From an uncultured Oligoflexia bacterium (GTDB lineage Bacteria; Bdellovibrionota; Bacteriovoracia; Bacteriovoracales; Bacteriovoracaceae): a stretch of 64,000 bases of DNA. The DNA lies in assembly GCA_913058265.1 (NCBI GenBank), contig CAJXPQ010000001.1, positions 310,001-374,000 of the forward strand. The letters are read 5' to 3'. Both the position numbers and the translations under genes were made by a program. The notes beneath the pieces are model-generated. The model worked only from the letters and a program-made list of their open reading frames with translations. It was not told the origin of the DNA and did no database searches. Below, in pieces: positions 1-64,000 of the stretch (positions are counted from its first letter, which is position 1; each line of letters starts with the position of its first letter).

Positions 1-2213
1 CAAACAAAGGCTTAAAAGAACCAGCAAGTTGGGGCGCTGACGGTCATGGAGCAGATCTGCTCGTGGCAGAGGGACAACCTTTAACTTTAGCTCCAAATTA
101 TGGTGGCCCGGGACTGGGTATCTTCGGAATTCGCTATAATGATAAAAGTAAAAACCTTATACGCTCAACCGCCGGAAGGTTCATTGGTAAAACATCTGAT
201 ATCAATGGCCGTGATTGTAAGGCCATTATACTTGCAACTCGCGAACAACATATCAGACGAGAAAAAGCCACATCAAATATCTGTTCTAATCAAGCCTTTA
301 TAGCTTCGGCATGTGGAGCTGCACTTCTTGAGAAAGGAAATATTGGGATTGATACTAGTTTTAAAATGGCCCATGAGAGCGCTCTAAAGTTAGCACGAGA
401 TCTGACTAACTTTGTTGGTGTTGACCTTTTATTTAACGGACCTATTTTTAATGAATTTGTATTGAAGATTAATACTGATGTGAAGGAGTTAATTACTCTT
501 GGAGCATCTGAAGGACTTCATATCGGGGTCGACATATCTAAGAGACTGGGCTTAGGAGACAACCTATTAAAGATTAGTGTTTCTGATCGCCATTCTACTC
601 ATGATGTTCACAATCTTAGCCAATTCTTTAAGAAACACTTTAAAGCATCAACTATATCCAACTCAATTGGCTCTCTTCAAAGAGAACAGATAAGAGTTAA
701 CGAATTAAGTTTTGAAAGCCACCCTACTGCGGAAATTTATAAGTATTATAAAGAACTAGGTGATCAAAACCTTAGTCCTGACGATGGTATATATCCACTT
801 GGTAGTTGTACTATGAAGTACAATCCTGAAATAAATGATTGGGCCGCAGGCCTTGAGAACTTCACACAAACCCATCCTCAAGCACCAATTGAAGATGTTC
901 AAGGAAATATGCAACTACTATTTGAAGTGCAAGAACTCTTTAAGGATATTACTGGTCTTCCAGGTGTTACCACCCAACCAGTTGCCGGAGCTCAAGGTGA
1001 ACTTGTTGGTTTAAAAATGTTTCAAGCTTATCACCGTGATAACTCAGAAGGTGAAGCGAGAAATATCGTACTTATTCCTAGATCTGCTCACGGCACAAAT
1101 CCAGCAACAGCAACCATGGCCGGATTTGAAACAAAGAAAGTAGATGGGAATCCTATTGGGATAATCACTATTGAAGCTAATGACAGTGGAGAAATTGATT
1201 TTGAACAGTTCAAATCTCTTGTAGAAAAATATGGAAAGCAAATATCTGGTATTATGATTACCAATCCAAATACTGCCGGTATTTTTGAATCTAATTTTAA
1301 AAATATTGCAGATTTAGTTCACTCTGTTGGCGGACTTGTATATATGGATGGCGCAAATATGAATGCCATAGCAGGACATATCGACCTCAATAAACTTGGT
1401 GTCGATGCTGTTCACAACAACCTTCATAAAACTTGGTCGATACCACATGGTGGCGGTGGACCTGGAGACGCTATCGTGGCCGTAAGTGAAAAACTTATGG
1501 ACTACCTACCAGGAATGCAAATAACAGAAAACAATGGTGTCTACTCTTTTCAAAAACCTCTTATGTCTATTGGTTCATTTCACAGACATCACGGAAATTT
1601 TGCTCACAAAGTTCGTGCATATACTTATCTAAAAGCACTTGGAGCGGATGGAATCAAACGTATGAGTGCAGTTGCTGTATTAAATGCTAGATACCTCTAT
1701 CAAAAGCTTAATGAAACTTACCCGGTGTTACCTGCTGGATCTCTTAGTGCTCCTAGAATGCATGAGTTTATTCTGACTTTAAGTGATGAATCATTTGAGA
1801 GGATTGCTGCTGCTGGAACGCCTAAGGCCCATGCAATCGCTAGAGTTGGAAAGTTATTTCTTGATTTTGGTTTTCATGCACCAACTGTTGCCTTTCCAGA
1901 AGTCTACGGGCTTATGATAGAACCAACGGAATCTTTCTCGAAATCTGAACTTGATGGTTTTTGTGAGGTTGTAAAATCTATTCATACTATGATTCATGAG
2001 TACCCTCAAATACTACAAACCGTCCCTCACTTTACACCAGTTGATCGTGTTGATGAACTTAGAGCAAATAAGCAACCTGAGTTTACTGAGAAGACTGAAA
2101 ATTTGATGACCGAGATTTTAAAAGATAGAGTTTCTGCAGATGAGTTAAGAAATACTCCAATTGATAAGCTGACTCAAATGATTTTGAGAGCTCATGAAGA
2201 GAAGATGACCTAA
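1..2213 (+). CDS. gcvP: Glycine dehydrogenase (P-protein), 3' part
   Basis: PLP-dependent decarboxylating subunit of the glycine cleavage system. The reading frame is open from base 3 to the TAA at 2211-2213, so the gene begins upstream of the window; the GTG at 63 is an internal codon. The visible ~737 residues cover the end of the N-terminal GcvPA half (GQPLTLAPNYGGPGLGIF) and the whole GcvPB half. The PLP lysine lies in HKTWSIPHGGGGPG (codons near 1425-1466). Both halves are in one chain, so this is the fused form of about 950 residues, as in Proteobacteria. gcvT and gcvH would be expected upstream, outside the window. The stop overlaps by 4 bases a small convergent gene on the other strand. 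Identification is secure. Confidence 0.95.
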   Translation, partial: NKGLKEPASWGADGHGADLLVAEGQPLTLAPNYGGPGLGIFGIRYNDKSKNLIRSTAGRFIGKTSDINGRDCKAIILATREQHIRREKATSNICSNQAFIASACGAALLEKGNIGIDTSFKMAHESALKLARDLTNFVGVDLLFNGPIFNEFVLKINTDVKELITLGASEGLHIGVDISKRLGLGDNLLKISVSDRHSTHDVHNLSQFFKKHFKASTISNSIGSLQREQIRVNELSFESHPTAEIYKYYKELGDQNLSPDDGIYPLGSCTMKYNPEINDWAAGLENFTQTHPQAPIEDVQGNMQLLFEVQELFKDITGLPGVTTQPVAGAQGELVGLKMFQAYHRDNSEGEARNIVLIPRSAHGTNPATATMAGFETKKVDGNPIGIITIEANDSGEIDFEQFKSLVEKYGKQISGIMITNPNTAGIFESNFKNIADLVHSVGGLVYMDGANMNAIAGHIDLNKLGVDAVHNNLHKTWSIPHGGGGPGDAIVAVSEKLMDYLPGMQITENNGVYSFQKPLMSIGSFHRHHGNFAHKVRAYTYLKALGADGIKRMSAVAVLNARYLYQKLNETYPVLPAGSLSAPRMHEFILTLSDESFERIAAAGTPKAHAIARVGKLFLDFGFHAPTVAFPEVYGLMIEPTESFSKSELDGFCEVVKSIHTMIHEYPQILQTVPHFTPVDRVDELRANKQPEFTEKTENLMTEILKDRVSADELRNTPIDKLTQMILRAHEEKMT

Positions 2214-2386
2214 GACTCTGAGGCCATCTCAGCAATAAACTCGCTATCTGCTCGGACATCTGTCTGAAGGATCCAATATTCAATACTTTTGTCAGTTGAT
2301 GTTATTTCAGTAACATCACTAGTTGTATTGACCATTGAACTTGCCGATATTGTTAAAAGTGTCAGTACTAAGATTAATTTTTTCAT
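2210..2386 (-). CDS. Small predicted secreted protein, 58 aa
   Basis: A short reading frame from ATG 2386 to TAG 2210-2212. It starts MKKLILVLTLLTISASS, a convincing signal peptide (Lys-rich n-region, hydrophobic core, small residues before the cleavage site), followed by about 40 mostly polar and acidic residues with no cysteine. A ribosome binding site, AAAAGGAA, lies 6-7 bases upstream of the ATG. I do not recognise the family. It converges on gcvP, and the two genes overlap by 4 bases. The signal peptide plus the ribosome binding site are the evidence that it is real; a search of related genomes for conservation would settle it. Confidence 0.55.
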   Translation of the reverse strand: MKKLILVLTLLTISASSMVNTTSDVTEITSTDKSIEYWILQTDVRADSEFIAEMASES

Positions 2387-2652
2387 TTGATATTCCTTTT
2401 ATAGGATTTAATTATTTTCACATATGTTAACTACACTCTAGTTTTGCGAACACCATGCCAACATAAGCAACTGATATCACACGAAGACTTATCAAATGTT
2501 AACAAAGTGTATCGCACCAGGGCCATATTCCACTAAGATATTGCGAAAAAGTAGAATATAATGGCACTGAGATCTCTTTTAAAGACCTTAACAACCTGAA
2601 AGTAATCAAGTGACACATTCTATATTCCGATACCAATCTATGGAGTCTATAT

Positions 2653-3822
2653 ATGAATACTGCTAAAAAGTTACAACAAGTCCTAAATATCCAAGAGAAA
2701 GTGGTTCTGATCTGTAAAGAGCAGTTTATTGATGTAAATATATCAAACCGCCTAAATACATATTTTGGACTTAACGTTATAAAAGAAGATGATTTTGAGC
2801 TCGGTCTAGATAGAATTAAAGGCTTAGTACCAAAGATGGTGGTTATAGACATTGATGGACTGCCACAAGATAGTGTTAAAAGGATTTATAGAATAATTTA
2901 TCACCTTCAGATACCTTGCTTAATTATAAGCTCACAGACAGATATCTTAAATCATCTTAGATCAAAATTTGATACAAGATATCTTTCGTTTTTACCGAAA
3001 GCAGTGTTGAATACGCTCTTTAATGAAACTACCTCGTTATTATTAAATAAAGTTACGTCTACTGCAAAGCTCAAACAACGCATACGATCAGCTGCTGACT
3101 ATAAACATCACTTAACTACTTATCTACTAGCGACATTACTTTTTATAGAGCCTGCCATAAAAGTTCTCTATTTAAAGTTTCAAACTGACTTTAGTTTTGA
3201 GCTAATTTTTAAAACGATATTTAGTATGGAAGGCTTCTTAGCAAATTTTGAATTCTGGGCACTCTTCCCTCTCGCGGGCTATGCCCTACTAAGTGTAAGG
3301 AGTTGGAGTTTTCTCTTTTTTATAGGAATACAGACCTACGCCTTATTCTCATACTTTACTTACGAGCCGTTTACTTGGCCATACGTAGCAAAGAGTCCAC
3401 ACTTATCTTCATCTTTAATGCTAACTCTCAACACAGCGCTAGTACTCTACTTCCTAGTGCCAGAGCACTTAAGACCATATTGGAATAGAACAAGACTTAT
3501 CTGGAGAGATACGACTAGGTTTGCGACTGTACTTCGAGCAAAAATGAAAAAAGATCAGCAAATACTTGAAACAACAATTACAAATATTTCTGAGACTGGA
3601 GCCTACTTTACAACTAAAGAAAGCTTTCAAATAGGCAATAAACTAGACCTAGAAATTGATATCGACGGATCAACAAAAATGTTTAATGTTATTATAAGAA
3701 GAGAGCAAGATACTGCCCATTTAAGCTACAAAGGTTATGGTGTTGAATTTTTAAATCTCTCAAAACTTGATAAAAAAATTTTGAAAACATTTGTGTCAAC
3801 ACTTACGACTCGTCTTCAGTGA
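2653..3822 (+). CDS. Membrane protein with C-terminal PilZ domain
   Basis: 389 aa. The first ~130 residues look like a degenerate receiver-type fold (VVLICKEQF at the start, MVVIDIDGLP near residue 60), with no clear phosphorylation pocket. Residues ~155-280 hold several hydrophobic segments, so the protein is probably in the inner membrane. The last ~100 residues resemble PilZ: NISETGAYF matches the [D/N]xSxxG motif and the domain ends with a GYGVEF strand. The RxxxR motif normally needed for cyclic-di-GMP binding is not clean (LRAKMKKD), so binding is uncertain. GGAG 8 bases before the ATG supports the start. The 3' end overlaps a convergent gene by 20 bases. Likely a c-di-GMP-linked signalling or motility effector; partner unknown. 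Confidence 0.7.
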   Translation: MNTAKKLQQVLNIQEKVVLICKEQFIDVNISNRLNTYFGLNVIKEDDFELGLDRIKGLVPKMVVIDIDGLPQDSVKRIYRIIYHLQIPCLIISSQTDILNHLRSKFDTRYLSFLPKAVLNTLFNETTSLLLNKVTSTAKLKQRIRSAADYKHHLTTYLLATLLFIEPAIKVLYLKFQTDFSFELIFKTIFSMEGFLANFEFWALFPLAGYALLSVRSWSFLFFIGIQTYALFSYFTYEPFTWPYVAKSPHLSSSLMLTLNTALVLYFLVPEHLRPYWNRTRLIWRDTTRFATVLRAKMKKDQQILETTITNISETGAYFTTKESFQIGNKLDLEIDIDGSTKMFNVIIRREQDTAHLSYKGYGVEFLNLSKLDKKILKTFVSTLTTRLQ

Positions 3823-4633
3823 CCTTAACTTTAACCTTAGCCTTAATCAGATTCCATGGGTGATTTGTAAAGATCCATTCAATGTCTCTGTTAATCTCAC
3901 GATATAAGCAATTAGTTGTTCGAGTGAAGCCAGTGGCCACAACTTGTCCCGCACCTCGATGTCGCTTCAATAAGTCTTCTGTGCACAACAAGTAATGCCC
4001 CATAACTCCAGCGCAACCCCACTTTTGGGCACACTTACTCATTTCAGCAATATTGAAATTTGCTACTAAGAAATAACAGCTTAAATCATAAAGAGGAAAC
4101 TTCTCTAAAAGAAATTGCTTTAGACCTAAAAAATGAAAATCAATTTCTGGCGCCAAGTCCTGAAGCACAAAAGACAAGATTTCATTCTGACGAGCTAACT
4201 CTTTAAAGTTCTCATCTTTTATTTCGATGAAAAGATGAATCTTCCCACCAAACCTTGCAACTACTTCCTCTAAGCTAGGTATCTGGGGACAAATCGCCCG
4301 AAGCTCATTAAATGACATATTACAAATATCACGCTCATACTCCCATACTCTTTCGAGAGAAGGATCGTGATGTACCATCGGAACTAAGTCCTTAGTCCAT
4401 CTAATATCAAACTCAATCCCCCAAAGTTTATGATCCAGAGCTAGCTGAAAAGCCTCTAATGTATTCTCCTTAATATCATTATTATTATGCCAACCTCTAT
4501 GTGCGACTATCTTAGCCGCGGCGAGCGCATCCTTACTAGGACGCTGCTGAGGTAATAAATAGAAGATAAAATCCATGAAAACTTGGAGAAACTCTCTAAC
4601 AAAAATGAATAAATCACTCTTAAACCTTTCCAT
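3803..4633 (-). CDS. Glycerophosphodiester phosphodiesterase-like protein
   Basis: 276 aa, GDPD family, TIM-barrel enzymes that hydrolyse glycerophosphodiesters to glycerol-3-phosphate and an alcohol. Diagnostic segments are VAHRGWHNNNDIKENTLEAF (HR and EN motif, residues ~43-62) and GIEFDIRWTKDLVPMVHHD (metal-binding E.D and HHD). The N-terminal ~28 residues are hydrophobic (FLQVFMDFIFYLLP), which could be a membrane anchor. The extreme C-terminus is AKVKVKVTEDES, encoded by an imperfect AAGGTT run resembling the perfect array at 21648. It is divergent from the histidine kinase gene and convergent with the PilZ gene (20-base overlap). Family assignment is good; substrate unknown. Confidence 0.85.
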   Translation of the reverse strand: MERFKSDLFIFVREFLQVFMDFIFYLLPQQRPSKDALAAAKIVAHRGWHNNNDIKENTLEAFQLALDHKLWGIEFDIRWTKDLVPMVHHDPSLERVWEYERDICNMSFNELRAICPQIPSLEEVVARFGGKIHLFIEIKDENFKELARQNEILSFVLQDLAPEIDFHFLGLKQFLLEKFPLYDLSCYFLVANFNIAEMSKCAQKWGCAGVMGHYLLCTEDLLKRHRGAGQVVATGFTRTTNCLYREINRDIEWIFTNHPWNLIKAKVKVKVTEDES

Positions 4634-4663
4634 AGGCTTATTATATAGATAATTGACATAAAA

Positions 4664-4694
4664 TTGACAATTATTTAAGTATTTTTGCTAAATT
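4664..4694 (+). promoter_or_regulatory. Predicted promoter of the histidine kinase gene (possibly leaderless)
   Basis: TTGACA at 4664-4669 (and another at 4653-4658) and an extended -10-like TGCTAAATT with hexamer TAAATT at 4689-4694. The spacer from the nearer -35 is 19 bases, longer than ideal. The hexamer ends 6 bases before the ATG at 4701 and there is no Shine-Dalgarno sequence, so transcription may begin at or next to the start codon. Predicted by eye only. Confidence 0.4.
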
Positions 4695-4700
4695 ATCTTA

Positions 4701-6239
4701 ATGAAATTAGAAGTTTTTCTTTTTCTCTTTGCCTTAGGTCTTGCCTTTCTTTCAGGTAATATTAGCTATTTTATACATGACGACGAAACAGTAGATCTGA
4801 ATAATATCGATGAAATTCAAAAGCTACACTATGAGCTGCAAGAGTCAATGTCTCCATTTGTTAGAATTGACCTAAATAATAATTATTCTACGCCGGCCCA
4901 TTTTGAACTTTTAAAACCACTTGATTACCGCATACAAAAAAACAAACAACTCCTACTAGATTCCTCACAATGTATTAAATCTAAGATAAATCAGATTAGC
5001 TCTAAGTATGTTGATAAAGAAGCTCTTTGGCTTGCCTACTTATGTGACCAAGTTCAAATGCTCCCATCATCCTACTTCAAGTCACCACCATTTATGCATC
5101 CGTCAGGTCAATCTTATGCTTTTATGAATTATCGTTTGCAAACAGAGAGGCGTGCAAGAATTAATTGGCTTGAAAACTACTCACGTTTTATGCATTTATC
5201 AGAACTAAGCAAACTCAAGTGGAGCCAAAACAAAGAACAACGTTTTTTAAATAATCAATCTCCGGAACTAATTGGTAAGATTCTGCAAGACGAGAAACTC
5301 ATACTCACTAAACACTATTACTATATAAACACAGGTCACTTAAAATACTACGTACAAACAAAAGAAAAAGCGGTTCGCTTTTTTGAACGAGCAAGATATA
5401 TTGTCACGACCAATTTTAAGGATTGCTCACTAAAAGTCGCAACAACATGTTGGTCAAGACAGCCCCATAACTTAAAAAGTATTTTAACCCAGTCTTCCTA
5501 TATGATCTTTGCTGTAACCATTGTCATTCTTTTCATTACCGCCAAGGGTCTTTTCTCAAGATTCAGAATTAGACGATACGAGGAAGAACGAAAAAAACAT
5601 GCTCTAAGACTTTTGACTCATGAACTTAGAACTCCTATTGCCTCACTACTCTTACAAGTTGATCAACTAAATGAGCGCCTTAGCGAACTCCCCGAGGATA
5701 TGGTCGATGATATCATGCGAATAGAGGGACAGATTTACAGACTCAAGCATCTGGCCGATAGGAGTCAAAGTTACCTGCAAACTAACAATAAGGATTTTCT
5801 TAATCTTAATATTGAAAAGATTCCTTCCATGACGGCTTACCTTGATTCAATCCGCACGGAGTATAAGGATCTTGAAATAAATATTAATATCAATGAAGAC
5901 TTCAGCGTCTTAACAGATCCCTACTGGATAAAAATTGTTATTATGAATATCATTGAGAATGCAAAAAGATACGGAAAAGCTCCTATTCAAATTTCAGCGA
6001 AGAGGAAAGAGACTGAATGCATTGAGATTAATATTACTGATCAAGGAGAAATACCTTTTAGTAATTTAAAATCTCTTTTAAAAAACAAACACCAAAATTC
6101 CAAGGGCCTGGGCCTGGGAATGATTATAGTCACTAGAATTATTAAAGAGCTTGGCGGCAAGCTTACTCTTGAAAACTTTCCCACTACTTTTAAAATCGAA
6201 CTTAAAGAGGTACACAATGACCAAAATATTATTAGTTGA
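4701..6239 (+). CDS. Sensor histidine kinase
   Basis: 512 aa membrane kinase. It has one N-terminal membrane segment (residues ~4-22), a ~245-residue region without a recognised fold that is presumably periplasmic, a second membrane segment (YMIFAVTIVILFITAKGLF, ~271-289), a short linker, then the HisKA domain with H-box THELRTP (His307), and a HATPase domain with N-box NIIENAKRYG and G2 box GLGLGMII. The G1 box is weak (ITDQGEIPF), so the ATP lid is atypical. The gene for its probable partner, an OmpR-type regulator, starts inside the last 23 bases of this gene, a standard two-component arrangement. The signal sensed is unknown. No ribosome binding site is visible before the ATG. Confidence 0.9.
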   Translation: MKLEVFLFLFALGLAFLSGNISYFIHDDETVDLNNIDEIQKLHYELQESMSPFVRIDLNNNYSTPAHFELLKPLDYRIQKNKQLLLDSSQCIKSKINQISSKYVDKEALWLAYLCDQVQMLPSSYFKSPPFMHPSGQSYAFMNYRLQTERRARINWLENYSRFMHLSELSKLKWSQNKEQRFLNNQSPELIGKILQDEKLILTKHYYYINTGHLKYYVQTKEKAVRFFERARYIVTTNFKDCSLKVATTCWSRQPHNLKSILTQSSYMIFAVTIVILFITAKGLFSRFRIRRYEEERKKHALRLLTHELRTPIASLLLQVDQLNERLSELPEDMVDDIMRIEGQIYRLKHLADRSQSYLQTNNKDFLNLNIEKIPSMTAYLDSIRTEYKDLEINININEDFSVLTDPYWIKIVIMNIIENAKRYGKAPIQISAKRKETECIEINITDQGEIPFSNLKSLLKNKHQNSKGLGLGMIIVTRIIKELGGKLTLENFPTTFKIELKEVHNDQNIIS

Positions 6240-6882
6240 AGATGATCGAAGTCTGGGACCAGCATTAAAAGAAACTCTTGGCAGAGAAGCTTTTGATGTC
6301 GTTCTAAGAACAAACCTCGCCCAAGCACGAGAAGAAGATTTTTCTAACTATGACTTAGTACTCCTTGATTGGATGCTGCCTGACGGACAAGGAGTCGATC
6401 TCTTAAAAGAGATTACATCTGTGCCTGTTATTATGCTTACGGCAAGAACAGACCTTATAGATAAAGTGATAGGACTTGAGAGTGGAGCGAACGACTATCT
6501 GACTAAGCCCTTTGAGCCGAGAGAGCTCATTGCAAGGATAAGAGTCCAGCTTAGAAGCAAGACAGGGGAACAAGTCCAAGAGCATGAAAGTACTTTCCAA
6601 ATTAACAGCATTCAATTTAACCTAGATGAGCGTAAGATTTTTTATCGTGATGTCGAAGTTATTTTCACAAAGATGGAATTTGATCTTCTCTACCTTCTTG
6701 CCAAAAACTCTAAACGAGTTTACTCAAGAGAGAAACTTCTTGATGAAGTATGGGGATACGATAACTACCCAACAACTAGAACAGTAGATACTCATGTCTT
6801 ACAAATCAGACAAAAAATGGATAATAATATTATTGAAACTGTTCGCGGTGTAGGTTATAGATTTAACCCTGAGCACAATTAA
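6217..6882 (+). CDS. OmpR-family response regulator
   Basis: 221 aa DNA-binding regulator. The receiver domain has the acidic pair E8-D9-D10, phosphoacceptor Asp51 (VLLDWMLPDG), Thr in LTAR and Lys in TKPFEP; the C-terminal winged helix ends RTVDTHVLQIRQKM...VRGVGYRF, typical of OmpR/PhoB. I chose ATG 6217, not an upstream in-frame ATG at 6151, because AAAGAGG lies just before it and MTKILLVEDD is the normal start of the domain. Translation is probably coupled to the kinase (23-base overlap). Targets are unknown; the next gene encodes a DsbA-like lipoprotein. Confidence 0.93.
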   Translation: MTKILLVEDDRSLGPALKETLGREAFDVVLRTNLAQAREEDFSNYDLVLLDWMLPDGQGVDLLKEITSVPVIMLTARTDLIDKVIGLESGANDYLTKPFEPRELIARIRVQLRSKTGEQVQEHESTFQINSIQFNLDERKIFYRDVEVIFTKMEFDLLYLLAKNSKRVYSREKLLDEVWGYDNYPTTRTVDTHVLQIRQKMDNNIIETVRGVGYRFNPEHN

Positions 6883-6975
6883 TTATTTCATATTTTACAA
6901 AAACCTGACATTCCAATGACCGAGTTTACATTTAAATAGCCGATACTGAATTTAACAACTCACAAAGGAGTGAAT

Positions 6976-7776
6976 GTGAATAATTTAATTAGAGTATCGG
7001 CATTGGCCTTCATAGCAGTATTCGTAGCATCTTGTAGTAGCGATAAACAGTTTCAAAAACAATTAGCAAAAAACTTACAAGCAAATCCGCAATTAGTAGC
7101 AAAATTGATTGAAGAGAACCCCGAGCTCTTCATGTCTTCCCTAGAAGTAGCAGCTCGCTCGATGCAAAAAAGTCAGCGTGCTGCTTCTGACACTAGTAAT
7201 AAGAGTATACTGAAAAAGTTCATTAAGAATCCCTTAGAGCCTGAAACAAGATTATCAGTTGCCTTCAAGGGAAATAAAGATGCTCCCATAACAATTGTTG
7301 AGTACTCTGACTTTCAGTGTGGTTTTTGTACACGTGCTCATGGAACAATAGAAGCTCTCATGAAAAAGTATCCAGGAAAAATTAAGCTTATTTATAAGCA
7401 CTTGCCATTAAATTTTCACCCTCAAGCTATGATATCTGCACAGTACTTCGAAGCGATAAAACTGCAATCTATGGATAATGCCTTTCGCTTTCATGATAAG
7501 GTCTTTCTCTCTCAATCTAAACTAAGTCAGGGGGAGAAGTTCCTAGATACAATCGCAAAAAATCTAAAAGTTGATATGATTAAATTAAAGAAAGATATAG
7601 CATCCGATCGCGTAAATAATAAAATAAAAGATGATATTAAAGAAGCACAAAAGTTTGGTTTTCAAGGAACTCCGGGCTTTATTGTAAATGGTATACCTGT
7701 AAAAGGTGCTTATCCTGCCGAGCACTTTGAAATGATATTTAAGGAGCTTAAGAAACAAGGTAAGTTAGTCATGTAA
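6976..7776 (+). CDS. DsbA-like thioredoxin-fold lipoprotein
   Basis: 266 aa envelope thiol oxidoreductase or isomerase. The N-terminus has a lipoprotein signal ending FVASC, so it should be lipidated. After a ~75-residue helical linker comes a thioredoxin_4/DsbA fold: DFQCGFCTRAH contains the CGFC active site and GTPGFIVNG the cis-proline loop. Two in-frame GTG codons are possible starts (6970 and 6976). The Shine-Dalgarno AAGGAG at 6965-6970 overlaps the first, so 6976 is preferred. It follows the two-component genes by 90 bases and is followed by a strong terminator at 7821. Related proteins oxidise or maintain disulfides of exported proteins, which fits the many Cys-rich secreted proteins in this window; that link is an inference. 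Confidence 0.88.
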   Translation: MNNLIRVSALAFIAVFVASCSSDKQFQKQLAKNLQANPQLVAKLIEENPELFMSSLEVAARSMQKSQRAASDTSNKSILKKFIKNPLEPETRLSVAFKGNKDAPITIVEYSDFQCGFCTRAHGTIEALMKKYPGKIKLIYKHLPLNFHPQAMISAQYFEAIKLQSMDNAFRFHDKVFLSQSKLSQGEKFLDTIAKNLKVDMIKLKKDIASDRVNNKIKDDIKEAQKFGFQGTPGFIVNGIPVKGAYPAEHFEMIFKELKKQGKLVM

Positions 7777-7820
7777 CTTACATAACAATTTATTCATCTA
7801 GAATTAGACGAATACCAGAT

Positions 7821-7848
7821 CAGGCCCAAAAGGGCCTGTTTCTGCTTT
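7821..7848 (+). terminator. Rho-independent terminator after the DsbA-like gene
   Basis: A perfect 7-bp stem CAGGCCC/GGGCCTG (7821-7827 and 7832-7838) with an AAAA loop, followed by TTTCTGCTTTATTT. It ends the transcript of the DsbA-like gene and separates it from the cytochrome c gene. Confidence 0.8.
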
Positions 7849-7890
7849 ATTTGATGGCCAAAATCACTCAATATATTGTATTAGTACCTT

Positions 7891-8445
7891 ATGAACTTAA
7901 ACGAAAAAGATACAAAAAAATACATCCTTATTACTCTCATTATTATGTTTATAGGCTCAGTAGCTCTTGCTTGGTATATGTCTAGTAATATGCATACTGA
8001 CGTTAGTAAAGAACGTTTTCGATTAACCAAAATTTATAAAAAAATAAAAGATGAAACCTATGCTTACGACAAAGTGAAAGGTAAGCAAATCTATATGAAT
8101 CTATGTATGCGTTGTCATAAAGCAGATGGTACCGGTAGCGGTATGTACCCTCCGCTTCTCAACTCCAAGAGCCCTATAATAGCCGATCCAGCTAAGATTA
8201 TAGCCGTGATGGTTCATGGCCTCCAAGGGCCAATTATCAGAGGAGTTATTACTTACTCTGGCGCAATGCCCGGATTTAAAAGAGTAGAGACTACGGACTT
8301 AACACATGTACTAAATTATGTAAGAACAGAACTTAATACATTCGAAGATATTATTCCACATATTTTAGTTATAGAAGCAAAGATTGATACGATTACTAGA
8401 GCGACTCCATACAGAGAAGCAGATCTTATTACTACAAAGAACTAG
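7891..8445 (+). CDS. Membrane-anchored monohaem cytochrome c
   Basis: 184 aa. An N-terminal hydrophobic anchor (YILITLIIMFIGSVALAWYM, residues ~11-30) precedes a periplasmic c-type domain with one haem site, CMRCH (residues ~73-77). The likely distal methionine is in SGAMPGF (residue ~132), typical of small class I cytochromes. It probably carries electrons in respiration. The 3' end overlaps the convergent FecR-domain gene by 14 bases. No Shine-Dalgarno is obvious before the ATG. Confidence 0.85.
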   Translation: MNLNEKDTKKYILITLIIMFIGSVALAWYMSSNMHTDVSKERFRLTKIYKKIKDETYAYDKVKGKQIYMNLCMRCHKADGTGSGMYPPLLNSKSPIIADPAKIIAVMVHGLQGPIIRGVITYSGAMPGFKRVETTDLTHVLNYVRTELNTFEDIIPHILVIEAKIDTITRATPYREADLITTKN

Positions 8446-9022
8446 GATTCATTGGCAGCATTTGCTTTGATACTTCGACAAATCTTTCAGGAAGATCAAG
8501 GACTTTACCTACGCTATCTCCAAAACGACCACCAAGGCCTCCCCATTGTCCTTTATTAATAAGGCCGGTATCTTTTCTATTTTCACGATTAAATATTTTA
8601 ACTTGACCATCAAAACAGATAACCTCAGTCTCAGCTAGCTTCCAGTTAGCTATGATCATAAAATCAGTACCTCTAACTCCCATGATAGCATTTCTTGTCT
8701 TAATACCACCCTTTAGCTTACCCTGCCCTTCTGTTACCCAACGAGCGACACCGTTTAGAAGGGAGAATGGAAGCTTTTTCTTTTCGAATTTAATATCGAG
8801 CTTGGAGTTAGGTCCAATAACGATAGAGCTATTATTTACATCTGAGAAAATTTTGAGAAAAGACTTATCCCCAACCTCAACTGAACCACCCATAGAGAGG
8901 TCGGATTCCTTTGTGACCTTAGTGCCATTAAATGTCACATCGCCTTTAAGAACTTTTACTTGAACTTTAGCGTAAAGGTTAACGGAGAATAATAGAACTA
9001 AAATTATAGATAGATTTTTCAT
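8432..9022 (-). CDS. Secreted FecR-domain protein
   Basis: 196 aa. A signal peptide (MKNLSIILVLLFSVNLYA) is followed by a FecR-type beta domain; TRNAIMGVRGTDFMI is the signature segment. Free-standing periplasmic FecR-domain proteins differ from the FecR anti-sigma factor, and no sigma factor or TonB receptor gene is nearby, so no iron-signalling role is implied. I chose ATG 9022 over an in-frame GTG at 9064 because it begins the signal peptide directly; a TACAAT hexamer ends 6 bases upstream of it and there is no ribosome binding site, which fits a leaderless transcript. Confidence 0.8.
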   Translation of the reverse strand: MKNLSIILVLLFSVNLYAKVQVKVLKGDVTFNGTKVTKESDLSMGGSVEVGDKSFLKIFSDVNNSSIVIGPNSKLDIKFEKKKLPFSLLNGVARWVTEGQGKLKGGIKTRNAIMGVRGTDFMIIANWKLAETEVICFDGQVKIFNRENRKDTGLINKGQWGGLGGRFGDSVGKVLDLPERFVEVSKQMLPMNPSSL

Positions 9023-9075
9023 ATATAAATTGTAATCTACAGCATCGAGATATCTAGTCGCCACGCATTAGAGCA

Positions 9076-10209
9076 CTATATCACGATCTTTATATTTGTC
9101 TTGGGTCTAGCAACACATGTCAAAACATAGCCATCACTCTTCTCTTTTGGCGTTAGTCCAGAATCAGTAAATGCATCGACATCACCTTCTATGACCTTAC
9201 ACTTACAAGCTCCGCAAACTCCAGACCGACAAGCGAAATCAATATCAATATCGCTTGCTTCAAGGAACTCAAGAAGAGAGTCTTTACCACTATAAGCAAG
9301 GGTCTTACCATCAACAATAATGTCAGCATCAACAGCAGAGATATTATCTGGATTAAAGGCGACAGGTGAAGCAAATTTCTCACTATGAATATGCTCAAGA
9401 ACATGACCATTTTTAATTAGCCCGTCGGTAATTGAATCTGTCATAACCGGTGGTCCACAAAAATAAAAATTATCATTTTTATCAATAGATAATTTTGAAG
9501 TGATATAATCATAACTTATAAAGCCAGTATCTCCGCTCCAACTCTCGTCTTTATTTGATAAAATTGGAAAGTATGAAAAATTATCATAAGTATCTTCTAA
9601 TAACTGAAGTTCCTTATGGAAGGCCATATCTTTAACTGAGTTCATCCCATAAAAAAGAGCAAGTGGTATCCTATTTGATCTATCAATATTAGTTTTAATC
9701 ATTGATAAAAGCGGAGTAATCCCAATTCCCCCTCCAACAAAAATACGTTTTTTATCACTATCTAAAGTATCATCTGAAAATAGTCCTCCCGGTGGAAAGG
9801 CAAAGACACTATCTCTAACTTCTAAAGAATGAAACCAACCTGAACCAACCCCATTATTAAGTTTCTTTATGGAAACCTGCAGAGTACTTCTATTCTCACA
9901 GCTTCCAGATATTGAGTAAGAACGTAGGAGTTTATTATCGTCTTTAATTTGAAAACTTAGAAATTGTCCTCCAAGAAAGGTCATAAACCCTTTACCATTT
10001 TTTCGTTTAAAGCGAAAAGTTTTAATGTCATGAGTTTCATTAATAATATCCACAATCACAAGTTCTTCTTTTGAATGCCAACCATTACTTTCATTTTCAA
10101 CAACATCAGAGTCTTCACTTTTACTTGAAATTAACCTTAAGCTAAGTAGTAAAATGACATATACTGAAACACCTAAAACAAGGTAAAATAACCCTTCGTA
10201 TGAGATCAC
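9076..10209 (-). CDS. Membrane-anchored flavin/2Fe-2S oxidoreductase (ferredoxin-NAD(P)H reductase type)
   Basis: 377 aa. Order: an N-terminal membrane helix (residues ~4-26), an FAD domain with RSYSISGS (FAD-binding RxYS), a NAD(P)-binding domain with GGGIGITPLLSM and YFCGPPVM, then a C-terminal plant-type 2Fe-2S domain with CRSGVCGACKC plus a downstream Cys (LTCVA). This is the layout of Hcr-like reductases. The start overlaps the stop of the polyferredoxin gene by 4 bases, so the two are translationally coupled. I infer that it exchanges electrons between NAD(P)H and the membrane polyferredoxin; the final acceptor is unknown. Confidence 0.88.
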   Translation of the reverse strand: MISYEGLFYLVLGVSVYVILLLSLRLISSKSEDSDVVENESNGWHSKEELVIVDIINETHDIKTFRFKRKNGKGFMTFLGGQFLSFQIKDDNKLLRSYSISGSCENRSTLQVSIKKLNNGVGSGWFHSLEVRDSVFAFPPGGLFSDDTLDSDKKRIFVGGGIGITPLLSMIKTNIDRSNRIPLALFYGMNSVKDMAFHKELQLLEDTYDNFSYFPILSNKDESWSGDTGFISYDYITSKLSIDKNDNFYFCGPPVMTDSITDGLIKNGHVLEHIHSEKFASPVAFNPDNISAVDADIIVDGKTLAYSGKDSLLEFLEASDIDIDFACRSGVCGACKCKVIEGDVDAFTDSGLTPKEKSDGYVLTCVARPKTNIKIVI

Positions 10210-11276
10210 TTAGCACCCCCTAGAACTTTTTGAAATGTAAGCGCTTTTACCGGGCAGATATCAATACAACCACCGCAACCGATACATGGTGTATCCATGA
10301 GACTGAAGCTACCCTCTATTGGAACTCCATCTTCATGGGCATAACTAGCAACATCAATTCCCATAGGACATTGAGTAGTACAAAGGTTTAAACCTTTACA
10401 ACTATCGTCCGCTACAACTTTAAACTTACTTTTTGAAAACTTTCCAAACAAACGCATACTAGCAGCAAGTGGACATCCATATCGACACCAAATCCTAGTT
10501 CCCATAAAAGGATAAGCTCCGACACCAATTAATGCACCAAATATGAGATCTACGACTAAATCTTGAAAGGCCCGCATGGAAGATAATAACTCTCCGGCAG
10601 CAAAGATTTTCCACACATCAAGAAATAGAACAACACCAAAACAAACAGCAAACACTAAAAATACATACTGTAAGTTTTCAAACTTACGAGATGTCTCACC
10701 TCTAGGTGTACGCATAGTTACCCATGCATTTCCCCATTTAGTCACACCGATGGTTTCGGAAAGGTTTCCACAGGCACAGAACCAAGAACAATAGCGCTTA
10801 CCAAGAAACCAAACACTAAGGGGTACAATGATAAACAGATAGGCAAAGCCACCAAAAGAAGTAAAACCATTATAAATATAGACATAAGCATCCTTATTAA
10901 CAGGGGCATACTCATCAGCAAAAAAGTCCCCACCATTTATAAGGAAAGGTAAGATATAAGGAACAAGATAGAAAAAGATAAGTTGACTACAAAAAATACT
11001 TAAAAATTTATTTCGTTGATAACTGCTGATAGTTTTCTTTATATTTGTTCCATAAGGTGTCTTGCCAGACATAACAACTTGGAAGGCAATAATACAAACT
11101 AAACCAGAGTATACTGTAGAATACCAAAAGCCAGTAGACTTTCCAAACCAGTAGAAAGTGGCTACAACTTGATCCTCAGGTACAAACCATACAGGGTATT
11201 TATAGATTAGGTAGAAGCATATGACTAAAGGGAAAAAGAAAATTAAAAAAATCTTTTCTGATGTTGATCTATTCAT
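10206..11276 (-). CDS. NapH/CcoG/NosR-like membrane polyferredoxin
   Basis: 356 aa integral membrane iron-sulfur protein. About six hydrophobic helices fill residues ~8-260. Two conserved cytoplasmic CxxxCP-like motifs are present (YCSWFCACG and CRYGCPLA), followed by two C-terminal 4Fe-4S motifs: CKGLNLCTTQCP and CIGCGGCIDICP. NapH, NosR and CcoG/RdxA share this plan and move electrons across or along the membrane. It lies in an operon, marR-type regulator > polyferredoxin > reductase, with no gap after the regulator gene. No nap, nos or cco gene is in the window, so the pathway cannot be named. Confidence 0.87.
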   Translation of the reverse strand: MNRSTSEKIFLIFFFPLVICFYLIYKYPVWFVPEDQVVATFYWFGKSTGFWYSTVYSGLVCIIAFQVVMSGKTPYGTNIKKTISSYQRNKFLSIFCSQLIFFYLVPYILPFLINGGDFFADEYAPVNKDAYVYIYNGFTSFGGFAYLFIIVPLSVWFLGKRYCSWFCACGNLSETIGVTKWGNAWVTMRTPRGETSRKFENLQYVFLVFAVCFGVVLFLDVWKIFAAGELLSSMRAFQDLVVDLIFGALIGVGAYPFMGTRIWCRYGCPLAASMRLFGKFSKSKFKVVADDSCKGLNLCTTQCPMGIDVASYAHEDGVPIEGSFSLMDTPCIGCGGCIDICPVKALTFQKVLGGAK

Positions 11277-11738
11277 TCATTTTCCTTCATCGTGTGTAAA
11301 GTCTCCACACTTTTTTGTAATATCGCTTAGGTAGTTATTAACACTCATCGGCATAGGCTTTATATGTTTTTTAATATTGCTAACATGTATAGGGAAAATT
11401 CTTTCAAAAAATTTCTCGCCTTTGTTTGTTAAAATAAATTTAGGCCGCTTTTCTTGATCTACAAAGAGTTTTCGAACAAGTTTCTCTGATTCAATTCGCT
11501 TCATAAAGGTAGAAATGTTTGATTTTGTAACCTTACTTTGCTCCGCGAGCTTAACCTGCTTTAAAGGTCCGTCAAAATAAAGAGTATAAAGGATCTGAAA
11601 TTTAGAAATGCTACAACCTTCAAGTTGCAAACTACTTTCTAACTCATTAAAGATAGTACAATAAGAAAGTCTCATGGTCTTCCAAGCCTCTACTTCTTTT
11701 AAGCTGTTAAATTTTTGAAGCTTTTTTATAGGTATCAT
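11277..11738 (-). CDS. MarR-family transcriptional regulator
   Basis: 153 aa winged-helix regulator. The helix-turn-helix is in KQVKLAEQSKVTKSNISTFM and the wing near VRKLFVDQEKRPKFILTNKG, both typical of MarR. I prefer ATG 11738, with GAGGAAA 12 bases upstream, over an in-frame TTG at 11765. It is the first gene of a three-gene redox operon and probably autoregulates it; no operator was identified. It has a Cys-Xn-Cys pattern (LSYCTIF, EGCSIS, KKCGDF), so thiol-based sensing is conceivable but unproven. Confidence 0.85.
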   Translation of the reverse strand: MIPIKKLQKFNSLKEVEAWKTMRLSYCTIFNELESSLQLEGCSISKFQILYTLYFDGPLKQVKLAEQSKVTKSNISTFMKRIESEKLVRKLFVDQEKRPKFILTNKGEKFFERIFPIHVSNIKKHIKPMPMSVNNYLSDITKKCGDFTHDEGK

Positions 11739-11859
11739 ACGATTCTTGTCTTTCCTCAAATACAAATAATTATGCCAAGATTATCTCAATAAAAATTAAA
11801 TAAAGCCAGACAAAAGTTGATATATTAACTTTTTTAAATTAACTTAAAGGCAGACTTAT

Positions 11860-12516
11860 ATGGAGAACAAGACGCTAAATAAACTTACAATTTTTTTAAC
11901 CCTACTTCTCACCTACTCAATGCATAGTTCCGCCTTTGATCACACACATAAAGCTTTTAATAAAATCTTAAACACTCATGTAAAATTAAAAGGTAAGCAA
12001 AGCTTAATTGACTACAAAGCAGTAAAAAAAGATATATCTGACTTAAACAGTTACCTAGAGTTATTATCAAGTGTAGAAAAGAAAGAGTATGCAGCATTCT
12101 CTAAAGATCAACAATTAGCATTTCTCATTAATGCCTACAATGCTTTTACAATAAAATTAATTATTGATAACTATCCTTTAAAATCTATAAAAGATATTGG
12201 CTCATTCTTTAAAAGTACTTGGAAAATAAAATTTTTTACTCTTCTTAAAAAGAAAACAAATTTAGATCACGTTGAGCAAGTAACAATCCATTTCCTATCA
12301 AATGAAGATAAGAACTCATTAAATAAAAAGAAAAACAAAGTAACCCTAAGTAAAATCTTCAAATGGTATGGAGAAGACTTTGAAAAGAAATTTGGATCTG
12401 TTGAAAAGTTTGTAAGTAAGTACCTTACTAGTAATAAGAAAATTCAAGCTGAGATAGCGGATAAGAAGTATCCCATAAGCTGGTCTGACTATGACTGGAA
12501 ACTAAACGATATTTAA
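11860..12516 (+). CDS. Secreted DUF547 protein
   Basis: 218 aa. A signal peptide (LTIFLTLLLTYSMHSSAF) is followed by a DUF547 domain, shown by FLINAYNAFTIKLIIDNYP, the family's most conserved segment (residues ~88-106), and a later IHFLS-type segment. The biochemical function of DUF547 is not established; many members are exported. AAAGG before the ATG supports the start. It is transcribed away from the marR operon and converges on a pseudogene. Confidence 0.85.
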   Translation: MENKTLNKLTIFLTLLLTYSMHSSAFDHTHKAFNKILNTHVKLKGKQSLIDYKAVKKDISDLNSYLELLSSVEKKEYAAFSKDQQLAFLINAYNAFTIKLIIDNYPLKSIKDIGSFFKSTWKIKFFTLLKKKTNLDHVEQVTIHFLSNEDKNSLNKKKNKVTLSKIFKWYGEDFEKKFGSVEKFVSKYLTSNKKIQAEIADKKYPISWSDYDWKLNDI

Positions 12517-12537
12517 TGCGAAATACATATCTCTCTG

Positions 12538-12891
12538 TCATTGATTTCGTTCTATCTTAAGACGGGCAAGTTCAGCTTTTAGATAACTTATATTACATCT
12601 GAATCCGTTTTCTCGAGCTACGAGCCCTTCCATTTTTAGGGCATTAGATTTTTGAACATCTAATAATATTTGTCTGACTATTGGTTTCGAACAATCCTCT
12701 CATGCCGCTACCTGTGTTTTAAGAGAATCAATAGAGCAGTTCTCGTTTGCCAGAGCTATCTTTAAATCTTCAATTCTAGTATCAAATATTTGCAGAACCT
12801 CTTTAGCTCGCTCACTTGCCATCGCCTCGTCGCATATTGTAGCTCCCCATGGAGTTGCAAAAGCAATGGGACTTGAAGAAATGACGATCAT
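12538..12891 (-). pseudogene. Nonsense-mutated paralogue of the small secreted protein at 20672
   Basis: A frame of 117 codons from ATG 12891 to TGA 12538-12540, interrupted by one in-frame TGA at 12700-12702. On both sides of this stop the translation aligns with the intact 112-aa protein at 20672-21010: ANENCSI (AKENCSI in the intact copy), A-stop-EDC (AGEDC), IVRQILLDVQKSNALKMEG (IVRKIIADAERANIKKMEV) and AREN-GFRC (AREETFGC). The stop falls where the intact copy has Gly (GGC). The N-terminal signal peptide is poorly conserved and there is no ribosome binding site, so the 5' end may also be damaged. A sequencing error is possible but would be a single-base error at a stop. Confidence 0.75.
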
Positions 12892-12931
12892 AAAATTTTA
12901 AATTAATAAGTATTTTATTTAGTTCCTTTAA

Positions 12932-13402
12932 TTTGCAGTTGGAGGAACAACAGGAGATGTTAAGGCGGCAGTTAACGCTTTAACTTCAGCGGGTCGATCG
13001 AACCTAATTACTTATTCAACCCCAGGTACATGAAACGAGCAAAATAGTGAAGGTGCAACCCAATATGTTTTAGCAAGAGTTAAAAATGTTTCAACGTCTA
13101 CCTCATATTTATTTTATATGTTAGGGAAAAAGAATGGACCTAAACTAAAAATCTTAGGTCAAACACCAACAGAATGGATAAATGGCCACAGAAGTTTTAA
13201 AATGTGGGACAGAACTTGGAGTCCTTCAATAATTACTTAAGCAAAAGCATTAAATACTTTTATGAACTCTTTTGAGAGCAACAATCCAATTAGAATGGCG
13301 GACTGGCACCATGTAGGAGATATCTTTGGCGTAAACTCTGCTCCATAAGATAATCACTGGAAAATTATTAATAACGGTATGACTATTTTAAAAAGTAGAT
13401 AG
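12932..13402 (+). pseudogene. Truncated remnant of an unidentified gene with three in-frame stops
   Basis: One continuous frame with protein-like composition (for example LKILGQTPTEWINGHRSFKM and PIRMADWHHVGDIFGVNSAP), interrupted by TGA at 13028-13030, TAA at 13241-13243 and TAA at 13349-13351, ending at TAG 13400-13402. All three stops are one transition from a sense codon (TGG>TGA, CAA>TAA). A TAA at 12929 closes the frame upstream, and there is no start codon or ribosome binding site, so the 5' part is missing. I do not recognise the family. Confidence 0.6.
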
Positions 13403-13420
13403 AATATTAGTGAATCTAGC

Positions 13421-13441
13421 ATGGGGGTCATAACTCCCCAT
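13421..13441. other. Short inverted repeat in an intergenic stretch
   Basis: A 6-bp perfect stem, ATGGGG/CCCCAT (13421-13426 and 13436-13441), with a 9-base loop. There is no T tract on either side, so it is not a standard terminator. It sits between the truncated remnant and the 681-aa gene. Confidence 0.3.
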
Positions 13442-13570
13442 AATAGATCCTTAAAATCACCATAAATTTATCAGCACCTCAAATAAAAACGAAAACTGTC
13501 AGGCACTAAATTCTTTCAAAACCCTATCATTTTTTTGTACAATAGCCCCATAACAATTTACGGGGAATCT

Positions 13571-15616
13571 ATGAAATTTTTATTATCATTACTAATGATC
13601 TTATCATCATCAATAACTACTTTTGCTGCAGAGGATGCCGGAAAGGTTGTACTAAGTTTAAAAGAATATCAAAAACTTATTGATGTATCAGAAAAAACCT
13701 CCATGCATGTCATTGAAAATATGACTCTTAAGGGAAGATTCCCCAATAATGTCTCAATTGAAATTAAGGGTCAATATACTAATAAACCAGAAGCTATTAC
13801 ATTTATTCAAAGCTTTCAGCATGCCGTTAAAAACTGTAAAGGTGATGCTATAATATCGTCAAGATCTTCAAACCTGAGTGTCTTCCCTCTCAAGAATCGT
13901 TATACGGTTTTATGTGACCTCATTATCAAGTCTAAACAATCCTTTTCACTTCGAATTAAAAATGTAATGAATTTTGATAATAAACTTTCTAAAGCAGAGG
14001 CGATCCTTGATGGAAACCCAACCTCATACTTAACAGTTCAAATCCTTAGAAAAGAAAAAAAGGTTGCGACAAAAAAAGCTGAAACAATTAGAACGGGACG
14101 ATATAAAATTTATGTGGGCCCTAATAGTACGACATTTGAGTATACATTTGTATTAAATAATCCCAATAGAAATAAAGTAACAGAAAATATTACTTGGCCT
14201 AATGGTGAAATCATTAAGCAAGTTTATACAGACCTTGATTACTCAGAAAAAAATGGAGCACTTTCAGTTAATCTAAATCCAGGAAATAATAATGTTGTTG
14301 TTTCAGGATCAATAAGTGCAAAGAGCTTTAATCCGATTTTTTCTGATGCCAATCAGTATTTCATGATTGAAAACCATGCCATCATTCAAGTTAAATCATC
14401 CACAAAGTGGCGCAGAATATCTAATAGTGAGTCGGGTTTAAATGCGACTAAGCCAAGTGCAAAGAGTTATCTAGTCTCAAATGCGAACAATATTAGCTGG
14501 TCTGTGAAAAAGCTTAAGCTGTTCTCTTCAACAGGCTTTACAGTTAAGAGACAAAATATTGATTACTATGTACCAAAAGATGGGCAACCAATAGTAAACA
14601 TGACTTATAGTATTAACAATCAAGGAACTCCTGAAATCCCACTTAAGATTGAAGGAAAAGTAACATATTTAGAAGTGAATGGAACAGCTGCCCCCTTATA
14701 CAAAGATGATCAAGACAATTTATTAGTTTCAATACCTCAAGGCAATAGTCGTGTCTTAGTCCAGTACCGTCCAAAAATGGAAGTGGGCGGTGTTTTCTCT
14801 GTCATAGGATCTGAGTTTTCAAAGCCAAAAGCTGTTGTCTCGAACTCTCAATTGACTGTCAAGACTCCGAGAGAATGGGATTTATACTTTGGAAGTTTTA
14901 ATAAAGACTTTGAATCAATCTTAAAGATGGATAATATTATAGAAGCGATAGTTTTAATGTTCATTATGTATTTCGCATTAGTCTTTTTAAAAATAAGAAA
15001 GAGTACCGTTCTTCCACTTATTATCTCTATGGCAGCGCTTAAGCTTTTTAGACCTGATACACATGTTTATATGTACCTTCTTACGGCACTACTCTATATT
15101 ATTCATTATCGTAAAAAGATTTGGCCGAGCATGGGTAAATCAAAAATTTTAAAATTCTCCAGTGTTTTTGCTGTGCTAGTATTAGTTGTAGTTATCTATG
15201 CCATTACAGTTCCAAATTTCAAAAACTACCAAGCAAGATCAAATAATGTAATGGAAGACATCGCTTACGATAGTGAAGAAAGCCTAGCTCCACAAGCACT
15301 AAATTCAGCAAGGAGTAAGAGAGTCTCTAAGTCTAAAATGGCGAGAGTCGGAGGAGTAGTTTCTGCATCGCTAGGAAAAGGGATGAGCTCTCAAGGTGGT
15401 GACGATGACTTTCAAGGTGTTCCTGCAAGAATTGAAATGCCATACAGTGAGAAGAATCATTACTTTAAAACAAACTTAGTAAATATTGATGGTGTCATGA
15501 AAACAAAATTATACTTTGTTAAAAGTTATTTCTTAGATCTATATATACTGTTTTTTAGCTTTATAATTTTCTTCACTATTTACCGCAGACGAAGTGAATT
15601 TATGGCCCTCTTATAA
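13571..15616 (+). CDS. Large predicted envelope protein with C-terminal membrane segments
   Basis: 681 aa, family not recognised. It has a signal peptide (MKFLLSLLMILSSSITTFAA), then about 440 residues of beta-rich, presumably periplasmic sequence with several Ig-like stretches, then a hydrophobic block of about four helices (near EAIVLMFIMYFALVFLKIR, VYMYLLTALLYIIHY and FAVLVLVVVIYAITV), a ~100-residue soluble loop containing a Gly/Ser-rich segment, and a last helix near the C-terminus (LYILFFSFIIFFTIYRRR). I chose ATG 13571, with GGGGAA just upstream, over a TTG at 13535. It opens a run of secreted-protein genes and has the look of an inner-membrane envelope component; no function can be assigned. 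Confidence 0.7.
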   Translation: MKFLLSLLMILSSSITTFAAEDAGKVVLSLKEYQKLIDVSEKTSMHVIENMTLKGRFPNNVSIEIKGQYTNKPEAITFIQSFQHAVKNCKGDAIISSRSSNLSVFPLKNRYTVLCDLIIKSKQSFSLRIKNVMNFDNKLSKAEAILDGNPTSYLTVQILRKEKKVATKKAETIRTGRYKIYVGPNSTTFEYTFVLNNPNRNKVTENITWPNGEIIKQVYTDLDYSEKNGALSVNLNPGNNNVVVSGSISAKSFNPIFSDANQYFMIENHAIIQVKSSTKWRRISNSESGLNATKPSAKSYLVSNANNISWSVKKLKLFSSTGFTVKRQNIDYYVPKDGQPIVNMTYSINNQGTPEIPLKIEGKVTYLEVNGTAAPLYKDDQDNLLVSIPQGNSRVLVQYRPKMEVGGVFSVIGSEFSKPKAVVSNSQLTVKTPREWDLYFGSFNKDFESILKMDNIIEAIVLMFIMYFALVFLKIRKSTVLPLIISMAALKLFRPDTHVYMYLLTALLYIIHYRKKIWPSMGKSKILKFSSVFAVLVLVVVIYAITVPNFKNYQARSNNVMEDIAYDSEESLAPQALNSARSKRVSKSKMARVGGVVSASLGKGMSSQGGDDDFQGVPARIEMPYSEKNHYFKTNLVNIDGVMKTKLYFVKSYFLDLYILFFSFIIFFTIYRRRSEFMALL

Positions 15617-15778
15617 GCCTATAAATCGAGATTGATTCGAAAAGACCAAAGTAATATCCCTAGATTGTTGGCGATGATAAACTCTAACTCACTTAGAATT
15701 CCACCGTAAGCACCCGATATTAAACGAATACGAGCTTTTGGTTTTATTGAAGCCCTCAACAGCCGATAAGATAGGTCT

Positions 15779-16897
15779 ATGAAAAACTTATTAAAAATAA
15801 TTATTTTATTCCTTATGACTTTTCAAGCAAGTGCTGGTTGGTACCAACAAGGTAGTAGTTGGAAATATGTAGCTAGTAACTGGCATGCTCTACTTAGTGA
15901 GTATGAAGCTAGTAATCCAAAGCCCATTTCTCCAAGTAAGCCGGGACCACCACCAGGTCATAAAGGGTTATTTATTTTTGATTCAAGAAGCCCTGGATAT
16001 GGTGAATGGAAAAGTGCTAAAGCAGCATACACTGTAGCTTATCGTACATGGTCTGGTGGAAGAACCTCATGGGTAAATGCTCAAGTCCAAAAAGATATGG
16101 TAGCCACTAAGCCTGCTGCAGCGGATATGAATGAAGAGGATAAAATTAGATCCGGTGAGTACGGTGACGATTACAGTGTACATAGACCGGGCCCAGTCAC
16201 TTGTAGTGACCTCTCTTTCGGAGGACCTCCTGCAAATCCATGTAACGGAAGCGCCCAAGGGACTGTAGTTTCTGCAGCTGCGAAACCTGCCACAAAGACG
16301 GCAGACTCAACAAGTAATAAGCCTGCGACTGAAGCAACATCAACTTCTACAACAAACTCGCAAACTGACTTAAACACACAATACATAATGATAGCAAAGG
16401 GACTTTTTGAAAAATATCAAAGTGCCATTGAGAACCTTGATTGTACAGGATTATCAAACTCTATGTGTATCAAACTAAAGTTAAGAATTGTTATTGATAT
16501 GCAACTTGCTTTAAAATCCTTTCAAGATTTCTTTGTCGCTCTTGGTGGAGATATAAATGGGCCACTAGCAAGTAGTTCCAATACAGCGAGTGCTACCAAT
16601 AATGAAAATGATAATAATGAATCCACAGAAGAAACATCAAATAATAACGAGAATAATTCAAACTCTGACGATCAAGATCAAAGCAGAGATACTGCTTCAG
16701 ATAATTCGAGTGCCTCAGGTATTTGTGTAGCAGGAAATCAATTACAATGTCCATCGACCTCTGCAAATGCAAAATTCACTAAAACATGTAACTCTAGCGG
16801 AAGCGCTTACGGAAGATGTGTATTTAGTAGCTGTAAAGACGGATTTACCGCCGGGTTAAGTTTTGGTGGACCACCACAGTGTGAAAGATCAAACTAA
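15779..16897 (+). CDS. Secreted low-complexity, C-terminally Cys-rich protein
   Basis: 372 aa, family not recognised. It has a signal peptide (LLKIIILFLMTFQASAG), a Trp/Tyr/Pro-rich region (residues ~20-110), a Ser/Thr/Ala linker, a short helical region with paired Cys (~205-240), an Asn/Glu/Ser/Asp-rich low-complexity stretch (~260-310) and a Cys-rich tail (ICVAGNQLQCP...CNSSG...RCVFSSC). The motif LSFGGPP occurs twice, near residue 146 and near the C-terminus, each followed by a Cys, indicating an internal duplication. TAAGAT ends 6 bases before the ATG and the ribosome binding site is weak. Likely cell-surface or secreted. Confidence 0.65.
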   Translation: MKNLLKIIILFLMTFQASAGWYQQGSSWKYVASNWHALLSEYEASNPKPISPSKPGPPPGHKGLFIFDSRSPGYGEWKSAKAAYTVAYRTWSGGRTSWVNAQVQKDMVATKPAAADMNEEDKIRSGEYGDDYSVHRPGPVTCSDLSFGGPPANPCNGSAQGTVVSAAAKPATKTADSTSNKPATEATSTSTTNSQTDLNTQYIMIAKGLFEKYQSAIENLDCTGLSNSMCIKLKLRIVIDMQLALKSFQDFFVALGGDINGPLASSSNTASATNNENDNNESTEETSNNNENNSNSDDQDQSRDTASDNSSASGICVAGNQLQCPSTSANAKFTKTCNSSGSAYGRCVFSSCKDGFTAGLSFGGPPQCERSN

Positions 16898-17150
16898 TAA
16901 TTTTTAAAATACCAATGGTGTTCTAAGCTTTTAATCTCAACTAAAATGCCCAACTGGCATTGAAATACAAAATATTATAAATATAAATTATGAATAATAA
17001 GAATATTTTAATTGAAACTTATATATTCACCTAATTTATTTGTGAAATAAGCATTTGACACAACTGCTACTATGAACAATTTAAGATCTTGATGAGGTAA
17101 TACTTTTCCCACCTACTTTACTCACACCAAGCTGATATAATGATAAGGAT

Positions 17151-18884
17151 ATGAAGCTAGCTTTAATCTTCCTTTTTCTCGCATCAACCGACTCATCTGC
17201 TCAAGATTTTTCTTGTAATATGTCTAAGTACAATGAGTACAAAGAACAGATTGAAGTACCTAAATATAAAATTGAAGAAGTTTATAAAATGTTTAAAGAT
17301 AAAGCGCTATTAATGGTACTGGATAAACAGCTTGAATTACAGGAAGTATTTCCACAAAGTGGACACCTTGAACATACTAATAAAGCAAAGGCGAAAATAA
17401 GAGTTGGTGCAAAAAAAGCTTCCATAAACTATTGTACGAAAAACTTAAAGCAATCTGGAAAGAGATATCAAAAACTTGAAAGCCTTATGACTTCCCCCCC
17501 GATTCTTGATAGCAAAAAACAAGAAAACTTTGTTGTAAATCATATTGTGGCCTCTAGTCATATCTCTAAGACACTGCCTCTTTATAACAAACACCTGAGT
17601 ATTCTTGAAAAAAAATACAATAGAATGAAGGCCTTGGCCGGTCGTTGTCAATTTCGAGGACCACAAAGAAGAGTCAAGTGTGCTGATCGCCTCACAAGGC
17701 ATGAAGCTGCCAAAGCAGATATATTAGAATATCAAAAAAAAGCAGAGACAGAGTTTAGTCACTTTCATTATCTGATTAAGGAGTATCCACTTCTAATAGA
17801 CCATGGTGAAGAGTTAGTTGGAATTCCAATTCGTTTTAACTTACGTGCCTCCCCCTTATTATCAAAATTTGGTGAGATGACTGTTAAGAATCCAAGATTA
17901 AGAGGACAGCGTAAACGAGCAAAATACACTCCAACCCTACAGGCCAGTATTAATCAAATGCAGAATTCAGAAAAAAGTGAATTTGGATTTATTCAAAACA
18001 AATTACTCGCCATTGATTTATTAAGAGAAAATTCGGGATTAAAAAACGATATGGTGACAAATATAGATAGTGCCGTAAAAAGACAGTTCAATAAAAATAA
18101 GAAAATGATGAAGTCTCTTTGTAAGAGTGGTGAGAAGAATCAACAATTGCATAATTTTGCAAATTTAGTTGAAGCCGCAATTATGGACGAAGTTCATTCA
18201 ATTGATGATCTTGAAGAACAAAAACTGGCAAAGATGGAGTTGCAAAACCATCACTGTGAAATGAAGTTTGCTCAAATGAAAAAACAAGCTGATAGCCTTG
18301 AAGGTCCTATCGGTGAACTTGCACTCTATGGTGTGGGAGCATCATTAGTACTCAATTTAACACCTGTAGGACCCATGATAATGGGAAGTCGAGCAACTGC
18401 CATGCTCGCCGGAGCCTCCATATCGTTTGTTTCGGCCCTGGTTTGGAAGAGAATAAAATTACAAATGTTTCAAGGCTATGGACAACATTATAATTTAGAA
18501 AAAGCTATGAACTATATAAAGCTAAGTGATGAGAATGCTCTAAGAGAAGCATCATGTCTCTATAGGCAAAGTGCCAGATACTTCTTCCTAGACATACTTC
18601 TATTACCGATAGATGTACTGGGACTGAAGATTACACGCTACGTTCATACCATGCATAAGAATGTCTTAATGGGACGAGAGTTTCTTTTTGAGGCAGAAAA
18701 AAATATGATTCGTTATGGGCAACAGTCCAAATCTTTAAAAGAGATTTCCAACTACAATATCCTCAGAGATGAGCTTCTGGCAGCAAAGGAATTACTAAAA
18801 AGCGGAAAAGATCTTGATGAACTTGGTGGGGCCGTGACAACAATTTATGATATAGGAGTGAAACTTAAAACTCTTGTAAAGTAA
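17151..18884 (+). CDS. Secreted or envelope protein of unknown family, 577 aa
   Basis: It has a signal peptide (MKLALIFLFLASTDSSA) and then a Lys- and Glu-rich, mostly helical region to residue ~385 with scattered Cys. A hydrophobic Gly/Ala block follows (LALYGVGASLVLNLTPVGP and ATAMLAGASISFVSALVW, residues ~388-430), then a ~145-residue helical C-terminal part. A similar plan (long helical exported region, then a Gly/Ala hydrophobic hairpin, then more protein) occurs in the 956-aa gene at 23310, though I see no alignable sequence. Preceded by TATAAT at 17136-17141 and AAGGAT. No function assigned. Confidence 0.65.
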   Translation: MKLALIFLFLASTDSSAQDFSCNMSKYNEYKEQIEVPKYKIEEVYKMFKDKALLMVLDKQLELQEVFPQSGHLEHTNKAKAKIRVGAKKASINYCTKNLKQSGKRYQKLESLMTSPPILDSKKQENFVVNHIVASSHISKTLPLYNKHLSILEKKYNRMKALAGRCQFRGPQRRVKCADRLTRHEAAKADILEYQKKAETEFSHFHYLIKEYPLLIDHGEELVGIPIRFNLRASPLLSKFGEMTVKNPRLRGQRKRAKYTPTLQASINQMQNSEKSEFGFIQNKLLAIDLLRENSGLKNDMVTNIDSAVKRQFNKNKKMMKSLCKSGEKNQQLHNFANLVEAAIMDEVHSIDDLEEQKLAKMELQNHHCEMKFAQMKKQADSLEGPIGELALYGVGASLVLNLTPVGPMIMGSRATAMLAGASISFVSALVWKRIKLQMFQGYGQHYNLEKAMNYIKLSDENALREASCLYRQSARYFFLDILLLPIDVLGLKITRYVHTMHKNVLMGREFLFEAEKNMIRYGQQSKSLKEISNYNILRDELLAAKELLKSGKDLDELGGAVTTIYDIGVKLKTLVK

Positions 18885-18889
18885 CTCCG

Positions 18890-18923
18890 AAAATAAAAAA
18901 TGCCCCTACTGACAAGTAAGGGC
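18890..18923 (-). terminator. Rho-independent terminator of the 574-aa secreted protein gene
   Basis: On the minus strand, GCCCTTACT and AGTAGGGGC pair over 9 bp (one G-U) around a 4-base loop, followed by ATTTTTTATTTT. It lies in the 47-base gap between two convergent genes. On the plus strand it has no T tract, so it serves mainly the minus-strand gene. Confidence 0.75.
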
Positions 18924-18931
18924 AATCATTA

Positions 18932-20656
18932 TTAATAACAAGTTTTATTTGAGACTGGAACAGGATTTAAAAATTTTCCATCACCAATATCTTCCCAGCC
19001 ATCGATTTTTGCTCTTGCAGTGGCAGTTGATCCGTCATCCTGACAAGCTTTTATCCATTGATACAGCTTATTGTTAACACACCTGGTTCCATTGGATCTC
19101 TTACAAAGAACCGTCCCCTCAGCTGCTGCAGAACATGCTTCTCCCTTATAGTTACCACTAACCCATAACCTAGTTGATACTTTTTTCCAATTATGTTTTG
19201 CATGTTGAGCATCATCTTCATCATTACATGTCTTATGAAACTTACTCACAACTCCATTATAACAAGAGACTTGACCCTGAAGTACACATTTTCCCATAGC
19301 ACCACTTGCGCCTGATAAACCAGAAGGATAAATAACAACTGGCACTCCTGCTCTACATAACCATATCTGTCCAGTTGAACTTTTTTCAGTAAGTGTTTGA
19401 TTAGGACATACTGTGTTAAAATAAGAATTATCGGCCTTAGAGCCGTTCACTGCAATAGGAGCAGGCTCCTGATAGTTAGCTCCTACTTTTTTCCATACAC
19501 CCTTAACCGCTGGCGCATATTTTTCACCAATATCATGTTCAACATTTACTCTAATACCTCTTTTTGGAAAATTATCTTTATTACAAGAGTCGCTAGTTTT
19601 CCTGGTGTATTTTTTCTTAAAGTCAGCGACCTTTGTCCAACCAGCTCCTGGATTATCTCCACAGATTGAAACAAACTCTACAATCTTGCTATCCACACAT
19701 TGTTTCTCATAAAGACCATGACACTTGTCCTTCAGCTTACTTTCTGAAGTTATAGAAAAATTTCGATAAGACCCTTTATTGTTTTTAAGTGCTCTTGCAT
19801 GAACTTCATAATCACCAACAGCTAACTCCAAAGGTATCTCGTGAACATTTTTATCTTCCTTTAGATCAAAGGTCTTATTAAATCCATTCGGTCCTTTAAT
19901 TGAGGCTTTAGCACCACCCATTGCACCAAAAATCTTCATGGTAATATTGCCATTAAATACCTCTGATAATCTATAATTTCGTCTATCTCTTGTTCTCGTT
20001 CCATCAATATATATATGTGGAGCTCCACCAGTTTCAAAATCAAAGTTAACTCTAGAACATCCCCACCCATTCTTATACTCAGACTCAAGATCATAATTAC
20101 CAGAGTTCATAGTAATACATAGACGGTATTTTTTCCAAGTAGCTAGGTCCCAATGACAAAAACCTACCTTCGGAATCCCTTCACAACCTACGGGACAACC
20201 TTCTAATATTTTAGCTCTATCACTAGGCGCGTAGCAAAGTAGCGACTTATCAAAGTCTTCTTTTGTTTTTTTAAGATTATTACCGCAAGCACGATATGGA
20301 TTTCCAATATATGTTCTTGCAGTACCACCATCTAGTAAACAATAATCAGGAAGGTCTGTAGCACCACCACATGTAACTAGCATAGCACGACCTTCTTGAG
20401 GTCCCGTCAGTGCACCAATTCCCTCATAAGTTTTTCCTGTGGGATTACAAGACTTCACCCCCATCTTGAACTGATTATAACAAGTACCACGAGCAACAAT
20501 TCCTCCTGCACAATCAGGCTTATACAATCGACACATTTGAATTGAAGGAGATGAGACACCTTGAGCATCAATGCCGCAATCTTGAGCAGTATTTGCACTC
20601 ATCGCTGAAAAACTAATAGTAACTATCAGAAAATAAAATATTCGAAAGATATTCAT
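18932..20656 (-). CDS. Secreted Cys-rich protein of unknown family, 574 aa
   Basis: It has a signal peptide (IFYFLIVTISFSAMSA), with AAGGAG before ATG 20656. The mature protein has roughly 40 cysteines spread along its length in short modules (for example IVARGTCYNQFKMGVKSCN, CVNNKLYQWIKACQDDGS), so it should be disulfide-stabilised outside the cytoplasm. A beta-rich central part (~residues 215-300) contains IYIDGTRTRDRRNY. The later modules repeat a plan of CxxG...V.KF...C and W.KV, suggesting internal duplication. It follows the 112-aa secreted protein gene by 15 bases and is probably cotranscribed. No enzyme motif recognised. Confidence 0.7.
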   Translation of the reverse strand: MNIFRIFYFLIVTISFSAMSANTAQDCGIDAQGVSSPSIQMCRLYKPDCAGGIVARGTCYNQFKMGVKSCNPTGKTYEGIGALTGPQEGRAMLVTCGGATDLPDYCLLDGGTARTYIGNPYRACGNNLKKTKEDFDKSLLCYAPSDRAKILEGCPVGCEGIPKVGFCHWDLATWKKYRLCITMNSGNYDLESEYKNGWGCSRVNFDFETGGAPHIYIDGTRTRDRRNYRLSEVFNGNITMKIFGAMGGAKASIKGPNGFNKTFDLKEDKNVHEIPLELAVGDYEVHARALKNNKGSYRNFSITSESKLKDKCHGLYEKQCVDSKIVEFVSICGDNPGAGWTKVADFKKKYTRKTSDSCNKDNFPKRGIRVNVEHDIGEKYAPAVKGVWKKVGANYQEPAPIAVNGSKADNSYFNTVCPNQTLTEKSSTGQIWLCRAGVPVVIYPSGLSGASGAMGKCVLQGQVSCYNGVVSKFHKTCNDEDDAQHAKHNWKKVSTRLWVSGNYKGEACSAAAEGTVLCKRSNGTRCVNNKLYQWIKACQDDGSTATARAKIDGWEDIGDGKFLNPVPVSNKTCY

Positions 20657-20671
20657 TTGTACTCTCCTTAT

Positions 20672-21010
20672 TTATAATTTTTTCATTTCATATTTTAAAG
20701 TTTCAAAGTCACAGCCAAAAGTCTCTTCTCTGGCCTCAATGACTTCCATCTTCTTAATATTAGCTCTTTCTGCATCAGCTATGATCTTACGAACAATTTC
20801 TGTCGTACAGTCTTCGCCTGCATCTTTTTGAGATCTCATTGCACTAATAGAGCAATTTTCTTTAGCCAATCCTACTTCTAAAGATTTTGTTCTATTCTCA
20901 AAAAGTTTTTTGACATTTACTGCGCGCTCTTCTTGCTTTGATAGATCGCAAGCAAAAGATTGTGAGATCAATAATGTCCCCATAATGATGCCAAAGATAT
21001 AAAATCGCAT
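20672..21010 (-). CDS. Small secreted protein, 112 aa, intact paralogue
   Basis: It has a signal peptide (MRFYIFGIIMGTLLISQSFA), then ~92 mostly helical residues with four Cys (ACDLS, ENCSI, EDCTT, FGCDF), which could form two disulfides. It aligns along its length with the nonsense-mutated copy at 12538-12891, so the family has at least two members here. It is the first gene of a two-gene operon with the 574-aa Cys-rich protein. The start is supported by AAGGAG a few bases upstream. Function unknown. Confidence 0.7.
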   Translation of the reverse strand: MRFYIFGIIMGTLLISQSFACDLSKQEERAVNVKKLFENRTKSLEVGLAKENCSISAMRSQKDAGEDCTTEIVRKIIADAERANIKKMEVIEAREETFGCDFETLKYEMKKL

Positions 21011-21647
21011 AATTCTCCTTAAATAATATTAATATATGAAGCTAATCGGCAAAAGAGAGAAATAGTTAATTATTTATTATTTCAAAGGGTTAATGTGATA
21101 TATTTGTCGGAATTAAATTGATATGTGCCACTAATTAGAGTCTAAAAAGGCTTAAATTTAAGTAATAATTGGATCAATACTTATCCAATCTATTATTTAT
21201 AAAGCATCAGTCATTATCAAACAGGATTACTCCCTACAATAAGTCGGCTGAAAAAGATGTAGATGTTCAAAGCTTTAAAATAGGATATGATCAAGTTATG
21301 AAAAAAAGAAGCAAGACTACTGCTGGCATAATGTCTCTGTGCTTGAGCAGTATCATTCTTTATATCCTTCTAACGCCAAAGCAGAAAATTCTAGGTCATT
21401 ATATCTCATTCTTTCTTTCAAAGATGATCCAACTGAAACACTATTTGTTGATCAGTTCTCCGCCCCACATATTTCGATATCTATAACCCCAAGCTCCTTT
21501 ACACGGCTTGAGAAACTTAACTCTATTGCGAAAGTTATGAGACAGACAGTAGGAAGCCCGGAGCATTTACCTGAATTTGAAAATTATACAAAACTTCGAA
21601 AGTGGGAAAAAGGGAGACTCACTTATAAGAATCAAACCTATAACATT

Positions 21648-21704
21648 AAGGTTAAGGTTAAGGTTAAGGTTAAGGTTAAGGTTAAGGTTAAGGTTAAGGT
21701 TAAG
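21648..21704 (+). repeat. (AAGGTT)9 hexanucleotide array
   Basis: Nine perfect head-to-tail copies of AAGGTT (21648-21701) plus AAG. Read in frame they encode a (Lys-Val)9 run inside the CotH-like sequence, just before its HGKS segment. The unit is a multiple of three, so copy-number change alters length but not frame. Confidence 0.95.
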
Positions 21705-22117
21705 ATACATGGAAAGTCACCTGCATTCGATCACTCAAACAAAGGTCGATTTTCACTAACAGTTAAGATCCTTAATGACATGAAGCTACTTGGCGCAAAA
21801 AGATTTAATCTAATTATATTAAAGAAGGACATAAGGCATTCCGCAGTAAATCGCTTCTATCCTTTTGCTGAAAAGCTTGGACTGTTTAAAGATAAAAAAA
21901 CTTTAGTCAAAGTTAGTGTGAATACAAGAAAGAGCTATCTTGCTTACTTTGAATATCGAATGAATAAGTCATATTTTCAACAAGAGGGATATCCTTCGTT
22001 GTTAGAATTAAACTCTAATTCTATAAAAACTCTGATTATAAATAGTATTAAACTTAAAACTTATGATCTACAAGCAATTAAATTATATCTCGACAAACAT
22101 ACAAAATTAATACATAA

Positions 22118-22125
22118 TTTTTTTT
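22118..22125 (+). repeat. T8 homopolymer at a frame junction
   Basis: Eight T residues at the point where the CotH-like frame must change from frame 0 to frame 2. Frame 2 has a stop at 22115-22117 and frame 0 stops at 22140-22142, so the shift must lie between them, and the run is the obvious site. Confidence 0.7.
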
Positions 22126-23309
22126 CAATTCAAATCATATAAACCAAGTAGAGAATAATAAAACAAAAAACTTACTTCTAGGAGTAAATGATGCAATCGT
22201 AGCTGGTGATACTCAAAAAGTTTTGAGTTTTTTTGATATCCCATATCTTGTTAGTTTTGAAGCCTTAAGTTTTTTATTCCACTTTGATTCTCATGGTTTT
22301 ATGCCTCACAATCAGACGATATTTTTAAATACAAGTAACTACTTATTTTATCCCGCTTTGCACAGAGACTATGTCCCAAGAATAATCAATTCTAGTGAGG
22401 ATCTTGAAGTCGGATATGATGCTAAGTATGAAAGTTTGAATCTATTAAATAATATTTTTGTAAGGAGTGATCAAATTCGGCATCAGAAGTATGAAGTGGC
22501 CTATAAGTTAATAAACAATAAAATGTTTTTAGAAAATAATCGTAAGAGTAATTACAATAAAATAAATAATTTTTTAACTTTGTACTTTCCAGATTTTTTA
22601 AATATAAGGTTAGATGATATTGTTAATAATGCAAAACGCTTAATCGTTTTTGAAGGAGTTCTTGCAAGCTATACTCATCTGGAAAGTAATCTTCAAAAAA
22701 TTCAGACCTATCTAGATCGTTTTAATCCAAAGGTAACTTATATACATCAAAATGGTAATACGATTGTTTCTATCGAGCCTAATTCACAGGCTCCTCTTCA
22801 GATTGAGTTTGAGGATTTTATTAGTAGGATGATAATTCTTGATTCAATCGAGATAAGTGAACAAGAAATCATATCTAATTCATGGGATGCCATTTCCAAG
22901 CACAAATTTTCGGATACATATAATATTGATATAAATAAACAAAAAAGAACATATATGATCTTAATCAAGGGAAAGATCAACCTTAAAGACCTCACTTTAA
23001 AGATCAAAAATAATCTATCTAAGGAGGTAAAAAAAGTTATTCCTACCTTTGACCCAGATCTGGGTTCTATCACTAAAAAAAGAACCCCCTGGCGGTAATA
23101 TCGATTATGTATTTATCGAACTTACTTAGCTTTTACGATTTCATATCATAGTACAAATTCAAAGATATCAGAAGATCATTTACTATGCTTGCAGATAATG
23201 TGATAAAATTAGCATTACTCACAGTCTTAACATTATCCCTAACTTACTGATAACAATGAAAATACTTCACCAGTTTAAGTTCTCACTCAGACTAACCGAC
23301 TAGTTAAGT

Positions 23310-26180
23310 ATGAGATTTTTCTTAATGCTCATTCTTTTGACCTCCGCCCTTAGCTCCTTCGCTAAGGATGGATCTGTTGCAGTCTTAGCTGCAGAACTAA
23401 AAGGTATGTCGTTTACAAGAGTTCAAATGCTCAGAAGCTCATATATCTCCTTTATAAAGGGAATGGAGCAGTCACGTTATACTCATCAAACAACTCCAAC
23501 CGTGGAGTTTTCTAATTTTGATATTATTAGAGAGTACTTTGAAGCAATTGAATCTTATTATAGCGCTTACGCCGCAAGTGGTGATATTTGTTATTTTGGG
23601 GGATGGCCATCAAAGATGAGTGATCAGTTTTGTGAAGCCCCATGGAAGCATAGAGGCGATGGGCAAGTTCAAAGCTTTGGACCTATTTATGATCAAAGTA
23701 TGGCATGTGGTTCACCAAGTAAAATTCGTTGTAATCCGGTTCTTTTTGGTGACGCTAAGACTTGTATTAATATCACTGCCCCTTATAAAGACCTTACCAC
23801 TAAATGTGAAGAACAGACTAAAGATAAAGTTTCAGACTTAGTCAATCAAATTAGAAATAATCCTGACAAGAGAAATAATATGGCCGCTTTAGGTCAAAGT
23901 ATTGATCAATTTTGTGATCAATATAAGATGGAGCGAAATAAAGACTATGATGCCTGTGATGCTTTAAGAAATAGAATTGCAGCTCTTCTAGATACAAATT
24001 CTACAGGACAAGTCGACTCTAAAACAGGACTTCCAGTACCATATGAGCCGCCAGCTCAAATGATACAAGCACAAGAAATATTAAATTCATGTCGAACACA
24101 TCTTGATGATCGTAATGGTCGTGGGATTGTCCAAACTTTAAGTGCGGGAATAGTTAGTTGTGTTGGTGAAAATAATAGAGTTCAGAATAATGCTGAAAAT
24201 TTTAGTTTAGATGATATAGAGAAGGTGGCTGAAGCCTTTACTCCTAATGCAATAGCAAAAGAAATGATGTTAACTGATTATGAGCAAAAGCTTAGATCAA
24301 TTATGGCGATGGAATTATCATTAATGAGCTCTTTTGATGCTTCAAGATATGATGTAAATAATAAAGAAAAATTTCTAAGTCAAGTAACCGCAAAGTTTCC
24401 AAATACTGAAACTGATCCAGAATACCTAGCAGTGTTTAATAAAGTATTTGCTCAGACTCAAGAACTTAAAAATAAAGGATTAATTAAACCTGTTGAATCC
24501 AGTGATATATTAAGCAACTTTGAAACACTCTCAAGTGGAATTCATAAAGAGTGTAAACGAATTTATGAAGAGTTTACTAAAGAAGGCTCACCTAACGCAA
24601 ATAATAGACGAAATAATTTCTTTGAGGGAATTAGGTCGTATAGTGACGAAGAAAATCAAGATATCGCAAGGCTAATAAATGATTTTAGTGGTAAGCTAAA
24701 TTCTCTTGTTGAAGGTTCTCAGGTCGGTTTTCTACTGGGGACTAATCACTTTCGAGATAATATCTTGGATCCAACTATCGACTACGCTTCTGAATGTTTA
24801 AAAGATGGAAACTTCAATGTCATGAGTTCAAATATTTCGGACACAGAAGTTAAAACAGCTTTGGGTGAGGCCAGTGATATAATAGACGAATCATTTAATG
24901 ATCTTGCGGAGCTTGAAAGTGATTTCAAACAGGTAATTGATGAAGATGATATTAAAGATGCTGGTGATGATATCGTAGATCATTACCTTAAGAATAATAA
25001 GCATATTGTCACTGAGGTATTACTGAAATCAGATGCAGCAAAAATGGAAGACCGTACAAAGTATCTTTGTCAGTCTACGCTTGATATAGACTTTTGGGAT
25101 AATACAAAGACATACGTCTCATGGGTGGGTGCCGGACTTTCAGCTGTTGGAGCAGTAGTAAGTGGTGTCTCTTGTGTTGTTCCTGCATTCTCAGCGGTGG
25201 CCTGTCCAACGGCAGTAAAACTTGCGACTACCGCATCAACAATTGTGGCAGGAACTGCAATTGCAGGTGGCGTAGGGACAGCAATACTGACAGGTACCGG
25301 TGTATTTGATTTAAATGAAGGATATAATTTGGAGCACTCAGCAATGCTCTCACAAATACAAGATGAAAAAGAAGCATCTGAATATTTACAACTTTCAAGC
25401 CAAGTAGACTCTCAAATCACATCAGGTTATATGGATCTTGCTGGCGGGGTCGTTGGTGGAACATTCACTGTTGGAGCGAGAAGCTATGGAGCATATAAAG
25501 CCGGAAAAGGTGTATCAGAGTCTGGAAATTTAGTATTAAGGCAAGCAAATCCAGATGGTGATATGTTTTACGGAGATATCCCTGGAACTGGAGTTTGGGA
25601 TGATATAGGTAATGGTTATTCAAGACAGAGAAAAGCGAGTGAACTTGATAATGTAACAATAAATCCAAATGGACCAACAGCAATTGAGTATAGACCAACA
25701 GGTGTGGCAACGAGAAAACCTAATGCGGTTAGAGATGCAGAAGAGTTTGATGAATTATTCATCAAAACACCAACAGGTATAACTTTAAGAAACCCTAATA
25801 TGCCATTAGAAGAGGCCATGCTTAGGACTGGAAGATTAAAAGATCTTGGTAGTAAAGCAGATGATTTTACTGATGATATTGGTCAGATGGTTATTAAAGC
25901 AAACGCATCACTTACTGATGTACAAAAAGCAAAGCAAATTGATGAACTTTATAGTATTGAGCTCGCAAAAGGACTTAATCAGGGAGATGTATATAAGGCA
26001 AGGAACTCTATTCTTGAAGCCCACACTAGATTTCCATGTACAGTGCATAGATGTACTCAAGATCAAATAAAAGCAAAACTACTCTATATGAAAATGAATG
26101 GTGTTCCTAATAATATTGCCAAAGATAGTATTAGACGTGGGCTTACTGGTTATACAGATGAAGCTCTTGATACATTATAG
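23310..26180 (+). CDS. Large secreted protein, N-terminal 956 aa of a split gene
   Basis: It has a signal peptide (MRFFLMLILLTSALSSFA), a Cys-containing region (residues ~90-290; GDICYFGGWP, SMACGSPSKIRCNP), a long acidic helical region (~300-600), a Gly/Ala hydrophobic hairpin (~608-670; VGAGLSAVGAVVSGVSCVV and IVAGTAIAGGVGTAIL) and a helical tail with paired Cys (FPCTVHRCTQ). I do not recognise the family. The frame stops at TAG 26178-26180, but protein-like sequence continues at once in another frame to 27085, so this is probably the first three-quarters of a ~1,258-residue protein. No strong ribosome binding site is seen before ATG 23310. Confidence 0.65.
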   Translation: MRFFLMLILLTSALSSFAKDGSVAVLAAELKGMSFTRVQMLRSSYISFIKGMEQSRYTHQTTPTVEFSNFDIIREYFEAIESYYSAYAASGDICYFGGWPSKMSDQFCEAPWKHRGDGQVQSFGPIYDQSMACGSPSKIRCNPVLFGDAKTCINITAPYKDLTTKCEEQTKDKVSDLVNQIRNNPDKRNNMAALGQSIDQFCDQYKMERNKDYDACDALRNRIAALLDTNSTGQVDSKTGLPVPYEPPAQMIQAQEILNSCRTHLDDRNGRGIVQTLSAGIVSCVGENNRVQNNAENFSLDDIEKVAEAFTPNAIAKEMMLTDYEQKLRSIMAMELSLMSSFDASRYDVNNKEKFLSQVTAKFPNTETDPEYLAVFNKVFAQTQELKNKGLIKPVESSDILSNFETLSSGIHKECKRIYEEFTKEGSPNANNRRNNFFEGIRSYSDEENQDIARLINDFSGKLNSLVEGSQVGFLLGTNHFRDNILDPTIDYASECLKDGNFNVMSSNISDTEVKTALGEASDIIDESFNDLAELESDFKQVIDEDDIKDAGDDIVDHYLKNNKHIVTEVLLKSDAAKMEDRTKYLCQSTLDIDFWDNTKTYVSWVGAGLSAVGAVVSGVSCVVPAFSAVACPTAVKLATTASTIVAGTAIAGGVGTAILTGTGVFDLNEGYNLEHSAMLSQIQDEKEASEYLQLSSQVDSQITSGYMDLAGGVVGGTFTVGARSYGAYKAGKGVSESGNLVLRQANPDGDMFYGDIPGTGVWDDIGNGYSRQRKASELDNVTINPNGPTAIEYRPTGVATRKPNAVRDAEEFDELFIKTPTGITLRNPNMPLEEAMLRTGRLKDLGSKADDFTDDIGQMVIKANASLTDVQKAKQIDELYSIELAKGLNQGDVYKARNSILEAHTRFPCTVHRCTQDQIKAKLLYMKMNGVPNNIAKDSIRRGLTGYTDEALDTL

Positions 26181-27085
26181 GGAATACAATTCCCGATTTT
26201 TTTGAAACTCCACCAAGTGGTTTTAACTATAGTGCATCTAAGACAGTTGAAGGTCTGGATGGTCATGTCAATTCGTCTTGGAGCCGCGCTTTAACAAATG
26301 GTGCGATAAGTGAAACTGATGTGAACGTTTTTAGATTTGACCGAATAGCTCCTAATAGTGATAAAACCACGAGTGAGCTGGTTGGTCGCTACCTAGGCTC
26401 TGATGGAAAGTACCAATACTTATCAATCAATGGTGTCACCAGAAGAATTGATCCATCTAATCCAGATATAACTCTTAGAGGTGTCGCAGTTCAAAGAACG
26501 GCCTACAAATCAGATTCATCTCCAGGTTCCCCTCATAGCTACGTGCAAGTTGCAGATAATGTTTATGAGACTGATCCTACCATTGCCATGAATAACCTTG
26601 TGGGGAAGAAAGTAGTTGTAACGAGAAATATGGATGGCCATGACTACGATACAACAGGGATTATTGTTTTAAAGGATGGGAAACCCCATCTTCAATACAA
26701 CAAAGTCGGTGATAGACAAGATATTTCATCTCTTGTTAATGTCGATGACAATACTGTCACTCAAATAAGTAGAATTCATACAAGAACAGATATCATCCAA
26801 AGAACTGGTAGTAGTAATATGATTAGTTCAAGAAGTGTTGATGAAGCCCTTGATTCTATGGCCGAAGTAAAGATTACCTATCAGGCAAGAGCATATGCTA
26901 GTGCGAAACCTGATGAGACAACTCTAAGCGGACGCTATGTTGGCTGGTCTGGCAGTGGTGATGATAAATTTATTGTTATTAGAAGTGCAAATGGACAAGA
27001 TCAATATATTCCATTCTCTCAGGTTGATTCACTACAAGGAATTGATGCAAATATAATTGAGTATAATCAAGGTATAATCCCATAG
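26180..27085 (+). pseudogene. C-terminal part of the split secreted protein
   Basis: About 301 residues in frame 2, open from 26171 with no credible start until a GTG at 26321 that lacks a ribosome binding site. It starts GNTIPDFFETPPSGFNYSAS, which continues naturally from the ...DEALDTL end of the preceding frame. Restoring one T (TTATAGGG to TTATTAGGG near 26175) would fuse the two. It contains two clear copies and one weaker copy of a short beta module (SELVGRYLGSDGKYQYLSI, TTLSGRYVGWSGSGDDKFIV and VGKKVVVTRNMDGHDYDTTG), possibly SH3-like. If the shift is real, the C-terminal part is not made unless there is frameshifting. Confidence 0.6.
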
Positions 27086-27170
27086 ATACTTTGAAGGTCA
27101 AAAACACAAAATATCAAACAAGAAAATATATGATACAAGAGAAATTTCGGAGAAAAAAGTCCTTAATAAC

Positions 27171-27359
27171 TCACTGCGCTCTTTCGGACTCAAAAGATGT
27201 GATCAATCCATCCTCACAAGTATACTTTATTTCGATAGGCCTGCAACAAACTTCGCAGTCCTCAATATAACTTTGATTACCACTAAAGACCTCAACGACC
27301 ATTGAAATCTGCTCCATACAAAAGGGACAACTAAAAAAGTGTTCTAATTCACCGTGCAT
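27171..27359 (-). CDS. CPXCG-motif Cys-rich small protein
   Basis: 62 aa. Two Cys pairs (CPFC near residue 11 and CEVCCRP near residue 36) followed by ...YTCEDG, matching the small CPXCG/Cys_rich_CPXG family, proposed zinc-binding cytoplasmic proteins of unknown role. The start is supported by AGGGAG 5 bases upstream. It is divergent from the ABC transporter gene. Confidence 0.82.
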   Translation of the reverse strand: MHGELEHFFSCPFCMEQISMVVEVFSGNQSYIEDCEVCCRPIEIKYTCEDGLITSFESERAQ

Positions 27360-27433
27360 ATCTGCTCCCTAAAATAAAATACAGCATATACTGTAGTTTG
27401 AAACTTACAAATATGCTAGACTCCCAATAAGAT

Positions 27434-29173
27434 ATGAAAAATAAAAACTTATTTATAAAACTACTTAAATTATCTCGCAATGAGTGGCCGCTACTTTTTA
27501 AAGGTATGATTTTTTTATTTATAAGTAGTGCTGCTTTGATGGTCTATCCTCAGTATATAAAAGTTATTATTGATGAAGCCATGAAAACTAAAGATATGAA
27601 TGCTCTCAACAGTGCCGCCATTATCGCCATGGTAGTGTTTATAATTCAGGCAATATCCTCTAGTTTACGTTCATATTATTTTACCTTAGCTGGTGAGAAA
27701 ACTGTTAAAAGGTTAAGATCTAAACTATTTTCTCAAATTATTTATCAAGAAATGACATTTTTTGATTTCTCAAAAACAGGAGAACTCCTAGGACGATTAT
27801 CATCTGACATGGCGGTATTACAAAATGCTTTAAGTGTAAATATCTCAATGCTCGTCAGGAGTGGTTTTCAAGCATTCGGAGGTCTAATACTACTCTTCAT
27901 TACATCGACTAAACTTACCGTTTTTATATTACTCGTTATTCCACCCATTGGATTGCTGGTCGCTATTTTTGGTAAAAAAGTAAAAGCGTTTTCAAAGTCT
28001 ACTCAAGATGCGTTAGCTCTTTCATCTGCAGTCGCAGAAGAGAGTATATCTGGAGTAAGAACGGTTAAAGCTTTTGCTCAAGAAAGCTTCGAAATTAATA
28101 GATACGATGAGCAGCTACAAAAATCTTTTGAATTGTCGAAAAAAAGGATTACCGTTGTTGCAAACTTCAGTGCCATGGTCTCTATCTTAGGTTTTTTAGC
28201 GATAGTATTTATTGTTTGGTACGGTGGAAGACTGGTTATACAAAATGAAATGAGTATCGGTACTCTAACCTCATACATTTTATATGTCATGACTGTAGCT
28301 TTCTCGGCAGGTATCTTAGGCAGTCTATACACTGACTTTATGTCAGCCTTTGGCGCCGGCCATAGAGTTTTTGAATTAATGGAGAAATCCACCGTTGGAA
28401 AAGAAAACTCTAATAAGCCGCTTAAAGAAATAACAGACGGCTCTATTGAATTTCAGGGTGCGACTTTTTCTTACCCGGCCAGAGCAGATTTACATATATT
28501 AAATTCTCTTGATTTAAAAATCGCTCCTAAAGAAACAGTGGCCATAGTAGGCTCATCAGGAGGTGGTAAATCCACCATCACTCAGTTATTAATGAGATTT
28601 TATGATTTAAATAAAGGTCAAATATTAATTGATCAAAAGCCAATCAAGCAATTTGACTTGTATGCACTTAGAAAACAAATTGGTATCGTCTCTCAAGAGC
28701 CGATATTAATCTCAGAGTCCATAGAGGATAATATTCGCTACGGAAATCCTACAGCTAGTTTCGATGAAGTCACCTCTGCAGCAAAGCTAGCATATGCTTA
28801 CGACTTCATCTCCGATTTTCCTGAAGGTTTTAAAACTCTTGTGGGTGAAAAAGGTGTTCAATTATCTGGGGGACAAAAACAACGAGTTGCAATTGCACGA
28901 GCAATTTTAAAAGATCCAAAGATTTTAATTCTTGATGAAGCGACTAGTGCACTTGATAGTGAAAGTGAATTTTTAGTACAAAAAGCTCTGGATAATTTAC
29001 GAAAAAGTCGAACGACACTAATTATTGCTCACAGGTTATCAACCATAAAGAATGCTGATAAAATTTTTGTCTTAAACCTAGGTCAAATCATTCAAGTAGG
29101 ATCACATAAAGAATTGATACAAGATAAAGATGGATTCTATAGTAAATTAATTGAAAAACAGTTTAAATCATAA
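27434..29173 (+). CDS. ABC exporter, fused permease-ATPase (MsbA/BmrA type)
   Basis: 579 aa half-transporter. About six membrane helices fill residues ~20-300. The nucleotide-binding domain has Walker A GSSGGGKST (~residue 378), a Q-loop (GIVSQEP), signature LSGGQKQR (~478), Walker B ILILDEATSALD (~500) and the H-loop IAHRLSTI. The length is normal for homodimeric lipid or drug exporters; the substrate is unknown. The next gene begins 10 bases after its stop, so the glutaredoxin-like protein is cotranscribed. Confidence 0.93.
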   Translation: MKNKNLFIKLLKLSRNEWPLLFKGMIFLFISSAALMVYPQYIKVIIDEAMKTKDMNALNSAAIIAMVVFIIQAISSSLRSYYFTLAGEKTVKRLRSKLFSQIIYQEMTFFDFSKTGELLGRLSSDMAVLQNALSVNISMLVRSGFQAFGGLILLFITSTKLTVFILLVIPPIGLLVAIFGKKVKAFSKSTQDALALSSAVAEESISGVRTVKAFAQESFEINRYDEQLQKSFELSKKRITVVANFSAMVSILGFLAIVFIVWYGGRLVIQNEMSIGTLTSYILYVMTVAFSAGILGSLYTDFMSAFGAGHRVFELMEKSTVGKENSNKPLKEITDGSIEFQGATFSYPARADLHILNSLDLKIAPKETVAIVGSSGGGKSTITQLLMRFYDLNKGQILIDQKPIKQFDLYALRKQIGIVSQEPILISESIEDNIRYGNPTASFDEVTSAAKLAYAYDFISDFPEGFKTLVGEKGVQLSGGQKQRVAIARAILKDPKILILDEATSALDSESEFLVQKALDNLRKSRTTLIIAHRLSTIKNADKIFVLNLGQIIQVGSHKELIQDKDGFYSKLIEKQFKS

Positions 29174-29183
29174 AGGAATAATC

Positions 29184-29525
29184 ATGGAAAGACTTACCCT
29201 CGCCTCAGCTCAAGTCGAATCGACAGCATTAAGCTTCATATCTCAAAATCATAATGATACGGTTAAAGAAATTATCAGTGCGATTACCAGTAACAAAGTT
29301 GTTGTGGTAGGAATGGCGCAAAATCCAGTCGTGAGAAAAGCTAAAAAGACTCTTGAGGCAAAAAAACTAGACTATACATATCTTTCATATGGAAGTTACA
29401 CTTCCAAATGGCAACAAAGACTTGCTATTAAATTATGGAGTGGATGGCCAACATTTCCACAAGTCTTCATAGATGGAAAGCTAGTGGGTGGCGCAAAAGA
29501 ATTAATTGAGTTTTTAAAAGAATAG
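29184..29525 (+). CDS. Glutaredoxin-like protein without any cysteine
   Basis: 113 aa. The fold signature is clear: a VVVVGMAQNP strand-loop, GSYTSKWQQRLAIKLWSGWP, then TFPQVFIDGKLVGGAKEL, which matches the TxPQxFIxGxxxGG glutathione-binding segment of monothiol glutaredoxins. At the active-site position (normally CGFS or CPxC) it has NPVVRKAK, and the whole protein has no Cys, so it cannot do thiol-disulfide or Fe-S chemistry in the usual way. I chose ATG 29184, with AAAGGA upstream, over an in-frame ATG at 29151. It lies directly after the ABC exporter gene. Confidence 0.85.
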   Translation: MERLTLASAQVESTALSFISQNHNDTVKEIISAITSNKVVVVGMAQNPVVRKAKKTLEAKKLDYTYLSYGSYTSKWQQRLAIKLWSGWPTFPQVFIDGKLVGGAKELIEFLKE

Positions 29526-29584
29526 TTCAATCTTACTTAAAAACAGACAGTTATATTGAATAAGACTGAGAAAAAATAGAATTT

Positions 29585-30067
29585 TTATGAATCGAATAAC
29601 GTGCTTCGATTTCCTTCTATTAGTGATCTAACTTCTTCTGTAACTTTCTTCATTTCTCTAGAACTAAGAGTTTCCTTAAATCTAGTTGAGACAATTATAT
29701 TATGACCTTGATAAATCTCAACTTCCTCAACAAGTTTAAGCTCAGAAAGTAATCCCACTCGTTTTTCAAAAGTAGCATCGCCAAGCTTAGAATTTATAAA
29801 ATCATTTTCTCTTAATAACTTTAAAATCTTTAGTGATATCTCCTGAGCTTTCATCCTAGATTCTTTAGATCTAGAGCTATTAGTTTTATAGGCCCTTCGT
29901 TGTTGATCAGGCGTTCCTTTTTGGAATTTCCGACCAAAACTGTACTTCACACAGATCACTTCAGAACAAGATTTTTGATAACCACCACCACTCACATGTG
30001 CCTCCTGAATAAAAAATATTGAAAATATAATTATGAACACTTTTAGATTTTTCAATAATACCCCCAA
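29585..30067 (-). CDS. Secreted protein of unknown family
   Basis: About 156-160 aa, not recognised. The N-terminus has a hydrophobic stretch (LKVFIIIFSIFFIQEA) consistent with a signal peptide, then a Cys pair (KSCSEVICVKY) and a basic, Ser/Arg-rich stretch, then a helical C-terminal part. There is no ATG at the 5' end; candidates are TTG 30067 and TTG 30055, the latter preceded by GGGGGT and therefore preferred. It lies downstream of the acyltransferase gene on the same strand. Confidence 0.5.
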   Translation of the reverse strand: MGVLLKNLKVFIIIFSIFFIQEAHVSGGGYQKSCSEVICVKYSFGRKFQKGTPDQQRRAYKTNSSRSKESRMKAQEISLKILKLLRENDFINSKLGDATFEKRVGLLSELKLVEEVEIYQGHNIIVSTRFKETLSSREMKKVTEEVRSLIEGNRSTLFDS

Positions 30068-30121
30068 CCTAAGATAGTTTACAGTTTATCTAGAATAGCA
30101 GGTGAACTGACTCTAAATGAT

Positions 30122-32203
30122 TTAGTTCTCCCTTAAGAGACAGGAGATATACATGGTATTCGTACTAAAGCTCCTTTCCTTGGACTTAACTTGATCGATA
30201 TTAAATACTAAGTAAGCCGCAGTCAAATACAATAAATCCTTTAGTATTTTCACTTTGTTTTTGAAGAATTCTCCTAATAGTTTTGCAGCATCATCTGTTA
30301 TATGACTTCTATCCCGGTAAAGACTTCTTCCATCTATAACAATTAAACATTTATCATTCGGACAATAGAAAGTGTTAAAATCAATAAATGTAATATCATT
30401 CCTAATTTTATTAAAGAAAGTATTAAGAGGTTCGTGATAATCTTGCTGTTCTTTAGATGTGAGGCCAGAAAAGGTTAGTTGGTTAGTTTGCAGGTTTGTA
30501 TAACGTCCAATCGAATTGACGTTACGGTATATCAGTTTTCTTATACTCTCATTGTATGTCGGGGCGTTCTTGATAATCCAGACATTCACTCCAATAGATT
30601 TTAATTTCTTTATTGTATACGCGAGGTTTGTTTCAAACAAAATAGTCGATTTATCACGAATAACACTCCACCAAGACACTAGAAATACATTCTTAATCTT
30701 TGAGTTTTTTAATTTGTTAAAGACGGTGTTGTTATATCTTGAACATTTATCAGATTTAATTTTAGTATCAGCAATTAAAAGCCCCGCACATCCAGAGACT
30801 CCAGAAAAGAAATATTTACTATTGTTCATTTTTGCAATACTAGTAAAAGTAGAAAATGATGCCTGAGCAAAGCTATCCCCCCATACCAGAAATGAAGATT
30901 TCGCTTTGATATCCTTTTTGGGATTTTTCTCAAGTGCTTCACACAGATTTTCTTGTTTTAACCTTAAGATACTTTCTTCAATTTGTTCATCATCATGAGA
31001 GTAGCATTTTTCTGATAATATATTCTCGCTATTTAATGATTTTGTAATATTAAGGTAATTAATATCAAAGCGACTAGGAAGGCCTCCCTGTTTAATAACA
31101 TAAATTGCTGAGAATAGAATTATGAGTGTTGAAATAAGATATGAAAGAAATAGTTTGTAGTGCGTGTTAAGTATTTTTCTCTTTCGTACTGGATTTTCAA
31201 TGAAATATGTCGATAAGGTTGCAAGTAAAAAAGAGAAAAATAATATTATAACTTTATCTATAATATTAAGATTACTCCCGAAGTACTCCTTGTAAAATAC
31301 AATAAGAGGCCAATGCCACAAATACAGCGAATAAGATGTAAGTCCAATAAACCTAATCGGGGCCAATGAGAGTATTTTTCCAATAACTGTTCGCCTCTGC
31401 GAATTAGAAAATAAAATAAGAAAAGTTCCAAGTGTTGGAATGAGAGCTAGAAGTCCAGGGAAGCTCGTTTTATCATCAAAAGAAAAAATACTATATGAAA
31501 TTAATGTAAGACCTAAAATGGATAAAAAGTTATCAACGTAATCATTCTTTATGAGTGGGATAAGCTTTAGTGCTAAGATGCTGCCGAGAAGCAGTTCCCA
31601 CATCCGTGTGGGGAGTAAATAGAACGTAAAGGCTTCATCTTCTAATAAATATAAAAAACTATAACTAAAAGATATGGTGAAAAGACTTAAAATAGCTATA
31701 TTCAGAGTTCTAGCTGATTTCTTTCGCAGGGCGACAAGTAATAAAGGTAAAAACAAATAAAACTGTTCCTCAAGACCAAGAGACCATGTGTGTAACAAGG
31801 GCTTACTTGTCGCTAAATGATCAAAGTATCCAACCTGATTGTAAAAATGAATATTACTGCCATAGAAGAGTGAGGGAATGAGACTTTTAAAAAAATTAAC
31901 TGTTTCAAGTGGTAAAAGTATGACGATTGATAAATAGGAAGACACTAGAAGTAATACATAGAAAGCCGGAATAATTCTACGGATTCTTTTTTCATAGAAC
32001 TGCTTTAGGGAAAAGGTTTTGTTTTGCATACCTTGAAGAATTATATTCGTGAGTAGGTAGCCTGAAATGACAAAGAAAATATCAACACCAATATAACCGC
32101 CAGAGAAAGCTCTGAATTCAAGATGACATAAAACAATGGAGAGAACAGCGATTGCTCTTAGACCGTCAATCTCGAGTCTATAGTCTTTTTGTGCTACTTT
32201 AAT
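30122..32203 (-). CDS. Acyltransferase-3 / SGNH two-domain membrane protein with abnormal start
   Basis: About 690 aa, OafA/YrhL type, adds acyl (often acetyl) groups to surface glycans. The N-terminal membrane domain has the diagnostic YRLEIDGLRAIAVLSIV and GGYIGVDIFFVISGYLL segments and SLGLEEQFY; the C-terminal SGNH hydrolase domain has VWGDSFAQ and the late DRSHIT with the catalytic His. The first methionine codon is at 32029, but the conserved N-terminus continues ~55 codons upstream to about 32197-32203, where there is no ATG, GTG or TTG, only ATT (32203) preceded by AAGGGG. A stop closes the frame just above. Either a rare ATT start or a mutated ATG; the coordinate of the start is therefore tentative. 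Confidence 0.8.
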   Translation of the reverse strand: MKVAQKDYRLEIDGLRAIAVLSIVLCHLEFRAFSGGYIGVDIFFVISGYLLTNIILQGMQNKTFSLKQFYEKRIRRIIPAFYVLLLVSSYLSIVILLPLETVNFFKSLIPSLFYGSNIHFYNQVGYFDHLATSKPLLHTWSLGLEEQFYLFLPLLLVALRKKSARTLNIAILSLFTISFSYSFLYLLEDEAFTFYLLPTRMWELLLGSILALKLIPLIKNDYVDNFLSILGLTLISYSIFSFDDKTSFPGLLALIPTLGTFLILFSNSQRRTVIGKILSLAPIRFIGLTSYSLYLWHWPLIVFYKEYFGSNLNIIDKVIILFFSFLLATLSTYFIENPVRKRKILNTHYKLFLSYLISTLIILFSAIYVIKQGGLPSRFDINYLNITKSLNSENILSEKCYSHDDEQIEESILRLKQENLCEALEKNPKKDIKAKSSFLVWGDSFAQASFSTFTSIAKMNNSKYFFSGVSGCAGLLIADTKIKSDKCSRYNNTVFNKLKNSKIKNVFLVSWWSVIRDKSTILFETNLAYTIKKLKSIGVNVWIIKNAPTYNESIRKLIYRNVNSIGRYTNLQTNQLTFSGLTSKEQQDYHEPLNTFFNKIRNDITFIDFNTFYCPNDKCLIVIDGRSLYRDRSHITDDAAKLLGEFFKNKVKILKDLLYLTAAYLVFNIDQVKSKERSFSTNTMYISCLLREN

Positions 32204-32783
32204 CCCCTTATTTGGAAGTACAAATTATGTAATTATATTATACTTTTTTACAAATAACCATTCTTAGGGAATTCATCATTTTGTTAAAATTCCCAAGCTA
32301 AGATATGACTATTCTTTTTACCTTGAATAATTTCAATAGAACGACTTCACCACCTGGACACCAAAGTTCAGCTTTTATGCCTCCAAAATTAGAAGGAGCT
32401 AAGTATAAGGAGAATTAGCACCCTATTCGCATGACAGAGAAAGTACCACTCTCCCACCCCTCCAACTTCTAACCCTCTATCATTTAATTTATATGAAATA
32501 TTTCGTGAATTAACTTATTATATTTAAAAACTATATTTTTCTTAGTTAAGCCTAAAACCAAAAGTATCAAACAACCCTATTTGTTTTAAATTAACTTCTA
32601 TTACTCAATATTATATGAAAAGGAAGGGTCTTCCCTTGTAGAATTTTTTCCTGGTTGACCTGTCGGTAATGCTTTTTAATAAGTTTATAGAGGTCTGAAT
32701 ACCTTGGATCAATTTTTTTAGAGTCAGATTCAGTATATTTTGTTATAAAAATCTATAAATCCAAAATGACTTAAAGGCTTAAT
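32204..32783. other. Intergenic stretch without a supported gene
   Basis: About 580 bases, AT-rich, between divergent acyltransferase and prfC genes. The only open stretch of note is on the minus strand (around 32300-32410), with a ~35-residue piece GGIKAELWCPGGEVVLLKLF between two stops and no start codon. It may be a gene remnant, but I cannot identify it. The last ~80 bases hold the prfC leader with AAAGG before its ATG. Confidence 0.5.
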
Positions 32784-34397
32784 ATGAGTAAAGACTTGAC
32801 TCGATGCACATTCGCTATTATCTCCCACCCCGATGCAGGTAAGACTACTGTAACCGAAAAGCTTATTTGGTTTGGTGGAGTTGTTCGAGAAGCTGGGATG
32901 GTTAAGGCCAAGTCTGGAGAATCAGCGAAGTCAGACTGGATGCAGATGGAACAAGATAGAGGGATCTCTATCACCTCATCAGTTATGAGTTACCTTTATA
33001 ATGAAAGGTATGTTCACTTACTTGATACTCCAGGACATAAAGACTTCTCCGAAGATACCTATAGGACTCTGACTGCAGTAGAGTCTGTTTTAATGATGAT
33101 TGATTCAGCAAAAGGTGTTGAGGAGCAAACTCAGAAGTTGATGGAAGTATGTCGTTTACGTGACACTCCTATTGTTACCTTTATGAATAAGTATGATCGT
33201 GAGTCCCTGGACCCCTTTGAACTTATAGATAATGTTGAGAAAGAGCTTTCAATTCAGTGTGTTCCTATGACATGGCCCATAGGTACTGGTGTAGATTTTA
33301 AAGGAGTGTTTGATCTAAAAACTCGTACTGTACGGGCCTTTGGTGATAAGAGAGATCCTTTAAATCCAACTGTTATTGATGCAAGTGATTTAAATAGTCC
33401 TGAACTTGTCGCTTATATTGGAGATGTTCTTAGAGATAAGCTTGAAGAAGAATTATTAATGGTTGAAGAGTTGATTCCACCTTTTGATATGGAAGAGTAC
33501 CTTGCAGGGATTATGACTCCTGTCTTTTTTGGATCTGCACTCTACAACTTTGGAGTCAAAGAAGTTCTAGATATGATTACAAATAATGCCCCAGGCCCGG
33601 CCCCAAGAAAGGCCAAGCTTGAACCATTTGATCACACTGCAAGTGAAGTAATTATGGATCCAAAACTTGAAAAAAAGTTCTCTGGGTTTGTCTTTAAAAT
33701 ACAAGCAAATATGGATAAGAAGCACCGAGATCGAATTGCCTTTCTTAGGGTGTGTACAGGAACCTTCGGCCGTAACCAAAAGATCCATCACGTAAGAACG
33801 GGTAAAGACATTAAGATTGCTACTCCGCAAATTTTTCAAGCAAGAGATAGAGAAATTGTTGATCACGCCTACCCTGGAGATATCATTGGTCTCCATGACT
33901 CGGGAAAACTACAAATTGGAGATACATTTACTGAGGGTAAAAAAATCATGTACTCAGGTATCCCTTCATTTGCACCTGAACTCTTTAAAAAAGTTGCCCT
34001 ACGAGACCCTCTTAAAGGGAAGCATCTCGATAAAGGCTTGAGACAATTATCCGAAGAAGGAGCGACTCAGTTATTTGTTCGAACTGCTACTGGTGAGAAG
34101 ATGCTTGGTGCTGTAGGTGCCTTACAGTTTGAAGTTGTCATGTTTAGACTCGAAGATGAGTATAATGTTAAAGCAGATTATGAGACGACTCCATTCATTG
34201 GCGTTCGTTGGGTTCAATTTGTTGATAAAAAGCAAGAAGATCAGTTTAAGTCCGACTTTGGTGGAAATATATTAATGGATGGAAAAAATCGTATGTGCTA
34301 CGGAGTTAAATCCCCATGGGATCTAAAGCTATGTATAGAAAAGAACTCTGAAGTTAAATTCTTTAAAAACTCTGACTATATTGAGAATCACCACTAA
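32784..34397 (+). CDS. prfC: Peptide chain release factor 3
   Basis: 537 aa class II release factor GTPase that recycles RF1 and RF2. G1 is SHPDAGKTTVTEKL, switch I lies around QDRGISITSS, G3 is DTPGHKDFSEDTYRT and G4 is NKYDRE (in RF3, NKxDR). Length and the C-terminal domain (LQFEVVMFRLEDEYN) match RF3 and not EF-G or LepA. AAAGG precedes ATG 32784. It converges on korB with a 4-base overlap. Confidence 0.96.
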   Translation: MSKDLTRCTFAIISHPDAGKTTVTEKLIWFGGVVREAGMVKAKSGESAKSDWMQMEQDRGISITSSVMSYLYNERYVHLLDTPGHKDFSEDTYRTLTAVESVLMMIDSAKGVEEQTQKLMEVCRLRDTPIVTFMNKYDRESLDPFELIDNVEKELSIQCVPMTWPIGTGVDFKGVFDLKTRTVRAFGDKRDPLNPTVIDASDLNSPELVAYIGDVLRDKLEEELLMVEELIPPFDMEEYLAGIMTPVFFGSALYNFGVKEVLDMITNNAPGPAPRKAKLEPFDHTASEVIMDPKLEKKFSGFVFKIQANMDKKHRDRIAFLRVCTGTFGRNQKIHHVRTGKDIKIATPQIFQARDREIVDHAYPGDIIGLHDSGKLQIGDTFTEGKKIMYSGIPSFAPELFKKVALRDPLKGKHLDKGLRQLSEEGATQLFVRTATGEKMLGAVGALQFEVVMFRLEDEYNVKADYETTPFIGVRWVQFVDKKQEDQFKSDFGGNILMDGKNRMCYGVKSPWDLKLCIEKNSEVKFFKNSDYIENHH

Positions 34398-35383
34398 TTT
34401 ACTTCCCAAGTATTACCTGAATGAAGAAGATCCTTGATACTTCCCTTCCCTTTAACTTTCGTTTCATGATTTATAAGCTTATGAAATTCCTCATCATATG
34501 TTTCAGTTTCAATAGACTTAAGAACACCAAGTGGAATAGGTCCGTTAGATCCATTAAGATTCGCTAAAATACTTGAGAGACATTCATCTGTTGGATCGTG
34601 AATAAACAACTTATCCTCATTACCTGCGACAGGAACTTCTTTAAATTGAAAGCCATCTTGAATAAGGCCGCGGTCTTTATCTGCACCAAAGATCATAGGT
34701 TTTCCAGCTTCTAATCTTACAGTGGTATCGTCTCGTTTTTTCCTATTAGTGAACTCGTCGTGAATACCGTCATTAAAGATAATACAGTTCTGATAGACCT
34801 CTACTAAGCTTGTGCCTTTATGAGCACTAGCTGCTTGAAAGGTTTCTAACATATGTTTTGGATCAGTATCAATAGTTCTAGCAAAGAAGGTCGCCCCCGC
34901 TCCCATAGCGAACTTAGCGGGAGAAAAAACTCGGTCTATTGACCCTGTAGGTGTAGAACTTGTTTTAGTTCCTTTACGTGAAGTGGGAGAATACTGTCCC
35001 TTAGTTAAGCCATAAATTTCATTATTAAAAAGAATAACATTTAAATCAAGATTACGTCTTAGGATATGAGCGAGGTGGTTACCACCAATAGAGAGACCAT
35101 CACCGTCTCCAGTAATAACCCAAACAGAAAGATCTGGATTTTGTAATTTAACTCCAGTAGCAACAGCAGGTGCACGGCCATGGATGGAATGCATACCAAA
35201 TGATTCTACATAGTAGGGAAACCTAGAAGAACAACCAATACCAGAGATGACACAAACATTATGAGGTTCAACTCCTAATTTTGCCATCGCCATTTGCGCC
35301 GAAGAGAGTATTGCGTAGTCTCCACAACCAGGACACCACTTATTCTCTTGATCACTTATAAAATCTTTCTTTTTTAATTCCAT
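34394..35383 (-). CDS. korB: 2-oxoacid:ferredoxin oxidoreductase, beta subunit
   Basis: 329 aa TPP-binding subunit. WCPGCGDYAIL (cluster/TPP-site Cys), a conserved CSSRFPYY segment, HGRAPAVATGVK and VITGDGDGLSIGGNH (the Mg-TPP motif GDGD) are typical of KorB. With the alpha subunit it oxidises a 2-oxoacid (probably 2-oxoglutarate) to the acyl-CoA, reducing ferredoxin. The alpha gene ends 1 base upstream, so the pair is cotranscribed. Confidence 0.93.
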   Translation of the reverse strand: MELKKKDFISDQENKWCPGCGDYAILSSAQMAMAKLGVEPHNVCVISGIGCSSRFPYYVESFGMHSIHGRAPAVATGVKLQNPDLSVWVITGDGDGLSIGGNHLAHILRRNLDLNVILFNNEIYGLTKGQYSPTSRKGTKTSSTPTGSIDRVFSPAKFAMGAGATFFARTIDTDPKHMLETFQAASAHKGTSLVEVYQNCIIFNDGIHDEFTNRKKRDDTTVRLEAGKPMIFGADKDRGLIQDGFQFKEVPVAGNEDKLFIHDPTDECLSSILANLNGSNGPIPLGVLKSIETETYDEEFHKLINHETKVKGKGSIKDLLHSGNTWEVN

Positions 35384-35384
35384 A

Positions 35385-37193
35385 TTATACTTCTTTCTCT
35401 AACATGCCCATGAGCTCTCTCACCATAAAGGGTTTACCTTGGACTTTATTATATCCTTGAGCATTAATCGAAAACTTAGAGTTAAGTAAGTCTTTCAATT
35501 GCCCACAGTTTAATTCACAAACAATAACCTTCTCATAATTATTTAAAATAGATTCAATATTTTTTGGCATTGGGCTCAAATACTGCATATGAATATGAGC
35601 TACATTTCTAAAGTCACTAACCGCTTGGTGAACAGAACCATAAGTTCCGCCCCAAGAAACAACGAGGGTTTTAGCGTCTGTATTTCCTTCAACAAGCTGC
35701 TCTGGAATATGATTAACAACCGCCTCTACTTTTTTAGCTCGGATACCAACCATTAGCTCATGATTAGCAGGATCATATGAAACGTTACCTGTTTCATTTT
35801 CCTTTTCAAGACCACCAACTCTATGGGTAAAACCTTTCATGCCTGGTACCGCCCATTTACGGACTAAGTTTTGAGCATCACGTTTATAAGGAAGAAAGCC
35901 TCCTTCGAGATCTTTATCAGTTACAAACCTAGGTGTAATTGTTTTAAACTCTGTGTCCATATCAGGAATACGCCAAGGGGTTGCCCCATTTGCAATATAG
36001 CCATCAGTTAACAGCATAACTGGAGTCATATGTTCAACACTGAGTCTTGCCGCTTCGTAGGCCATATTAAAACAATCACTAGGTGATTTAGCAGCAAGTA
36101 CAATCATTGGTGACTCACCATTTCTTCCATACATCGCCATATTTAAATCAGCTTGCTCAGTCTTGGTAGGAAGACCTGTTGATGGGCCTCCACGTTGAAC
36201 GTCAACGACGACAAGAGGAAGTTCTAACATTACCGCAAGGTTTAGAGCTTCACTTTTAAGAGCAATCCCAGGACCTGAGGAAGTGGTTAAACTAAGAGCA
36301 CCGGTATAACTTGCGCCAACAGCTGAACAGATGGCCGCCATTTCATCTTCCGCCTGAAAAGTTTTAACGCCAAAGTTTTTATGTTTTGCAAGTTCATGTA
36401 AAATATCAGACGCGGGAGTTATCGGGTAAGAACCTAGAAACAAGTCTAAGCCAGATTTTTCTGAAGCCGCAATAAATCCCCATGCCAGAGCTGTGTTACC
36501 AGAGATCTGTCTGTAGGTACCTTTTTCAATAGATGCAGATTTAACTCGATAAACTTCAGCAGTGGCTTCAATTGTTTCAGCATAATTATAACCCGCCTTT
36601 AAAGCTAAAGAGTTTGCTTCTAATATTGCAGGTTTATTTCCAAATTTATCTTTAAGCCAAAGAAGTGTCGGGTCAAGTTCTCTTGAGAACATAAAGTAAG
36701 TCATTCCAAGTGCGTAGAAATTTTTACATCTAGCTTTAGACTTTGTGTCGAGATCAAGATCTTTCAGCGCCTCTTTAGTTTGAGTCGTAATATAAGCTTC
36801 AATGACATTATAACCGCTAAGGTCCTCAAGCGGGTCCATTCCATAGCCAGCTTTTTTAAAGCCCAATTCAGTAAATGCATCCTTATTAATAATGATCGTA
36901 GCGCCAGTAGAGAGGTCATCAATATTTGCTTTAAGTGCTGCAGGGTTCATCGCTACTAAAAGATCAGGCTCATCACCTGGAGTATTAATCTCAATGGCAC
37001 CAAAATGAACTTGAAATCCAGAAACTCCAGCAACAGTTCCCTGAGGAGCTCGAATTTCAGCTGGAAAATCAGGGAAAGTCGCAAAGTCATTTCCCATCTG
37101 AGCGGTAGTACTTGAAAACTGAGTTCCAGTGATCTGCATACCATCACCGGAGTCACCACTAAAACGGACGACTATATGTTCTATATTCTTCAT
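35385..37193 (-). CDS. korA: 2-oxoacid:ferredoxin oxidoreductase, fused gamma-alpha subunit
   Basis: 602 aa. The N-terminal ~190 residues form the gamma domain (VVRFSGDSGDGMQITGTQFS, FPAEIRAPQGTVAGVS). The remainder is the alpha domain with LGSYPITPASDILHELAK, QAEDEMAAICSAVGASY and TSSGPGIALKSEALNLAV. This gamma-alpha fusion is the usual two-subunit KOR of oxic bacteria. AAAGGA precedes ATG 37193. A 74-base gap separates it from the upstream Hpt-like gene. Confidence 0.93.
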   Translation of the reverse strand: MKNIEHIVVRFSGDSGDGMQITGTQFSSTTAQMGNDFATFPDFPAEIRAPQGTVAGVSGFQVHFGAIEINTPGDEPDLLVAMNPAALKANIDDLSTGATIIINKDAFTELGFKKAGYGMDPLEDLSGYNVIEAYITTQTKEALKDLDLDTKSKARCKNFYALGMTYFMFSRELDPTLLWLKDKFGNKPAILEANSLALKAGYNYAETIEATAEVYRVKSASIEKGTYRQISGNTALAWGFIAASEKSGLDLFLGSYPITPASDILHELAKHKNFGVKTFQAEDEMAAICSAVGASYTGALSLTTSSGPGIALKSEALNLAVMLELPLVVVDVQRGGPSTGLPTKTEQADLNMAMYGRNGESPMIVLAAKSPSDCFNMAYEAARLSVEHMTPVMLLTDGYIANGATPWRIPDMDTEFKTITPRFVTDKDLEGGFLPYKRDAQNLVRKWAVPGMKGFTHRVGGLEKENETGNVSYDPANHELMVGIRAKKVEAVVNHIPEQLVEGNTDAKTLVVSWGGTYGSVHQAVSDFRNVAHIHMQYLSPMPKNIESILNNYEKVIVCELNCGQLKDLLNSKFSINAQGYNKVQGKPFMVRELMGMLEKEV

Positions 37194-37267
37194 AAAAATC
37201 CTTTAAAATAACATAGTTATCCTAGCAAATTACATAAATGATGTATAGAAAATGTCATTACTTTATC

Positions 37268-37582
37268 TTAGATACTGCCTTGAAGCTCATCAAGATAGAT
37301 CCGAAGAATAGGCAGAACTTCTTGAATAGGAGTGATTTCTCCTTCTAAAGCGAATTTGTGGATATAATCGGTGACTTCTTCAAGCTTAAAGCATTTATAA
37401 CTGGCCGCAACACCCTTCTGCTTATGGCAATAATCCCGTATGGATTTTATATCATTAGATCTTACGGCAGACTCTAGCTCTTTAAATTCTTTAAAACGGT
37501 TTTCGATAAAGTTAGGCATATAATCTCTAAGATCAGAGTGTAAATCATGGAGTAAATCAATCTTAGTGAAAACAAAACTCAT
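37268..37582 (-). CDS. Hpt-like phosphotransfer domain protein
   Basis: 104 aa, almost entirely helical. YCHKQKGVAASYKCFKLEEV (residues ~47-66) resembles the HxxKG motif of histidine phosphotransfer domains, with the His at the phosphorylated position; helices before and after fit a four-helix bundle. No kinase is adjacent. It is third in a run after the MscS-like gene and the 103-aa gene (6-base gap to the latter). The assignment rests on one motif and size. Confidence 0.65.
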   Translation of the reverse strand: MSFVFTKIDLLHDLHSDLRDYMPNFIENRFKEFKELESAVRSNDIKSIRDYCHKQKGVAASYKCFKLEEVTDYIHKFALEGEITPIQEVLPILRIYLDELQGSI

Positions 37583-37588
37583 AAATCT

Positions 37589-37900
37589 CTACTTGTTATA
37601 AAACTTTCTAGCATAATCAATTTTTTGTAATTGCCTGGCAATAATTCTTTCCGCGAGTTTAAATGAAATTTTTTTTATCTCACCTAAATCAAAGGCCGCA
37701 TCAGACTCCCCCTGAGGGACATCAATACGATAAAGAATCTGCAATAGTTTTTCAATATCTGTATTAATCATAAATTCGATTTTTTTAGAAAGTAATAGCT
37801 GAATATGTTTTAAATACTCACTCTCAGCATCTGGGAGCCCTTGAAACTCAGTAAGTCCAAAGTTTTGAGTAAGAAAGTGCTTTATCTCTTCATCCTGCAT
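37589..37900 (-). CDS. Small protein of unknown family, 103 aa
   Basis: Soluble, helical, no signal peptide or Cys, and not recognised. The gene starts on the last base of the MscS-like stop codon (TAATG overlap) and ends 6 bases before the Hpt-like gene, so the three are very likely cotranscribed and the start is firm by coupling. Confidence 0.6.
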   Translation of the reverse strand: MQDEEIKHFLTQNFGLTEFQGLPDAESEYLKHIQLLLSKKIEFMINTDIEKLLQILYRIDVPQGESDAAFDLGEIKKISFKLAERIIARQLQKIDYARKFYNK

Positions 37901-39579
37901 TATTTTTGCATATGAACAGTAAGTTGATTAAATGGAATAATATAATCATGCTCATTACAAACTTTAACAAACTCAGTTTGCACAGATCGCATAAGAGCTC
38001 TCTTTAAGTGTGCTAATTTGCCATCACACTTCATAAAAAATCTTAGATCAAGTGAACTTGCTCCAGCACTCAGAAAATCAATATTAAATTCATGAATTGT
38101 ATCTTCAAGTTCTGGATGCTTAGCGATTAAAGCGTTTCGAATATTATCTTTAAATGTCGGAATCACTTTATCAAACATATCTTTCTGATGGGTATAATCG
38201 AGACCAAATATGAACTCAACAGCAAAGCCTCGAGAAAGATTTTTAGCACCTTTGGCATAAAAATCCACAGAAGGGATATGAATATTCTCCCCTCCTAGTA
38301 ATCTTACGACAACATGAGAAGGCGTTTGCTGAATAACTCTCCCAAAGTGATCATCAAACTCTACCCAATCCCCGTCGAGAGATGGAAACCAGTATTCATT
38401 TGTTTGAACTCGTCTTGAGTTTGCACTCAAAAGCTCTTTTGTACTTACCTTAATATCTCCTCCGGCCAAAGCAGGATTATGAAGATGACAATAATAGCCT
38501 AGGCCTTTAATTTGCCAAGGTAGACCGTATAACATGACTCGCTCACCTTCACGAACCATACCCAGATTTAAGATAATTTTACTCTGCTCAAAGAAAAGAG
38601 GAAGGTATTGTTTTGAACTCCAAATCAGAGCAGTAATCACGATAAGAATTAGTGTAACTAAAACCCAGTCATTCAAAACATATAAAGTAAGCAAAGATAA
38701 AAAAAATGCCACCATGGTTGAAAAAACAGAGTAAACAACCTTAATAGGTCTTAAAATCCATTGGTAAACTTCCTTACTATCAGACTGGTGCATTTTAAAA
38801 AGAACGACATTTAGAAGTTTTCTCTGCCCAACCTTAAATCCCCAATAGACTAATATAAAAACAACAAAGGCAAGCACAAGGTTCTTACCCTTCGTTTTAA
38901 TAAATTCAAAAATCACGGAAGAAAAGGTCGAAATGATTGATTCATCTGCTTTGTCTAAATTTGAGATTTTAAACTCGAGCTGATCTTTTTCTTTCTTAAG
39001 ACTCTTTACTAACTTTTTGGTATACCTTCGAGATTCACTTATACGTGGATTGAACTTCTTGAAATTTTTATCTACCAATAATTTATTAAGCTTTCCCAGA
39101 GCTTCTTGCGCTTTTAGTAGCCTTTCATTTAGAAGAGACAATTGCTCACTATGTCTTTGAATTTGTCTCGGTCTTTCAGAGATTTTCTTAAAAGTGCTAA
39201 GTACTGGATCTAAAATTTGCTTTATATCGTCTGAAAAAGAAGTTTCAACGTTATTAGCGGACTCGTCAGATATATTTATATCCGTAAGAGATTCTATGAA
39301 CTGATAACGTTTTTGAGTATGACTTGACTGGAGTCGACTTAACTTTGTTTCAGCGTTAAGTCGCTGAACCATATCCATGTCTGCTTTCTTAAGCGCCGCT
39401 TTCGCCTTATTCATATCATACCTAATATTAATTAATTCAGTTAGGTAGTGATCTTGTAATGATTTCCTAAGGTCTGCATCCGAGCGTGAAATGGTTTTTT
39501 TATATACCGGTTCAGTTGTATCTTGCCCATAAAGATTAAAAGAAAGTAATAAAATAAGAGATAAGATAATTCTATTCAT
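37900..39579 (-). CDS. MscS-family mechanosensitive channel-like protein
   Basis: 559 aa. It has a signal peptide (MNRIILSLILLLSFNLYG), a ~190-residue periplasmic coiled-coil region, then membrane helices (LVLAFVVFILVYWGFKVG at ~228-245, VYSVFSTMVAFFLSLLTLYVL and WVLVTLILIVITALIW). The cytoplasmic beta domain follows (EGERVMLYGLPWQIKGLGYY, GENIHIPSVDFYAKGAKNLS), then an alpha/beta vestibule. It is larger than MscS because of the periplasmic part, like MscK/YbdG-type members. Probably releases solutes under hypo-osmotic stress; regulation by the following small proteins is only a possibility. Confidence 0.8.
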   Translation of the reverse strand: MNRIILSLILLLSFNLYGQDTTEPVYKKTISRSDADLRKSLQDHYLTELINIRYDMNKAKAALKKADMDMVQRLNAETKLSRLQSSHTQKRYQFIESLTDINISDESANNVETSFSDDIKQILDPVLSTFKKISERPRQIQRHSEQLSLLNERLLKAQEALGKLNKLLVDKNFKKFNPRISESRRYTKKLVKSLKKEKDQLEFKISNLDKADESIISTFSSVIFEFIKTKGKNLVLAFVVFILVYWGFKVGQRKLLNVVLFKMHQSDSKEVYQWILRPIKVVYSVFSTMVAFFLSLLTLYVLNDWVLVTLILIVITALIWSSKQYLPLFFEQSKIILNLGMVREGERVMLYGLPWQIKGLGYYCHLHNPALAGGDIKVSTKELLSANSRRVQTNEYWFPSLDGDWVEFDDHFGRVIQQTPSHVVVRLLGGENIHIPSVDFYAKGAKNLSRGFAVEFIFGLDYTHQKDMFDKVIPTFKDNIRNALIAKHPELEDTIHEFNIDFLSAGASSLDLRFFMKCDGKLAHLKRALMRSVQTEFVKVCNEHDYIIPFNQLTVHMQK

Positions 39580-39693
39580 AGAAATATTGTACAGATTCTA
39601 TACAGGATGTGAAACACAAAACATTACCAGACTATATTTATCAGGAGCTTGCATTGTAATTCAAACTTGAGAGAATGATTGAAGGAGAATTAT

Positions 39694-40461
39694 ATGCAAA
39701 CAAAAGAAATAGTTAATGATCTAAATAAACTACTCAATATTTACGACTATAAAGATTACTGTCCAAATGGTCTGCAAATTGAAGGAAAAAAAGAGATTAC
39801 TAAAATCGCTTTTGCTGTATCTGCCACTAAGTACTCGGTAGAAAAAACAGTTGAGCTTGGAGCAGATATGCTCATCGTACATCACGGTTTATTTTGGAAG
39901 TTTCACGGTCCAAAAACCTTAACTGGATCTTTCTACAATAGAGTCGCACCTCTTATTAAAAATGATATCAATCTTGTTGGATATCATTTGCCTCTTGATG
40001 CTCACCTAGAAGTAGGAAATGCCAGAGGTATCGCAGATAAAATAGGTTTATCAGATCTAAAAGAATTTGGAGACCATAAAGGAATGCCAACTGGTGTTCG
40101 AGGAAAATTAAAAACGCCGATCAGTGCGAGTGAACTAAAAGTACAACTTAAAGATATTTTAAATCGTGAAATCATTCACTCAGCTCCAGATAATAAAGTT
40201 ATAAAAAGTATTGGTATCATAACTGGAGGAGCAAACTCAGACTGGCGTGAATGTCTGAAGTATAACCTTGATGCCTATATTACAGGTGAGATTTCTGAGC
40301 ATGATTGGCACGAAGCTCAAGAAGAAGATATTCACTTCTATGCTGGTGGACATAATGCAACTGAGCAATTTGGCGTACAAAACCTTATGAAGTATATGTA
40401 TGAAAAGTATACTGATGCCAATATAGAGTATTTCTATATTCCAAGTGAAAATCCGGCTTAA
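39694..40461 (+). CDS. Nif3-like dinuclear metal centre protein
   Basis: 255 aa. Metal ligands are visible in LIVHHGLFWKF, in GYHLPLDAHLEVGNA and in FYAGGHNATEQFGVQNL, the standard Nif3/YbgI set that binds two metal ions in a hexameric toroid. The biochemical role is debated (a GTP cyclohydrolase I type 2 label is common but poorly supported). I chose ATG 39694, with AAGGAG upstream, over TTG 39679. Confidence 0.9.
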   Translation: MQTKEIVNDLNKLLNIYDYKDYCPNGLQIEGKKEITKIAFAVSATKYSVEKTVELGADMLIVHHGLFWKFHGPKTLTGSFYNRVAPLIKNDINLVGYHLPLDAHLEVGNARGIADKIGLSDLKEFGDHKGMPTGVRGKLKTPISASELKVQLKDILNREIIHSAPDNKVIKSIGIITGGANSDWRECLKYNLDAYITGEISEHDWHEAQEEDIHFYAGGHNATEQFGVQNLMKYMYEKYTDANIEYFYIPSENPA

Positions 40462-40489
40462 TAAATACGATACTTTTAAGTCCTCTAGA

Positions 40490-41875
40490 CTATGGAATAC
40501 AGAACATTTGCGTTTGCGTACAACCCATTACTGCTGACTGATCCCCACAGGCAGACCCTTCTGGATACGGACATATATTAGGTCCTCCGCCACCGGTTTG
40601 GCCCTGGCCCATCTCATTTCCAATTCCAGCGCCAATTGCTTGCCATGTACAGTTTCCATTTGGTGAACCATCCAAAGACCTACACAGAGATGCAACGACT
40701 TTAGCTTTTGAACAACTCGCGTCTCCACCTGCCGCTTCACAATTCCATAAATAATTTGTAACGCTATCGTTAATATTATTTAGTGTTCCAATTTCACATG
40801 AATTATTTATAGTATTGTCGCATCGACCAAAAGGCAAAATAGGCTTCACTTCTGAACATGAGACATCACCTCCGCCAAATGTTCCTAAACAACTCCACAA
40901 ATACTCTGTAGCTGAATCAGCAATATTATTTAAAATTCCACTTGAACAAATATTATTTGAAGCGCCACAAGTTCCAGAGACTGGGGTCGGAGGTGCTCCT
41001 GCAAAACGACAAGCAGCATTTGTTCCAGTTCCCGTTCCCCGGCAAGTCCAAAGCCTAGTTGGTAAGGCATCAGGAAGATCTTCTAAAGTTCCAGATAAAC
41101 AAGAGTTTTCTAATGCTCCACATGTTCCGTTTGAATTGACATAAGATGGCGCGGCAGGAGGCGTAAAGCACGTTAAGTTACCATTTACATCATACCCCTG
41201 AAAATAAATTCCAGCATCACAAGACTTTCCTGAGTCAACAACATTACACTTACCACTTCCCCAACTTAACCAATTATGTGCATCACAGAAACTCTTTTTG
41301 GCCATTGCCATCACATTAGAGTAGTCACAAATAATATCACCATCAACCTCAAAGCACATTTTCTCCAAGAGACCAGAAGCAATATCCTCAATACCTTTAT
41401 TACAATCAACAATCTTTCCTGTGTCCACATTCACATTCGGATAAAAATAAATGGTCCTAGTAATAGCCTGAATAGCATTCGCTTTTTTAGCAAGTTCAAA
41501 CTCAACTTTAAATTCAGCTCTTCCACTATTAACGTTGTATTGTCCAATATACATTCTCTTAATACGGTAAGTTCCAGATAAAATTGGCTCACCTGCTTCA
41601 AATAAGACAGTTCCGGTTTGAGTTTCTAGTTGGAGGATATTCTCTTCAATATTTACAGATTTTGTTTCAAGGTTTTGAGAACAGGACCTAGGTTCTTGTA
41701 AAACAGCATTAATTGAGACTAAAGCTTTAGCTAAGTCAATTGTCCCCTTAGCTCCGGTAACCGATTGATTCTGAATTTTACTTAGATTCATGATCCCAAC
41801 AATAACAACGCCTAAAATAGCGGTAGAAGTTATGATTTCGACAAGTGAGAATCCTTTATTATTTTTTAGCGACAT
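40490..41875 (-). CDS. Prepilin-like protein C, with 3 Cys-rich repeats
   Basis: 461 aa. The prepilin peptidase site is KG|FSLVE with Glu5, then a hydrophobic helix. A pilin-like globular part (residues ~30-215) is followed by three ~48-residue repeats of the pattern C-x5-10-C-x-[GS]-x7-8-D-x6-W-x-C-x-G-x4-C (each containing LWTC, LWSC or LWNC), and a Cys-rich tail (NGNCTW, PNICPYP, CTQTQMFC). It overlaps gene B by 10 bases, so coupled translation is likely. The repeats resemble secreted or surface Cys-rich repeats, probably disulfide-bonded. Likely a minor pilin with an adhesive tail. Confidence 0.8.
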   Translation of the reverse strand: MSLKNNKGFSLVEIITSTAILGVVIVGIMNLSKIQNQSVTGAKGTIDLAKALVSINAVLQEPRSCSQNLETKSVNIEENILQLETQTGTVLFEAGEPILSGTYRIKRMYIGQYNVNSGRAEFKVEFELAKKANAIQAITRTIYFYPNVNVDTGKIVDCNKGIEDIASGLLEKMCFEVDGDIICDYSNVMAMAKKSFCDAHNWLSWGSGKCNVVDSGKSCDAGIYFQGYDVNGNLTCFTPPAAPSYVNSNGTCGALENSCLSGTLEDLPDALPTRLWTCRGTGTGTNAACRFAGAPPTPVSGTCGASNNICSSGILNNIADSATEYLWSCLGTFGGGDVSCSEVKPILPFGRCDNTINNSCEIGTLNNINDSVTNYLWNCEAAGGDASCSKAKVVASLCRSLDGSPNGNCTWQAIGAGIGNEMGQGQTGGGGPNICPYPEGSACGDQSAVMGCTQTQMFCIP

Positions 41876-42669
41876 AGTATGGCCCCAACAGTAGAGAACC
41901 CATAAGCATATTCATTTGCTCCAGAACAACTTTCCGTAGAGTGAGCTTTATGGATATCACAAAACTCTGTTGAGAGATTAAAGTTGCCAGGTTCACCTGT
42001 AATATCATTACATATAGAAATTTTTATTCTTTTCTCAACTTCAATAATTGACTGAGCACAATTCATTCCAACAAAGTCTGATCCAAAAGTATTTTGACAA
42101 ATTCTCTCCATGATAATTTCATACATGGCAGCTCTGTCGAGGTTACAAGCTACAACAGCACCGGATTCAAGTCCGACAGGAACCATAATTTGTCTCTTAA
42201 ATATTTTTGATTTATCCGAAAATTCGTGGGCATTGTCTCTTGCTATAATTTCAAGCTCTACAGGTAAAATTCCGGCTTCACTCGTATTATCTAGTGCAAC
42301 AAGTGGCAGTGTGACTAAGCTTAAAATTTTGACCTTTCCAAATTCTTTGCCGGCATTATAAATTGTCTTTCCAAACTTAGTCTCCATAACATTCGTTACA
42401 GGATTTAGCTCTTTGATTGCGCTTCTAATCTCTACTTGAGATCCAGTGGCTAAACCAAGAAGTTGTTTACAGCCACCACTAGACAATAGATAAGATGAAA
42501 TAGAAGACTCAAGGCTTAATACCTCAGAGGATTTTTCAAAGTTTTTCATACCTCGATTAGTTGTTTCAAGTAACTTCATTGTTCCCAATGATAAAACACC
42601 AATTAGCCCGACCGCTATAACGATCTCCATCAATGACATGCCTCTAGAATTTAAAAATTTTTTAATCAT
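41866..42669 (-). CDS. Prepilin-like protein B
   Basis: 267 aa with a prepilin site RG|MSLME (Glu5 present) and an N-terminal hydrophobic helix, like GspI/GspJ or PilV/PilW minor pilins. The C-terminal half has conserved Cys (NCAQS, ICNDITG, FCDIHK, ESCSG, ILCR), so it should be disulfide-bonded. It starts 5 bases after gene A ends and overlaps C by 10 bases. It aligns with B' along its full length. Confidence 0.82.
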   Translation of the reverse strand: MIKKFLNSRGMSLMEIVIAVGLIGVLSLGTMKLLETTNRGMKNFEKSSEVLSLESSISSYLLSSGGCKQLLGLATGSQVEIRSAIKELNPVTNVMETKFGKTIYNAGKEFGKVKILSLVTLPLVALDNTSEAGILPVELEIIARDNAHEFSDKSKIFKRQIMVPVGLESGAVVACNLDRAAMYEIIMERICQNTFGSDFVGMNCAQSIIEVEKRIKISICNDITGEPGNFNLSTEFCDIHKAHSTESCSGANEYAYGFSTVGAILCR

Positions 42670-42674
42670 ATTAT

Positions 42675-44840
42675 CTACTTATTATGTACTAAGAAGCCAT
42701 TTGCAAAATAATCACGGCTTCCATCTAGTTCAAAGTTAAATACATCTTCATCAGTATCAGTTGCACCAATAGTTAACACTTCTTCATATGAATTATCCTT
42801 AACTATAAAATCACCGACCTGAAGTATTGATATATGCAGACTTGGATTAATCTTCATTGCAAGCTTAGGATTAAATGCACTCCAGCCTTTTAGAGTCATA
42901 AATGGATGCCCTTCAGTCACAAAATAATCACTACCATTTATGGAATACTTTAAACCTCTATGTGGGCTTGGCTTAAGTTTTAATACTTTATTAATATTTC
43001 CATTTGAACCAATAAGTGTATCACCAACTTTGACATCTTCGATACTTTTAAAGTTTCCGTTGGCCATAGTGATCATTGTTCCAGCAATAAAACATTGAGT
43101 ATAACTACTTCCACATTTAACAGCTTTGTTTGAAGGACACTCTTTGCCACCTCCAGATGCAGGCCTACTAATAGATGATAAGCGACAGCTCTTATATCTA
43201 GTATGAGTTCCGGGTATACCTGCCAATCTATCGTCTGAGACTTTACAAGGACCACAAGAATTATATACACCGATACAATTCACAGGATTTACAGGAATAG
43301 CAGGACAACCTGCAGTTGAGCTACTAGCAGGCCTCCCACCAGCACAAAAGCCCGGAAAAGGACATGTAACAGATCTTGTTTTCGTACCAGAGCGACAAGC
43401 AACCCATGCACCAACATTCCAAGTCCAACTACATGTATTTGATCCAGTCCATTTAATTATTCCTCGATCAACCATACAGTCTGCTCGACAACGGCCACCT
43501 GAGGCACCAGCATTATTACAAGCAAAAGAAGTCGTGTCACCTAATGTACCATTAGGCCATCTACAACCAGGTCCATAAACACCACCATAACAAGTACAAT
43601 CCCTTGTTCCAGTTACTGTGCGAGTTAAACCATCACAACTTCTCGTTTGGGTAAAGCTAGATCCAGCACAAATAGTGTTTGTACTTGGAGACCATACAAT
43701 AGGCTGAGTACCCGTAGCGGTGCGAGTAGTACCATCACATGTTTTTATTTGAGTAAAATTAGTACCAGAACAAACAGTATTAACTATAGGAGTCCAAACA
43801 ATTGGAGCTGTCCCCGTATTAGTTCTTGTATTTCCGCAACCATTACTCTGAGTAAAGCTTGCACCTAAACAAGTCGATGCTGGGGATGCTCCCCAAGGAC
43901 AACAGGTATCGTTTATAAGAGTTCCCCTTGGACACTCTCTGTCACAATGATCAGTTCCTAGATCAAGACCAAAGCAAACATTCGTCGTACTTGGGCATGG
44001 CCTTGGAACACAGCTACAAATTAATTCACCAGAGGTTGTAAAGCCATCAACAACCCAGTTCTGATGTGCAGTCCCTCTTAGATCTGTAAGATCTCCCCTC
44101 CTACAAGTTTTTCCTTTAAAAGGGTGAACACAACTCTTATTTTGTAGTGGACTACATAGATCTTTTTCAACGTTAAGAGAGACATTTTCTGAAATTCCCA
44201 TACACATACCTGTAGCAGGGTCCATAGTTCCCTTGAAATCTCTACAAGCTTCGGCGTATGCAGTAAGTGCATTATCTCCAAGATTACTCATACAAAGCTC
44301 AACATTATTATCTCTTGTGATTAGCATTAGCTCAATAAACTCTTTCTTTGTATGCATTGAGAAACTTGTATTTTCAGAATTATTTCTATAAGGCTTAAGT
44401 GTAACTTCTAACTGAGCTTTAGATAATTTCGTTCCACTAGCAGGTGTGAAACCAAGTAACTTTAAACCTTTAATAACATAGCCACCGTTATGAATATATC
44501 TGGATGGAGCAGAGTTTATTTCAGCTTCAGTAGTAGAATATGTAACAATTCTATACATTGGCAATCCAACTTGATCTTTAATACCTTGAGCAAATGACAT
44601 ACCTGTTGTTAAAGCTCCATTTTGAGCTAAAGTATTTTTACAAACAACGGGATTTTTAAAAATATTTTTTAAATCACCAACAAACTGGCCTATCTGAGCA
44701 CGTTGTGTGAGGGAGCTATTTTCTTTCGTTTGAGTTTGGCTCATTTTCATAACACCAGCCCCCACAGCTAGCACTGCCGCGCCAATCATCATGACTTGGA
44801 GCATTGAAGCTCCGGTCGAATTCTTTATGAGTTTTATCAT
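42675..44840 (-). CDS. Large prepilin-like protein A with C-terminal Hint domain
   Basis: 721 aa. The N-terminal prepilin-like signal is TG|ASMLQ, with Gln at position 5 in place of Glu, as in GspK-type tip pseudopilins lacking Glu5. A pilin-like domain follows (to ~residue 230), then a Cys-rich part with three ~29-residue repeats ([FY]TQ...C...TRT.TGT.PIVW.P), a TSP1-like segment (WNVGAWVACRSGTKTRSVTC) and a complete Hint domain, residues 583-721 (43094-42678). This has Cys583 in TQCFIAGT, VGD, TEGHPF with the block-B His, and a C-terminal YFANGFLVHNK. Only Lys follows the final HN, so there is no real C-extein: expected chemistry is thioester formation and cleavage, not splicing. The A' paralogue lacks the Hint domain. 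Confidence 0.85.
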   Translation of the reverse strand: MIKLIKNSTGASMLQVMMIGAAVLAVGAGVMKMSQTQTKENSSLTQRAQIGQFVGDLKNIFKNPVVCKNTLAQNGALTTGMSFAQGIKDQVGLPMYRIVTYSTTEAEINSAPSRYIHNGGYVIKGLKLLGFTPASGTKLSKAQLEVTLKPYRNNSENTSFSMHTKKEFIELMLITRDNNVELCMSNLGDNALTAYAEACRDFKGTMDPATGMCMGISENVSLNVEKDLCSPLQNKSCVHPFKGKTCRRGDLTDLRGTAHQNWVVDGFTTSGELICSCVPRPCPSTTNVCFGLDLGTDHCDRECPRGTLINDTCCPWGASPASTCLGASFTQSNGCGNTRTNTGTAPIVWTPIVNTVCSGTNFTQIKTCDGTTRTATGTQPIVWSPSTNTICAGSSFTQTRSCDGLTRTVTGTRDCTCYGGVYGPGCRWPNGTLGDTTSFACNNAGASGGRCRADCMVDRGIIKWTGSNTCSWTWNVGAWVACRSGTKTRSVTCPFPGFCAGGRPASSSTAGCPAIPVNPVNCIGVYNSCGPCKVSDDRLAGIPGTHTRYKSCRLSSISRPASGGGKECPSNKAVKCGSSYTQCFIAGTMITMANGNFKSIEDVKVGDTLIGSNGNINKVLKLKPSPHRGLKYSINGSDYFVTEGHPFMTLKGWSAFNPKLAMKINPSLHISILQVGDFIVKDNSYEEVLTIGATDTDEDVFNFELDGSRDYFANGFLVHNK

Positions 44841-44900
44841 AACTAATAGTAAAAATTTATAAAGAATATGAAAAGGTATAAATCAGGCTAATTGGCTTAT

Positions 44901-46820
44901 TTATATCGCATAATTGTTAGGAACAGTACTGGGAGTTAAGTTTGAAGGTCCAGGTGGTGGATTAGGCGTTGAAGGCAGAGGTTCAGAGCATGTTTTACTT
45001 GCTCCCCCATTTGAGCCAACACACTCCCATTTATACTCTGTTGTCGTATCTGCGATATCACGAAAGCTTCCAGCTAAACACTTATTTACTGAAGAGTCAC
45101 AGGATCCATCAATTTTAGGTGACGAGCTTGACCCACACCACGCGCTGAGTTCATGGCAATAAAACTTACTCGAATAAAGTCCATTTGGAGAAGCTTTATT
45201 ATCACACCATGAACAATTTGAAGTAATTCCTCTAACGGTTCCATCGCACACTTTACTAGGTTGCATTCGACCTGGGGTTGTCTGAGACCCAGTTGAGTAA
45301 GAACACACTCCAGGGTAGGAAGTACCACCGCATGTTGGCGAGATAAATTTATTAGTCTCAATTGCTCTCCAACTATATAAGGCTGATTTTTGGGCACACG
45401 TTGGGTAAGTAGTTAAGCATAATGCTTCTGTCGCGAAACTATCTAAGCAAACTGTTTCTTTTGTAAGTGAACAGCTTTCATGTCCACCTCCGCCAGACCC
45501 CTTACAGTTCCACATAAAATTTGAATCTGTATCTGCGACATTCTCTAAATTTCCTGATGCACATGTATTCTCAGTAATTGTAGGAGTCACACACTTCCCC
45601 TGAACTGGTGCCGACTTAGAAACAGAGCAACTTACATCATTACCAGCTGGACTCCCATTACAAACCCATAAGTAATTCTCAGTTGAGTCGCCTGTATCAT
45701 TAAGAGCACCTGCAATACAATCATTGTTAACAATACCACAAAGGGGAATGACATTCGCTAAAGGCTTTTTTTCACTGCAAGACATATCAGCACCACCATT
45801 TACACCAAGACAATTCCATCGATAATGAGTGATTGTTCCTGCAATTGAAGAGTCACTAATTCCCGATAAGCAGTCACTTGCTTTTTCTGGCCGGGAGCAC
45901 TCACCATCTATGACTTTGGATCCAATTGATTTTTTACAAGCTATATTAGATCCAGAACCAGATCCATTACAATTCCATTTAAACTGCCCCGAAGAATCAG
46001 GTAAATCTTGTAAGTCCCCCGTTAAACAAGAATTTGCATCTACTCCACACTTACCAGAGTAGTTTTCATCACTGGTCTTTGTTGGTTTAAGCCCACAATC
46101 TAATTCTCCGTGACTATTATAACCAAGAAAAAATAAGGGCTTCCCTCCAGAGAATCCACAAATTTTTCCAGAGTCCAAAACCTTACACTTTTTATTAACA
46201 TCATCCCAGCCGATCCAAGGATTCTCTTTGCAGAATCTCTCCTTAGCCTCTTTTAGAATATTGATATAAGTACATGTCCCAGCAGGGTCAACATCAAAGC
46301 ACATTTTCTTCAATAGACCCTCGGCCCTATTAGCTACGCCTTTAAGACAACTTACTATGTTGCCTGATTCGACCTTAGGATAAAAATAAAGAGTCTTTAT
46401 CATTCCCTTAGTTAAGTTAGCTTGCTTAACAAGTTCAAAATGAACTTTAAACTCTGCCCGACCAGTTAAAACATCATACTTTCCCACCCACATTTTCAAA
46501 ACCTTATAAGCGCCATTTCCAAATGTTTCATTCTTTGAAAATAGATTTACAGTTCCGCTCGATCCAACAAGGTGGTGAATTTCTTCATCAAGGTTTACAG
46601 GTGTGCCATTAAAGTTTTGAGAACATGATAATGGCTCTACTAGTAGAGAGTTTATAGAAATTAAAGCACTTAATAAGTCCCCTGCTCCCTTACTTGATGT
46701 AGTAGAAACCTGCTGCAGTTTTCCTATATTTAGCACGCCAATGACAACGACGCCCAATAATCCCATTGTGACCATAACTTCAACTAAGGAGAATCCTGAT
46801 TTTTTCCAACCTATCTGCAT
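44901..46820 (-). CDS. Prepilin-like protein C', with 5 Cys-rich repeats
   Basis: 639 aa, paralogue of the 461-aa C protein. Prepilin site SG|FSLVE with Glu5. The pilin-like part aligns with C (LKKMCFDV, CKGV, LDSGKICGF). It has five repeats of the same ~48-residue Cys/Trp module (for example YSGKCGVDANSCLTG and YKWECVGSNGGASKTCS), a separate Cys-rich insert (residues ~455-560) and a Pro/Ser-rich tail (PLPSTPNPPPGPSNLTPS). The difference from C is mostly extra repeats plus this insert. Start overlaps B' by 10 bases. Confidence 0.8.
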   Translation of the reverse strand: MQIGWKKSGFSLVEVMVTMGLLGVVVIGVLNIGKLQQVSTTSSKGAGDLLSALISINSLLVEPLSCSQNFNGTPVNLDEEIHHLVGSSGTVNLFSKNETFGNGAYKVLKMWVGKYDVLTGRAEFKVHFELVKQANLTKGMIKTLYFYPKVESGNIVSCLKGVANRAEGLLKKMCFDVDPAGTCTYINILKEAKERFCKENPWIGWDDVNKKCKVLDSGKICGFSGGKPLFFLGYNSHGELDCGLKPTKTSDENYSGKCGVDANSCLTGDLQDLPDSSGQFKWNCNGSGSGSNIACKKSIGSKVIDGECSRPEKASDCLSGISDSSIAGTITHYRWNCLGVNGGADMSCSEKKPLANVIPLCGIVNNDCIAGALNDTGDSTENYLWVCNGSPAGNDVSCSVSKSAPVQGKCVTPTITENTCASGNLENVADTDSNFMWNCKGSGGGGHESCSLTKETVCLDSFATEALCLTTYPTCAQKSALYSWRAIETNKFISPTCGGTSYPGVCSYSTGSQTTPGRMQPSKVCDGTVRGITSNCSWCDNKASPNGLYSSKFYCHELSAWCGSSSSPKIDGSCDSSVNKCLAGSFRDIADTTTEYKWECVGSNGGASKTCSEPLPSTPNPPPGPSNLTPSTVPNNYAI

Positions 46821-47608
46821 AGTAACCGTCCATTAGCATCAAAGCCATATGCTAATTCAGAAGCATCTGGACAACCTTCTCCAACGTGAGCGTTATCAAT
46901 ATGACAGTACTCTCCATTGAAGTGACCGCCTTCACCAGTGATATCATCACAAATGGAGCTTTTAATTTTCTTCTCGACCTCAAGTACAGCCTGAGTACAG
47001 TCAATACCATCAATGTTTATACCAAGAACCTCTTCGCATATTTTTTTCGTTATTGTATCGTATAAAATACTTGTTTCCAGACTACAATCTTGAATGACAC
47101 CGTTATCCATAGTAACGCCAAGGAGAACGACTCGCTTAAAAACACGAGAATCTGCACTGAAAGCATTTGTTTTATCTCTAGCGGTCATTACTATCTCTAC
47201 TGGCATCATTCCAACTTTCTGATCGACATCTGTACTCTCTAGATTCAGAAGTCTTATATGATCAATTCTAATTTTTCCAATTTCTAAACCAGCAGTAAAA
47301 AGAACACGTCCATATTTTTGTTTTATGGATCTTGTAGCGGGATCATACTCTTGGGTAACTCCTTTAATCTCAATATCCTCTCCTGCAGCCTTACCAACAA
47401 GCTGTTTGCAACCAGCATTACTAATAAGGAAACTTTTAATTTTTGTATGTACTGATAAGACTTCTGAAGATTTTTCGAAGTCCTTATTTGAAACATTTAA
47501 TCCCTGCATAAGCCTCATACTTCCCAAAGCAATAAGACCGACCAAACCGACCGCCACAACGATCTCCATCAAACTCATACCTCTTTCATTTGAAGTCATC
47601 ATGGACAT
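46811..47608 (-). CDS. Prepilin-like protein B'
   Basis: 265 aa, full-length paralogue of B. Prepilin site RG|MSLME, Glu5 present. Shared with B: EKSSEVLS, GCKQL, MPVEIVMTARD (LPVELEIIARD in B) and the C-terminal ICDDITGEGG region. Overlaps A' and C' by 10 bases each. Confidence 0.82.
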   Translation of the reverse strand: MSMMTSNERGMSLMEIVVAVGLVGLIALGSMRLMQGLNVSNKDFEKSSEVLSVHTKIKSFLISNAGCKQLVGKAAGEDIEIKGVTQEYDPATRSIKQKYGRVLFTAGLEIGKIRIDHIRLLNLESTDVDQKVGMMPVEIVMTARDKTNAFSADSRVFKRVVLLGVTMDNGVIQDCSLETSILYDTITKKICEEVLGINIDGIDCTQAVLEVEKKIKSSICDDITGEGGHFNGEYCHIDNAHVGEGCPDASELAYGFDANGRLLCR

Positions 47609-49146
47609 GACTCCGAGGAGCTAGGTTGAGCTCCAGCGCAACCTGCATAAAATCCACAAGAAACTCTTCTCGTCTTTTTACCATCATTACAAGAGCCCCA
47701 TGGTCCTGCCGTCCATGAAAACTTACAAGAATTATTACCACTCCAAACAACTCGCCCACTTTTGTAAACACAAGAAGCCCGACATCTTCCAGAAACAACT
47801 TTTGGATGAGAACAAACAGAGCTTGTTCTTCCTCCAAGTTTTCCTTGCGGCCACCAACATCCTGTTCCATAAGGGCCACCATAACAAGTACAGTCGAGAG
47901 TTCCTTTAACTACTCTTGTAGCACCATCACAAGTTCTGGTCTGGACCATCGATCGCCCAGCACATACTGTGTTTGTAGCAGGTCCCCAGATAATAGGAGC
48001 TGTGCCTCGAGCTGTTCGCTTGGACTGATCACATGTTTTTGTTTGCTGAAAAGAAACTCCTAAACACTGTGAGGATTGGGCGGGCACCCAATTTATAGGC
48101 ATGATTCCGGTATTAAGTCTTGTGTCTCCACATTTTACACCTCTTCTTTCATTACTTTGAGTATAGTTTGTACCAGCACAAACATTACTAGGTCTAGGGG
48201 CCCAACTACAACAAGAATCATTAGTTAGAGTTCCTACAGGACAATCATTAAAGCATTTATCGTCTCCTAGAGACTCTCCAAAACATACGTTTGTAGTTGA
48301 TGGACAAGGCTGAGGAACACATTCACAGTTTACCTTTCCATTAGTACCAAAGCTATCTACAAACCAGTTTCCATGATTAGCACCATCCTTGCCTAAATTA
48401 GAGTTACACGATTTATTTTTATAAGGATGTTCGCATGTAACAGTCCCATCTGAACTACACATTTGCGAGGTTGTATTATCAATAATTTTTGTAGCGACTC
48501 CAGAGCATATTCCAGTGGTTGTATCAAAATACCCACCGAGCCCAATACAAACATCAATAAGAGCATCACGGGATTTGTCGCCCTCATCGCTTAAACAAAG
48601 CTCAATGACATTATCTCTAGTCACTAGCAAAATAGGAATCATCTCTTTTTTTGTATAAGAAAAAAGCGTCCTCTGCTTAGAGTTGGCCAGCTCGAAAGGC
48701 TTTATCGATACTTCGAGTATAGCTTGAGTAAAGCTCACTCCTGCAGATTCTTGATAATTAGTAAGTCTTATATCATGAATCTCATTTAATCCATTATATT
48801 GGTAAGTTGATCTATTATACTGAAGGTCGGTTTGTGAGGTCGAACTTGTCAAAACTTTATATATTGTCTGACCGCTAGGATTGAGAATACCTTTATCTAG
48901 AGTCGCATCGGAAGATAAAGAGCTTAATTGACCAAGTGTACTGGTACAGACCGTCGGATCACTTAGAGCGGTCTGAATATCTTTGACCAAAGATTGGACT
49001 TCTTGTTTTTGTAATACAGTGCGATTTTCTAGGCTTTGATTTTGAGTCACTTTTACCAAACCACCAGCAGCTGCAACTACGAGGGATCCCATCAATAGCA
49101 TTTGAAGAATGGAAGCTCCACGTGAGCTTTTAAGAAGGTTTTTCAT
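47599..49146 (-). CDS. Large prepilin-like protein A' without Hint domain
   Basis: 515 aa. Prepilin-like signal RG|ASILQ (Gln5). The pilin-like part and Cys-rich repeats align with A (CPSTTNVCFG, CTCYGG.YG.GC, and the TSP1-like WTAGPWGSCNDGKKTRRVSC), but the protein ends ...SSESCP, where A goes on to a second Cys-rich segment and the Hint domain. It is the first gene of its cassette, 43 bases after the hppD stop. Probably the tip or large minor pilin of one of the two pili or pseudopili. Confidence 0.82.
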   Translation of the reverse strand: MKNLLKSSRGASILQMLLMGSLVVAAAGGLVKVTQNQSLENRTVLQKQEVQSLVKDIQTALSDPTVCTSTLGQLSSLSSDATLDKGILNPSGQTIYKVLTSSTSQTDLQYNRSTYQYNGLNEIHDIRLTNYQESAGVSFTQAILEVSIKPFELANSKQRTLFSYTKKEMIPILLVTRDNVIELCLSDEGDKSRDALIDVCIGLGGYFDTTTGICSGVATKIIDNTTSQMCSSDGTVTCEHPYKNKSCNSNLGKDGANHGNWFVDSFGTNGKVNCECVPQPCPSTTNVCFGESLGDDKCFNDCPVGTLTNDSCCSWAPRPSNVCAGTNYTQSNERRGVKCGDTRLNTGIMPINWVPAQSSQCLGVSFQQTKTCDQSKRTARGTAPIIWGPATNTVCAGRSMVQTRTCDGATRVVKGTLDCTCYGGPYGTGCWWPQGKLGGRTSSVCSHPKVVSGRCRASCVYKSGRVVWSGNNSCKFSWTAGPWGSCNDGKKTRRVSCGFYAGCAGAQPSSSESCP

Positions 49147-49189
49147 ACTAAAATACTAGTAATACTTTCGGTCTTTGCAAAGAAAATAT

Positions 49190-50236
49190 TTACTTCAGAT
49201 AGCCTCGTTTCTCTTGATCTCGCTCAATTGATCTAAAAAGTGCCCCAAAGTTGCCCTCACCAAAGGCATGATGGTTCTTTCTTTGAATAATTTCAAAAAA
49301 GATCGGCCCAATCACGTTCTTAGTAAAGATCTGTAGCAGGTAGCCCTCGTCATCACCATCAATGAGTATCTGAAGTTCTTGCAGTCTCTTATGATCCTCA
49401 GAAACGTTGGGAACTCTATCGAAAACTTCTTGGTAGTACTCATTATCAATATCAAGAGTATCAACTTGAGTGGAACTTAATGAGCTTATTGATTTAATCA
49501 TATCACTAGTATGGAAAGCAATATGCTGTACACCCGCACCTTTATATTCATCAAGGTACTCGTTGATCTGAGATTTTGCTTCTTTGGCCTCATTAATAGG
49601 GATACAGAAGCTTCCATCTGGTGATCTTAAAGCAAAAGAAGTTAGACCTGTTTTAACTCCGCGGATATCAAAATATTTAATTTCTGTGAAACCAAAAATA
49701 TCTTTATAAAAATTAGACCATTTCTCCATAGTTCCATGTTCTACATTATTCGTAAGGTGATCGATAAATTCAAATCCTAATGATTTTGTTTCATCTGGAT
49801 TATCAACTTTTTCGAATCCCATTTGCTCATATAGATTTGCTTCAGAAAATTTATCAATGAAATAGATATTAGAATCACCGATACCTTTAATGGTTGGAAT
49901 ATCCTTATCACCAAGTTTAAAATCAATTTTTGTTGAAGCTATTGCGCCTCGTTCAACTCCTGAACTTAAAGCAAAGTCTGCATCATCAACTCTCCATCCC
50001 ATAGAACTTACACAGGGACCATGATTTTGATAAAAGTCAGTACCAAATGATGCTGGCTCATAGTTAAGTAAAAAATTAATATCATTTTGTCTGTAGAGAT
50101 CAATTTTTTTTGTTTTATGTCTCATGATTCGTGAAAAACCAAATGCAATAAAGAGTTCTCGCATTGCCTTAGGGTCTTCAGCACTAAACTCTGTAAATTC
50201 GATTCCACGTAAATTTAAATGATTCTCAGTAGTCAT
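49190..50236 (-). CDS. hppD: 4-hydroxyphenylpyruvate dioxygenase
   Basis: 348 aa Fe(II) enzyme converting 4-hydroxyphenylpyruvate to homogentisate in tyrosine breakdown. The three iron ligands are visible: the His in FIDHLTNNVEHG, the His in GVQHIAFHTSDM and the Glu in FFEIIQRKNHHAFG, with a matching C-terminal helix (GNFGALFRSIERDQEKRG). Length is normal. It lies 9 bases after mltA, so the two may be cotranscribed. No homogentisate dioxygenase gene is in the window. Confidence 0.93.
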   Translation of the reverse strand: MTTENHLNLRGIEFTEFSAEDPKAMRELFIAFGFSRIMRHKTKKIDLYRQNDINFLLNYEPASFGTDFYQNHGPCVSSMGWRVDDADFALSSGVERGAIASTKIDFKLGDKDIPTIKGIGDSNIYFIDKFSEANLYEQMGFEKVDNPDETKSLGFEFIDHLTNNVEHGTMEKWSNFYKDIFGFTEIKYFDIRGVKTGLTSFALRSPDGSFCIPINEAKEAKSQINEYLDEYKGAGVQHIAFHTSDMIKSISSLSSTQVDTLDIDNEYYQEVFDRVPNVSEDHKRLQELQILIDGDDEGYLLQIFTKNVIGPIFFEIIQRKNHHAFGEGNFGALFRSIERDQEKRGYLK

Positions 50237-50245
50237 ATAATATCC

Positions 50246-51418
50246 TTATTTTAAAATTAAATAATATTGTTCGCCTAGTCCGTATACAAAGTTGGCCGCA
50301 AGCTCTGCCTTGTCACCATAACCAAAGTACAAGTCTACTCTAGCATTTCCTTTGATAGCACCACCAGTATCTTGATTAATAAAGAAACGTGAAAATTCTT
50401 CCTTTCTCATTTCTCCGTTATCAAATATTGGCTTTTTCGTTTTGATAAAATTGATCATTCCATATTCTTTAACTCTTCTATAATCTGTAGCAAGAGATCT
50501 TTGTTCAGTCAGTGGAATATTATGCACACCAAGAGGTTCACTTTCAGTGATTTGGAAAAAAATAAAGCTTTCACAAGAATTAAGAATTTCTCTTTGGTGC
50601 TCTGGATGATTGATAAAGTATTTACGTTGCTTTGAAATCGTGGCGGCACCTTTAGTGAGCATACCTTCAGCTAACATATACTCATAAAGCATAGAGAAGC
50701 TTTTTTTATTGGAAGACTTATAACTTAAATACTTATGAGTTTTCTTTCCTTGATCATCTTCTAAGATGACACGCCCGCCACCTTCAACATGAAGAAGCCA
50801 GATATCATAAAGAGACTCTTTAACATAAAGAAGCTCAAGGCCTTTATTTTTTAGTTTACCACCATAGTTGATTTCGTCAGAAGTTGCTCTTGCAAGCTTC
50901 TCATCGGTCGGCATGGCATAGATTGGATTTTTATACACATCAGTCTGAACCATGGATCCATGAAGATCAGGAGAATAATAAGCAGTGAACATGGTTTTTT
51001 TATCAGCAGCTCCACGCTCCCATTCCTCAGGGATTGGTCTATAGACTTCAAATTTTCTCTGCATCTGCTCTTTAAAGTCATTATAACAAGTACTGCTTTT
51101 ACTTACTTGAAAACAATTTAATGCTGCAACAACAAGAGTTCTAAATTCCTTGAGAGATTTATAAAGATGCTCTCGCTTTAACTTACGCTCACCAATTTGA
51201 ATTGGAACCTTTAAGTCTTTCTTTTTGAAGTAAACCTCTTGTCTACTAATTGCTTTTAGCATGTGCTCAAAATGAAGGTCATCCTTAAACTCTAATTGAA
51301 TATCTAGTTTTTCCATGGGAGGAAGTCTGTCTGACTCAGCAAGAAGTGAGAGAGAAGCGAATAGCAAAATGAAGTATAAGGCGCTGCGCGCAATTTCATG
51401 GATTTTCATACCATACAT
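50246..51418 (-). CDS. mltA: Membrane-bound lytic murein transglycosylase A
   Basis: 390 aa peptidoglycan-cleaving lytic transglycosylase. A short N-terminal signal (LYFILLFASLSLLA) is followed by the MltA core (YYSPDLHGS, HNIPLTEQRSLATDYR) and the C-terminal 3D domain FFINQDTGGAIKGNARVDL with its conserved Asp residues. There is no lipobox Cys, so membrane attachment by lipidation is not expected here. ATG 51418 and the in-frame ATG at 51409 are both possible starts, and neither has a good ribosome binding site. Confidence 0.9.
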   Translation of the reverse strand: MYGMKIHEIARSALYFILLFASLSLLAESDRLPPMEKLDIQLEFKDDLHFEHMLKAISRQEVYFKKKDLKVPIQIGERKLKREHLYKSLKEFRTLVVAALNCFQVSKSSTCYNDFKEQMQRKFEVYRPIPEEWERGAADKKTMFTAYYSPDLHGSMVQTDVYKNPIYAMPTDEKLARATSDEINYGGKLKNKGLELLYVKESLYDIWLLHVEGGGRVILEDDQGKKTHKYLSYKSSNKKSFSMLYEYMLAEGMLTKGAATISKQRKYFINHPEHQREILNSCESFIFFQITESEPLGVHNIPLTEQRSLATDYRRVKEYGMINFIKTKKPIFDNGEMRKEEFSRFFINQDTGGAIKGNARVDLYFGYGDKAELAANFVYGLGEQYYLILK

Positions 51419-51468
51419 TAGTGAATGCTAAAATTAATGTCAAGGAAGCTCGTAAGCTTTTACATAGT

Positions 51469-51996
51469 CTAAGGCTTTGATATTAATGATTTTCCCATGA
51501 ACAAGAGCTCACTACCTTGATAAAGAACATTTCTGGTGTCTTCGTATCCACAAGATTTATAAAACTTCACATTACTGGCATCCAAGGATGTAAAAATATG
51601 CACACCTGGGCTTAGGCCCCTAGCAAACTTATTTTCAAGCTCTAAGAGAAGAGCTCTTCCCTGACCTTTGCCTTGCTCCGAAGGAAGGATATTTATATGT
51701 AAGTGCGAGGGATACTTTATTATAGAGTCTTTAATATTATCATAATAAGGAAAGACTTCTGAGTAATCAAACCGCCTTAAAGTATCTAGAGTTCCAATAA
51801 TATAACCACAAACAACCTCTTGCTTGAAAAGAAGAAAACAAAACTCCGGATGATTTTCTAAGTAATGATCAAGATACTTTTGTTTGAAGAGTCTTTTCTT
51901 ACTGCTGGATGAAAATATTTTTTGAGTCGAACACTCAAAGAAAATCTCGGCCAGTATATCATCATAGTTTTGAGAGTAAGCTTTAATACTATACAT
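51469..51996 (-). CDS. GNAT-family N-acetyltransferase
   Basis: 175 aa. The acetyl-CoA binding motif A is LHINILPSEQGKGQGRALL (Q/RxxGxG/A pattern), followed by the C-terminal FTSLDASNVKFYKSCGY segment typical of GNAT. The substrate is unknown. It lies 6 bases after the CCA/PAP-like gene and in the same direction. Confidence 0.85.
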   Translation of the reverse strand: MYSIKAYSQNYDDILAEIFFECSTQKIFSSSSKKRLFKQKYLDHYLENHPEFCFLLFKQEVVCGYIIGTLDTLRRFDYSEVFPYYDNIKDSIIKYPSHLHINILPSEQGKGQGRALLLELENKFARGLSPGVHIFTSLDASNVKFYKSCGYEDTRNVLYQGSELLFMGKSLISKP

Positions 51997-52002
51997 AAAA
52001 AA

Positions 52003-53136
52003 CTAATCTCTTAAAAAGTTAAGACGTGCATAGAGCTGATAAAACTTTCTGTCAGTATTTTCGATTTCAGAAAGGTCGACAAGATGTTCTTTCATCAAAT
52101 TTAAATCATTCGGAGTCAAATCGATATAATCATTTGCATTTAAGAAATCCACATAACGACTATTAATACGCTGTAATGTTCTATAGATATCTAATAAATG
52201 ATTTTGTTCCGCAAGAAGTATAAATTCATTAAATGACTTATATTTCAGTTTTTTAAATAGCACAGGTAGATCAAAATCAATTAATTTGAATGAATAATCT
52301 AGGCATTCAGCAAGGTCTTCTCGGAGCTCATAGTCTAAGTGAATAAGACTTGTGAGATGATCTTTCAAGGAGGTTTCAACTTTATCAATTGCTGCAAGCT
52401 CAGTTATTAGACTTGAATAAGACCCTTCTTGGAGCAATTCAATAAGCTTCAGTAGAAAGCTTATTGGACGGTTTGACTTCATCGCTTCATACCTTAAGTA
52501 GTGAGCAGTAAAATTATCAAGCTCAAGTTCACTAAAGTCTTCCAGGATCTGCTTATCAATAGTAAAATTATAAAGCATAGAGAATCTAATCGCCCTAAGA
52601 TATCGAACTGGATCTTTAGTAAAATCTTCAGAACATGGACGAAGAATTCTATTCTCAAGGTCCTTCTTACCATTTAGCGGATCCACACAACCCCAACTTT
52701 CATCCTTTAGAACAAAACTTATAGCGTTTATGGTAAAGTCTCTGCGAATACCCCCTAAGGTGAAATCAAGATCTGACATATAAGCTACATCGAAATTAGA
52801 ATGAGAAAACTCATCTTTATAAAACTCTTCTCTTGGCATTGTTATTTCAACAGTACAGTTTGGTAGTTTAATTTTTAAAATAGAATAAGGTAGCTCTTCT
52901 ACTTCATAAATCTTACTTAAGCTTTTTTGTAGTAGATCAAAAATGTTCAGAAGTTTATCTTGAGTTAAATTTTCTTTGGGACGAATTTCAATATCATAAT
53001 CGTGCTTATTCACTTGATTCAAAAGAAAGTCTCGAGAGGTGCCTCCTATGATTGAAGGTACAAGTTCATAGCTTGAGAGCTCAAGACAAAACTCTTCAAC
53101 TTCACTTAAAATATAGTCTTTAAAATCTTCATACAT
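52003..53136 (-). CDS. tRNA nucleotidyltransferase / poly(A) polymerase family protein
   Basis: 377 aa, class II nucleotidyltransferase fold. SIIGGTSRDFLLNQVNKHDYDIEI contains the GG...RD...HDYDIE catalytic motif (residues ~29-52), followed by RRDFTINAI (residues ~130-138) and a CCA/PAP head-neck region (RYLRAIRFSMLYNFTI). No C-terminal HD domain is obvious. CCA-adding versus poly(A) polymerase activity cannot be decided from sequence. It overlaps the LysR gene by 8 bases. Confidence 0.85.
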   Translation of the reverse strand: MYEDFKDYILSEVEEFCLELSSYELVPSIIGGTSRDFLLNQVNKHDYDIEIRPKENLTQDKLLNIFDLLQKSLSKIYEVEELPYSILKIKLPNCTVEITMPREEFYKDEFSHSNFDVAYMSDLDFTLGGIRRDFTINAISFVLKDESWGCVDPLNGKKDLENRILRPCSEDFTKDPVRYLRAIRFSMLYNFTIDKQILEDFSELELDNFTAHYLRYEAMKSNRPISFLLKLIELLQEGSYSSLITELAAIDKVETSLKDHLTSLIHLDYELREDLAECLDYSFKLIDFDLPVLFKKLKYKSFNEFILLAEQNHLLDIYRTLQRINSRYVDFLNANDYIDLTPNDLNLMKEHLVDLSEIENTDRKFYQLYARLNFLRD

Positions 53137-54034
53137 CTAATTTGTTAACTTCTTGATGTAAAAAATTATATAAAGTTTGCATTTTCAAGCTCTCTTTAAC
53201 TTCCGTATGACAAATAAAGTCAAACTCCGAACTTGTAAACTCAAATTCTTTCCCAAATGTTTTAACTTTATCCTTAAAAAAAGATCTATTGAGAACGTGA
53301 GTTGGAATCACGGCAATTCCCAAACCAGCATTAACAGCTTGTAGTATTTGTCCAAAAGCATTGATCACAAGCCTTGGCTTAATATTTCTAGGTAAAGCGC
53401 CATAGCGGTGTTTACAGAATTGATAAAAGAGCGGGTCTCTATCCTCAAAGAAGATCATTGGAAACTCAATGAGTTCCTTTAAAGTTGTATCTTTATTAAT
53501 ATTAAAATCAGGGTTGTTTGCAGGTATAACAAGAGTCGAAGTCTCAGAGTGGAGCAAGACTGCTTCAGTGTGAGGAGGAGTCATACTACGCGGGAGGATT
53601 AAACAATCAAGATCTCTCGCTTCAAAAGCAGAGATTAAACGATCAGGATAATCCATTCCAACCTTAACTTCCAGTTCTGGAAAGTGAGAACTGAACTCCA
53701 CCATCCTATGGGCAACCCAAGACTTTCCAATTCCAAATAGTGTACCTAGGCTTACGCCACCTATAATACGATTATTTTCTTGTTGTATTTCAGTTATAGC
53801 GTCATCAAACCTCTTAAAGTAGCTTTTCCCAAGCTTCGCAAGTTTTTTGCCACCAGGAGTCAGAACAAGTTTCTTTCCCTGTCTTGTTACAATATCAAAG
53901 CCTACCTTTGCTTCCATATTTTTTAAGTGCTGAGAAACGGCAGATTGGGTAATGCCAATATGTTCAGCCGCCTGAGAGAGACTATCGGCCTGGGTTAAAG
54001 CAATAAGAATGTGAACTTGACTATTTTCAATCAT
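53129..54034 (-). CDS. LysR-family transcriptional regulator
   Basis: 301 aa. The N-terminal HTH is ALTQADSLSQAAEHIGITQS (residues ~12-31), then a long effector-binding domain of the periplasmic binding protein type. It overlaps the following nucleotidyltransferase gene by 8 bases and could be in one operon with it and the GNAT gene. The gene upstream on the same strand (fusA) is separated by a terminator. Target and inducer unknown. Confidence 0.9.
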   Translation of the reverse strand: MIENSQVHILIALTQADSLSQAAEHIGITQSAVSQHLKNMEAKVGFDIVTRQGKKLVLTPGGKKLAKLGKSYFKRFDDAITEIQQENNRIIGGVSLGTLFGIGKSWVAHRMVEFSSHFPELEVKVGMDYPDRLISAFEARDLDCLILPRSMTPPHTEAVLLHSETSTLVIPANNPDFNINKDTTLKELIEFPMIFFEDRDPLFYQFCKHRYGALPRNIKPRLVINAFGQILQAVNAGLGIAVIPTHVLNRSFFKDKVKTFGKEFEFTSSEFDFICHTEVKESLKMQTLYNFLHQEVNKLDV

Positions 54035-54126
54035 GATTTACTCCATATATATATTTATTTTATATATGACACTGTAAATCAAATGTCTATTTAATATTAG
54101 TAAAACTTATAGTATGCTTTAAGAGA

Positions 54127-54153
54127 TAAAAAAAGGCCCTCATAAAGAGGGCC
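54127..54153 (-). terminator. Rho-independent terminator after fusA
   Basis: A perfect 7-bp GC-rich stem, GGCCCTC/GAGGGCC (54135-54141 and 54147-54153), with a 5-base loop, followed on the minus strand by TTTTTTTATC. It ends the fusA transcript 30 bases after the stop codon. Confidence 0.9.
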
Positions 54154-54182
54154 AATTCTATAAAAATGAAATAAGTTTAATT

Positions 54183-56345
54183 TTAATCATCACTCGCTAA
54201 TTTCTCAGCTCTTTCCTTAATTACTGTAGCTTGAACACTTGCAGGACATTCTTTGTACTCTGAAAACTCCATAGAGTAACTTGCCTTACCAGCAGATCCA
54301 GATCTTAAGTCTGTTGAGTAACCAAACATTTCTGAAAGAGGAACTTGAGCATTAATAATTGTTTCTCCACCAGAGTTTGTTTCTGAACCTTGAATGAGCC
54401 CTCTTCTAGAAGAAAGGTCACCAATTACGAAACCTTGAAATTCATCTGGAGTTTCAACTTGAACTTGCATATATGGCTCAAGAATAACAGCATCTGCTCT
54501 AGAAATACCTTGTCTCATAGCTTGACGAGAGGCAATTCTGAAGGCCAGATCTGATGAATCGACATCATGGTATTTACCATCGTTAAGATCAACTTCAACG
54601 TTAATTAGTGGGAAGGCCGCTAGAGGTCCTTTATCCATAACATCTTCAAAACCTTTTTCACATGCTCCAATAAATTCAGAAGGAATTGATCCCCCTTTAA
54701 TATTGTTTTTGAATGAAAAGTTTGTATCATCTCTCTCTTTTCTTTCATCACTAAGAGGTCTAATAACACCAACAACCTGACCGAATTGACCCGAACCACC
54801 TGTTTGTTTCTTGTGTGTATAATCAAAGTTTGCCTCGGTTCTAATAGTCTCTCTATAGTTAACTTGTGGAGCACCAACTTCAACATCAGCTTTATATTCT
54901 CTTTTTAGTCTTTCTACATAGATCTCAAGGTGAAGCTCACCCATACCTGCAATTCTTGTTTCACCAGATTCTTCATCAGTAAAAACGTGGAATGTAGGAT
55001 CTTCTTTTCTAAATCTTGCAAGACCTTTAGACATCTTTGCTTGTTGGTCTTTATCTTTAGCTTTAATTGAAAGCTCAATAACTGGAATTGCAATATGCAT
55101 ACTTTCTAGAGAAACATTAGTCATATCACTGTCATCAACAAATGTATCACCTGAAGCACAGTCAACACCTACCATTGCAACGATATCTCCAGCTCCTGCT
55201 TCATCAATATTTTCTCTATCATTTGAATTCATTCTAACCATACGACCAAGACGAACTTTTTTCTTTGTTCTACAGTTATAAATTGATTCACCTTTTCTTA
55301 ATGTACCTTGGTAAACTCTTGTATATGTTAACTGTCCAAATTGCTCATCAGTAATTTTGAAGGCCATACAAACAAGTGGCTTAGCAAAATCAGGCTCAAG
55401 AGTAATTTTCTCAACTCCGTCTTTCTCTTCTCTAATCGCTTGTGGTTTTGCACAAGAGATTGGACTTGGCAAGTATCTAGCAACTGCATTTAAAAGTGTT
55501 TGAACACCTTTGTTTTTGAATGCTGATCCCATGTATACAGGTGTTAGTTCAAGAGAATTAACTCCGTTTCTAACACATCTATGAATCTCTTCTTCAGTTG
55601 GCTCTTCACCCTCTAGATATTTCTCCATAACAGCATCATCAAACGCTGCTACTTCATCTAGCATAATGGCCCTTTTTTCTTCCATGAGCTCTTTTAACTC
55701 AGCTGGACACTCTTCTCTTCTGATGATTTCACCGTTATCACCGTCAGAGTAAATTGCCTCTCTAGTTATAAGGTCTACAACACCGTTAAAGTTCTCTTCT
55801 GCGCCAATTGCGATTTGCATAAGAACTGCATTGTGATTAAGTTTTTCTCTTAACTCATTTGCACCTTTATCAGCACCGGCTCCCATTCTGTCCATCTTGT
55901 TTAAGAAAGCAAGCCTTGGAACATTATATCTTTTCATTTGTCTATCAACAGTAATCGATTGTGCCTGAACACCTGAAACTGAACATAGAACTAAAACTGC
56001 ACCATCAAGAACTCTTAGAGATCTTTCAACTTCAACTGTAAAGTCAACGTGGCCTGGAGTATCAATAATATTGATTTTAATAGATTTTTGGTCACCTTCG
56101 GCACAAGTTATACCCTCTTTGTCATAACCTTCCCAAGTAACAGTGGTTGCTGCAGATGTAATTGTGATACCTTTCTCTTTCTCAAGCTCCATATGGTCCA
56201 TCTTTGCACCATCACCACCACCACGAACATCTTCGATCTTATGGATCATGTCACAATAAAAAAGGATTCTCTCAGTAAGAGTTGTTTTTCCAGAGTCAAT
56301 ATGGGCAGATATCCCAATATTTCTCGTCTTTGGTAAGTTTTTCAT
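54183..56345 (-). CDS. fusA: Elongation factor G, spd/mitochondrial-like type
   Basis: 720 aa translocase. G1 is [18 protein letters not shown]2 [17 protein letters not shown]3 [16 protein letters not shown] and G4 NKMDRMGA. Domain IV has [12 protein letters not shown] and domain V ends near the C-terminus. The HIDSGK loop, with Ser where canonical bacterial EF-G has Ala (HIDAGK), is the form I know from mitochondrial EF-G1 and the spdEFG1 group. The gene stands alone with no rpsL, rpsG or tuf nearby; whether the genome has a second EF-G is not visible. Confidence 0.93.
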
Positions 56346-56422
56346 GTTATCTCCAACAAATTTTATATGATAATTTTTTTCAGTGAATATTAGGTAAAAA
56401 ATTAATATCAGTCAATTTTTTG

Positions 56423-56451
56423 TTGCTAATTATTACCTATTTAATTATAAA
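56423..56451 (+). promoter_or_regulatory. Strong predicted sigma-70-like promoter, likely leaderless
   Basis: TTGCTA (56423-56428), a 17-base spacer and TATAAA (56446-56451), with the ATG 6 bases further on at 56458. A transcript would start at about the ATG. No ribosome binding site is seen, which fits a leaderless mRNA. Confidence 0.6.
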
Positions 56452-56457
56452 TACTGC

Positions 56458-57096
56458 ATGTCACAAAGAGATCTAACGAAAGAGTTACTCTATGAGGGAG
56501 TAAAAACTCTAGTTGAAACTGAAGCACCTCATATCCACCTTATTCAGCAAAAGCTGTATACCCTTTACTCATTGGCGTTTAACTACTTCCTTTACCAGTC
56601 AGATAAGAACCCTGGTCACTATATTATACGAGTTGAAGATAGCTATTTACTGGAGAAATTGATTAAGAAGTCAAAGGATCCAAGTTCGAGAAAGTTCCTA
56701 CAAAAGCTATCCCTACCAAGAAAGCTGAAATATGGACGCTCAATGTTTCATGTGGATTTTTTTAACTTTAGTACTTGGGCAAATACCAACGAATTACCCA
56801 AAGCAAAGATTAAAGGTGCCCTTATTGTTAAGAATGCCACCAAATCACCATTTGAACTTAATTCTGCGGAACCTGAGGACGAAGAAATGCTGGCAGCGTT
56901 AAAAGCCCTGCCCAAAAACTATTTTCTAGAGTCATTAAAAGATATTGCACCGAAGACTATTACCATCGCTTTTGAAGAAGAGTTCGAGGGCGTCACACCA
57001 CTCAGTTTTTCTTTTATTAAAGAAGAGCCGAATGAAAGGAGAATCAAAGGTGTAAGTATTTCTTCAGATATTAATGTTGATGATATCGACTACTAG
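56458..57096 (+). CDS. Soluble protein of unknown family, 212 aa
   Basis: No signal peptide, membrane helix, Cys or recognised motif. It is a mixed alpha/beta sequence with an acidic C-terminal end (SSDINVDDIDY) and an internal Glu/Leu-rich part. The gene is divergent from fusA and has its own promoter directly upstream of the ATG. It ends 3 bases before the end of the convergent CheY-like gene. Codon use looks like its neighbours. I cannot suggest a function. Confidence 0.65.
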   Translation: MSQRDLTKELLYEGVKTLVETEAPHIHLIQQKLYTLYSLAFNYFLYQSDKNPGHYIIRVEDSYLLEKLIKKSKDPSSRKFLQKLSLPRKLKYGRSMFHVDFFNFSTWANTNELPKAKIKGALIVKNATKSPFELNSAEPEDEEMLAALKALPKNYFLESLKDIAPKTITIAFEEEFEGVTPLSFSFIKEEPNERRIKGVSISSDINVDDIDY

Positions 57097-57099
57097 CAC

Positions 57100-57465
57100 T
57101 TAATCTAAAATTAAACGCAACTTAGTTATTAGCTCTTCACCTTTCCAAGGCTTGTTAATCACTATATTTTTAGGGTTAACCGTGAGAAACCCATCTAAGT
57201 TTAAAATATCTCGAGAGGCATCGCCACTGATTAATAGGAATGGAATATTTTTATTGTTTTTATTAAACTCGAAAACTTCATCACCGCTCACCTTTGGCAT
57301 ATTCATATCGCAAACAATAAGGTCAAAATCTTCACTCTCTAGCTTCTGAATACCTTCATCGCCGTTTTCCGCGTGCTGAATCTCAGCATCAAGCTCCATC
57401 TCTATGAGCATTTCTATTACTTCTCGGATATCTTGTTCATCATCACATAACAGTATTTTTTTCAT
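57100..57465 (-). CDS. Single-domain response regulator (CheY-like)
   Basis: 121 aa receiver domain with no output domain. The acidic pocket is in LCDDEQD (D8-D9), the phosphoacceptor is Asp53 (LIVCDMNMPKV), Ser in LISGDAS and Lys in INKPWKG. No kinase is adjacent. It lies 6 bases after the MetE-like gene on the same strand, so it may be cotranscribed with it and the cysteine desulfurase gene. The partner is unknown. Confidence 0.88.
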   Translation of the reverse strand: MKKILLCDDEQDIREVIEMLIEMELDAEIQHAENGDEGIQKLESEDFDLIVCDMNMPKVSGDEVFEFNKNNKNIPFLLISGDASRDILNLDGFLTVNPKNIVINKPWKGEELITKLRLILD

Positions 57466-57471
57466 AAATAA

Positions 57472-58263
57472 TTATACTATAGGATTGAGATTTTCATAGA
57501 AAAAAGCCTTAATACCTTCCAAAGCTATAAATAACTCATAGGCTCCAGTATTGCTCTCGAGTGCAAGGCCACAAGAAGGTGCAATGATAGCGCCATCTCT
57601 CAAGGTACCCTTTAAATAGCTTTTGAGGCCAGCCTGGTCCCCTAAAAGGACCATAGAAAACCCCGATATCAGATCCACTTTCAGGTGCTTTAAATCACTT
57701 ATGGAGTAAAGGGATAAGTCTAAGTGTATACAACATCTCTGACCAATGAGGTTCACTCTCTCAATATCTAGTTTGTCACAGCAGTGTAATGCTTTACCGC
57801 CGACATCAAGACTCTCTATGAAAGCTAAAACCTTCAAAAAGTCGTCATCACTACAGCTTGCTAGCATAGGCTCATCAAGCATAATGAGGACATCGTACTG
57901 ACTCCATCGATCGAGAAGCTCTTGATACCTAGCACTGAGACACTCAATTATATAGTCCAATGAGTGCCCATGATGAGGGTCTATATGGTCTAATATTCTA
58001 AGGGCAGTATAGGGACCTGTTAACTGATACTTAAAAGCCTTGATATTTTTTTCATTTAAGCTTTTAAAGAACTCTGATTCGTAAGGGACTGTGACAGATT
58101 TATGAGTCAGAATCTGCCCAATAGAGTTCTCCATTAAATCATTACTATTTAGCTTTGGTAGTGTGAATAATACCGGTAGATCGAACTTAAAAGTGAAGTC
58201 AAGAGCTTCATCTATATCTTTAAAAGGTAATGATCCAATATGAGTTGTAAGGACTTTTATCAC
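57472..58263 (-). CDS. MetE-core/UroD-like methyltransferase
   Basis: 263 aa. It resembles the catalytic core of cobalamin-independent methionine synthase: THIGSLPF at the N-terminus, YQLTGPYTALR, MLDEPMLASC, ALHCCDKLD and IIAPSCGLALES, where the His, Cys and later Cys are candidate zinc ligands. It is far shorter than full MetE (~750 aa). The start overlaps the cysteine desulfurase stop by 4 bases, so the two are coupled. Substrate not established; a sulfur or methyl-group role is an inference. Confidence 0.75.
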   Translation of the reverse strand: MIKVLTTHIGSLPFKDIDEALDFTFKFDLPVLFTLPKLNSNDLMENSIGQILTHKSVTVPYESEFFKSLNEKNIKAFKYQLTGPYTALRILDHIDPHHGHSLDYIIECLSARYQELLDRWSQYDVLIMLDEPMLASCSDDDFLKVLAFIESLDVGGKALHCCDKLDIERVNLIGQRCCIHLDLSLYSISDLKHLKVDLISGFSMVLLGDQAGLKSYLKGTLRDGAIIAPSCGLALESNTGAYELFIALEGIKAFFYENLNPIV

Positions 58264-59378
58264 AGTTTTGCAAAGATATTTTGAAGCCGTGTGAGCAGAT
58301 CTTTTTCTAAACTTATATGACTATAACTAAGCGAGAGCCTTATATTATTCTTTGCTTTATTTGTAAGACCCATTGCCTCTAAGACGTGAGAGGCTTCTAC
58401 TGAACCTGAAGAGCAAGCAGAGCCAGAGCTGACATCAAGGCCATTCATATCAAATAAAATAAGCATCTCGTCGGCACGTTTTGTTTCGTGAAGAAGGCAT
58501 ATGGTATTAGAGGATTGACTAGGGATCACCGATAGTTTTGGATAATTTGCAATCAACTGAAGAATTTTATCTTTAAGTTTTTTTGTCTCAAGAAATTCTC
58601 GCCCAAAATCTCGTCCATTAAGTGCATATTTTAATGAAAGGATACCGTGATAGTTAAGTGTTCCTGAGCGTAAAAAATTTTGCTGTCCTCCTCCTAAAAT
58701 AAGAGGCGCAATAGAAATTGCCTTCTTATAAAAACTAAAACCGACTCCCTTCAAGGCACCAAACTTATGTCCTGAAAAAGTATAGGCATCTATATGATCA
58801 CTTAATAATAAGTTCTCTGAAACTTTGCCAATCATCTGAACAGCGTCAACATGCAATTTAATATTATTCGCGACCTTAAGTTTGCTAATCTCTGCAAGGG
58901 GCCAGACGACACCGGTTTCATTATTCATATAAGTGGTATTAATCCAAACTTCATCAAACTTATCAGCATAATCTTTAAGTTTTACTTGAGCGGCAGAAAT
59001 ATCAAACATTCCATCTGGGCCAACATTGAGACAATGGACTTCAACTCCGTTTGACTCTAAACTATTAGCAATAAACTTAATTGCTGGGTGATCAGTAGTA
59101 AAATATATGAAGGCATTTATTCCACCACTGAGGTTAAATAATGTATTAAAGGCTTCTGTAGCACCGGAATGAAAAAGTAAATTATGGGATTCAACAGATA
59201 AGCCGAATGTATTATAAAGGAAGCTTTCAACTTGCTTAATTTCTTTATGAGCTGTCTTGCCAGAAGTATGCTGAGAAGAAGGGTTTACATCTAATACAGA
59301 TGTCTCAGACAAAGCAGCCCAAACAGAGGCCATAACAGGGGCAGTGGCATTATAATCAAGATAGATTCTTTTACTCAT
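58260..59378 (-). CDS. Cysteine desulfurase (NifS/IscS family)
   Basis: 372 aa PLP enzyme taking sulfur from cysteine for Fe-S clusters and thio-cofactors. YLDYNATAPV at the N-terminus, HVDAVQMIGK, AYTFSGHKFGALKGVG (PLP Lys in SGHK) and the active-site loop SSGSACSSGSVEASHVLEAM with the persulfide Cys are all present. The upstream gene is an Rrf2 regulator, separated by a hairpin. No iscU or other suf/isc gene is adjacent, so the pathway is not certain. Confidence 0.9.
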   Translation of the reverse strand: MSKRIYLDYNATAPVMASVWAALSETSVLDVNPSSQHTSGKTAHKEIKQVESFLYNTFGLSVESHNLLFHSGATEAFNTLFNLSGGINAFIYFTTDHPAIKFIANSLESNGVEVHCLNVGPDGMFDISAAQVKLKDYADKFDEVWINTTYMNNETGVVWPLAEISKLKVANNIKLHVDAVQMIGKVSENLLLSDHIDAYTFSGHKFGALKGVGFSFYKKAISIAPLILGGGQQNFLRSGTLNYHGILSLKYALNGRDFGREFLETKKLKDKILQLIANYPKLSVIPSQSSNTICLLHETKRADEMLILFDMNGLDVSSGSACSSGSVEASHVLEAMGLTNKAKNNIRLSLSYSHISLEKDLLTRLQNIFAKL

Positions 59379-59413
59379 AATCTAACTAAGTACACTAATT
59401 CGCAAGTATCTGC

Positions 59414-59442
59414 AAAAAAAAAAGGGATCTCAATGAGATCCC
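59414..59442. terminator. Bidirectional-looking terminator between the Rrf2 and cysteine desulfurase genes
   Basis: A perfect 8-bp stem, GGGATCTC/GAGATCCC (59424-59431 and 59435-59442), with a 3-base loop. On the minus strand it is followed by a run of ten T. On the plus strand it is followed by TATTTTTATG. It ends the Rrf2 transcript and could act as an attenuator before the desulfurase gene. Confidence 0.85.
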
Positions 59443-59471
59443 TATTTTTATGTAAAATTGTTCAACTTTAA

Positions 59472-60035
59472 TTATTGATTAATTTCACCAATACTTGGTC
59501 TGATAACTGACGTTGCTTCAGTAGTTGTAGCGGCCATAGTTTCAGTAACAATATTAGTAGCAGTTGCGTCTGTTCCAATATTCATTTCTCTAGATTTTCT
59601 GTATAGGTCACCTAAAGTTGTTGTTGTTAGGTATTCATTCATTAAGATACCTAAGTTTTCAAAGAATCCTTTCGTAAGGTTGAATTCAGTTGTATCAACC
59701 ATAGTCGTTTGACCATCAACTGATTTAACTTCTACACCAGAACTTGGAGTTCCTTGAATATCCTTTGCAGGATTAATGTTCTCACCAACACACTCTAAAA
59801 TATCTTTGATAGAAATCTCGTCCATGCTTCTAGCAAGAACATAACCACCACCTGGTCCTCTTACAGACTTAACAGATCTTCCAGTTCTTAACTTTCTGAA
59901 AAGCTGCTCTAGGTAATGTAGTGAAATTGATTGTCTTGAAGAGATTTCTTGTAATCTAACTGGGTTTCCATTTGAATGGAATGTTAAATCAAGCATTGCT
60001 CTAACTGCGTAACGTCCTTTTGATGTTAATCTCAT
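59472..60035 (-). CDS. Rrf2-family regulator lacking the Fe-S ligand cysteines
   Basis: 187 aa. The N-terminal winged helix is typical (MRLTSKGRYAVRAMLDLTFH; SVRGPGGGYVLAR). In IscR the region after it has three Cys and a His that bind a 2Fe-2S cluster. Here that region reads ILECVGENINPAKDIQG..., with only one Cys in the whole protein, so no cluster of that type can form. The C-terminal ~60 residues are Ala/Thr-rich (TDATATNIVTETMAATTTEA), longer than usual. GGAGGA precedes ATG 60035. It lies upstream of the cysteine desulfurase gene; whether it represses that gene is unknown. Confidence 0.85.
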   Translation of the reverse strand: MRLTSKGRYAVRAMLDLTFHSNGNPVRLQEISSRQSISLHYLEQLFRKLRTGRSVKSVRGPGGGYVLARSMDEISIKDILECVGENINPAKDIQGTPSSGVEVKSVDGQTTMVDTTEFNLTKGFFENLGILMNEYLTTTTLGDLYRKSREMNIGTDATATNIVTETMAATTTEATSVIRPSIGEINQ

Positions 60036-60136
60036 TTGTCATCCTCCATAATCTAATTAAACAAGTTGTATTTGTAATAGGGAATTTTTCTTCCTTGACT
60101 CCCAAAATTATTTGACACTTTCGGTTTGTCTAATAA

Positions 60137-60177
60137 TCTCTTTTAAAATTATGGCTCGTTTTAGTTGTTGACGTCAA
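60137..60177 (-). promoter_or_regulatory. Predicted promoter with 12-bp palindrome upstream of the Rrf2 gene
   Basis: GTTGACGTCAAC (60166-60177) is a perfect palindrome. On the minus strand its TTGACG forms a -35 element 17 bases from TAATTT, so a regulator bound there could cover the -35. The leader to ATG 60035 would be ~100 bases. The palindrome does not match the published IscR motif that I know. Predicted by eye. Confidence 0.4.
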
Positions 60178-60319
60178 CTCTTTATTACTTAAGATTACTT
60201 AAAAAGTTCTTACATCAAGTATAAGATCTAACTAATTAATATTAAACATCTTTTTAAGTTAAATGTAAGGCTATTTTTATGCTGCAATGAGGGAAAAGAT
60301 TGCCGAGCAACTTACTCAG

Positions 60320-60784
60320 CTATAAACCTGAGACTTCAATTAGTTCGAAATTTCGACTTTTCAACCCGTTAGAGCTGCAAACATCATTTATTGATATTTC
60401 TAAAAAATAGACTTTAAATTCTTCAGGCAGTTCTTTATATATAGAATGAATGAACTTTTTCCCCCATTCAACTAAAAAAAATTGCTTATTCTCTACATAT
60501 TCACCAATTTCTAATTGAATAATCTCATCTCTTTCTTTAATGCGGTAGAAGTCCCCATGAAGTATATCTCCAGATTCATAAAGTATTGAGTAAGTTGGGC
60601 TCATAGTCCCCTCATCATTTTCCTTATCAATAAAAATTTTTGCAAAGGTAGTCTTACCTGCACCAAGAGGACCATCGAGAATAATGAGGGCAGGCATTTC
60701 AACTTCCTGCTTTAGTTCATAGCTAATATAAGGAAGGTCAGATTCAAAAACTTTTCTCCAGCTACGAAGCTCTTTCTCAACCAT
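60320..60784 (-). CDS. tsaE: tRNA threonylcarbamoyladenosine biosynthesis ATPase TsaE
   Basis: 154 aa. Walker A is GPLGAGKTTFAK, followed by the TsaE segments SPTYSILYESGDILHGDFYR and FLVEWGKKF. It works with TsaB/TsaC/TsaD to make t6A37 in tRNAs reading ANN codons. The start shares a base with the stop of nnr, an arrangement common in bacteria. Confidence 0.93.
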   Translation of the reverse strand: MVEKELRSWRKVFESDLPYISYELKQEVEMPALIILDGPLGAGKTTFAKIFIDKENDEGTMSPTYSILYESGDILHGDFYRIKERDEIIQLEIGEYVENKQFFLVEWGKKFIHSIYKELPEEFKVYFLEISINDVCSSNGLKSRNFELIEVSGL

Positions 60785-62385
60785 TATTTTTCCCTATAAA
60801 TTTTGTCATAACTATCTTCAAGGGTATTAAAAGCATCAGGAAGGCACTTAATCAGAGACCTAGCAGACATGGCACGTACGCCAAATTTATCCGCTGCAAG
60901 TTTACCAGCAATAGAATGAATATATATAGACTCAGCTATTACTCGATTCATCTCTTCATATCTCTGAACTAAAGGAGTCTTCTCTTTTAAAGATTCCTCT
61001 TGACCTAATAAACCGCCAAGGATCCCCGCGAGAACATCACCAACACCACCAGTGGCCATTCCATCATTAGGATTAAAGTTGAAATAAGTATTCCCATCAC
61101 TACTACCTAAGAATGTACAAGGCCCTTTGAGAACGACAGTACAGTTGATATTATCCACCATCTCTCTCAAGTAACTAATAGGGCTTTGTTCAAGTTTTTC
61201 GTATTCTAATCCAGCAAATCGACAAAATTCTCCAAAATGGGGTGTTAATACCGTTGGAGCATTTCTCATTGCGAATACTTGTTTATCTTCTTGGTAGCTT
61301 AAAACGTTTATGGCATCAGCATCAATAACAACAGGTCCATCAAAGTTATTAAGAACTTCTAAAACAAGTCTTCGCGACCTGGCCGACCTGGATAATCCCG
61401 GACCGATAACAATTGATGAGTACTTATTAAGATCTTTTATTAATATATCCCACTTAGCAGTATCAAGAGGAACATACCCGTACATAATTTCAGGAATCAG
61501 TCTTGGAATAAGCTCTTGATACTGAGGCTCCCAAGTAGCAACTGTCACAAGACCTGAACCAACTTTAAGTGAAGCTATACCTGCAAGTGCCGCAGCACCA
61601 GTCAGACCATGAGAGCCACCTAAGATAAGAGAGTGTCCAAATCGTTTTTTATCAGCAAACTTATCTCTTGGGCTTAGAAGATCAAGCATATACTCTGGCT
61701 GTAATAAATATTTATTTCCCTGATTTTGAAAGTCTTTAGGTAGGCCCACGTCAACAGTGTGAAGAACTCCTGTGTACTTTGCTCCAGCAGAAATATAATG
61801 TCCCTGCTTTGGAAAACCTATAGCTAAGGTCATATCTGCAAGAATAGCATTCCCTTGGATTGCGCCAGTATTGCTCTCAACTCCAGACGGAATATCCATC
61901 GCAACTATAAATAAAGCACTATCGTTAACATAACTAATAACATCATACATAAAGTTAGATAAAGGGAGTTGAACTCCCGTGCCAAAGAGTCCATCAACAA
62001 CAATTGGCGAGCCCATTTGTTGGAAGTAACCGCTAACCTGTTCAACACTCTCTATATAATTAATCGATACACCATAGGCTTTTGCCATTTTTACTTGATT
62101 TAAAAGTTCTTTAGAACAATCACTTTCGGGAAACATGAGAAAGCCGCGACATCTGTGTCCTTTATTAGAAAGGTGTCTTGCAACTGCCATAGCATCAGAG
62201 CCATTACACCCCTTACCAATTAGGAATACAATCTCCTCCCTTAATCCTTGCTCGTCAATAACCTGGCCAATTATGTGAGAGCCTTGGACTCCGATATTTT
62301 CAATAATTAAAGCTTCATCAAAGCCAAACTCTGACTTCGCAATATCTTCAATTTCTCTCATTTCATCAACGGAAACAACTCTCAT
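60784..62385 (-). CDS. nnr: Bifunctional NAD(P)H-hydrate repair enzyme (epimerase and dehydratase)
   Basis: 533 aa. The N-terminal YjeF_N epimerase domain (residues ~1-215) has LIGKGCNGSDAMAVARHL and VVDGLFGTGV. The C-terminal ADP/ATP-dependent NAD(P)H-hydrate dehydratase domain has HSLILGGSHGLTGAA, VIDADAINVL, VLTPHFGEF and GMATGGVGDVLAGILGG. It repairs hydrated NADH/NADPH. It lies between glmM and tsaE in a minus-strand operon (11 bases after glmM). Confidence 0.95.
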   Translation of the reverse strand: MRVVSVDEMREIEDIAKSEFGFDEALIIENIGVQGSHIIGQVIDEQGLREEIVFLIGKGCNGSDAMAVARHLSNKGHRCRGFLMFPESDCSKELLNQVKMAKAYGVSINYIESVEQVSGYFQQMGSPIVVDGLFGTGVQLPLSNFMYDVISYVNDSALFIVAMDIPSGVESNTGAIQGNAILADMTLAIGFPKQGHYISAGAKYTGVLHTVDVGLPKDFQNQGNKYLLQPEYMLDLLSPRDKFADKKRFGHSLILGGSHGLTGAAALAGIASLKVGSGLVTVATWEPQYQELIPRLIPEIMYGYVPLDTAKWDILIKDLNKYSSIVIGPGLSRSARSRRLVLEVLNNFDGPVVIDADAINVLSYQEDKQVFAMRNAPTVLTPHFGEFCRFAGLEYEKLEQSPISYLREMVDNINCTVVLKGPCTFLGSSDGNTYFNFNPNDGMATGGVGDVLAGILGGLLGQEESLKEKTPLVQRYEEMNRVIAESIYIHSIAGKLAADKFGVRAMSARSLIKCLPDAFNTLEDSYDKIYREK

Positions 62386-62396
62386 ACTTATCCTTT

Positions 62397-63761
62397 CTAT
62401 ATACCTATTTCTGTTTTAACAACGTCTACGATTTCGTCACATGCCCAGATAACATCAGCCTCAACTTCACCTTCGACCATAACTCGAGCAAGGTTCTCTG
62501 TCCCCGAATATCTCAGCAGAACTCTTCCCTTATCATTCAGCTTATCTTCAACCTTTTTCACAACTTTAACAATACTAGGTATAGATTCGAATTCTTTTTT
62601 CTCTTTAACTTTTATATTTTTTAAAATTTGTGGCACCAGAGTCACTTCTTTAGTGAGCTCCTCAAGAGTTTTATTATAATATTTAAGGCATTCAATCACT
62701 TTTAAAGCTGCAAGAATACCATCTCCAGTGGTGGAGTAATCTTTGAATATAATATGTCCACTGGGCTCCCCACCAAATACAGACTTAGATTCAAGCATTC
62801 TTTTAACAATATATCTGTCACCAACTTGTGATCTAAAAAATGTCCCACCAAGTGATTTAACATATTTCTCTAGACCAAAATTACTCATGACTGTTCCAAC
62901 GACCTCTTTACCAGAACCAAGCTGTCCAGTCTCAATCATAAATTTTGCCATAATACCTATTAACTTGTCTCCATCGACAATTCGACCTTTGTGATCAACA
63001 ATCGCCACTCGATCTCCGTCACCATCAAGACAAATACCTAAGTCAGCACGGTACTTTAATACCGCCTCAGCACAAGTTTCAGGATGAAGTGCTCCGACAT
63101 TTTTATTGATATTTGTACCATCAGGAGCATTGCCGATTGAAATAATGTCAGCACCCAACTCTTCGAAGGCCAAAGGAGCAACTTTATAGCCAGCACCATT
63201 GGCACCATCTATAACTAAACGCATTCCCTCTAAAGTATATTCGTCAGAGAGCGCCTGCTTAACTTTTACAATATATCTGCCAACGACTTCGTCCAGACGC
63301 TTAGCATTTCCAAGTTCATTATCTAACTTCTTAGGAATCAAATCAGCATTGAGCACCATATTTTCTAATTCAATCTCTACCGTATCCGGAAGTTTGTGAC
63401 CTGTGCGATCAAAGATTTTAATTCCGTTATCGTAGTAAGCATTATGAGAAGCACTAATCATCACACCTGCATCTGCACGCATTGATTGAGTAACAAATGC
63501 CACTCCTGGTGTTGGTAATGGACCTGTGAGGATTGCCTTTCCTCCCTGGGAACAAACACCAGCAGAAAAAGCTTGCTCGAACATATAGCATGAGAGTCTT
63601 GTGTCTTTTCCAATAATAATAATAGGTTTCTTGTTTTTAGAATATTTTTGAAAATGGGCCGTCACTGCACGACCAAGGGAAAAAGCAATTTCGCCGGTCA
63701 TAGGAAAAACATTTGCTCTTCCTCTAATACCGTCTGTTCCAAATAGTTTTCTTTTACTCAT
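62397..63761 (-). CDS. glmM: Phosphoglucosamine mutase
   Basis: 454 aa. Converts glucosamine-6-phosphate to glucosamine-1-phosphate for UDP-GlcNAc, peptidoglycan and LPS. FGTDGIRGRAN, active-site phosphoserine loop VMISASHNAYYDNGIKIF, the metal loop CLDGDGDRVAIV, and the phosphate-binding RYSGTENLARVMVEG are all present, with normal length. The YbbR-domain gene ends 2 bases upstream, the usual ybbR(cdaR)-glmM order. Confidence 0.96.
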   Translation of the reverse strand: MSKRKLFGTDGIRGRANVFPMTGEIAFSLGRAVTAHFQKYSKNKKPIIIIGKDTRLSCYMFEQAFSAGVCSQGGKAILTGPLPTPGVAFVTQSMRADAGVMISASHNAYYDNGIKIFDRTGHKLPDTVEIELENMVLNADLIPKKLDNELGNAKRLDEVVGRYIVKVKQALSDEYTLEGMRLVIDGANGAGYKVAPLAFEELGADIISIGNAPDGTNINKNVGALHPETCAEAVLKYRADLGICLDGDGDRVAIVDHKGRIVDGDKLIGIMAKFMIETGQLGSGKEVVGTVMSNFGLEKYVKSLGGTFFRSQVGDRYIVKRMLESKSVFGGEPSGHIIFKDYSTTGDGILAALKVIECLKYYNKTLEELTKEVTLVPQILKNIKVKEKKEFESIPSIVKVVKKVEDKLNDKGRVLLRYSGTENLARVMVEGEVEADVIWACDEIVDVVKTEIGI

Positions 63762-63763
63762 TA

Positions 63764-64000
63764 TTACTCCATAAAGACAGTGACTGTCTCCGGTTCTATT
63801 TTTAATAATTCCACACCATCAGGTAACTCTGCGGTTAACTGAATTTCATATTTTTTCCCTGTTTTATTAGGGATGGTTGCAATTACGCTCACTATACTAG
63901 AATCCATTGATTTAATAAAGTTCTCTTCTCCTCTTACTAAAATAGATACGGTTTTTGGTGAGGTTCGATTAATCATTTTTACGCTCTGGAAAATTATGGG
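63764..64000 (-). CDS. YbbR/CdaR-domain protein, 3' end
   Basis: Only the last ~78 residues are in the window; the frame is open to base 64000 on the minus strand, so the ATG at 63976 is internal. FQSVKMINRTSPKTVSILVR, VSVIATIPNKTGKKYEIQL and KIEPETVTVFME fit the C-terminal strand pattern of a YbbR repeat. The position directly before glmM supports a CdaR-type role, regulating the cyclic-di-AMP synthase CdaA; cdaA itself would be outside the window. Confidence 0.75.
   Translation of the reverse strand, partial: PIIFQSVKMINRTSPKTVSILVRGEENFIKSMDSSIVSVIATIPNKTGKKYEIQLTAELPDGVELLKIEPETVTVFME

Follow-up and report, generated by a model that had tools for sequence, protein, structure and literature searches.

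The window, the 64,000-nt stretch of DNA analyzed here, contains a gene that appears to be broken at a run of eight thymines (T8). Our preferred explanation, which we hold as probable, is that this single-copy gene, coding for a divergent CotH-like protein of the envelope of a Bacteriovoracaceae-type bacterium, was inactivated recently. Replication slippage within the T8 run would have altered the reading frame, so that translation arriving from upstream would end at 22142 and give a product without the C-terminal half. The gene, if dead, is young, because the 592 codons outside the junctions contain no in-frame stop. Under a simple model, neutral change since inactivation amounts to at most about 3% (95%).

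Reading frames and the T8 junction

The whole gene spans positions 21298 to 23098 on the forward strand, judged from its open reading frames (ORFs) and from an intact homologue; the ATG at 21298 is the most plausible start, with a TTG at 21169 as an alternative. The first piece is an open frame (position mod 3 = 0) of 283 codons at 21291 to 22142 on the forward strand, closed by a TAA stop at 22140 to 22142. The second piece, on the same strand at 22118 to 23098, is an open frame (mod 3 = 2) of 326 codons in which the first start codon is a TTG at 22223. Both pieces match the homologue. The T8 run itself lies at 22118 to 22125 (forward strand) and reads AAT TTT TTT TCA in the first frame; sequence, ORFs, and the homologue alignment all place it at the frame change. 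These two frames, together with a third at 21169 to 21486 (mod 3 = 1) and a run of seven adenines (A7) at 21301 to 21307, reproduce the frames and run positions given in a first-pass annotation of this DNA. The confinement of the T8 junction to 22115 to 22142, also claimed there, holds when re-derived from ORF limits, because frame 0 closes at 22142 and the next frame opens past a stop at 22115 to 22117.

The homologue is a protein of 820 amino acids encoded in one frame in the Bacteriovoracaceae MAG SI053_bin57 (G057; L074:5149-7611), whose host belongs to another genus of the same family as the window's genome. Genome searches gave E values against it of 2.4e-9 for the first piece and 2.0e-9 for the second, and pairwise BLAST gave 1e-15 and 1e-13, respectively. 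The pieces are colinear with the homologue, with 28 to 30% identity in the aligned blocks. Because both pieces match this one uninterrupted protein in order, the frame change at T8 is, as far as sequence comparison can tell, a true disruption of one former coding region. Homopolymers of at least 8 A/T are present in only 0.33% of 25-nt segments across 364 kb of the genome, so that finding such a run at the junction exceeds chance expectation. Codon scores per 60 codons are 9.7 and 13.5 for the two pieces versus 18.5 (standard deviation, 6.7) for intact genes, and both pieces are coding-like. The G+C content of the gene is 28 to 33%, versus 36% for the window. Promoter and terminator signals are not above chance (9 versus 12.1 and 0 versus 1.1, respectively). 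The SI053_bin57 protein has a single frame and no hexamer array, whereas the window gene is broken and carries one (see below); the homologue also ends in a C-terminal right-handed beta-helix (PF13229; E value of 2.3e-15) that is absent from the window gene.

A second frame change is likely near the 5' end. Neither frame 1 nor frame 0 has a stop across 21291 to 21486, and the change is placed between 21291 and about 21420, with 21486 as the mechanical limit. Two models disagree on its position, and we report both: by a generic codon model the switch falls within 21298 to 21342 (95% range; best, 21328), an interval that includes the A7 run, whereas a membrane-aware codon model is undecided up to about 21420 and finds frame 0 clearly better after about 21421. 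The A7 run, on the forward strand immediately 3' of the ATG at 21298, is a candidate break only, named from the sequence, the ORFs, and the codon model. Runs of at least 7 are found in 14.8% of 196-nt segments, and A7 is one of many candidates for the 5' switch. The proposal in the first-pass annotation that two shifts fall at homopolymers thus stands for T8, where the homologue match bears it out, and not for A7, since the 5' junction may fall elsewhere.

By ORFs and by codon and membrane models, the 5' segment at 21298 to 21420 (forward strand) reads in frame 1 as MKKRSKTT followed by a hydrophobic stretch resembling a membrane anchor. The 17-residue mean hydrophobicity is 2.3 in frame 1 and 2.7 at a similar place in the homologue, versus only 0.6 in frame 0. 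A membrane-specific codon model sets the frame-1 segment between the two classes, at the 3rd percentile of 99 true segments and in the top 5% of 121 spurious ones; under the generic codon model, its percentile among 916 true windows is 0.9. Upstream of the ATG, the coding signal of the frame-1 stretch at 21169 to 21297 is matched by 58% of 1,973 overlapping intergenic stop-free stretches. Local alignment of the frame-1 stretch to the N terminus of the homologue beats the other frames without reaching significance (16.5% of 1,000 shuffles score as high). The earlier statement that the gene lacks a start codon preceded by a ribosome binding site is partly right: the ATG at 21298 does have an AGGA upstream, although its spacing of 12 nt is long.

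Relatives, CotH homology, and genomic setting

The gene is present in 2 of the 368 genomes of the phylum and occurs once in the window's own genome. At an E value of 0.001, the second piece matched none of the three genus mates. A profile scan of genome contigs returned the SI053_bin57 record as the sole relative, and a single-protein scan of genome contigs revealed no further one. Similarly, no relative was found in viral contigs by profile search or in phages and plasmids searched with the second piece. Weak matches of the first piece in three genomes (E values of 0.0015 to 0.01), among them the genus mate G001 at 0.01, were taken as chance on their E values and ORFs, as were those of the second piece in five genomes (2e-4 to 0.009); the ORF inspection omitted L007. 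A synteny comparison with G001 was uninformative, yielding only a distant relative of the gene at 23310.

Neither the two pieces nor the homologue matched CotH in Pfam (checked to E 10 / E 1), NCBIfam, or PDB. The gathering cutoff of the CotH kinase family PF08757 was not reached, and a search of the window's genome matched another locus only. Alignment by hhalign of the homologue and window sequences together against 22 CotH proteins of the order gave a P of 96.1 and an E value of 3.2e-9 over 244 columns, compared with E values of 0.66 for a reversed control and 0.03 for the best of 20 column shuffles. Used as single inputs, the homologue gave an E value of 7.9e-7 and the window sequence gave 8.8e-4 (P of 23). 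The CotH profile was built from 22 of 23 ORFs, with L047 dropped for having no exact ORF; the 23 came from 33 CotH places after removal of seven weak loci and of three places that had no locus. On these sequence grounds, the gene is CotH-like by descent through remote homology, resembling PF08757 over about 240 columns but falling below Pfam detection. It belongs to a rare, divergent CotH-like branch without a Pfam name.

Kinase activity of the encoded protein is doubtful. In a rough alignment, the window gene keeps 3 of 8 CotH-conserved positions (columns kept in at least 70% of the 22 CotH proteins) and the homologue keeps 2, compared with 7 in the genome's own CotH. The predicted structure of the homologue's CotH-like part has a mean pLDDT of 40. 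The earlier label of a CotH-like kinase is therefore retained in its first half, as remote profile homology below the detection of Pfam CotH, and is questionable in its second, with three of the eight positions kept.

The setting of the homologue suggests a role for the intact protein. A DUF4956 gene lies directly 3' of the homologue and glycan genes lie beside it, and the contig ends 145 bases past the DUF4956 gene. Across the order, CotH and DUF4956 are no more than 5 kb apart at 11 places (33 CotH and 27 DUF4956 places; 125 genomes each), one of them in the window's own genome. CotH, polyphosphate polymerase, and DUF4956 are described as adjoining Pel genes in Gram-positive Pel clusters (PMC7112168). 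In Streptococcus intermedius, Pel level and aggregation are reported to have changed when a CotH-like gene was deleted (PMC12345266). Compared with the CotH-VTC-DUF4956 module, DUF4956 adjoins the homologue, whereas the window gene is an orphan, with neither DUF4956 nor VTC among the neighboring window genes scanned around it. Like the homologue with its adjacent DUF4956 gene, the intact protein probably worked in a CotH module linked to surface glycan or polyphosphate. In the window the gene is an AT-rich orphan, perhaps one that was acquired and is no longer needed. Elsewhere, the window's genome holds an intact VTC-DUF4956-CotH module (L070:8925-11672), with genes beside it that, judged by eye, are likely exopolysaccharide genes.

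The TTAAGG array

A repeat search revealed a feature absent from the first-pass annotation: a perfect array of 9.8 copies of the hexamer TTAAGG (100% matches) at 21646 to 21704 on the forward strand. The array encodes (Val-Lys)n and stands immediately ahead of the HG that is conserved in the CotH-like domain. A three-unit TTAAGG pattern has no other site in the genome searched, with seven overlapping hits that all fall in the array. Among perfect arrays with units of 2 to 12 bases, in 3 or more copies that span 18 bases or more, the 364-kb sample held just one other, of 3 copies, and five shuffles gave none. Relative to the homologue, the array amounts to about 16 extra Val-Lys residues; this figure comes from protein alignment, used in place of a DNA alignment that is unreliable in the region. 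In a structure model of low confidence, the (Val-Lys)n tract lies within what is probably one beta-strand. A change in copy number cannot shift the frame, because the unit is two codons. We propose that the array expanded by unit-wise, frame-neutral slippage inside this probable strand, and that it probably either leaves the fold unaffected or harms it.

Alternative explanations and other frame pairs

A preference for decay over a switch had been voiced in the first-pass annotation, and the present evidence leans the same way, given the break relative to an intact homologue, the orphan setting, the low G+C content, and the lack of further long microsatellites in the 364 kb sampled. The window gene resembles the frameshift pseudogenes of prokaryotes in that its frame changes once with respect to an intact homologue, and it is a young case, judged by the absence of further stops. 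A survey of frame transitions lists 4010 pseudogene clusters versus 146 recoding clusters (PMC3711429). The stop-free frames and coding-like codon usage are just as compatible with a switch still in use, with an error in the sequence, and with recoding. The T run itself is the only positive evidence for phase variation, local sequence error, or recoding.

Phase variation, in which T8 and perhaps A7 would serve as a slippage switch of an envelope protein and the sequenced cells would be in the off phase, is unlikely. The break sits at a homopolymer (the 0.33% chance given above), both pieces are without other stops, and the probable product is a surface protein anchored at its N terminus, judged from the homologue and its glycan setting. 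Homopolymeric tracts in genes have indeed been proposed as general switches (PMC2831843). Like phase-variable genes with such tracts, the window gene probably encodes a surface protein and changes frame at an A/T run, but runs of 8 are common in its genome, and other long repeats are lacking in the sample. Runs of at least 8 number 67 in the 364 kb, including 28 that lie within long open ORFs, making T8 unexceptional for this genome, and other long microsatellites are absent from the same 364 kb. Further, T8 lies in the middle of the gene, whereas long tracts are reported nearer the 5' end (PMC2831843), and switching would need both frame changes to flip if the 5' change is real.

A more elaborate switch would be a two-tier contingency gene in a Bacteriovorax-like predator, with T8 turning expression on and off and the TTAAGG array tuning the beta-strand by Val-Lys steps to give a variable surface-glycan factor; this we regard as highly improbable. 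A single search of a literature collection pairing Bacteriovorax with phase variation returned no match. If the gene does switch, a Bacteriovoracaceae-type bacterium would have in it a candidate for a phase-variable surface gene; if it is decayed, its main interest lies in representing a rare, divergent CotH-like branch and in carrying a frame-neutral microsatellite within its domain.

Recent inactivation also has to be weighed against a local error of sequencing or assembly within the T run, which would make an intact gene seem broken and which we judge to be quite unlikely. Homopolymers are classic error sites, the genome is a draft of 25 contigs, and the absence of in-frame stops is compatible with an intact gene. 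However, an audit of 364 kb, with run thresholds of at least 6 for A/T and at least 5 for G/C, flagged 14 of 132 same-strand pairs, among which the T8 pair was alone in having a run at the junction, indicating that homopolymer errors are not widespread in the assembly. The 5' frame change would moreover need a second error.

Recoding, by which ribosomal -1 frameshifting or transcriptional slippage at T8 would yield some full-length protein, is very unlikely. A slippery heptamer, T TTT TTT, does lie in the right frame at 22118 to 22124, and the second piece is in the -1 frame. The sequence downstream, however, contains no stimulating structure (z score of +0.54; 145 of 200 shuffles fold as well), and the shift is not conserved, the one homologue reading in a single frame. 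For transcriptional slippage, a critical length of nine is reported for many bacterial genomes and eight A residues are called nonslippery (PMC1088944); in the 364-kb sample, run counts drop from 56 at length 8 to 7 at length 9. Least credible is a pair of separate intact genes that overlap at 22118 to 22142 and are translated independently: each piece keeps coding-like codon usage, but 35 codons of coding signal (score of 13) precede the first start of the second piece, the TTG at 22223, at which a Shine-Dalgarno sequence was looked for and not found, and the pieces correspond to two parts of one homologous protein.

The 14 pairs flagged in the audit are not a count of broken genes, because some are plainly separate, for example, a response regulator and a histidine kinase. 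In same-strand pairs of this genome at L059:3698-6164, L063:4443-6349, L067:4681-5941, and L068:17407-17945, the coding signal of the second frame begins well before a usual start, and these pairs may represent nonstandard starts or broken genes. In the region 23304 to 27082, 3' of the broken gene, the next gene encodes 956 amino acids and ends at 26180, and a second frame continues at 26171 to 27082. This second frame has a strong coding signal for 50 codons ahead of any usual start codon and may reflect a second frame change, here not at a homopolymer, or a nonstandard start.

Follow-up and report, generated by a model that had tools for sequence, protein, structure and literature searches.

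The window, i.e., the whole 64,000-nucleotide stretch of DNA that was analysed, comes from a marine relative of predatory bacteria. Its minus strand carries, head to tail, two three-gene sets, A1-B1-C1 then A2-B2-C2 (Table 1). The six open reading frames are located where the first-pass annotation had placed them, in the same order and on the same strand. The pairwise homology that it had claimed is borne out by BLASTP: identity is 43% for A1/A2 (520 columns, E 2e-160), 45% for B1/B2 (261 columns, E 1e-78) and 44% for C1/C2 (397 columns, E 1e-106), i.e., a sequence similarity far above chance in each pair. An assembly artefact as the source of the second cassette is ruled out by the 43-45% identity between copies.

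The B/C overlap had been described as an identical run of 10 bases. Its length is 10 nt in both cassettes, but its letters differ (ATGCAGATAG vs. ATGTCGCTAA). A1 and B1 also overlap by 10 nt, thus B1 overlaps A1 and C1 to the same extent; A2 and B2 do not overlap and are separated by 5 nt. The two cassettes are not equal copies: A2 corresponds to A1 plus about 205 extra residues ending in a Hint domain, which is absent from A1 and had been missed, and C1 has more Cys/Trp modules than C2. The distal parts of A1 and A2 contain a TSP1-like motif, WxxGxWxxCxxGxKxRxVxC, found by pattern matching and not matched by Pfam. Promoter and terminator scans gave matches at chance level, and the PHROGs search gave one weak match of unknown function.

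Table 1. The two cassettes, the Hint domain and the bordering genes (positions in the window).
Feature	Position	Strand	Description
Upstream neighbour, HPPD-like	49190-50236	-	By sequence inspection; borders the site in 4/4 genomes of the genus
A1	47599-49146	-	515 aa; E5-less large prepilin, leader MKNLLKSSRG|ASILQ; distal half Cys-rich; without Hint; no Pfam match
B1	46811-47608	-	265 aa; minor pilin with Glu+5, leader SNERG|MSLMEIVVAVG; N_methyl sub-threshold
C1	44901-46820	-	639 aa; minor pilin with Glu+5; pilin part + 5 Cys/Trp modules; N_methyl above cut-off
A2	42675-44840	-	721 aa; A1 paralogue, leader MIKLIKNSTG|ASMLQ; Hint/BIL domain at C-terminus
Hint/BIL domain of A2 (aa 583-721)	42678-43094	-	Cys1, TEGH, C-terminal HN then one Lys
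B2	41866-42669	-	267 aa; B1 paralogue, leader FLNSRG|MSLMEIVIAVG; N_methyl sub-threshold
C2	40490-41875	-	461 aa; C1 paralogue; pilin part + 3 Cys/Trp modules; N_methyl above cut-off
Downstream neighbour, Nif3-like	39679-40461	+	By sequence inspection; other border of the variable site

All six products have a class III prepilin N-terminus, in agreement with the earlier claim: a short basic leader, Gly and a hydrophobic helix of about 20 residues. By their leaders they are candidate substrates of a prepilin peptidase, and a peptidase A24 (prepilin peptidase) gene is found in the genome. The Pfam N_methyl model matches the C and B proteins to different degrees (Table 1) and is absent from A1 and A2; no Pfam pilin match was found in A. 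Residue +5 is Gln in A and Glu in B and C, i.e., a large subunit devoid of Glu5 stands beside Glu5-bearing partners, as is expected of a tip complex. GspK and PilX are likewise devoid of Glu5, and GspK caps its own complex (PMC7541494, PMC7248040). Among the curated minor-pilin models, no match to the GspK/PilX, GspJ/PilW or GspI/PilV families is above cut-off; weak N-terminal matches to GspJ, PilV, GspH and ComGE are far below the cut-offs. The correspondence A = K/X, B = J/W and C = I/V is an analogy drawn from size, Glu5 and gene order; the likeness of B to GspJ and of C to GspI is a weak sequence similarity. A1 is probably the tip-most subunit. Distant homology links B to C (E 9e-13) and also B to the Y1/Z2 proteins, which are encoded in two further prepilin clusters of the same genome.

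Residues 583-721 of A2 match Hom_end_hint with 34.6 bits (cut-off 32.1) and align weakly with solved inteins. BIL domains of Bdellovibrio bacteriovorus were reportedly treated by Dori-Bachash in 2009. Cys1, Thr60, His63, His137 and Asn138 are invariant in an alignment of eight Hints. A2 has the marks of type A BIL domains (Cys1, TxxH, C-terminal HN, no +1 nucleophile): one Lys is all that comes after its His-Asn, which leaves it without a +1 nucleophile and with hardly any C-extein. Judged by these residues, the A2 Hint is an intact type A BIL, a type in which, by the definition of PMC4031507, cleavage products dominate. The A proteins of the congener G001 have no Hint either. No Hint remnant is possible at A1, since A1 ends where the extension of A2 starts and its stop overlaps B1.

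A profile built from the aligned Hints has matches in 39 of 368 Bdellovibrionota genomes. In the loci examined, the N-terminus is complete for 45 distinct Hint ORFs, and a prepilin N-terminus is present in 20 of them (16 genomes, 11 genera, 8 families); this count was corrected by eye, the automatic prepilin rule having wrongly accepted 4 lipoproteins and missed 3 prepilins. Applied to neutral ORFs from three loci of one genus, the same rule gave 1 of 53, itself a false positive. The prepilin excess among Hint ORFs has a Fisher p of 1.4e-7, with related loci treated as independent, and a binomial value by genus of 6e-13. For 12 of the 20 prepilin-Hints, another prepilin gene lies at 2.5 kb or less (e.g., L122, L119, L120, L125, L113, L130). 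Glu5, counted by eye in these twelve clusters, is missing from 9 of the 12 Hint pilins vs. 7 of the 21 neighbours (p 0.025); by this count, the pilin of a cluster that carries the Hint tends to be an E5-less one. A comparison of Glu5 loss with all prepilins (OR 6.9, p 3e-4) was set aside as biased, since many of these were fetched with an E5-bearing profile. The three-gene layout with an E5-less partner recurs in L122 and, in the genome of the window, in L047 (E5-less gene in the middle) and L049 (two E5 genes, one E5-less gene and a fragment resembling A).

In the tree, prepilin Hints are intermixed with those of other secreted proteins, so the fusion to prepilins has probably occurred several times. 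The Hint closest to that of A2 (48%) belongs to a prepilin of genome G172. A 1335-aa prepilin of G176 (L125 3980-7984) contains two Hint domains, both internal; since further sequence follows them, splicing instead of terminal cleavage is possible in that protein. Prepilins also lie beside secreted Hint proteins in G196 (L136 2083-3075, 3084-4049, 4199-7378) and, similarly, in L135, L138 and L148. The secreted neighbours of the L136 type have about 1030-1165 aa and end in a Hint without the His-Asn end, and the C-terminal sequence of the prepilins of L135, L136 and L138 resembles S74 chaperones. L136-type loci are a different tip-like cluster. By title and abstract, the matches of a literature search for Hint domain and pilin together concern other subjects, and the prepilin-Hint fusion appears undescribed within the literature searched.

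The genome (3.23 Mb, 25 contigs) contains a T4aP locus on contig C6, with a prepilin peptidase, two PilA, PilC and two T2SSE-type ATPases; PilM is also present. A T2SS locus on contig C3 (L055) has a secretin, an ATPase and its own prepilin (pseudopilin) genes, thus the cassettes are not simply T2SS minor pseudopilins. Besides T2SS, T4aP is the sole assembly locus confirmed in the genome, Flp and TadE giving weak matches below the curated cut-offs. No PF05567 (PilY1) match was found in the genome, by a search of unproved sensitivity since its control genomes did not include a well-known PilY1 bacterium. In L049, a 97-aa A-type prepilin fragment (5468-5761) lies at the opposite end of the cassette from the full-length copy, which points to tandem duplication and decay. 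Three single large prepilin-like proteins of the same genome (L050 7543-9147, L051 5890-7341, L052 6981-8216) have a C-terminal Peptidase_S74 match (Pfam E 2e-14 to 6e-17). They are reminiscent of the MAT fibres of Bdellovibrio (PMC10769870), some of which likewise end in S74, but after a signal peptide, whereas L050-L052 have a prepilin-like start.

Between the same two neighbours, the congener G001 has B-C-A-A'; in the congeners G002 and G003 the two neighbours adjoin and the site is empty. The comparison of synteny proposed with the first-pass annotation thus finds the flanks shared but not the content. The locus is unstable, i.e., duplicated, rearranged or absent among congeners, and the cassette is dispensable for the genus since two of the three congeners have none at the site. 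The A' gene of G001 (L056 14163-17030) is a tandem copy of A, with 94% identity in the pilin part and 70% overall; it has no ATG/GTG/TTG start ahead of the leader and is therefore possibly silent. B has a single relative in a collection of 84,980 GTDB genomes, from which records close to that of the window may be missing. Compared with G001, identity is 30-39% for A, B and C and 50-75% for the neighbouring genes; the tip proteins thus diverge faster. One profile-profile comparison relates the Cys/Trp module of C (window) to that of A (G001) with prob 96.8 and E 2.7e-10, both being Cys/Trp-rich. C1 gave weak matches to a profile built from the modules of G001 (E 0.008-0.7), and a profile of the C modules run for the G001 proteins did not find them. 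A transfer of the module between the C proteins of the window and the A proteins of G001 is a lead.

In raw identity, each of A, B and C is closer to its counterpart in the other cassette than to G001; in the trees, A, B and C each fall together with their G001 gene in a supported clade. The AU test gives p 0.745, 0.339 and 0.232 for the joining orders with A+B+C concatenated, and rejects no topology for A, B or C taken singly. A duplication after the split from G001, as read from identity only, is thus weakened, trees and AU tests fitting a duplication before or after it. The trees of A, B and C do not contradict the shared duplication history expected earlier, but the AU tests do not fix its timing relative to this split. 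One duplication of the whole A-B-C cassette is the simplest reading, since the order is the same and identity is even across A, B and C. We hold it somewhat unlikely that the cassettes are separate acquisitions, or that gene conversion has kept them similar: G001 grouped with one cassette is not rejected by the AU tests and two congeners have nothing at the site, but common order and strand, even identity and the closeness of each pair in raw identity speak for duplication.

The passive survival of the A2 Hint, as the leftover of a mobile intein-like element without any tip role, is unlikely. It would fit a domain that moves, as the intermixed tree implies, and the A proteins without Hint (A1 and those of G001); however, the catalytic Cys, Thr-x-x-His and His-Asn are intact, and a prepilin fusion in 11 genera is not expected of a decaying passenger. 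It is quite unlikely that the cassettes form the minor-pilin tips of a Tad/Flp (Kil-like) pilus instead of T4aP. Kil Tips are indeed three-gene minor-pilin clusters, with four paralogous sets in Myxococcus and analogues in Bdellovibrio (PMC12075869), and Flp-like matches exist in the genome. These are weak, though, and below the curated cut-offs as are those of TadE, while the cassette leaders are of the GFxxxE class, N_methyl exceeds its cut-off in C1 and C2, and the confirmed assembly locus besides T2SS is that of T4aP. We find it distinctly improbable that the six proteins are T2SS-like pseudopilins, or free surface adhesins that use a prepilin-like helix as their anchor and play no part in a tip. 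The family includes many single large prepilin-like ORFs, several with S74 ends, that need not join a filament, yet the three-gene layout with an E5-less partner recurs (L047, L049, L122) and T2SS has pseudopilin genes of its own.

With moderate confidence, we favour a reading in which a type IVa-like pilus has two alternative tip (priming) complexes, putatively derived from one duplicated A-B-C minor-pilin cassette, the Hint of A2 being predicted to cleave itself. This tip-complex reading is the best one because A is E5-less, a T4aP locus is present, the T2SS set is separate and no PilY1 is detectable. The association of E5-less A with E5-bearing B and C, the distal Cys-rich regions and the further prepilin clusters of the genome also speak for it. 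What we infer, i.e., complex formation, tip position, exchangeability, autoprocessing and target binding, would run as follows. Each A-B-C set would prime the pilus and form its tip, A being the outermost subunit; A, as the E5-less tip-most subunit, would display its Cys-rich adhesive region, and B and C would be the GspJ/GspI (PilW/PilV)-like partners coupling A to the filament. Two sets in one operon-like block would provide two exchangeable tips. The A2 Hint would form a thioester at Cys583 and, with cyclisation of Asn720, cut itself off, either periplasmically or once on the surface; cleavage would either expose the mature tip or pass the new C-terminus to a nucleophile. Two tip complexes diversified after duplication had already been proposed: the minor-pilin tip cassettes and the diverged copies agree with that proposal, which had overlooked the Hint of A2, the repeated occurrence of prepilin-Hint proteins across the phylum and the variability of the site.

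By analogy, and as a long shot, prepilin-Hint proteins could be a widespread self-processing pilus-tip class in Bdellovibrionota, a thioester formed by the Hint at the far end of the tip-most pilin being passed to a target amine or hydroxyl so as to join the tip covalently to another pilin or to the surface in contact with it. If true, this thioester transfer would be a Gram-negative counterpart of thioester adhesins. The wider question on which the locus bears is prey recognition and holding by predatory and related bacteria. Pilin mutants of B. bacteriovorus still adhere to prey, which points to adhesins not yet known (PMC5430801). Variable tip cassettes and the recurrent fusion of an autoprocessing domain offer defined genes and active-site residues for study. 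Of the two features, the fusion of prepilin and Hint is the less expected; cassette duplication as such has a precedent, and Myxococcus provides experimental evidence of one pilus served by several minor-pilin sets.

In M. xanthus, three minor-pilin clusters serve one T4aP (PMC7541494). These minor-pilin/PilY1 clusters 1-3 have, as here, several paralogous sets and an E5-less subunit near the tip (PMC7541494). They consist of four minor pilins plus PilY1, whereas the cassettes have three genes and no PilY1 was found; the large Cys-rich A, the tandem duplication and the Hint domain are on the side of the window. The Kil Tips (KilLMN), four and interchangeable in Myxococcus, share with the cassettes the three-gene minor-pilin clusters, the several variable copies and the distal modular domains. 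They belong to a Tad pilus and have no Hint domain in the accessible part of PMC12075869, whereas the window cassettes putatively belong to a type IVa-like pilus. A surface thioester can bind a target covalently in the thioester-domain adhesins of Gram-positive bacteria (PMC4450167); the likeness to Hint pilins is one of analogy, the domains being unrelated and covalent binding by Hint pilins hypothetical. The GspI-GspJ-GspK tip of the T2SS pseudopilus has, as here, three subunits with a large E5-less capping one, but the cassettes lie outside the T2SS operon, A has Cys-rich regions and A2 a Hint. Type A BIL domains share with the A2 Hint the signature of the Hint fold and the His-Asn C-terminus without a downstream Cys/Ser/Thr nucleophile; the A2 Hint differs from them by its place, since it terminates an E5-less prepilin that belongs to a putative tip cassette.

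Follow-up and report, generated by a model that had tools for sequence, protein, structure and literature searches.

The window, a 64,000-nucleotide stretch of contig CAJXPQ010000001.1 from an uncultured Oligoflexia bacterium (Bdellovibrionota; Bacteriovoracaceae), holds at 40490-49146 a three-gene minor-pilin cassette duplicated in tandem (A'B'C', then ABC) between an HPPD-like gene and NIF3. Its genes, and the parts of protein A discussed below, are as follows in window coordinates (a slash separates leader and mature sequence).

47599-49146, minus strand: A', paralogue of A without the Hint domain, Gln5; 43% identity to A residues 1-513
46811-47608, minus strand: B', paralogue of B, prepilin-like, Glu5
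44901-46820, minus strand: C', paralogue of C, Glu5; N_methyl 25.1 bits, above cut-off
42675-44840, minus strand: protein A, open reading frame from ATG to stop, 721 aa, with prepilin-like N-terminus, Cys-rich ectodomain, and C-terminal Hint domain
44736-44840, minus strand: type III (prepilin-like) leader of A, MIKLIKNSTG/ASMLQ..., in which mature position 5 is Gln instead of Glu (motif scan)
43302-44195, minus strand: Cys-rich ectodomain of A, about residues 216-513 (from the sequence; without Pfam match)
43095-43301, minus strand: residues 514-582 of A, between the end of the A' homology and the Hint domain (BLASTP of A against A')
42675-43094, minus strand: Hint (BIL-type) domain, residues 583-721 plus stop (Pfam, PDB profile, AlphaFold2/Foldseek)
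43092-43094, minus strand: Cys583, the Cys1 of Hint block A and putative nucleophile of an N-S acyl shift (conserved in alignments)
42900-42917, minus strand: block B, T642-E-G-H645-P-F (TxxH; conserved in alignments)
42678-42743, minus strand: blocks F and G, VFN702...H719-N720-K721 (alignments and +1 statistics)
41866-42669, minus strand: protein B, prepilin-like, Glu5; N_methyl 17.1 bits (below cut-off), TIGR02532 16.4 bits (above cut-off)
40490-41875, minus strand: protein C, prepilin, Glu5, Cys-rich; N_methyl 24.4 and TIGR02532 18.5 bits, both above cut-off

The gene for B starts a few bases past the end of A, and predicted promoters and terminators at the locus did not rise above shuffled sequence. 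In a sister species (genome G001, locus L132), the HPPD-like gene and NIF3 flank a Hint-less pilin set in the order B-C-A-A. The alignment with A' covers residues 1-513 of A, in keeping with the initial annotation, which had A' ending ahead of the Hint domain, and a six-frame profile search found no Hint remnant in A' or at the sister-species locus. Absent from both, the Hint domain is a variable module at a conserved pilin locus, and it may have been gained in the window species or lost elsewhere. No second match to it was found elsewhere in the genome at E <= 1. A foreign base composition of the module was rejected, since its GC (0.33) lies inside the range of 417-nt slices of the protein A gene (0.317-0.456) and its GC3 is the same as in the rest.

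Protein A is probably a surface protein and a minor subunit of a type IV pilus, as far as its sequence and neighbors tell. The motif scan finds a prepilin-like motif with Gln5 at its N-terminus (KNSTG/ASMLQVMMIG), which resembles the N-termini of other prepilin-like proteins (e.g., L016, SGISLVEVIIAG, E 3e-7), including one encoded elsewhere in the same genome. Its identity as a pilin is based on this motif, the tandem A'B'C'-ABC cassette, and the N-terminal matches to prepilin-like proteins. The earlier label "pilin-like" is thus less secure than the Hint domain: motif and gene context favor it, the N_methyl HMM has no match in protein A itself, and the head model, a long helix followed by strands, is of low confidence (pLDDT 69.8) and matched nothing in the PDB. 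Between residue 12 and the Hint domain, protein A has 38 Cys. TSP1-like repeats, read by eye in the Cys-rich ectodomain of A, A', and L025, were dropped after giving no Pfam match even at E 10.

By sequence and predicted structure, residues 583-721 are a real, complete Hint domain, well beyond chance. The C-terminal layout of protein A is TQ-C583-FIAGTMITMANG...T642-EG-H645-PF...VFN702-FELDGSRDYFANGFLV-H719-N720-K721-stop, beginning with TQ-C583-FIAGT and ending with FLV-H719-N720-K721; the span and the motifs of the initial annotation (TQCFIAGT, TEGHPF, FLVHNK) are exact, 42675-43094 running from C583 through the stop codon. Pfam Hom_end_hint scores 34.6 bits on the whole protein and 37.9 on the excised domain (cut-off 32.1), and other Pfam Hint models match under their respective cut-offs. 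Matches of protein A to PDB sequences include PI-SceI, the gp41-1 intein, and a BIL domain, and a profile of 45 Hint members finds BIL2 of Tetrahymena BUBL1 as best PDB match (1.7e-17), along with the Clostridium thermocellum BIL domain (2LWY, 4e-15). The AlphaFold2 model of the excised domain (pLDDT 94.7, pTM 0.88) has the horseshoe fold of the HINT superfamily; in Foldseek, BIL2 again comes first (6y75, E 1.6e-9, TM 0.80), with gp41-1 next and hedgehog lower (TM 0.64). This model has 53 PDB matches at E <= 0.001, and all 50 listed are inteins, BIL, Vint, or hedgehog domains. Thus, the claim of a complete Hint domain at the C-terminus is borne out by Pfam, PDB sequence profiles, and the AlphaFold2 model alike, and the HMM search and structure prediction that had been proposed as checks find the key Hint positions and the fold in place. 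A match of protein A to AXH (ataxin) overlaps the domain and is taken to reflect the sequence resemblance of the two folds.

The residues expected of a catalytic Hint domain are conserved among its relatives. We aligned the window domain with 13 relatives from a motif-free scan of the phylum, chosen as complete domains, and found Cys1, the T..H of block B, the block-F Asn, and the terminal His-Asn to be invariant in 14/14 sequences at 32-48% identity, across families. In the wider set of 45 relatives, which spans phyla, Cys1 and the block-B His are invariant (45/45) and the block-B Thr is conserved in at least 90%; conservation of the C-terminal motif is partly built into this set, which comes from a collection searched with the pattern YxA[DN][GE][YFI]xVHN. 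Conservation of His-Asn is supported independently of any pattern, since the phylum scan, which used none, gave 29 matches at E <= 2e-9, of which 28 extend to the end of the query. Protein A has the residues that characterize the HINT superfamily (Cys or Ser at position 1, here C583, and block-B T..H, here T642/H645), together with two A-type BIL features: His-Asn at the domain end (H719-N720) and a residue other than Cys, Ser, or Thr at +1 (K721). These three residues are found at +1 in 6/87 cellular and 5/53 viral relatives. By the marks that were assessed, both read from its sequence, the domain is a candidate A-type BIL. Class 1 inteins usually have Asp at block F, where the family of protein A has Asn (N702 in A).

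The initial annotation had also read the single Lys after His-Asn as the absence of a C-extein. The non-nucleophilic +1 residue agrees with that reading, but the position holds more than an absence, for Lys is mostly kept. None of 87 non-redundant cellular relatives stops at the Asn, 12 stop at Asn+1 (11 with Lys, 1 with Tyr), and 62 have Lys at +1; the corresponding counts in an independent viral collection of 53 are 0, 8 (7 with Lys), and 39. Pooled, this gives 0/140 stopping at Asn, 20/140 stopping at Asn+1 (18 with Lys), and 101/140 with Lys at +1, and a stop directly after Asn would not have been missed because the search pattern terminates at HN. The form ending in HNK-stop is found in Bdellovibrionota, Gracilibacteria, Bacteroidota, another proteobacterium, and viral contigs, and so does not belong to a single clade. 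Since at least one residue after Asn is retained throughout the family, even in proteins ending there, either the Asn-Lys bond or the Lys is probably important, and we infer that an Asn-Xaa bond, mostly with Lys, is under selection. The conservation fits a retained Asn cyclization or a Lys acting as amine, and a hedgehog-type domain using the N-terminal bond only would give no reason to expect it; the Lys may also have a structural role. In the viral contigs (L141-L220), the HNK-type Hint is common both within long proteins and at the extreme C-terminus, and such contigs are a possible source of the module. Read with table 11, the Hint frame of the SR1 bacterium RAAC1_SR1_1 (L066:5001-5429) has two in-frame stops, which recoding of UGA in the SR1 lineage would explain, and this sequence was excluded from the alignment.

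Mapping the domain across Bdellovibrionota, we found matches to the Hint of protein A at E <= 0.01 in 45 of 369 genomes. Thirteen further prepilin-like Hint proteins occur in five GTDB families (f1, f6, f11, f17, and f19), carried by G122, G129 (two), G131, G133, G189, G223, G264 (four), G100, and G227; the prepilin-like call was made by eye for G131 and G227 and, for the rest, by motif scan or by inspection following it, and the G131 Hint is interrupted by a contig end. One more, L103, lies outside the phylum, in Omnitrophota. Six Hint-pilin N-termini have N_methyl matches, above the cut-off in L032, L033, and L055 and below it in L018, L029, and L094, and in the window and at L069, L135, L137, L139, and L140 the Hint proteins adjoin other prepilin-like genes. 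Glu5 is absent from 10 of the 14 Hint-pilins of Bdellovibrionota, including that of the window, and kept in 4; its loss was rejected as a marker of Hint-pilins, since several Hint-less neighbors lack it as well. In a quick tree of 72 Hint domains with modest support, placing the pilin label takes 7 or more changes, of which well-supported branches force 2, and the window domain does not group with other pilin Hints. These changes suggest that Hint domains were probably fused to prepilin-like proteins more than once. Most Hints of this family are found on non-pilin hosts, which within the phylum include lipoproteins (G050, G317, G319, and G322) and signal-peptide proteins, so the function of the domain need not be pilus-specific.

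Several individual cases illustrate the range of architectures. At L137 (G223:C110, 1511-5602), pilin genes stand in tandem; their N-terminal helices are nearly identical (FSLASVMVGVAIVGIVAVGTLSLF, Ser5), their C-termini apparently differ, and the last gene has the Hint, an arrangement that resembles a module-swapping or variation array. The marine Bdellovibrionales MAG G264 encodes four prepilin-like Hint proteins (L125, L094, L095, and L097), all with Gln5 and ending in HNK or HNKP. A lipoprotein family of Bdellovibrionota (L048, L050, L051, and L054; CAKQGSVL after a signal-like N-terminus) has the same Hint near the C-terminus with Val or Ile at +1, and single chains at L106:2288 and L117 have several Hint-profile matches (4 and 3 domain matches, respectively). 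Lineages with predatory or host-attached members (Patescibacteria, Omnitrophota, Bdellovibrionota, and Micavibrio) account for many of the carriers, which may be a sampling bias.

Taking these results together, the reading that we favor, with some confidence, is that protein A is a modular minor pilin whose BIL-type Hint domain makes a C-terminal thioester that is resolved by cleavage or by ligation to an amine. It is favored by the full Hint fold, the catalytic set, the absence of Cys, Ser, or Thr at +1, and the recurrent fusion to prepilin-like proteins; the Asn in place of Asp at block F and, on the pilin side, the missing N_methyl match and weak head model count against it. Protein A would be the large, Glu5-lacking member of the A-B-C minor-pilin set, perhaps at the pilus tip, as GspK-type pilins without Glu5 are located there (PMC6370729, PMC5207764). 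Modules grafted onto the C-terminus have been described for other minor pilins (PMC9934059). A tip position would not be general, since 4 of the 14 Hint-pilins keep Glu5. After export, Cys583 would attack the Gln582-Cys583 bond in an N-S acyl shift, leaving the C-terminus of the ectodomain held on the Hint as a thioester, which an amine nucleophile or water would resolve. The Hint would then depart, with or without cyclization of Asn720 at the Asn-Lys bond, and the mature pilin would terminate at Gln582 with its C-terminus freed or newly ligated. Activity, timing, tip position, partner, and the choice between cleavage and ligation are parts of this mechanism that we infer, and cleavage and ligation are rated about equal.

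Self-cleavage and thioester transfer, both raised in the initial annotation, were the right mechanisms to consider, given the complete Hint, the non-nucleophilic +1 residue, and the precedent of BIL2, which is reported to link the C-terminus of its N-extein to the epsilon-amine of a lysine, forming an isopeptide with no need of ATP (PMC8616854); for protein A, either activity would follow by analogy. As the nearest solved structure, BIL2 counts for the thioester and amine-ligation part of the favored reading. More specifically, the Hint of a tip pilin might ligate the pilin C-terminus, without ATP or sortase, to an amine of its own Lys, a neighboring subunit, its own envelope, or another cell, a tentative extension that we think unlikely. 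Transfer to the prey surface, as the annotation had proposed, finds nothing in its favor in this analysis and is speculation.

The strongest rival is plain self-removal, in which the thioester is hydrolyzed without any ligation and the Hint serves as a pro-domain to be discarded, perhaps having helped the Cys-rich ectodomain to fold or to be exported; we regard this as a serious possibility, if short of an even chance. For BIL domains, which have no nucleophile at +1, cleavage is reported as the main outcome (PMC7664689, PMC5874633, PMC7765530), and many relatives have the Hint at or near the C-terminus of unrelated secreted proteins. However, self-removal by itself leaves the constant residue after Asn, usually Lys, unexplained, and A' and the sister species manage without a Hint.

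That residue is the starting point of a second rival, in which the amine of the +1 Lys (epsilon, or alpha after Asn cyclization) takes the thioester and a single Lys replaces the Hint. We know of no demonstration of splicing or transfer with a single-residue C-extein. The prevalence of Lys at +1 (101/140 relatives, and 18 of the 20 that end at Asn+1) speaks for it, as do isopeptide formation by BIL2 (PMC8616854) and the title of a FEBS J 2013 paper, as given in the reference list of PMC7664689, on trans-splicing by a BIL domain "without nucleophilic side chains". On the other side, the Lys may be retained for the fold, and about 28% of relatives are without it, including the Bdellovibrionota lipoproteins, which have Val, Ile, or Thr. 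We hold this transfer to be rather doubtful.

An inactive Hint, retained for binding or stability, is less probable still: the Asn in place of the usual block-F Asp could point that way, activity being predicted from sequence, but Cys1, T..H, the block-F Asn, and His-Asn are retained at 32-48% identity, with Cys1 and the block-B His in 45/45 relatives. Release of a C-terminal toxin by a polymorphic-toxin (pretoxin-HINT) domain is refuted for protein A and given almost no weight, for although PT-HINT matches 32 of 45 relatives, it does not match the window Hint at E 0.01, no cargo follows K721, and the next gene, B, encodes a separate prepilin-like protein. A degenerate selfish intein is equally hard to credit despite the homology to inteins, since the domain has no homing endonuclease, sits at the C-terminus of non-conserved secreted hosts in the same architecture in many lineages, and has no downstream C-extein homologous to a conserved protein.

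The HINT superfamily and BIL-type domains are known; what appears new is the pairing with a pilin-like protein and its recurrence across the phylum. A search of the open-access literature by title and abstract found no paper on a Hint fused to a type IV pilin, an absence that is not proof. Hint domains that lack a C-extein occur widely among phage and secreted bacterial proteins; to our knowledge, no purpose has been established for them. The pilin cases offer a defined setting, a single small domain whose scissile bond can be predicted (Q582-C583), as can its products. The Lys tail, conserved and in many members just one residue long, gives a simple clue to how the whole Hint family works. 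If ligation occurs, it would bring to type IV pili a covalent chemistry independent of ATP that, as far as we know, has been described so far in Gram-positive thioester adhesins and sortase-built pili, and a tip pilin ligating to an amine would act in diderm bacteria as a pilus adhesin or cross-linker that activates itself and attaches covalently.

Among known systems, BIL domains (BIL2 of Tetrahymena BUBL1, 6Y75/6TMM; C. thermocellum, 2LWY) resemble the Hint of protein A in fold, Cys1, block B, and His-Asn end, as well as in their non-conserved hosts and the lack of Cys, Ser, or Thr at +1. However, BIL2 lies between ubiquitin-like domains, whereas the Hint of A closes a pilin-like protein, its "C-extein" being one Lys. 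The hedgehog Hog/Hint domain (1AT0) shares the C-terminal position, the expected N-S acyl shift, and possible transfer to an outside nucleophile. In contrast to hedgehog (TM 0.64), protein A ends one residue past the Hint and keeps the intein-type His-Asn end; without a sterol-recognition region, it does not belong to the Hog group. Class 1 mini-inteins (gp41-1, DnaB) share the fold and blocks A, B, F, and G but differ in block F, where A has Asn, not Asp; with a non-nucleophilic +1 residue and one Lys before the stop in place of a real C-extein, protein A is not a class 1 intein. Gram-positive thioester-domain adhesins (e.g., SfbI, PMC4450167) would be alike only if the Hint thioester is passed to an outside amine, giving covalent surface attachment; their domain is unrelated and uses an internal Cys-Gln thioester, so the likeness is an analogy. 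On the pilus side, modular minor pilins (Streptococcus sanguinis PilB/PilC; the GspK family) similarly have a large C-terminal module on a prepilin-like N-terminus within a small cassette, and GspK also lacks Glu5. Unlike their lectin or vWA modules, the module of protein A is a self-processing type of domain.
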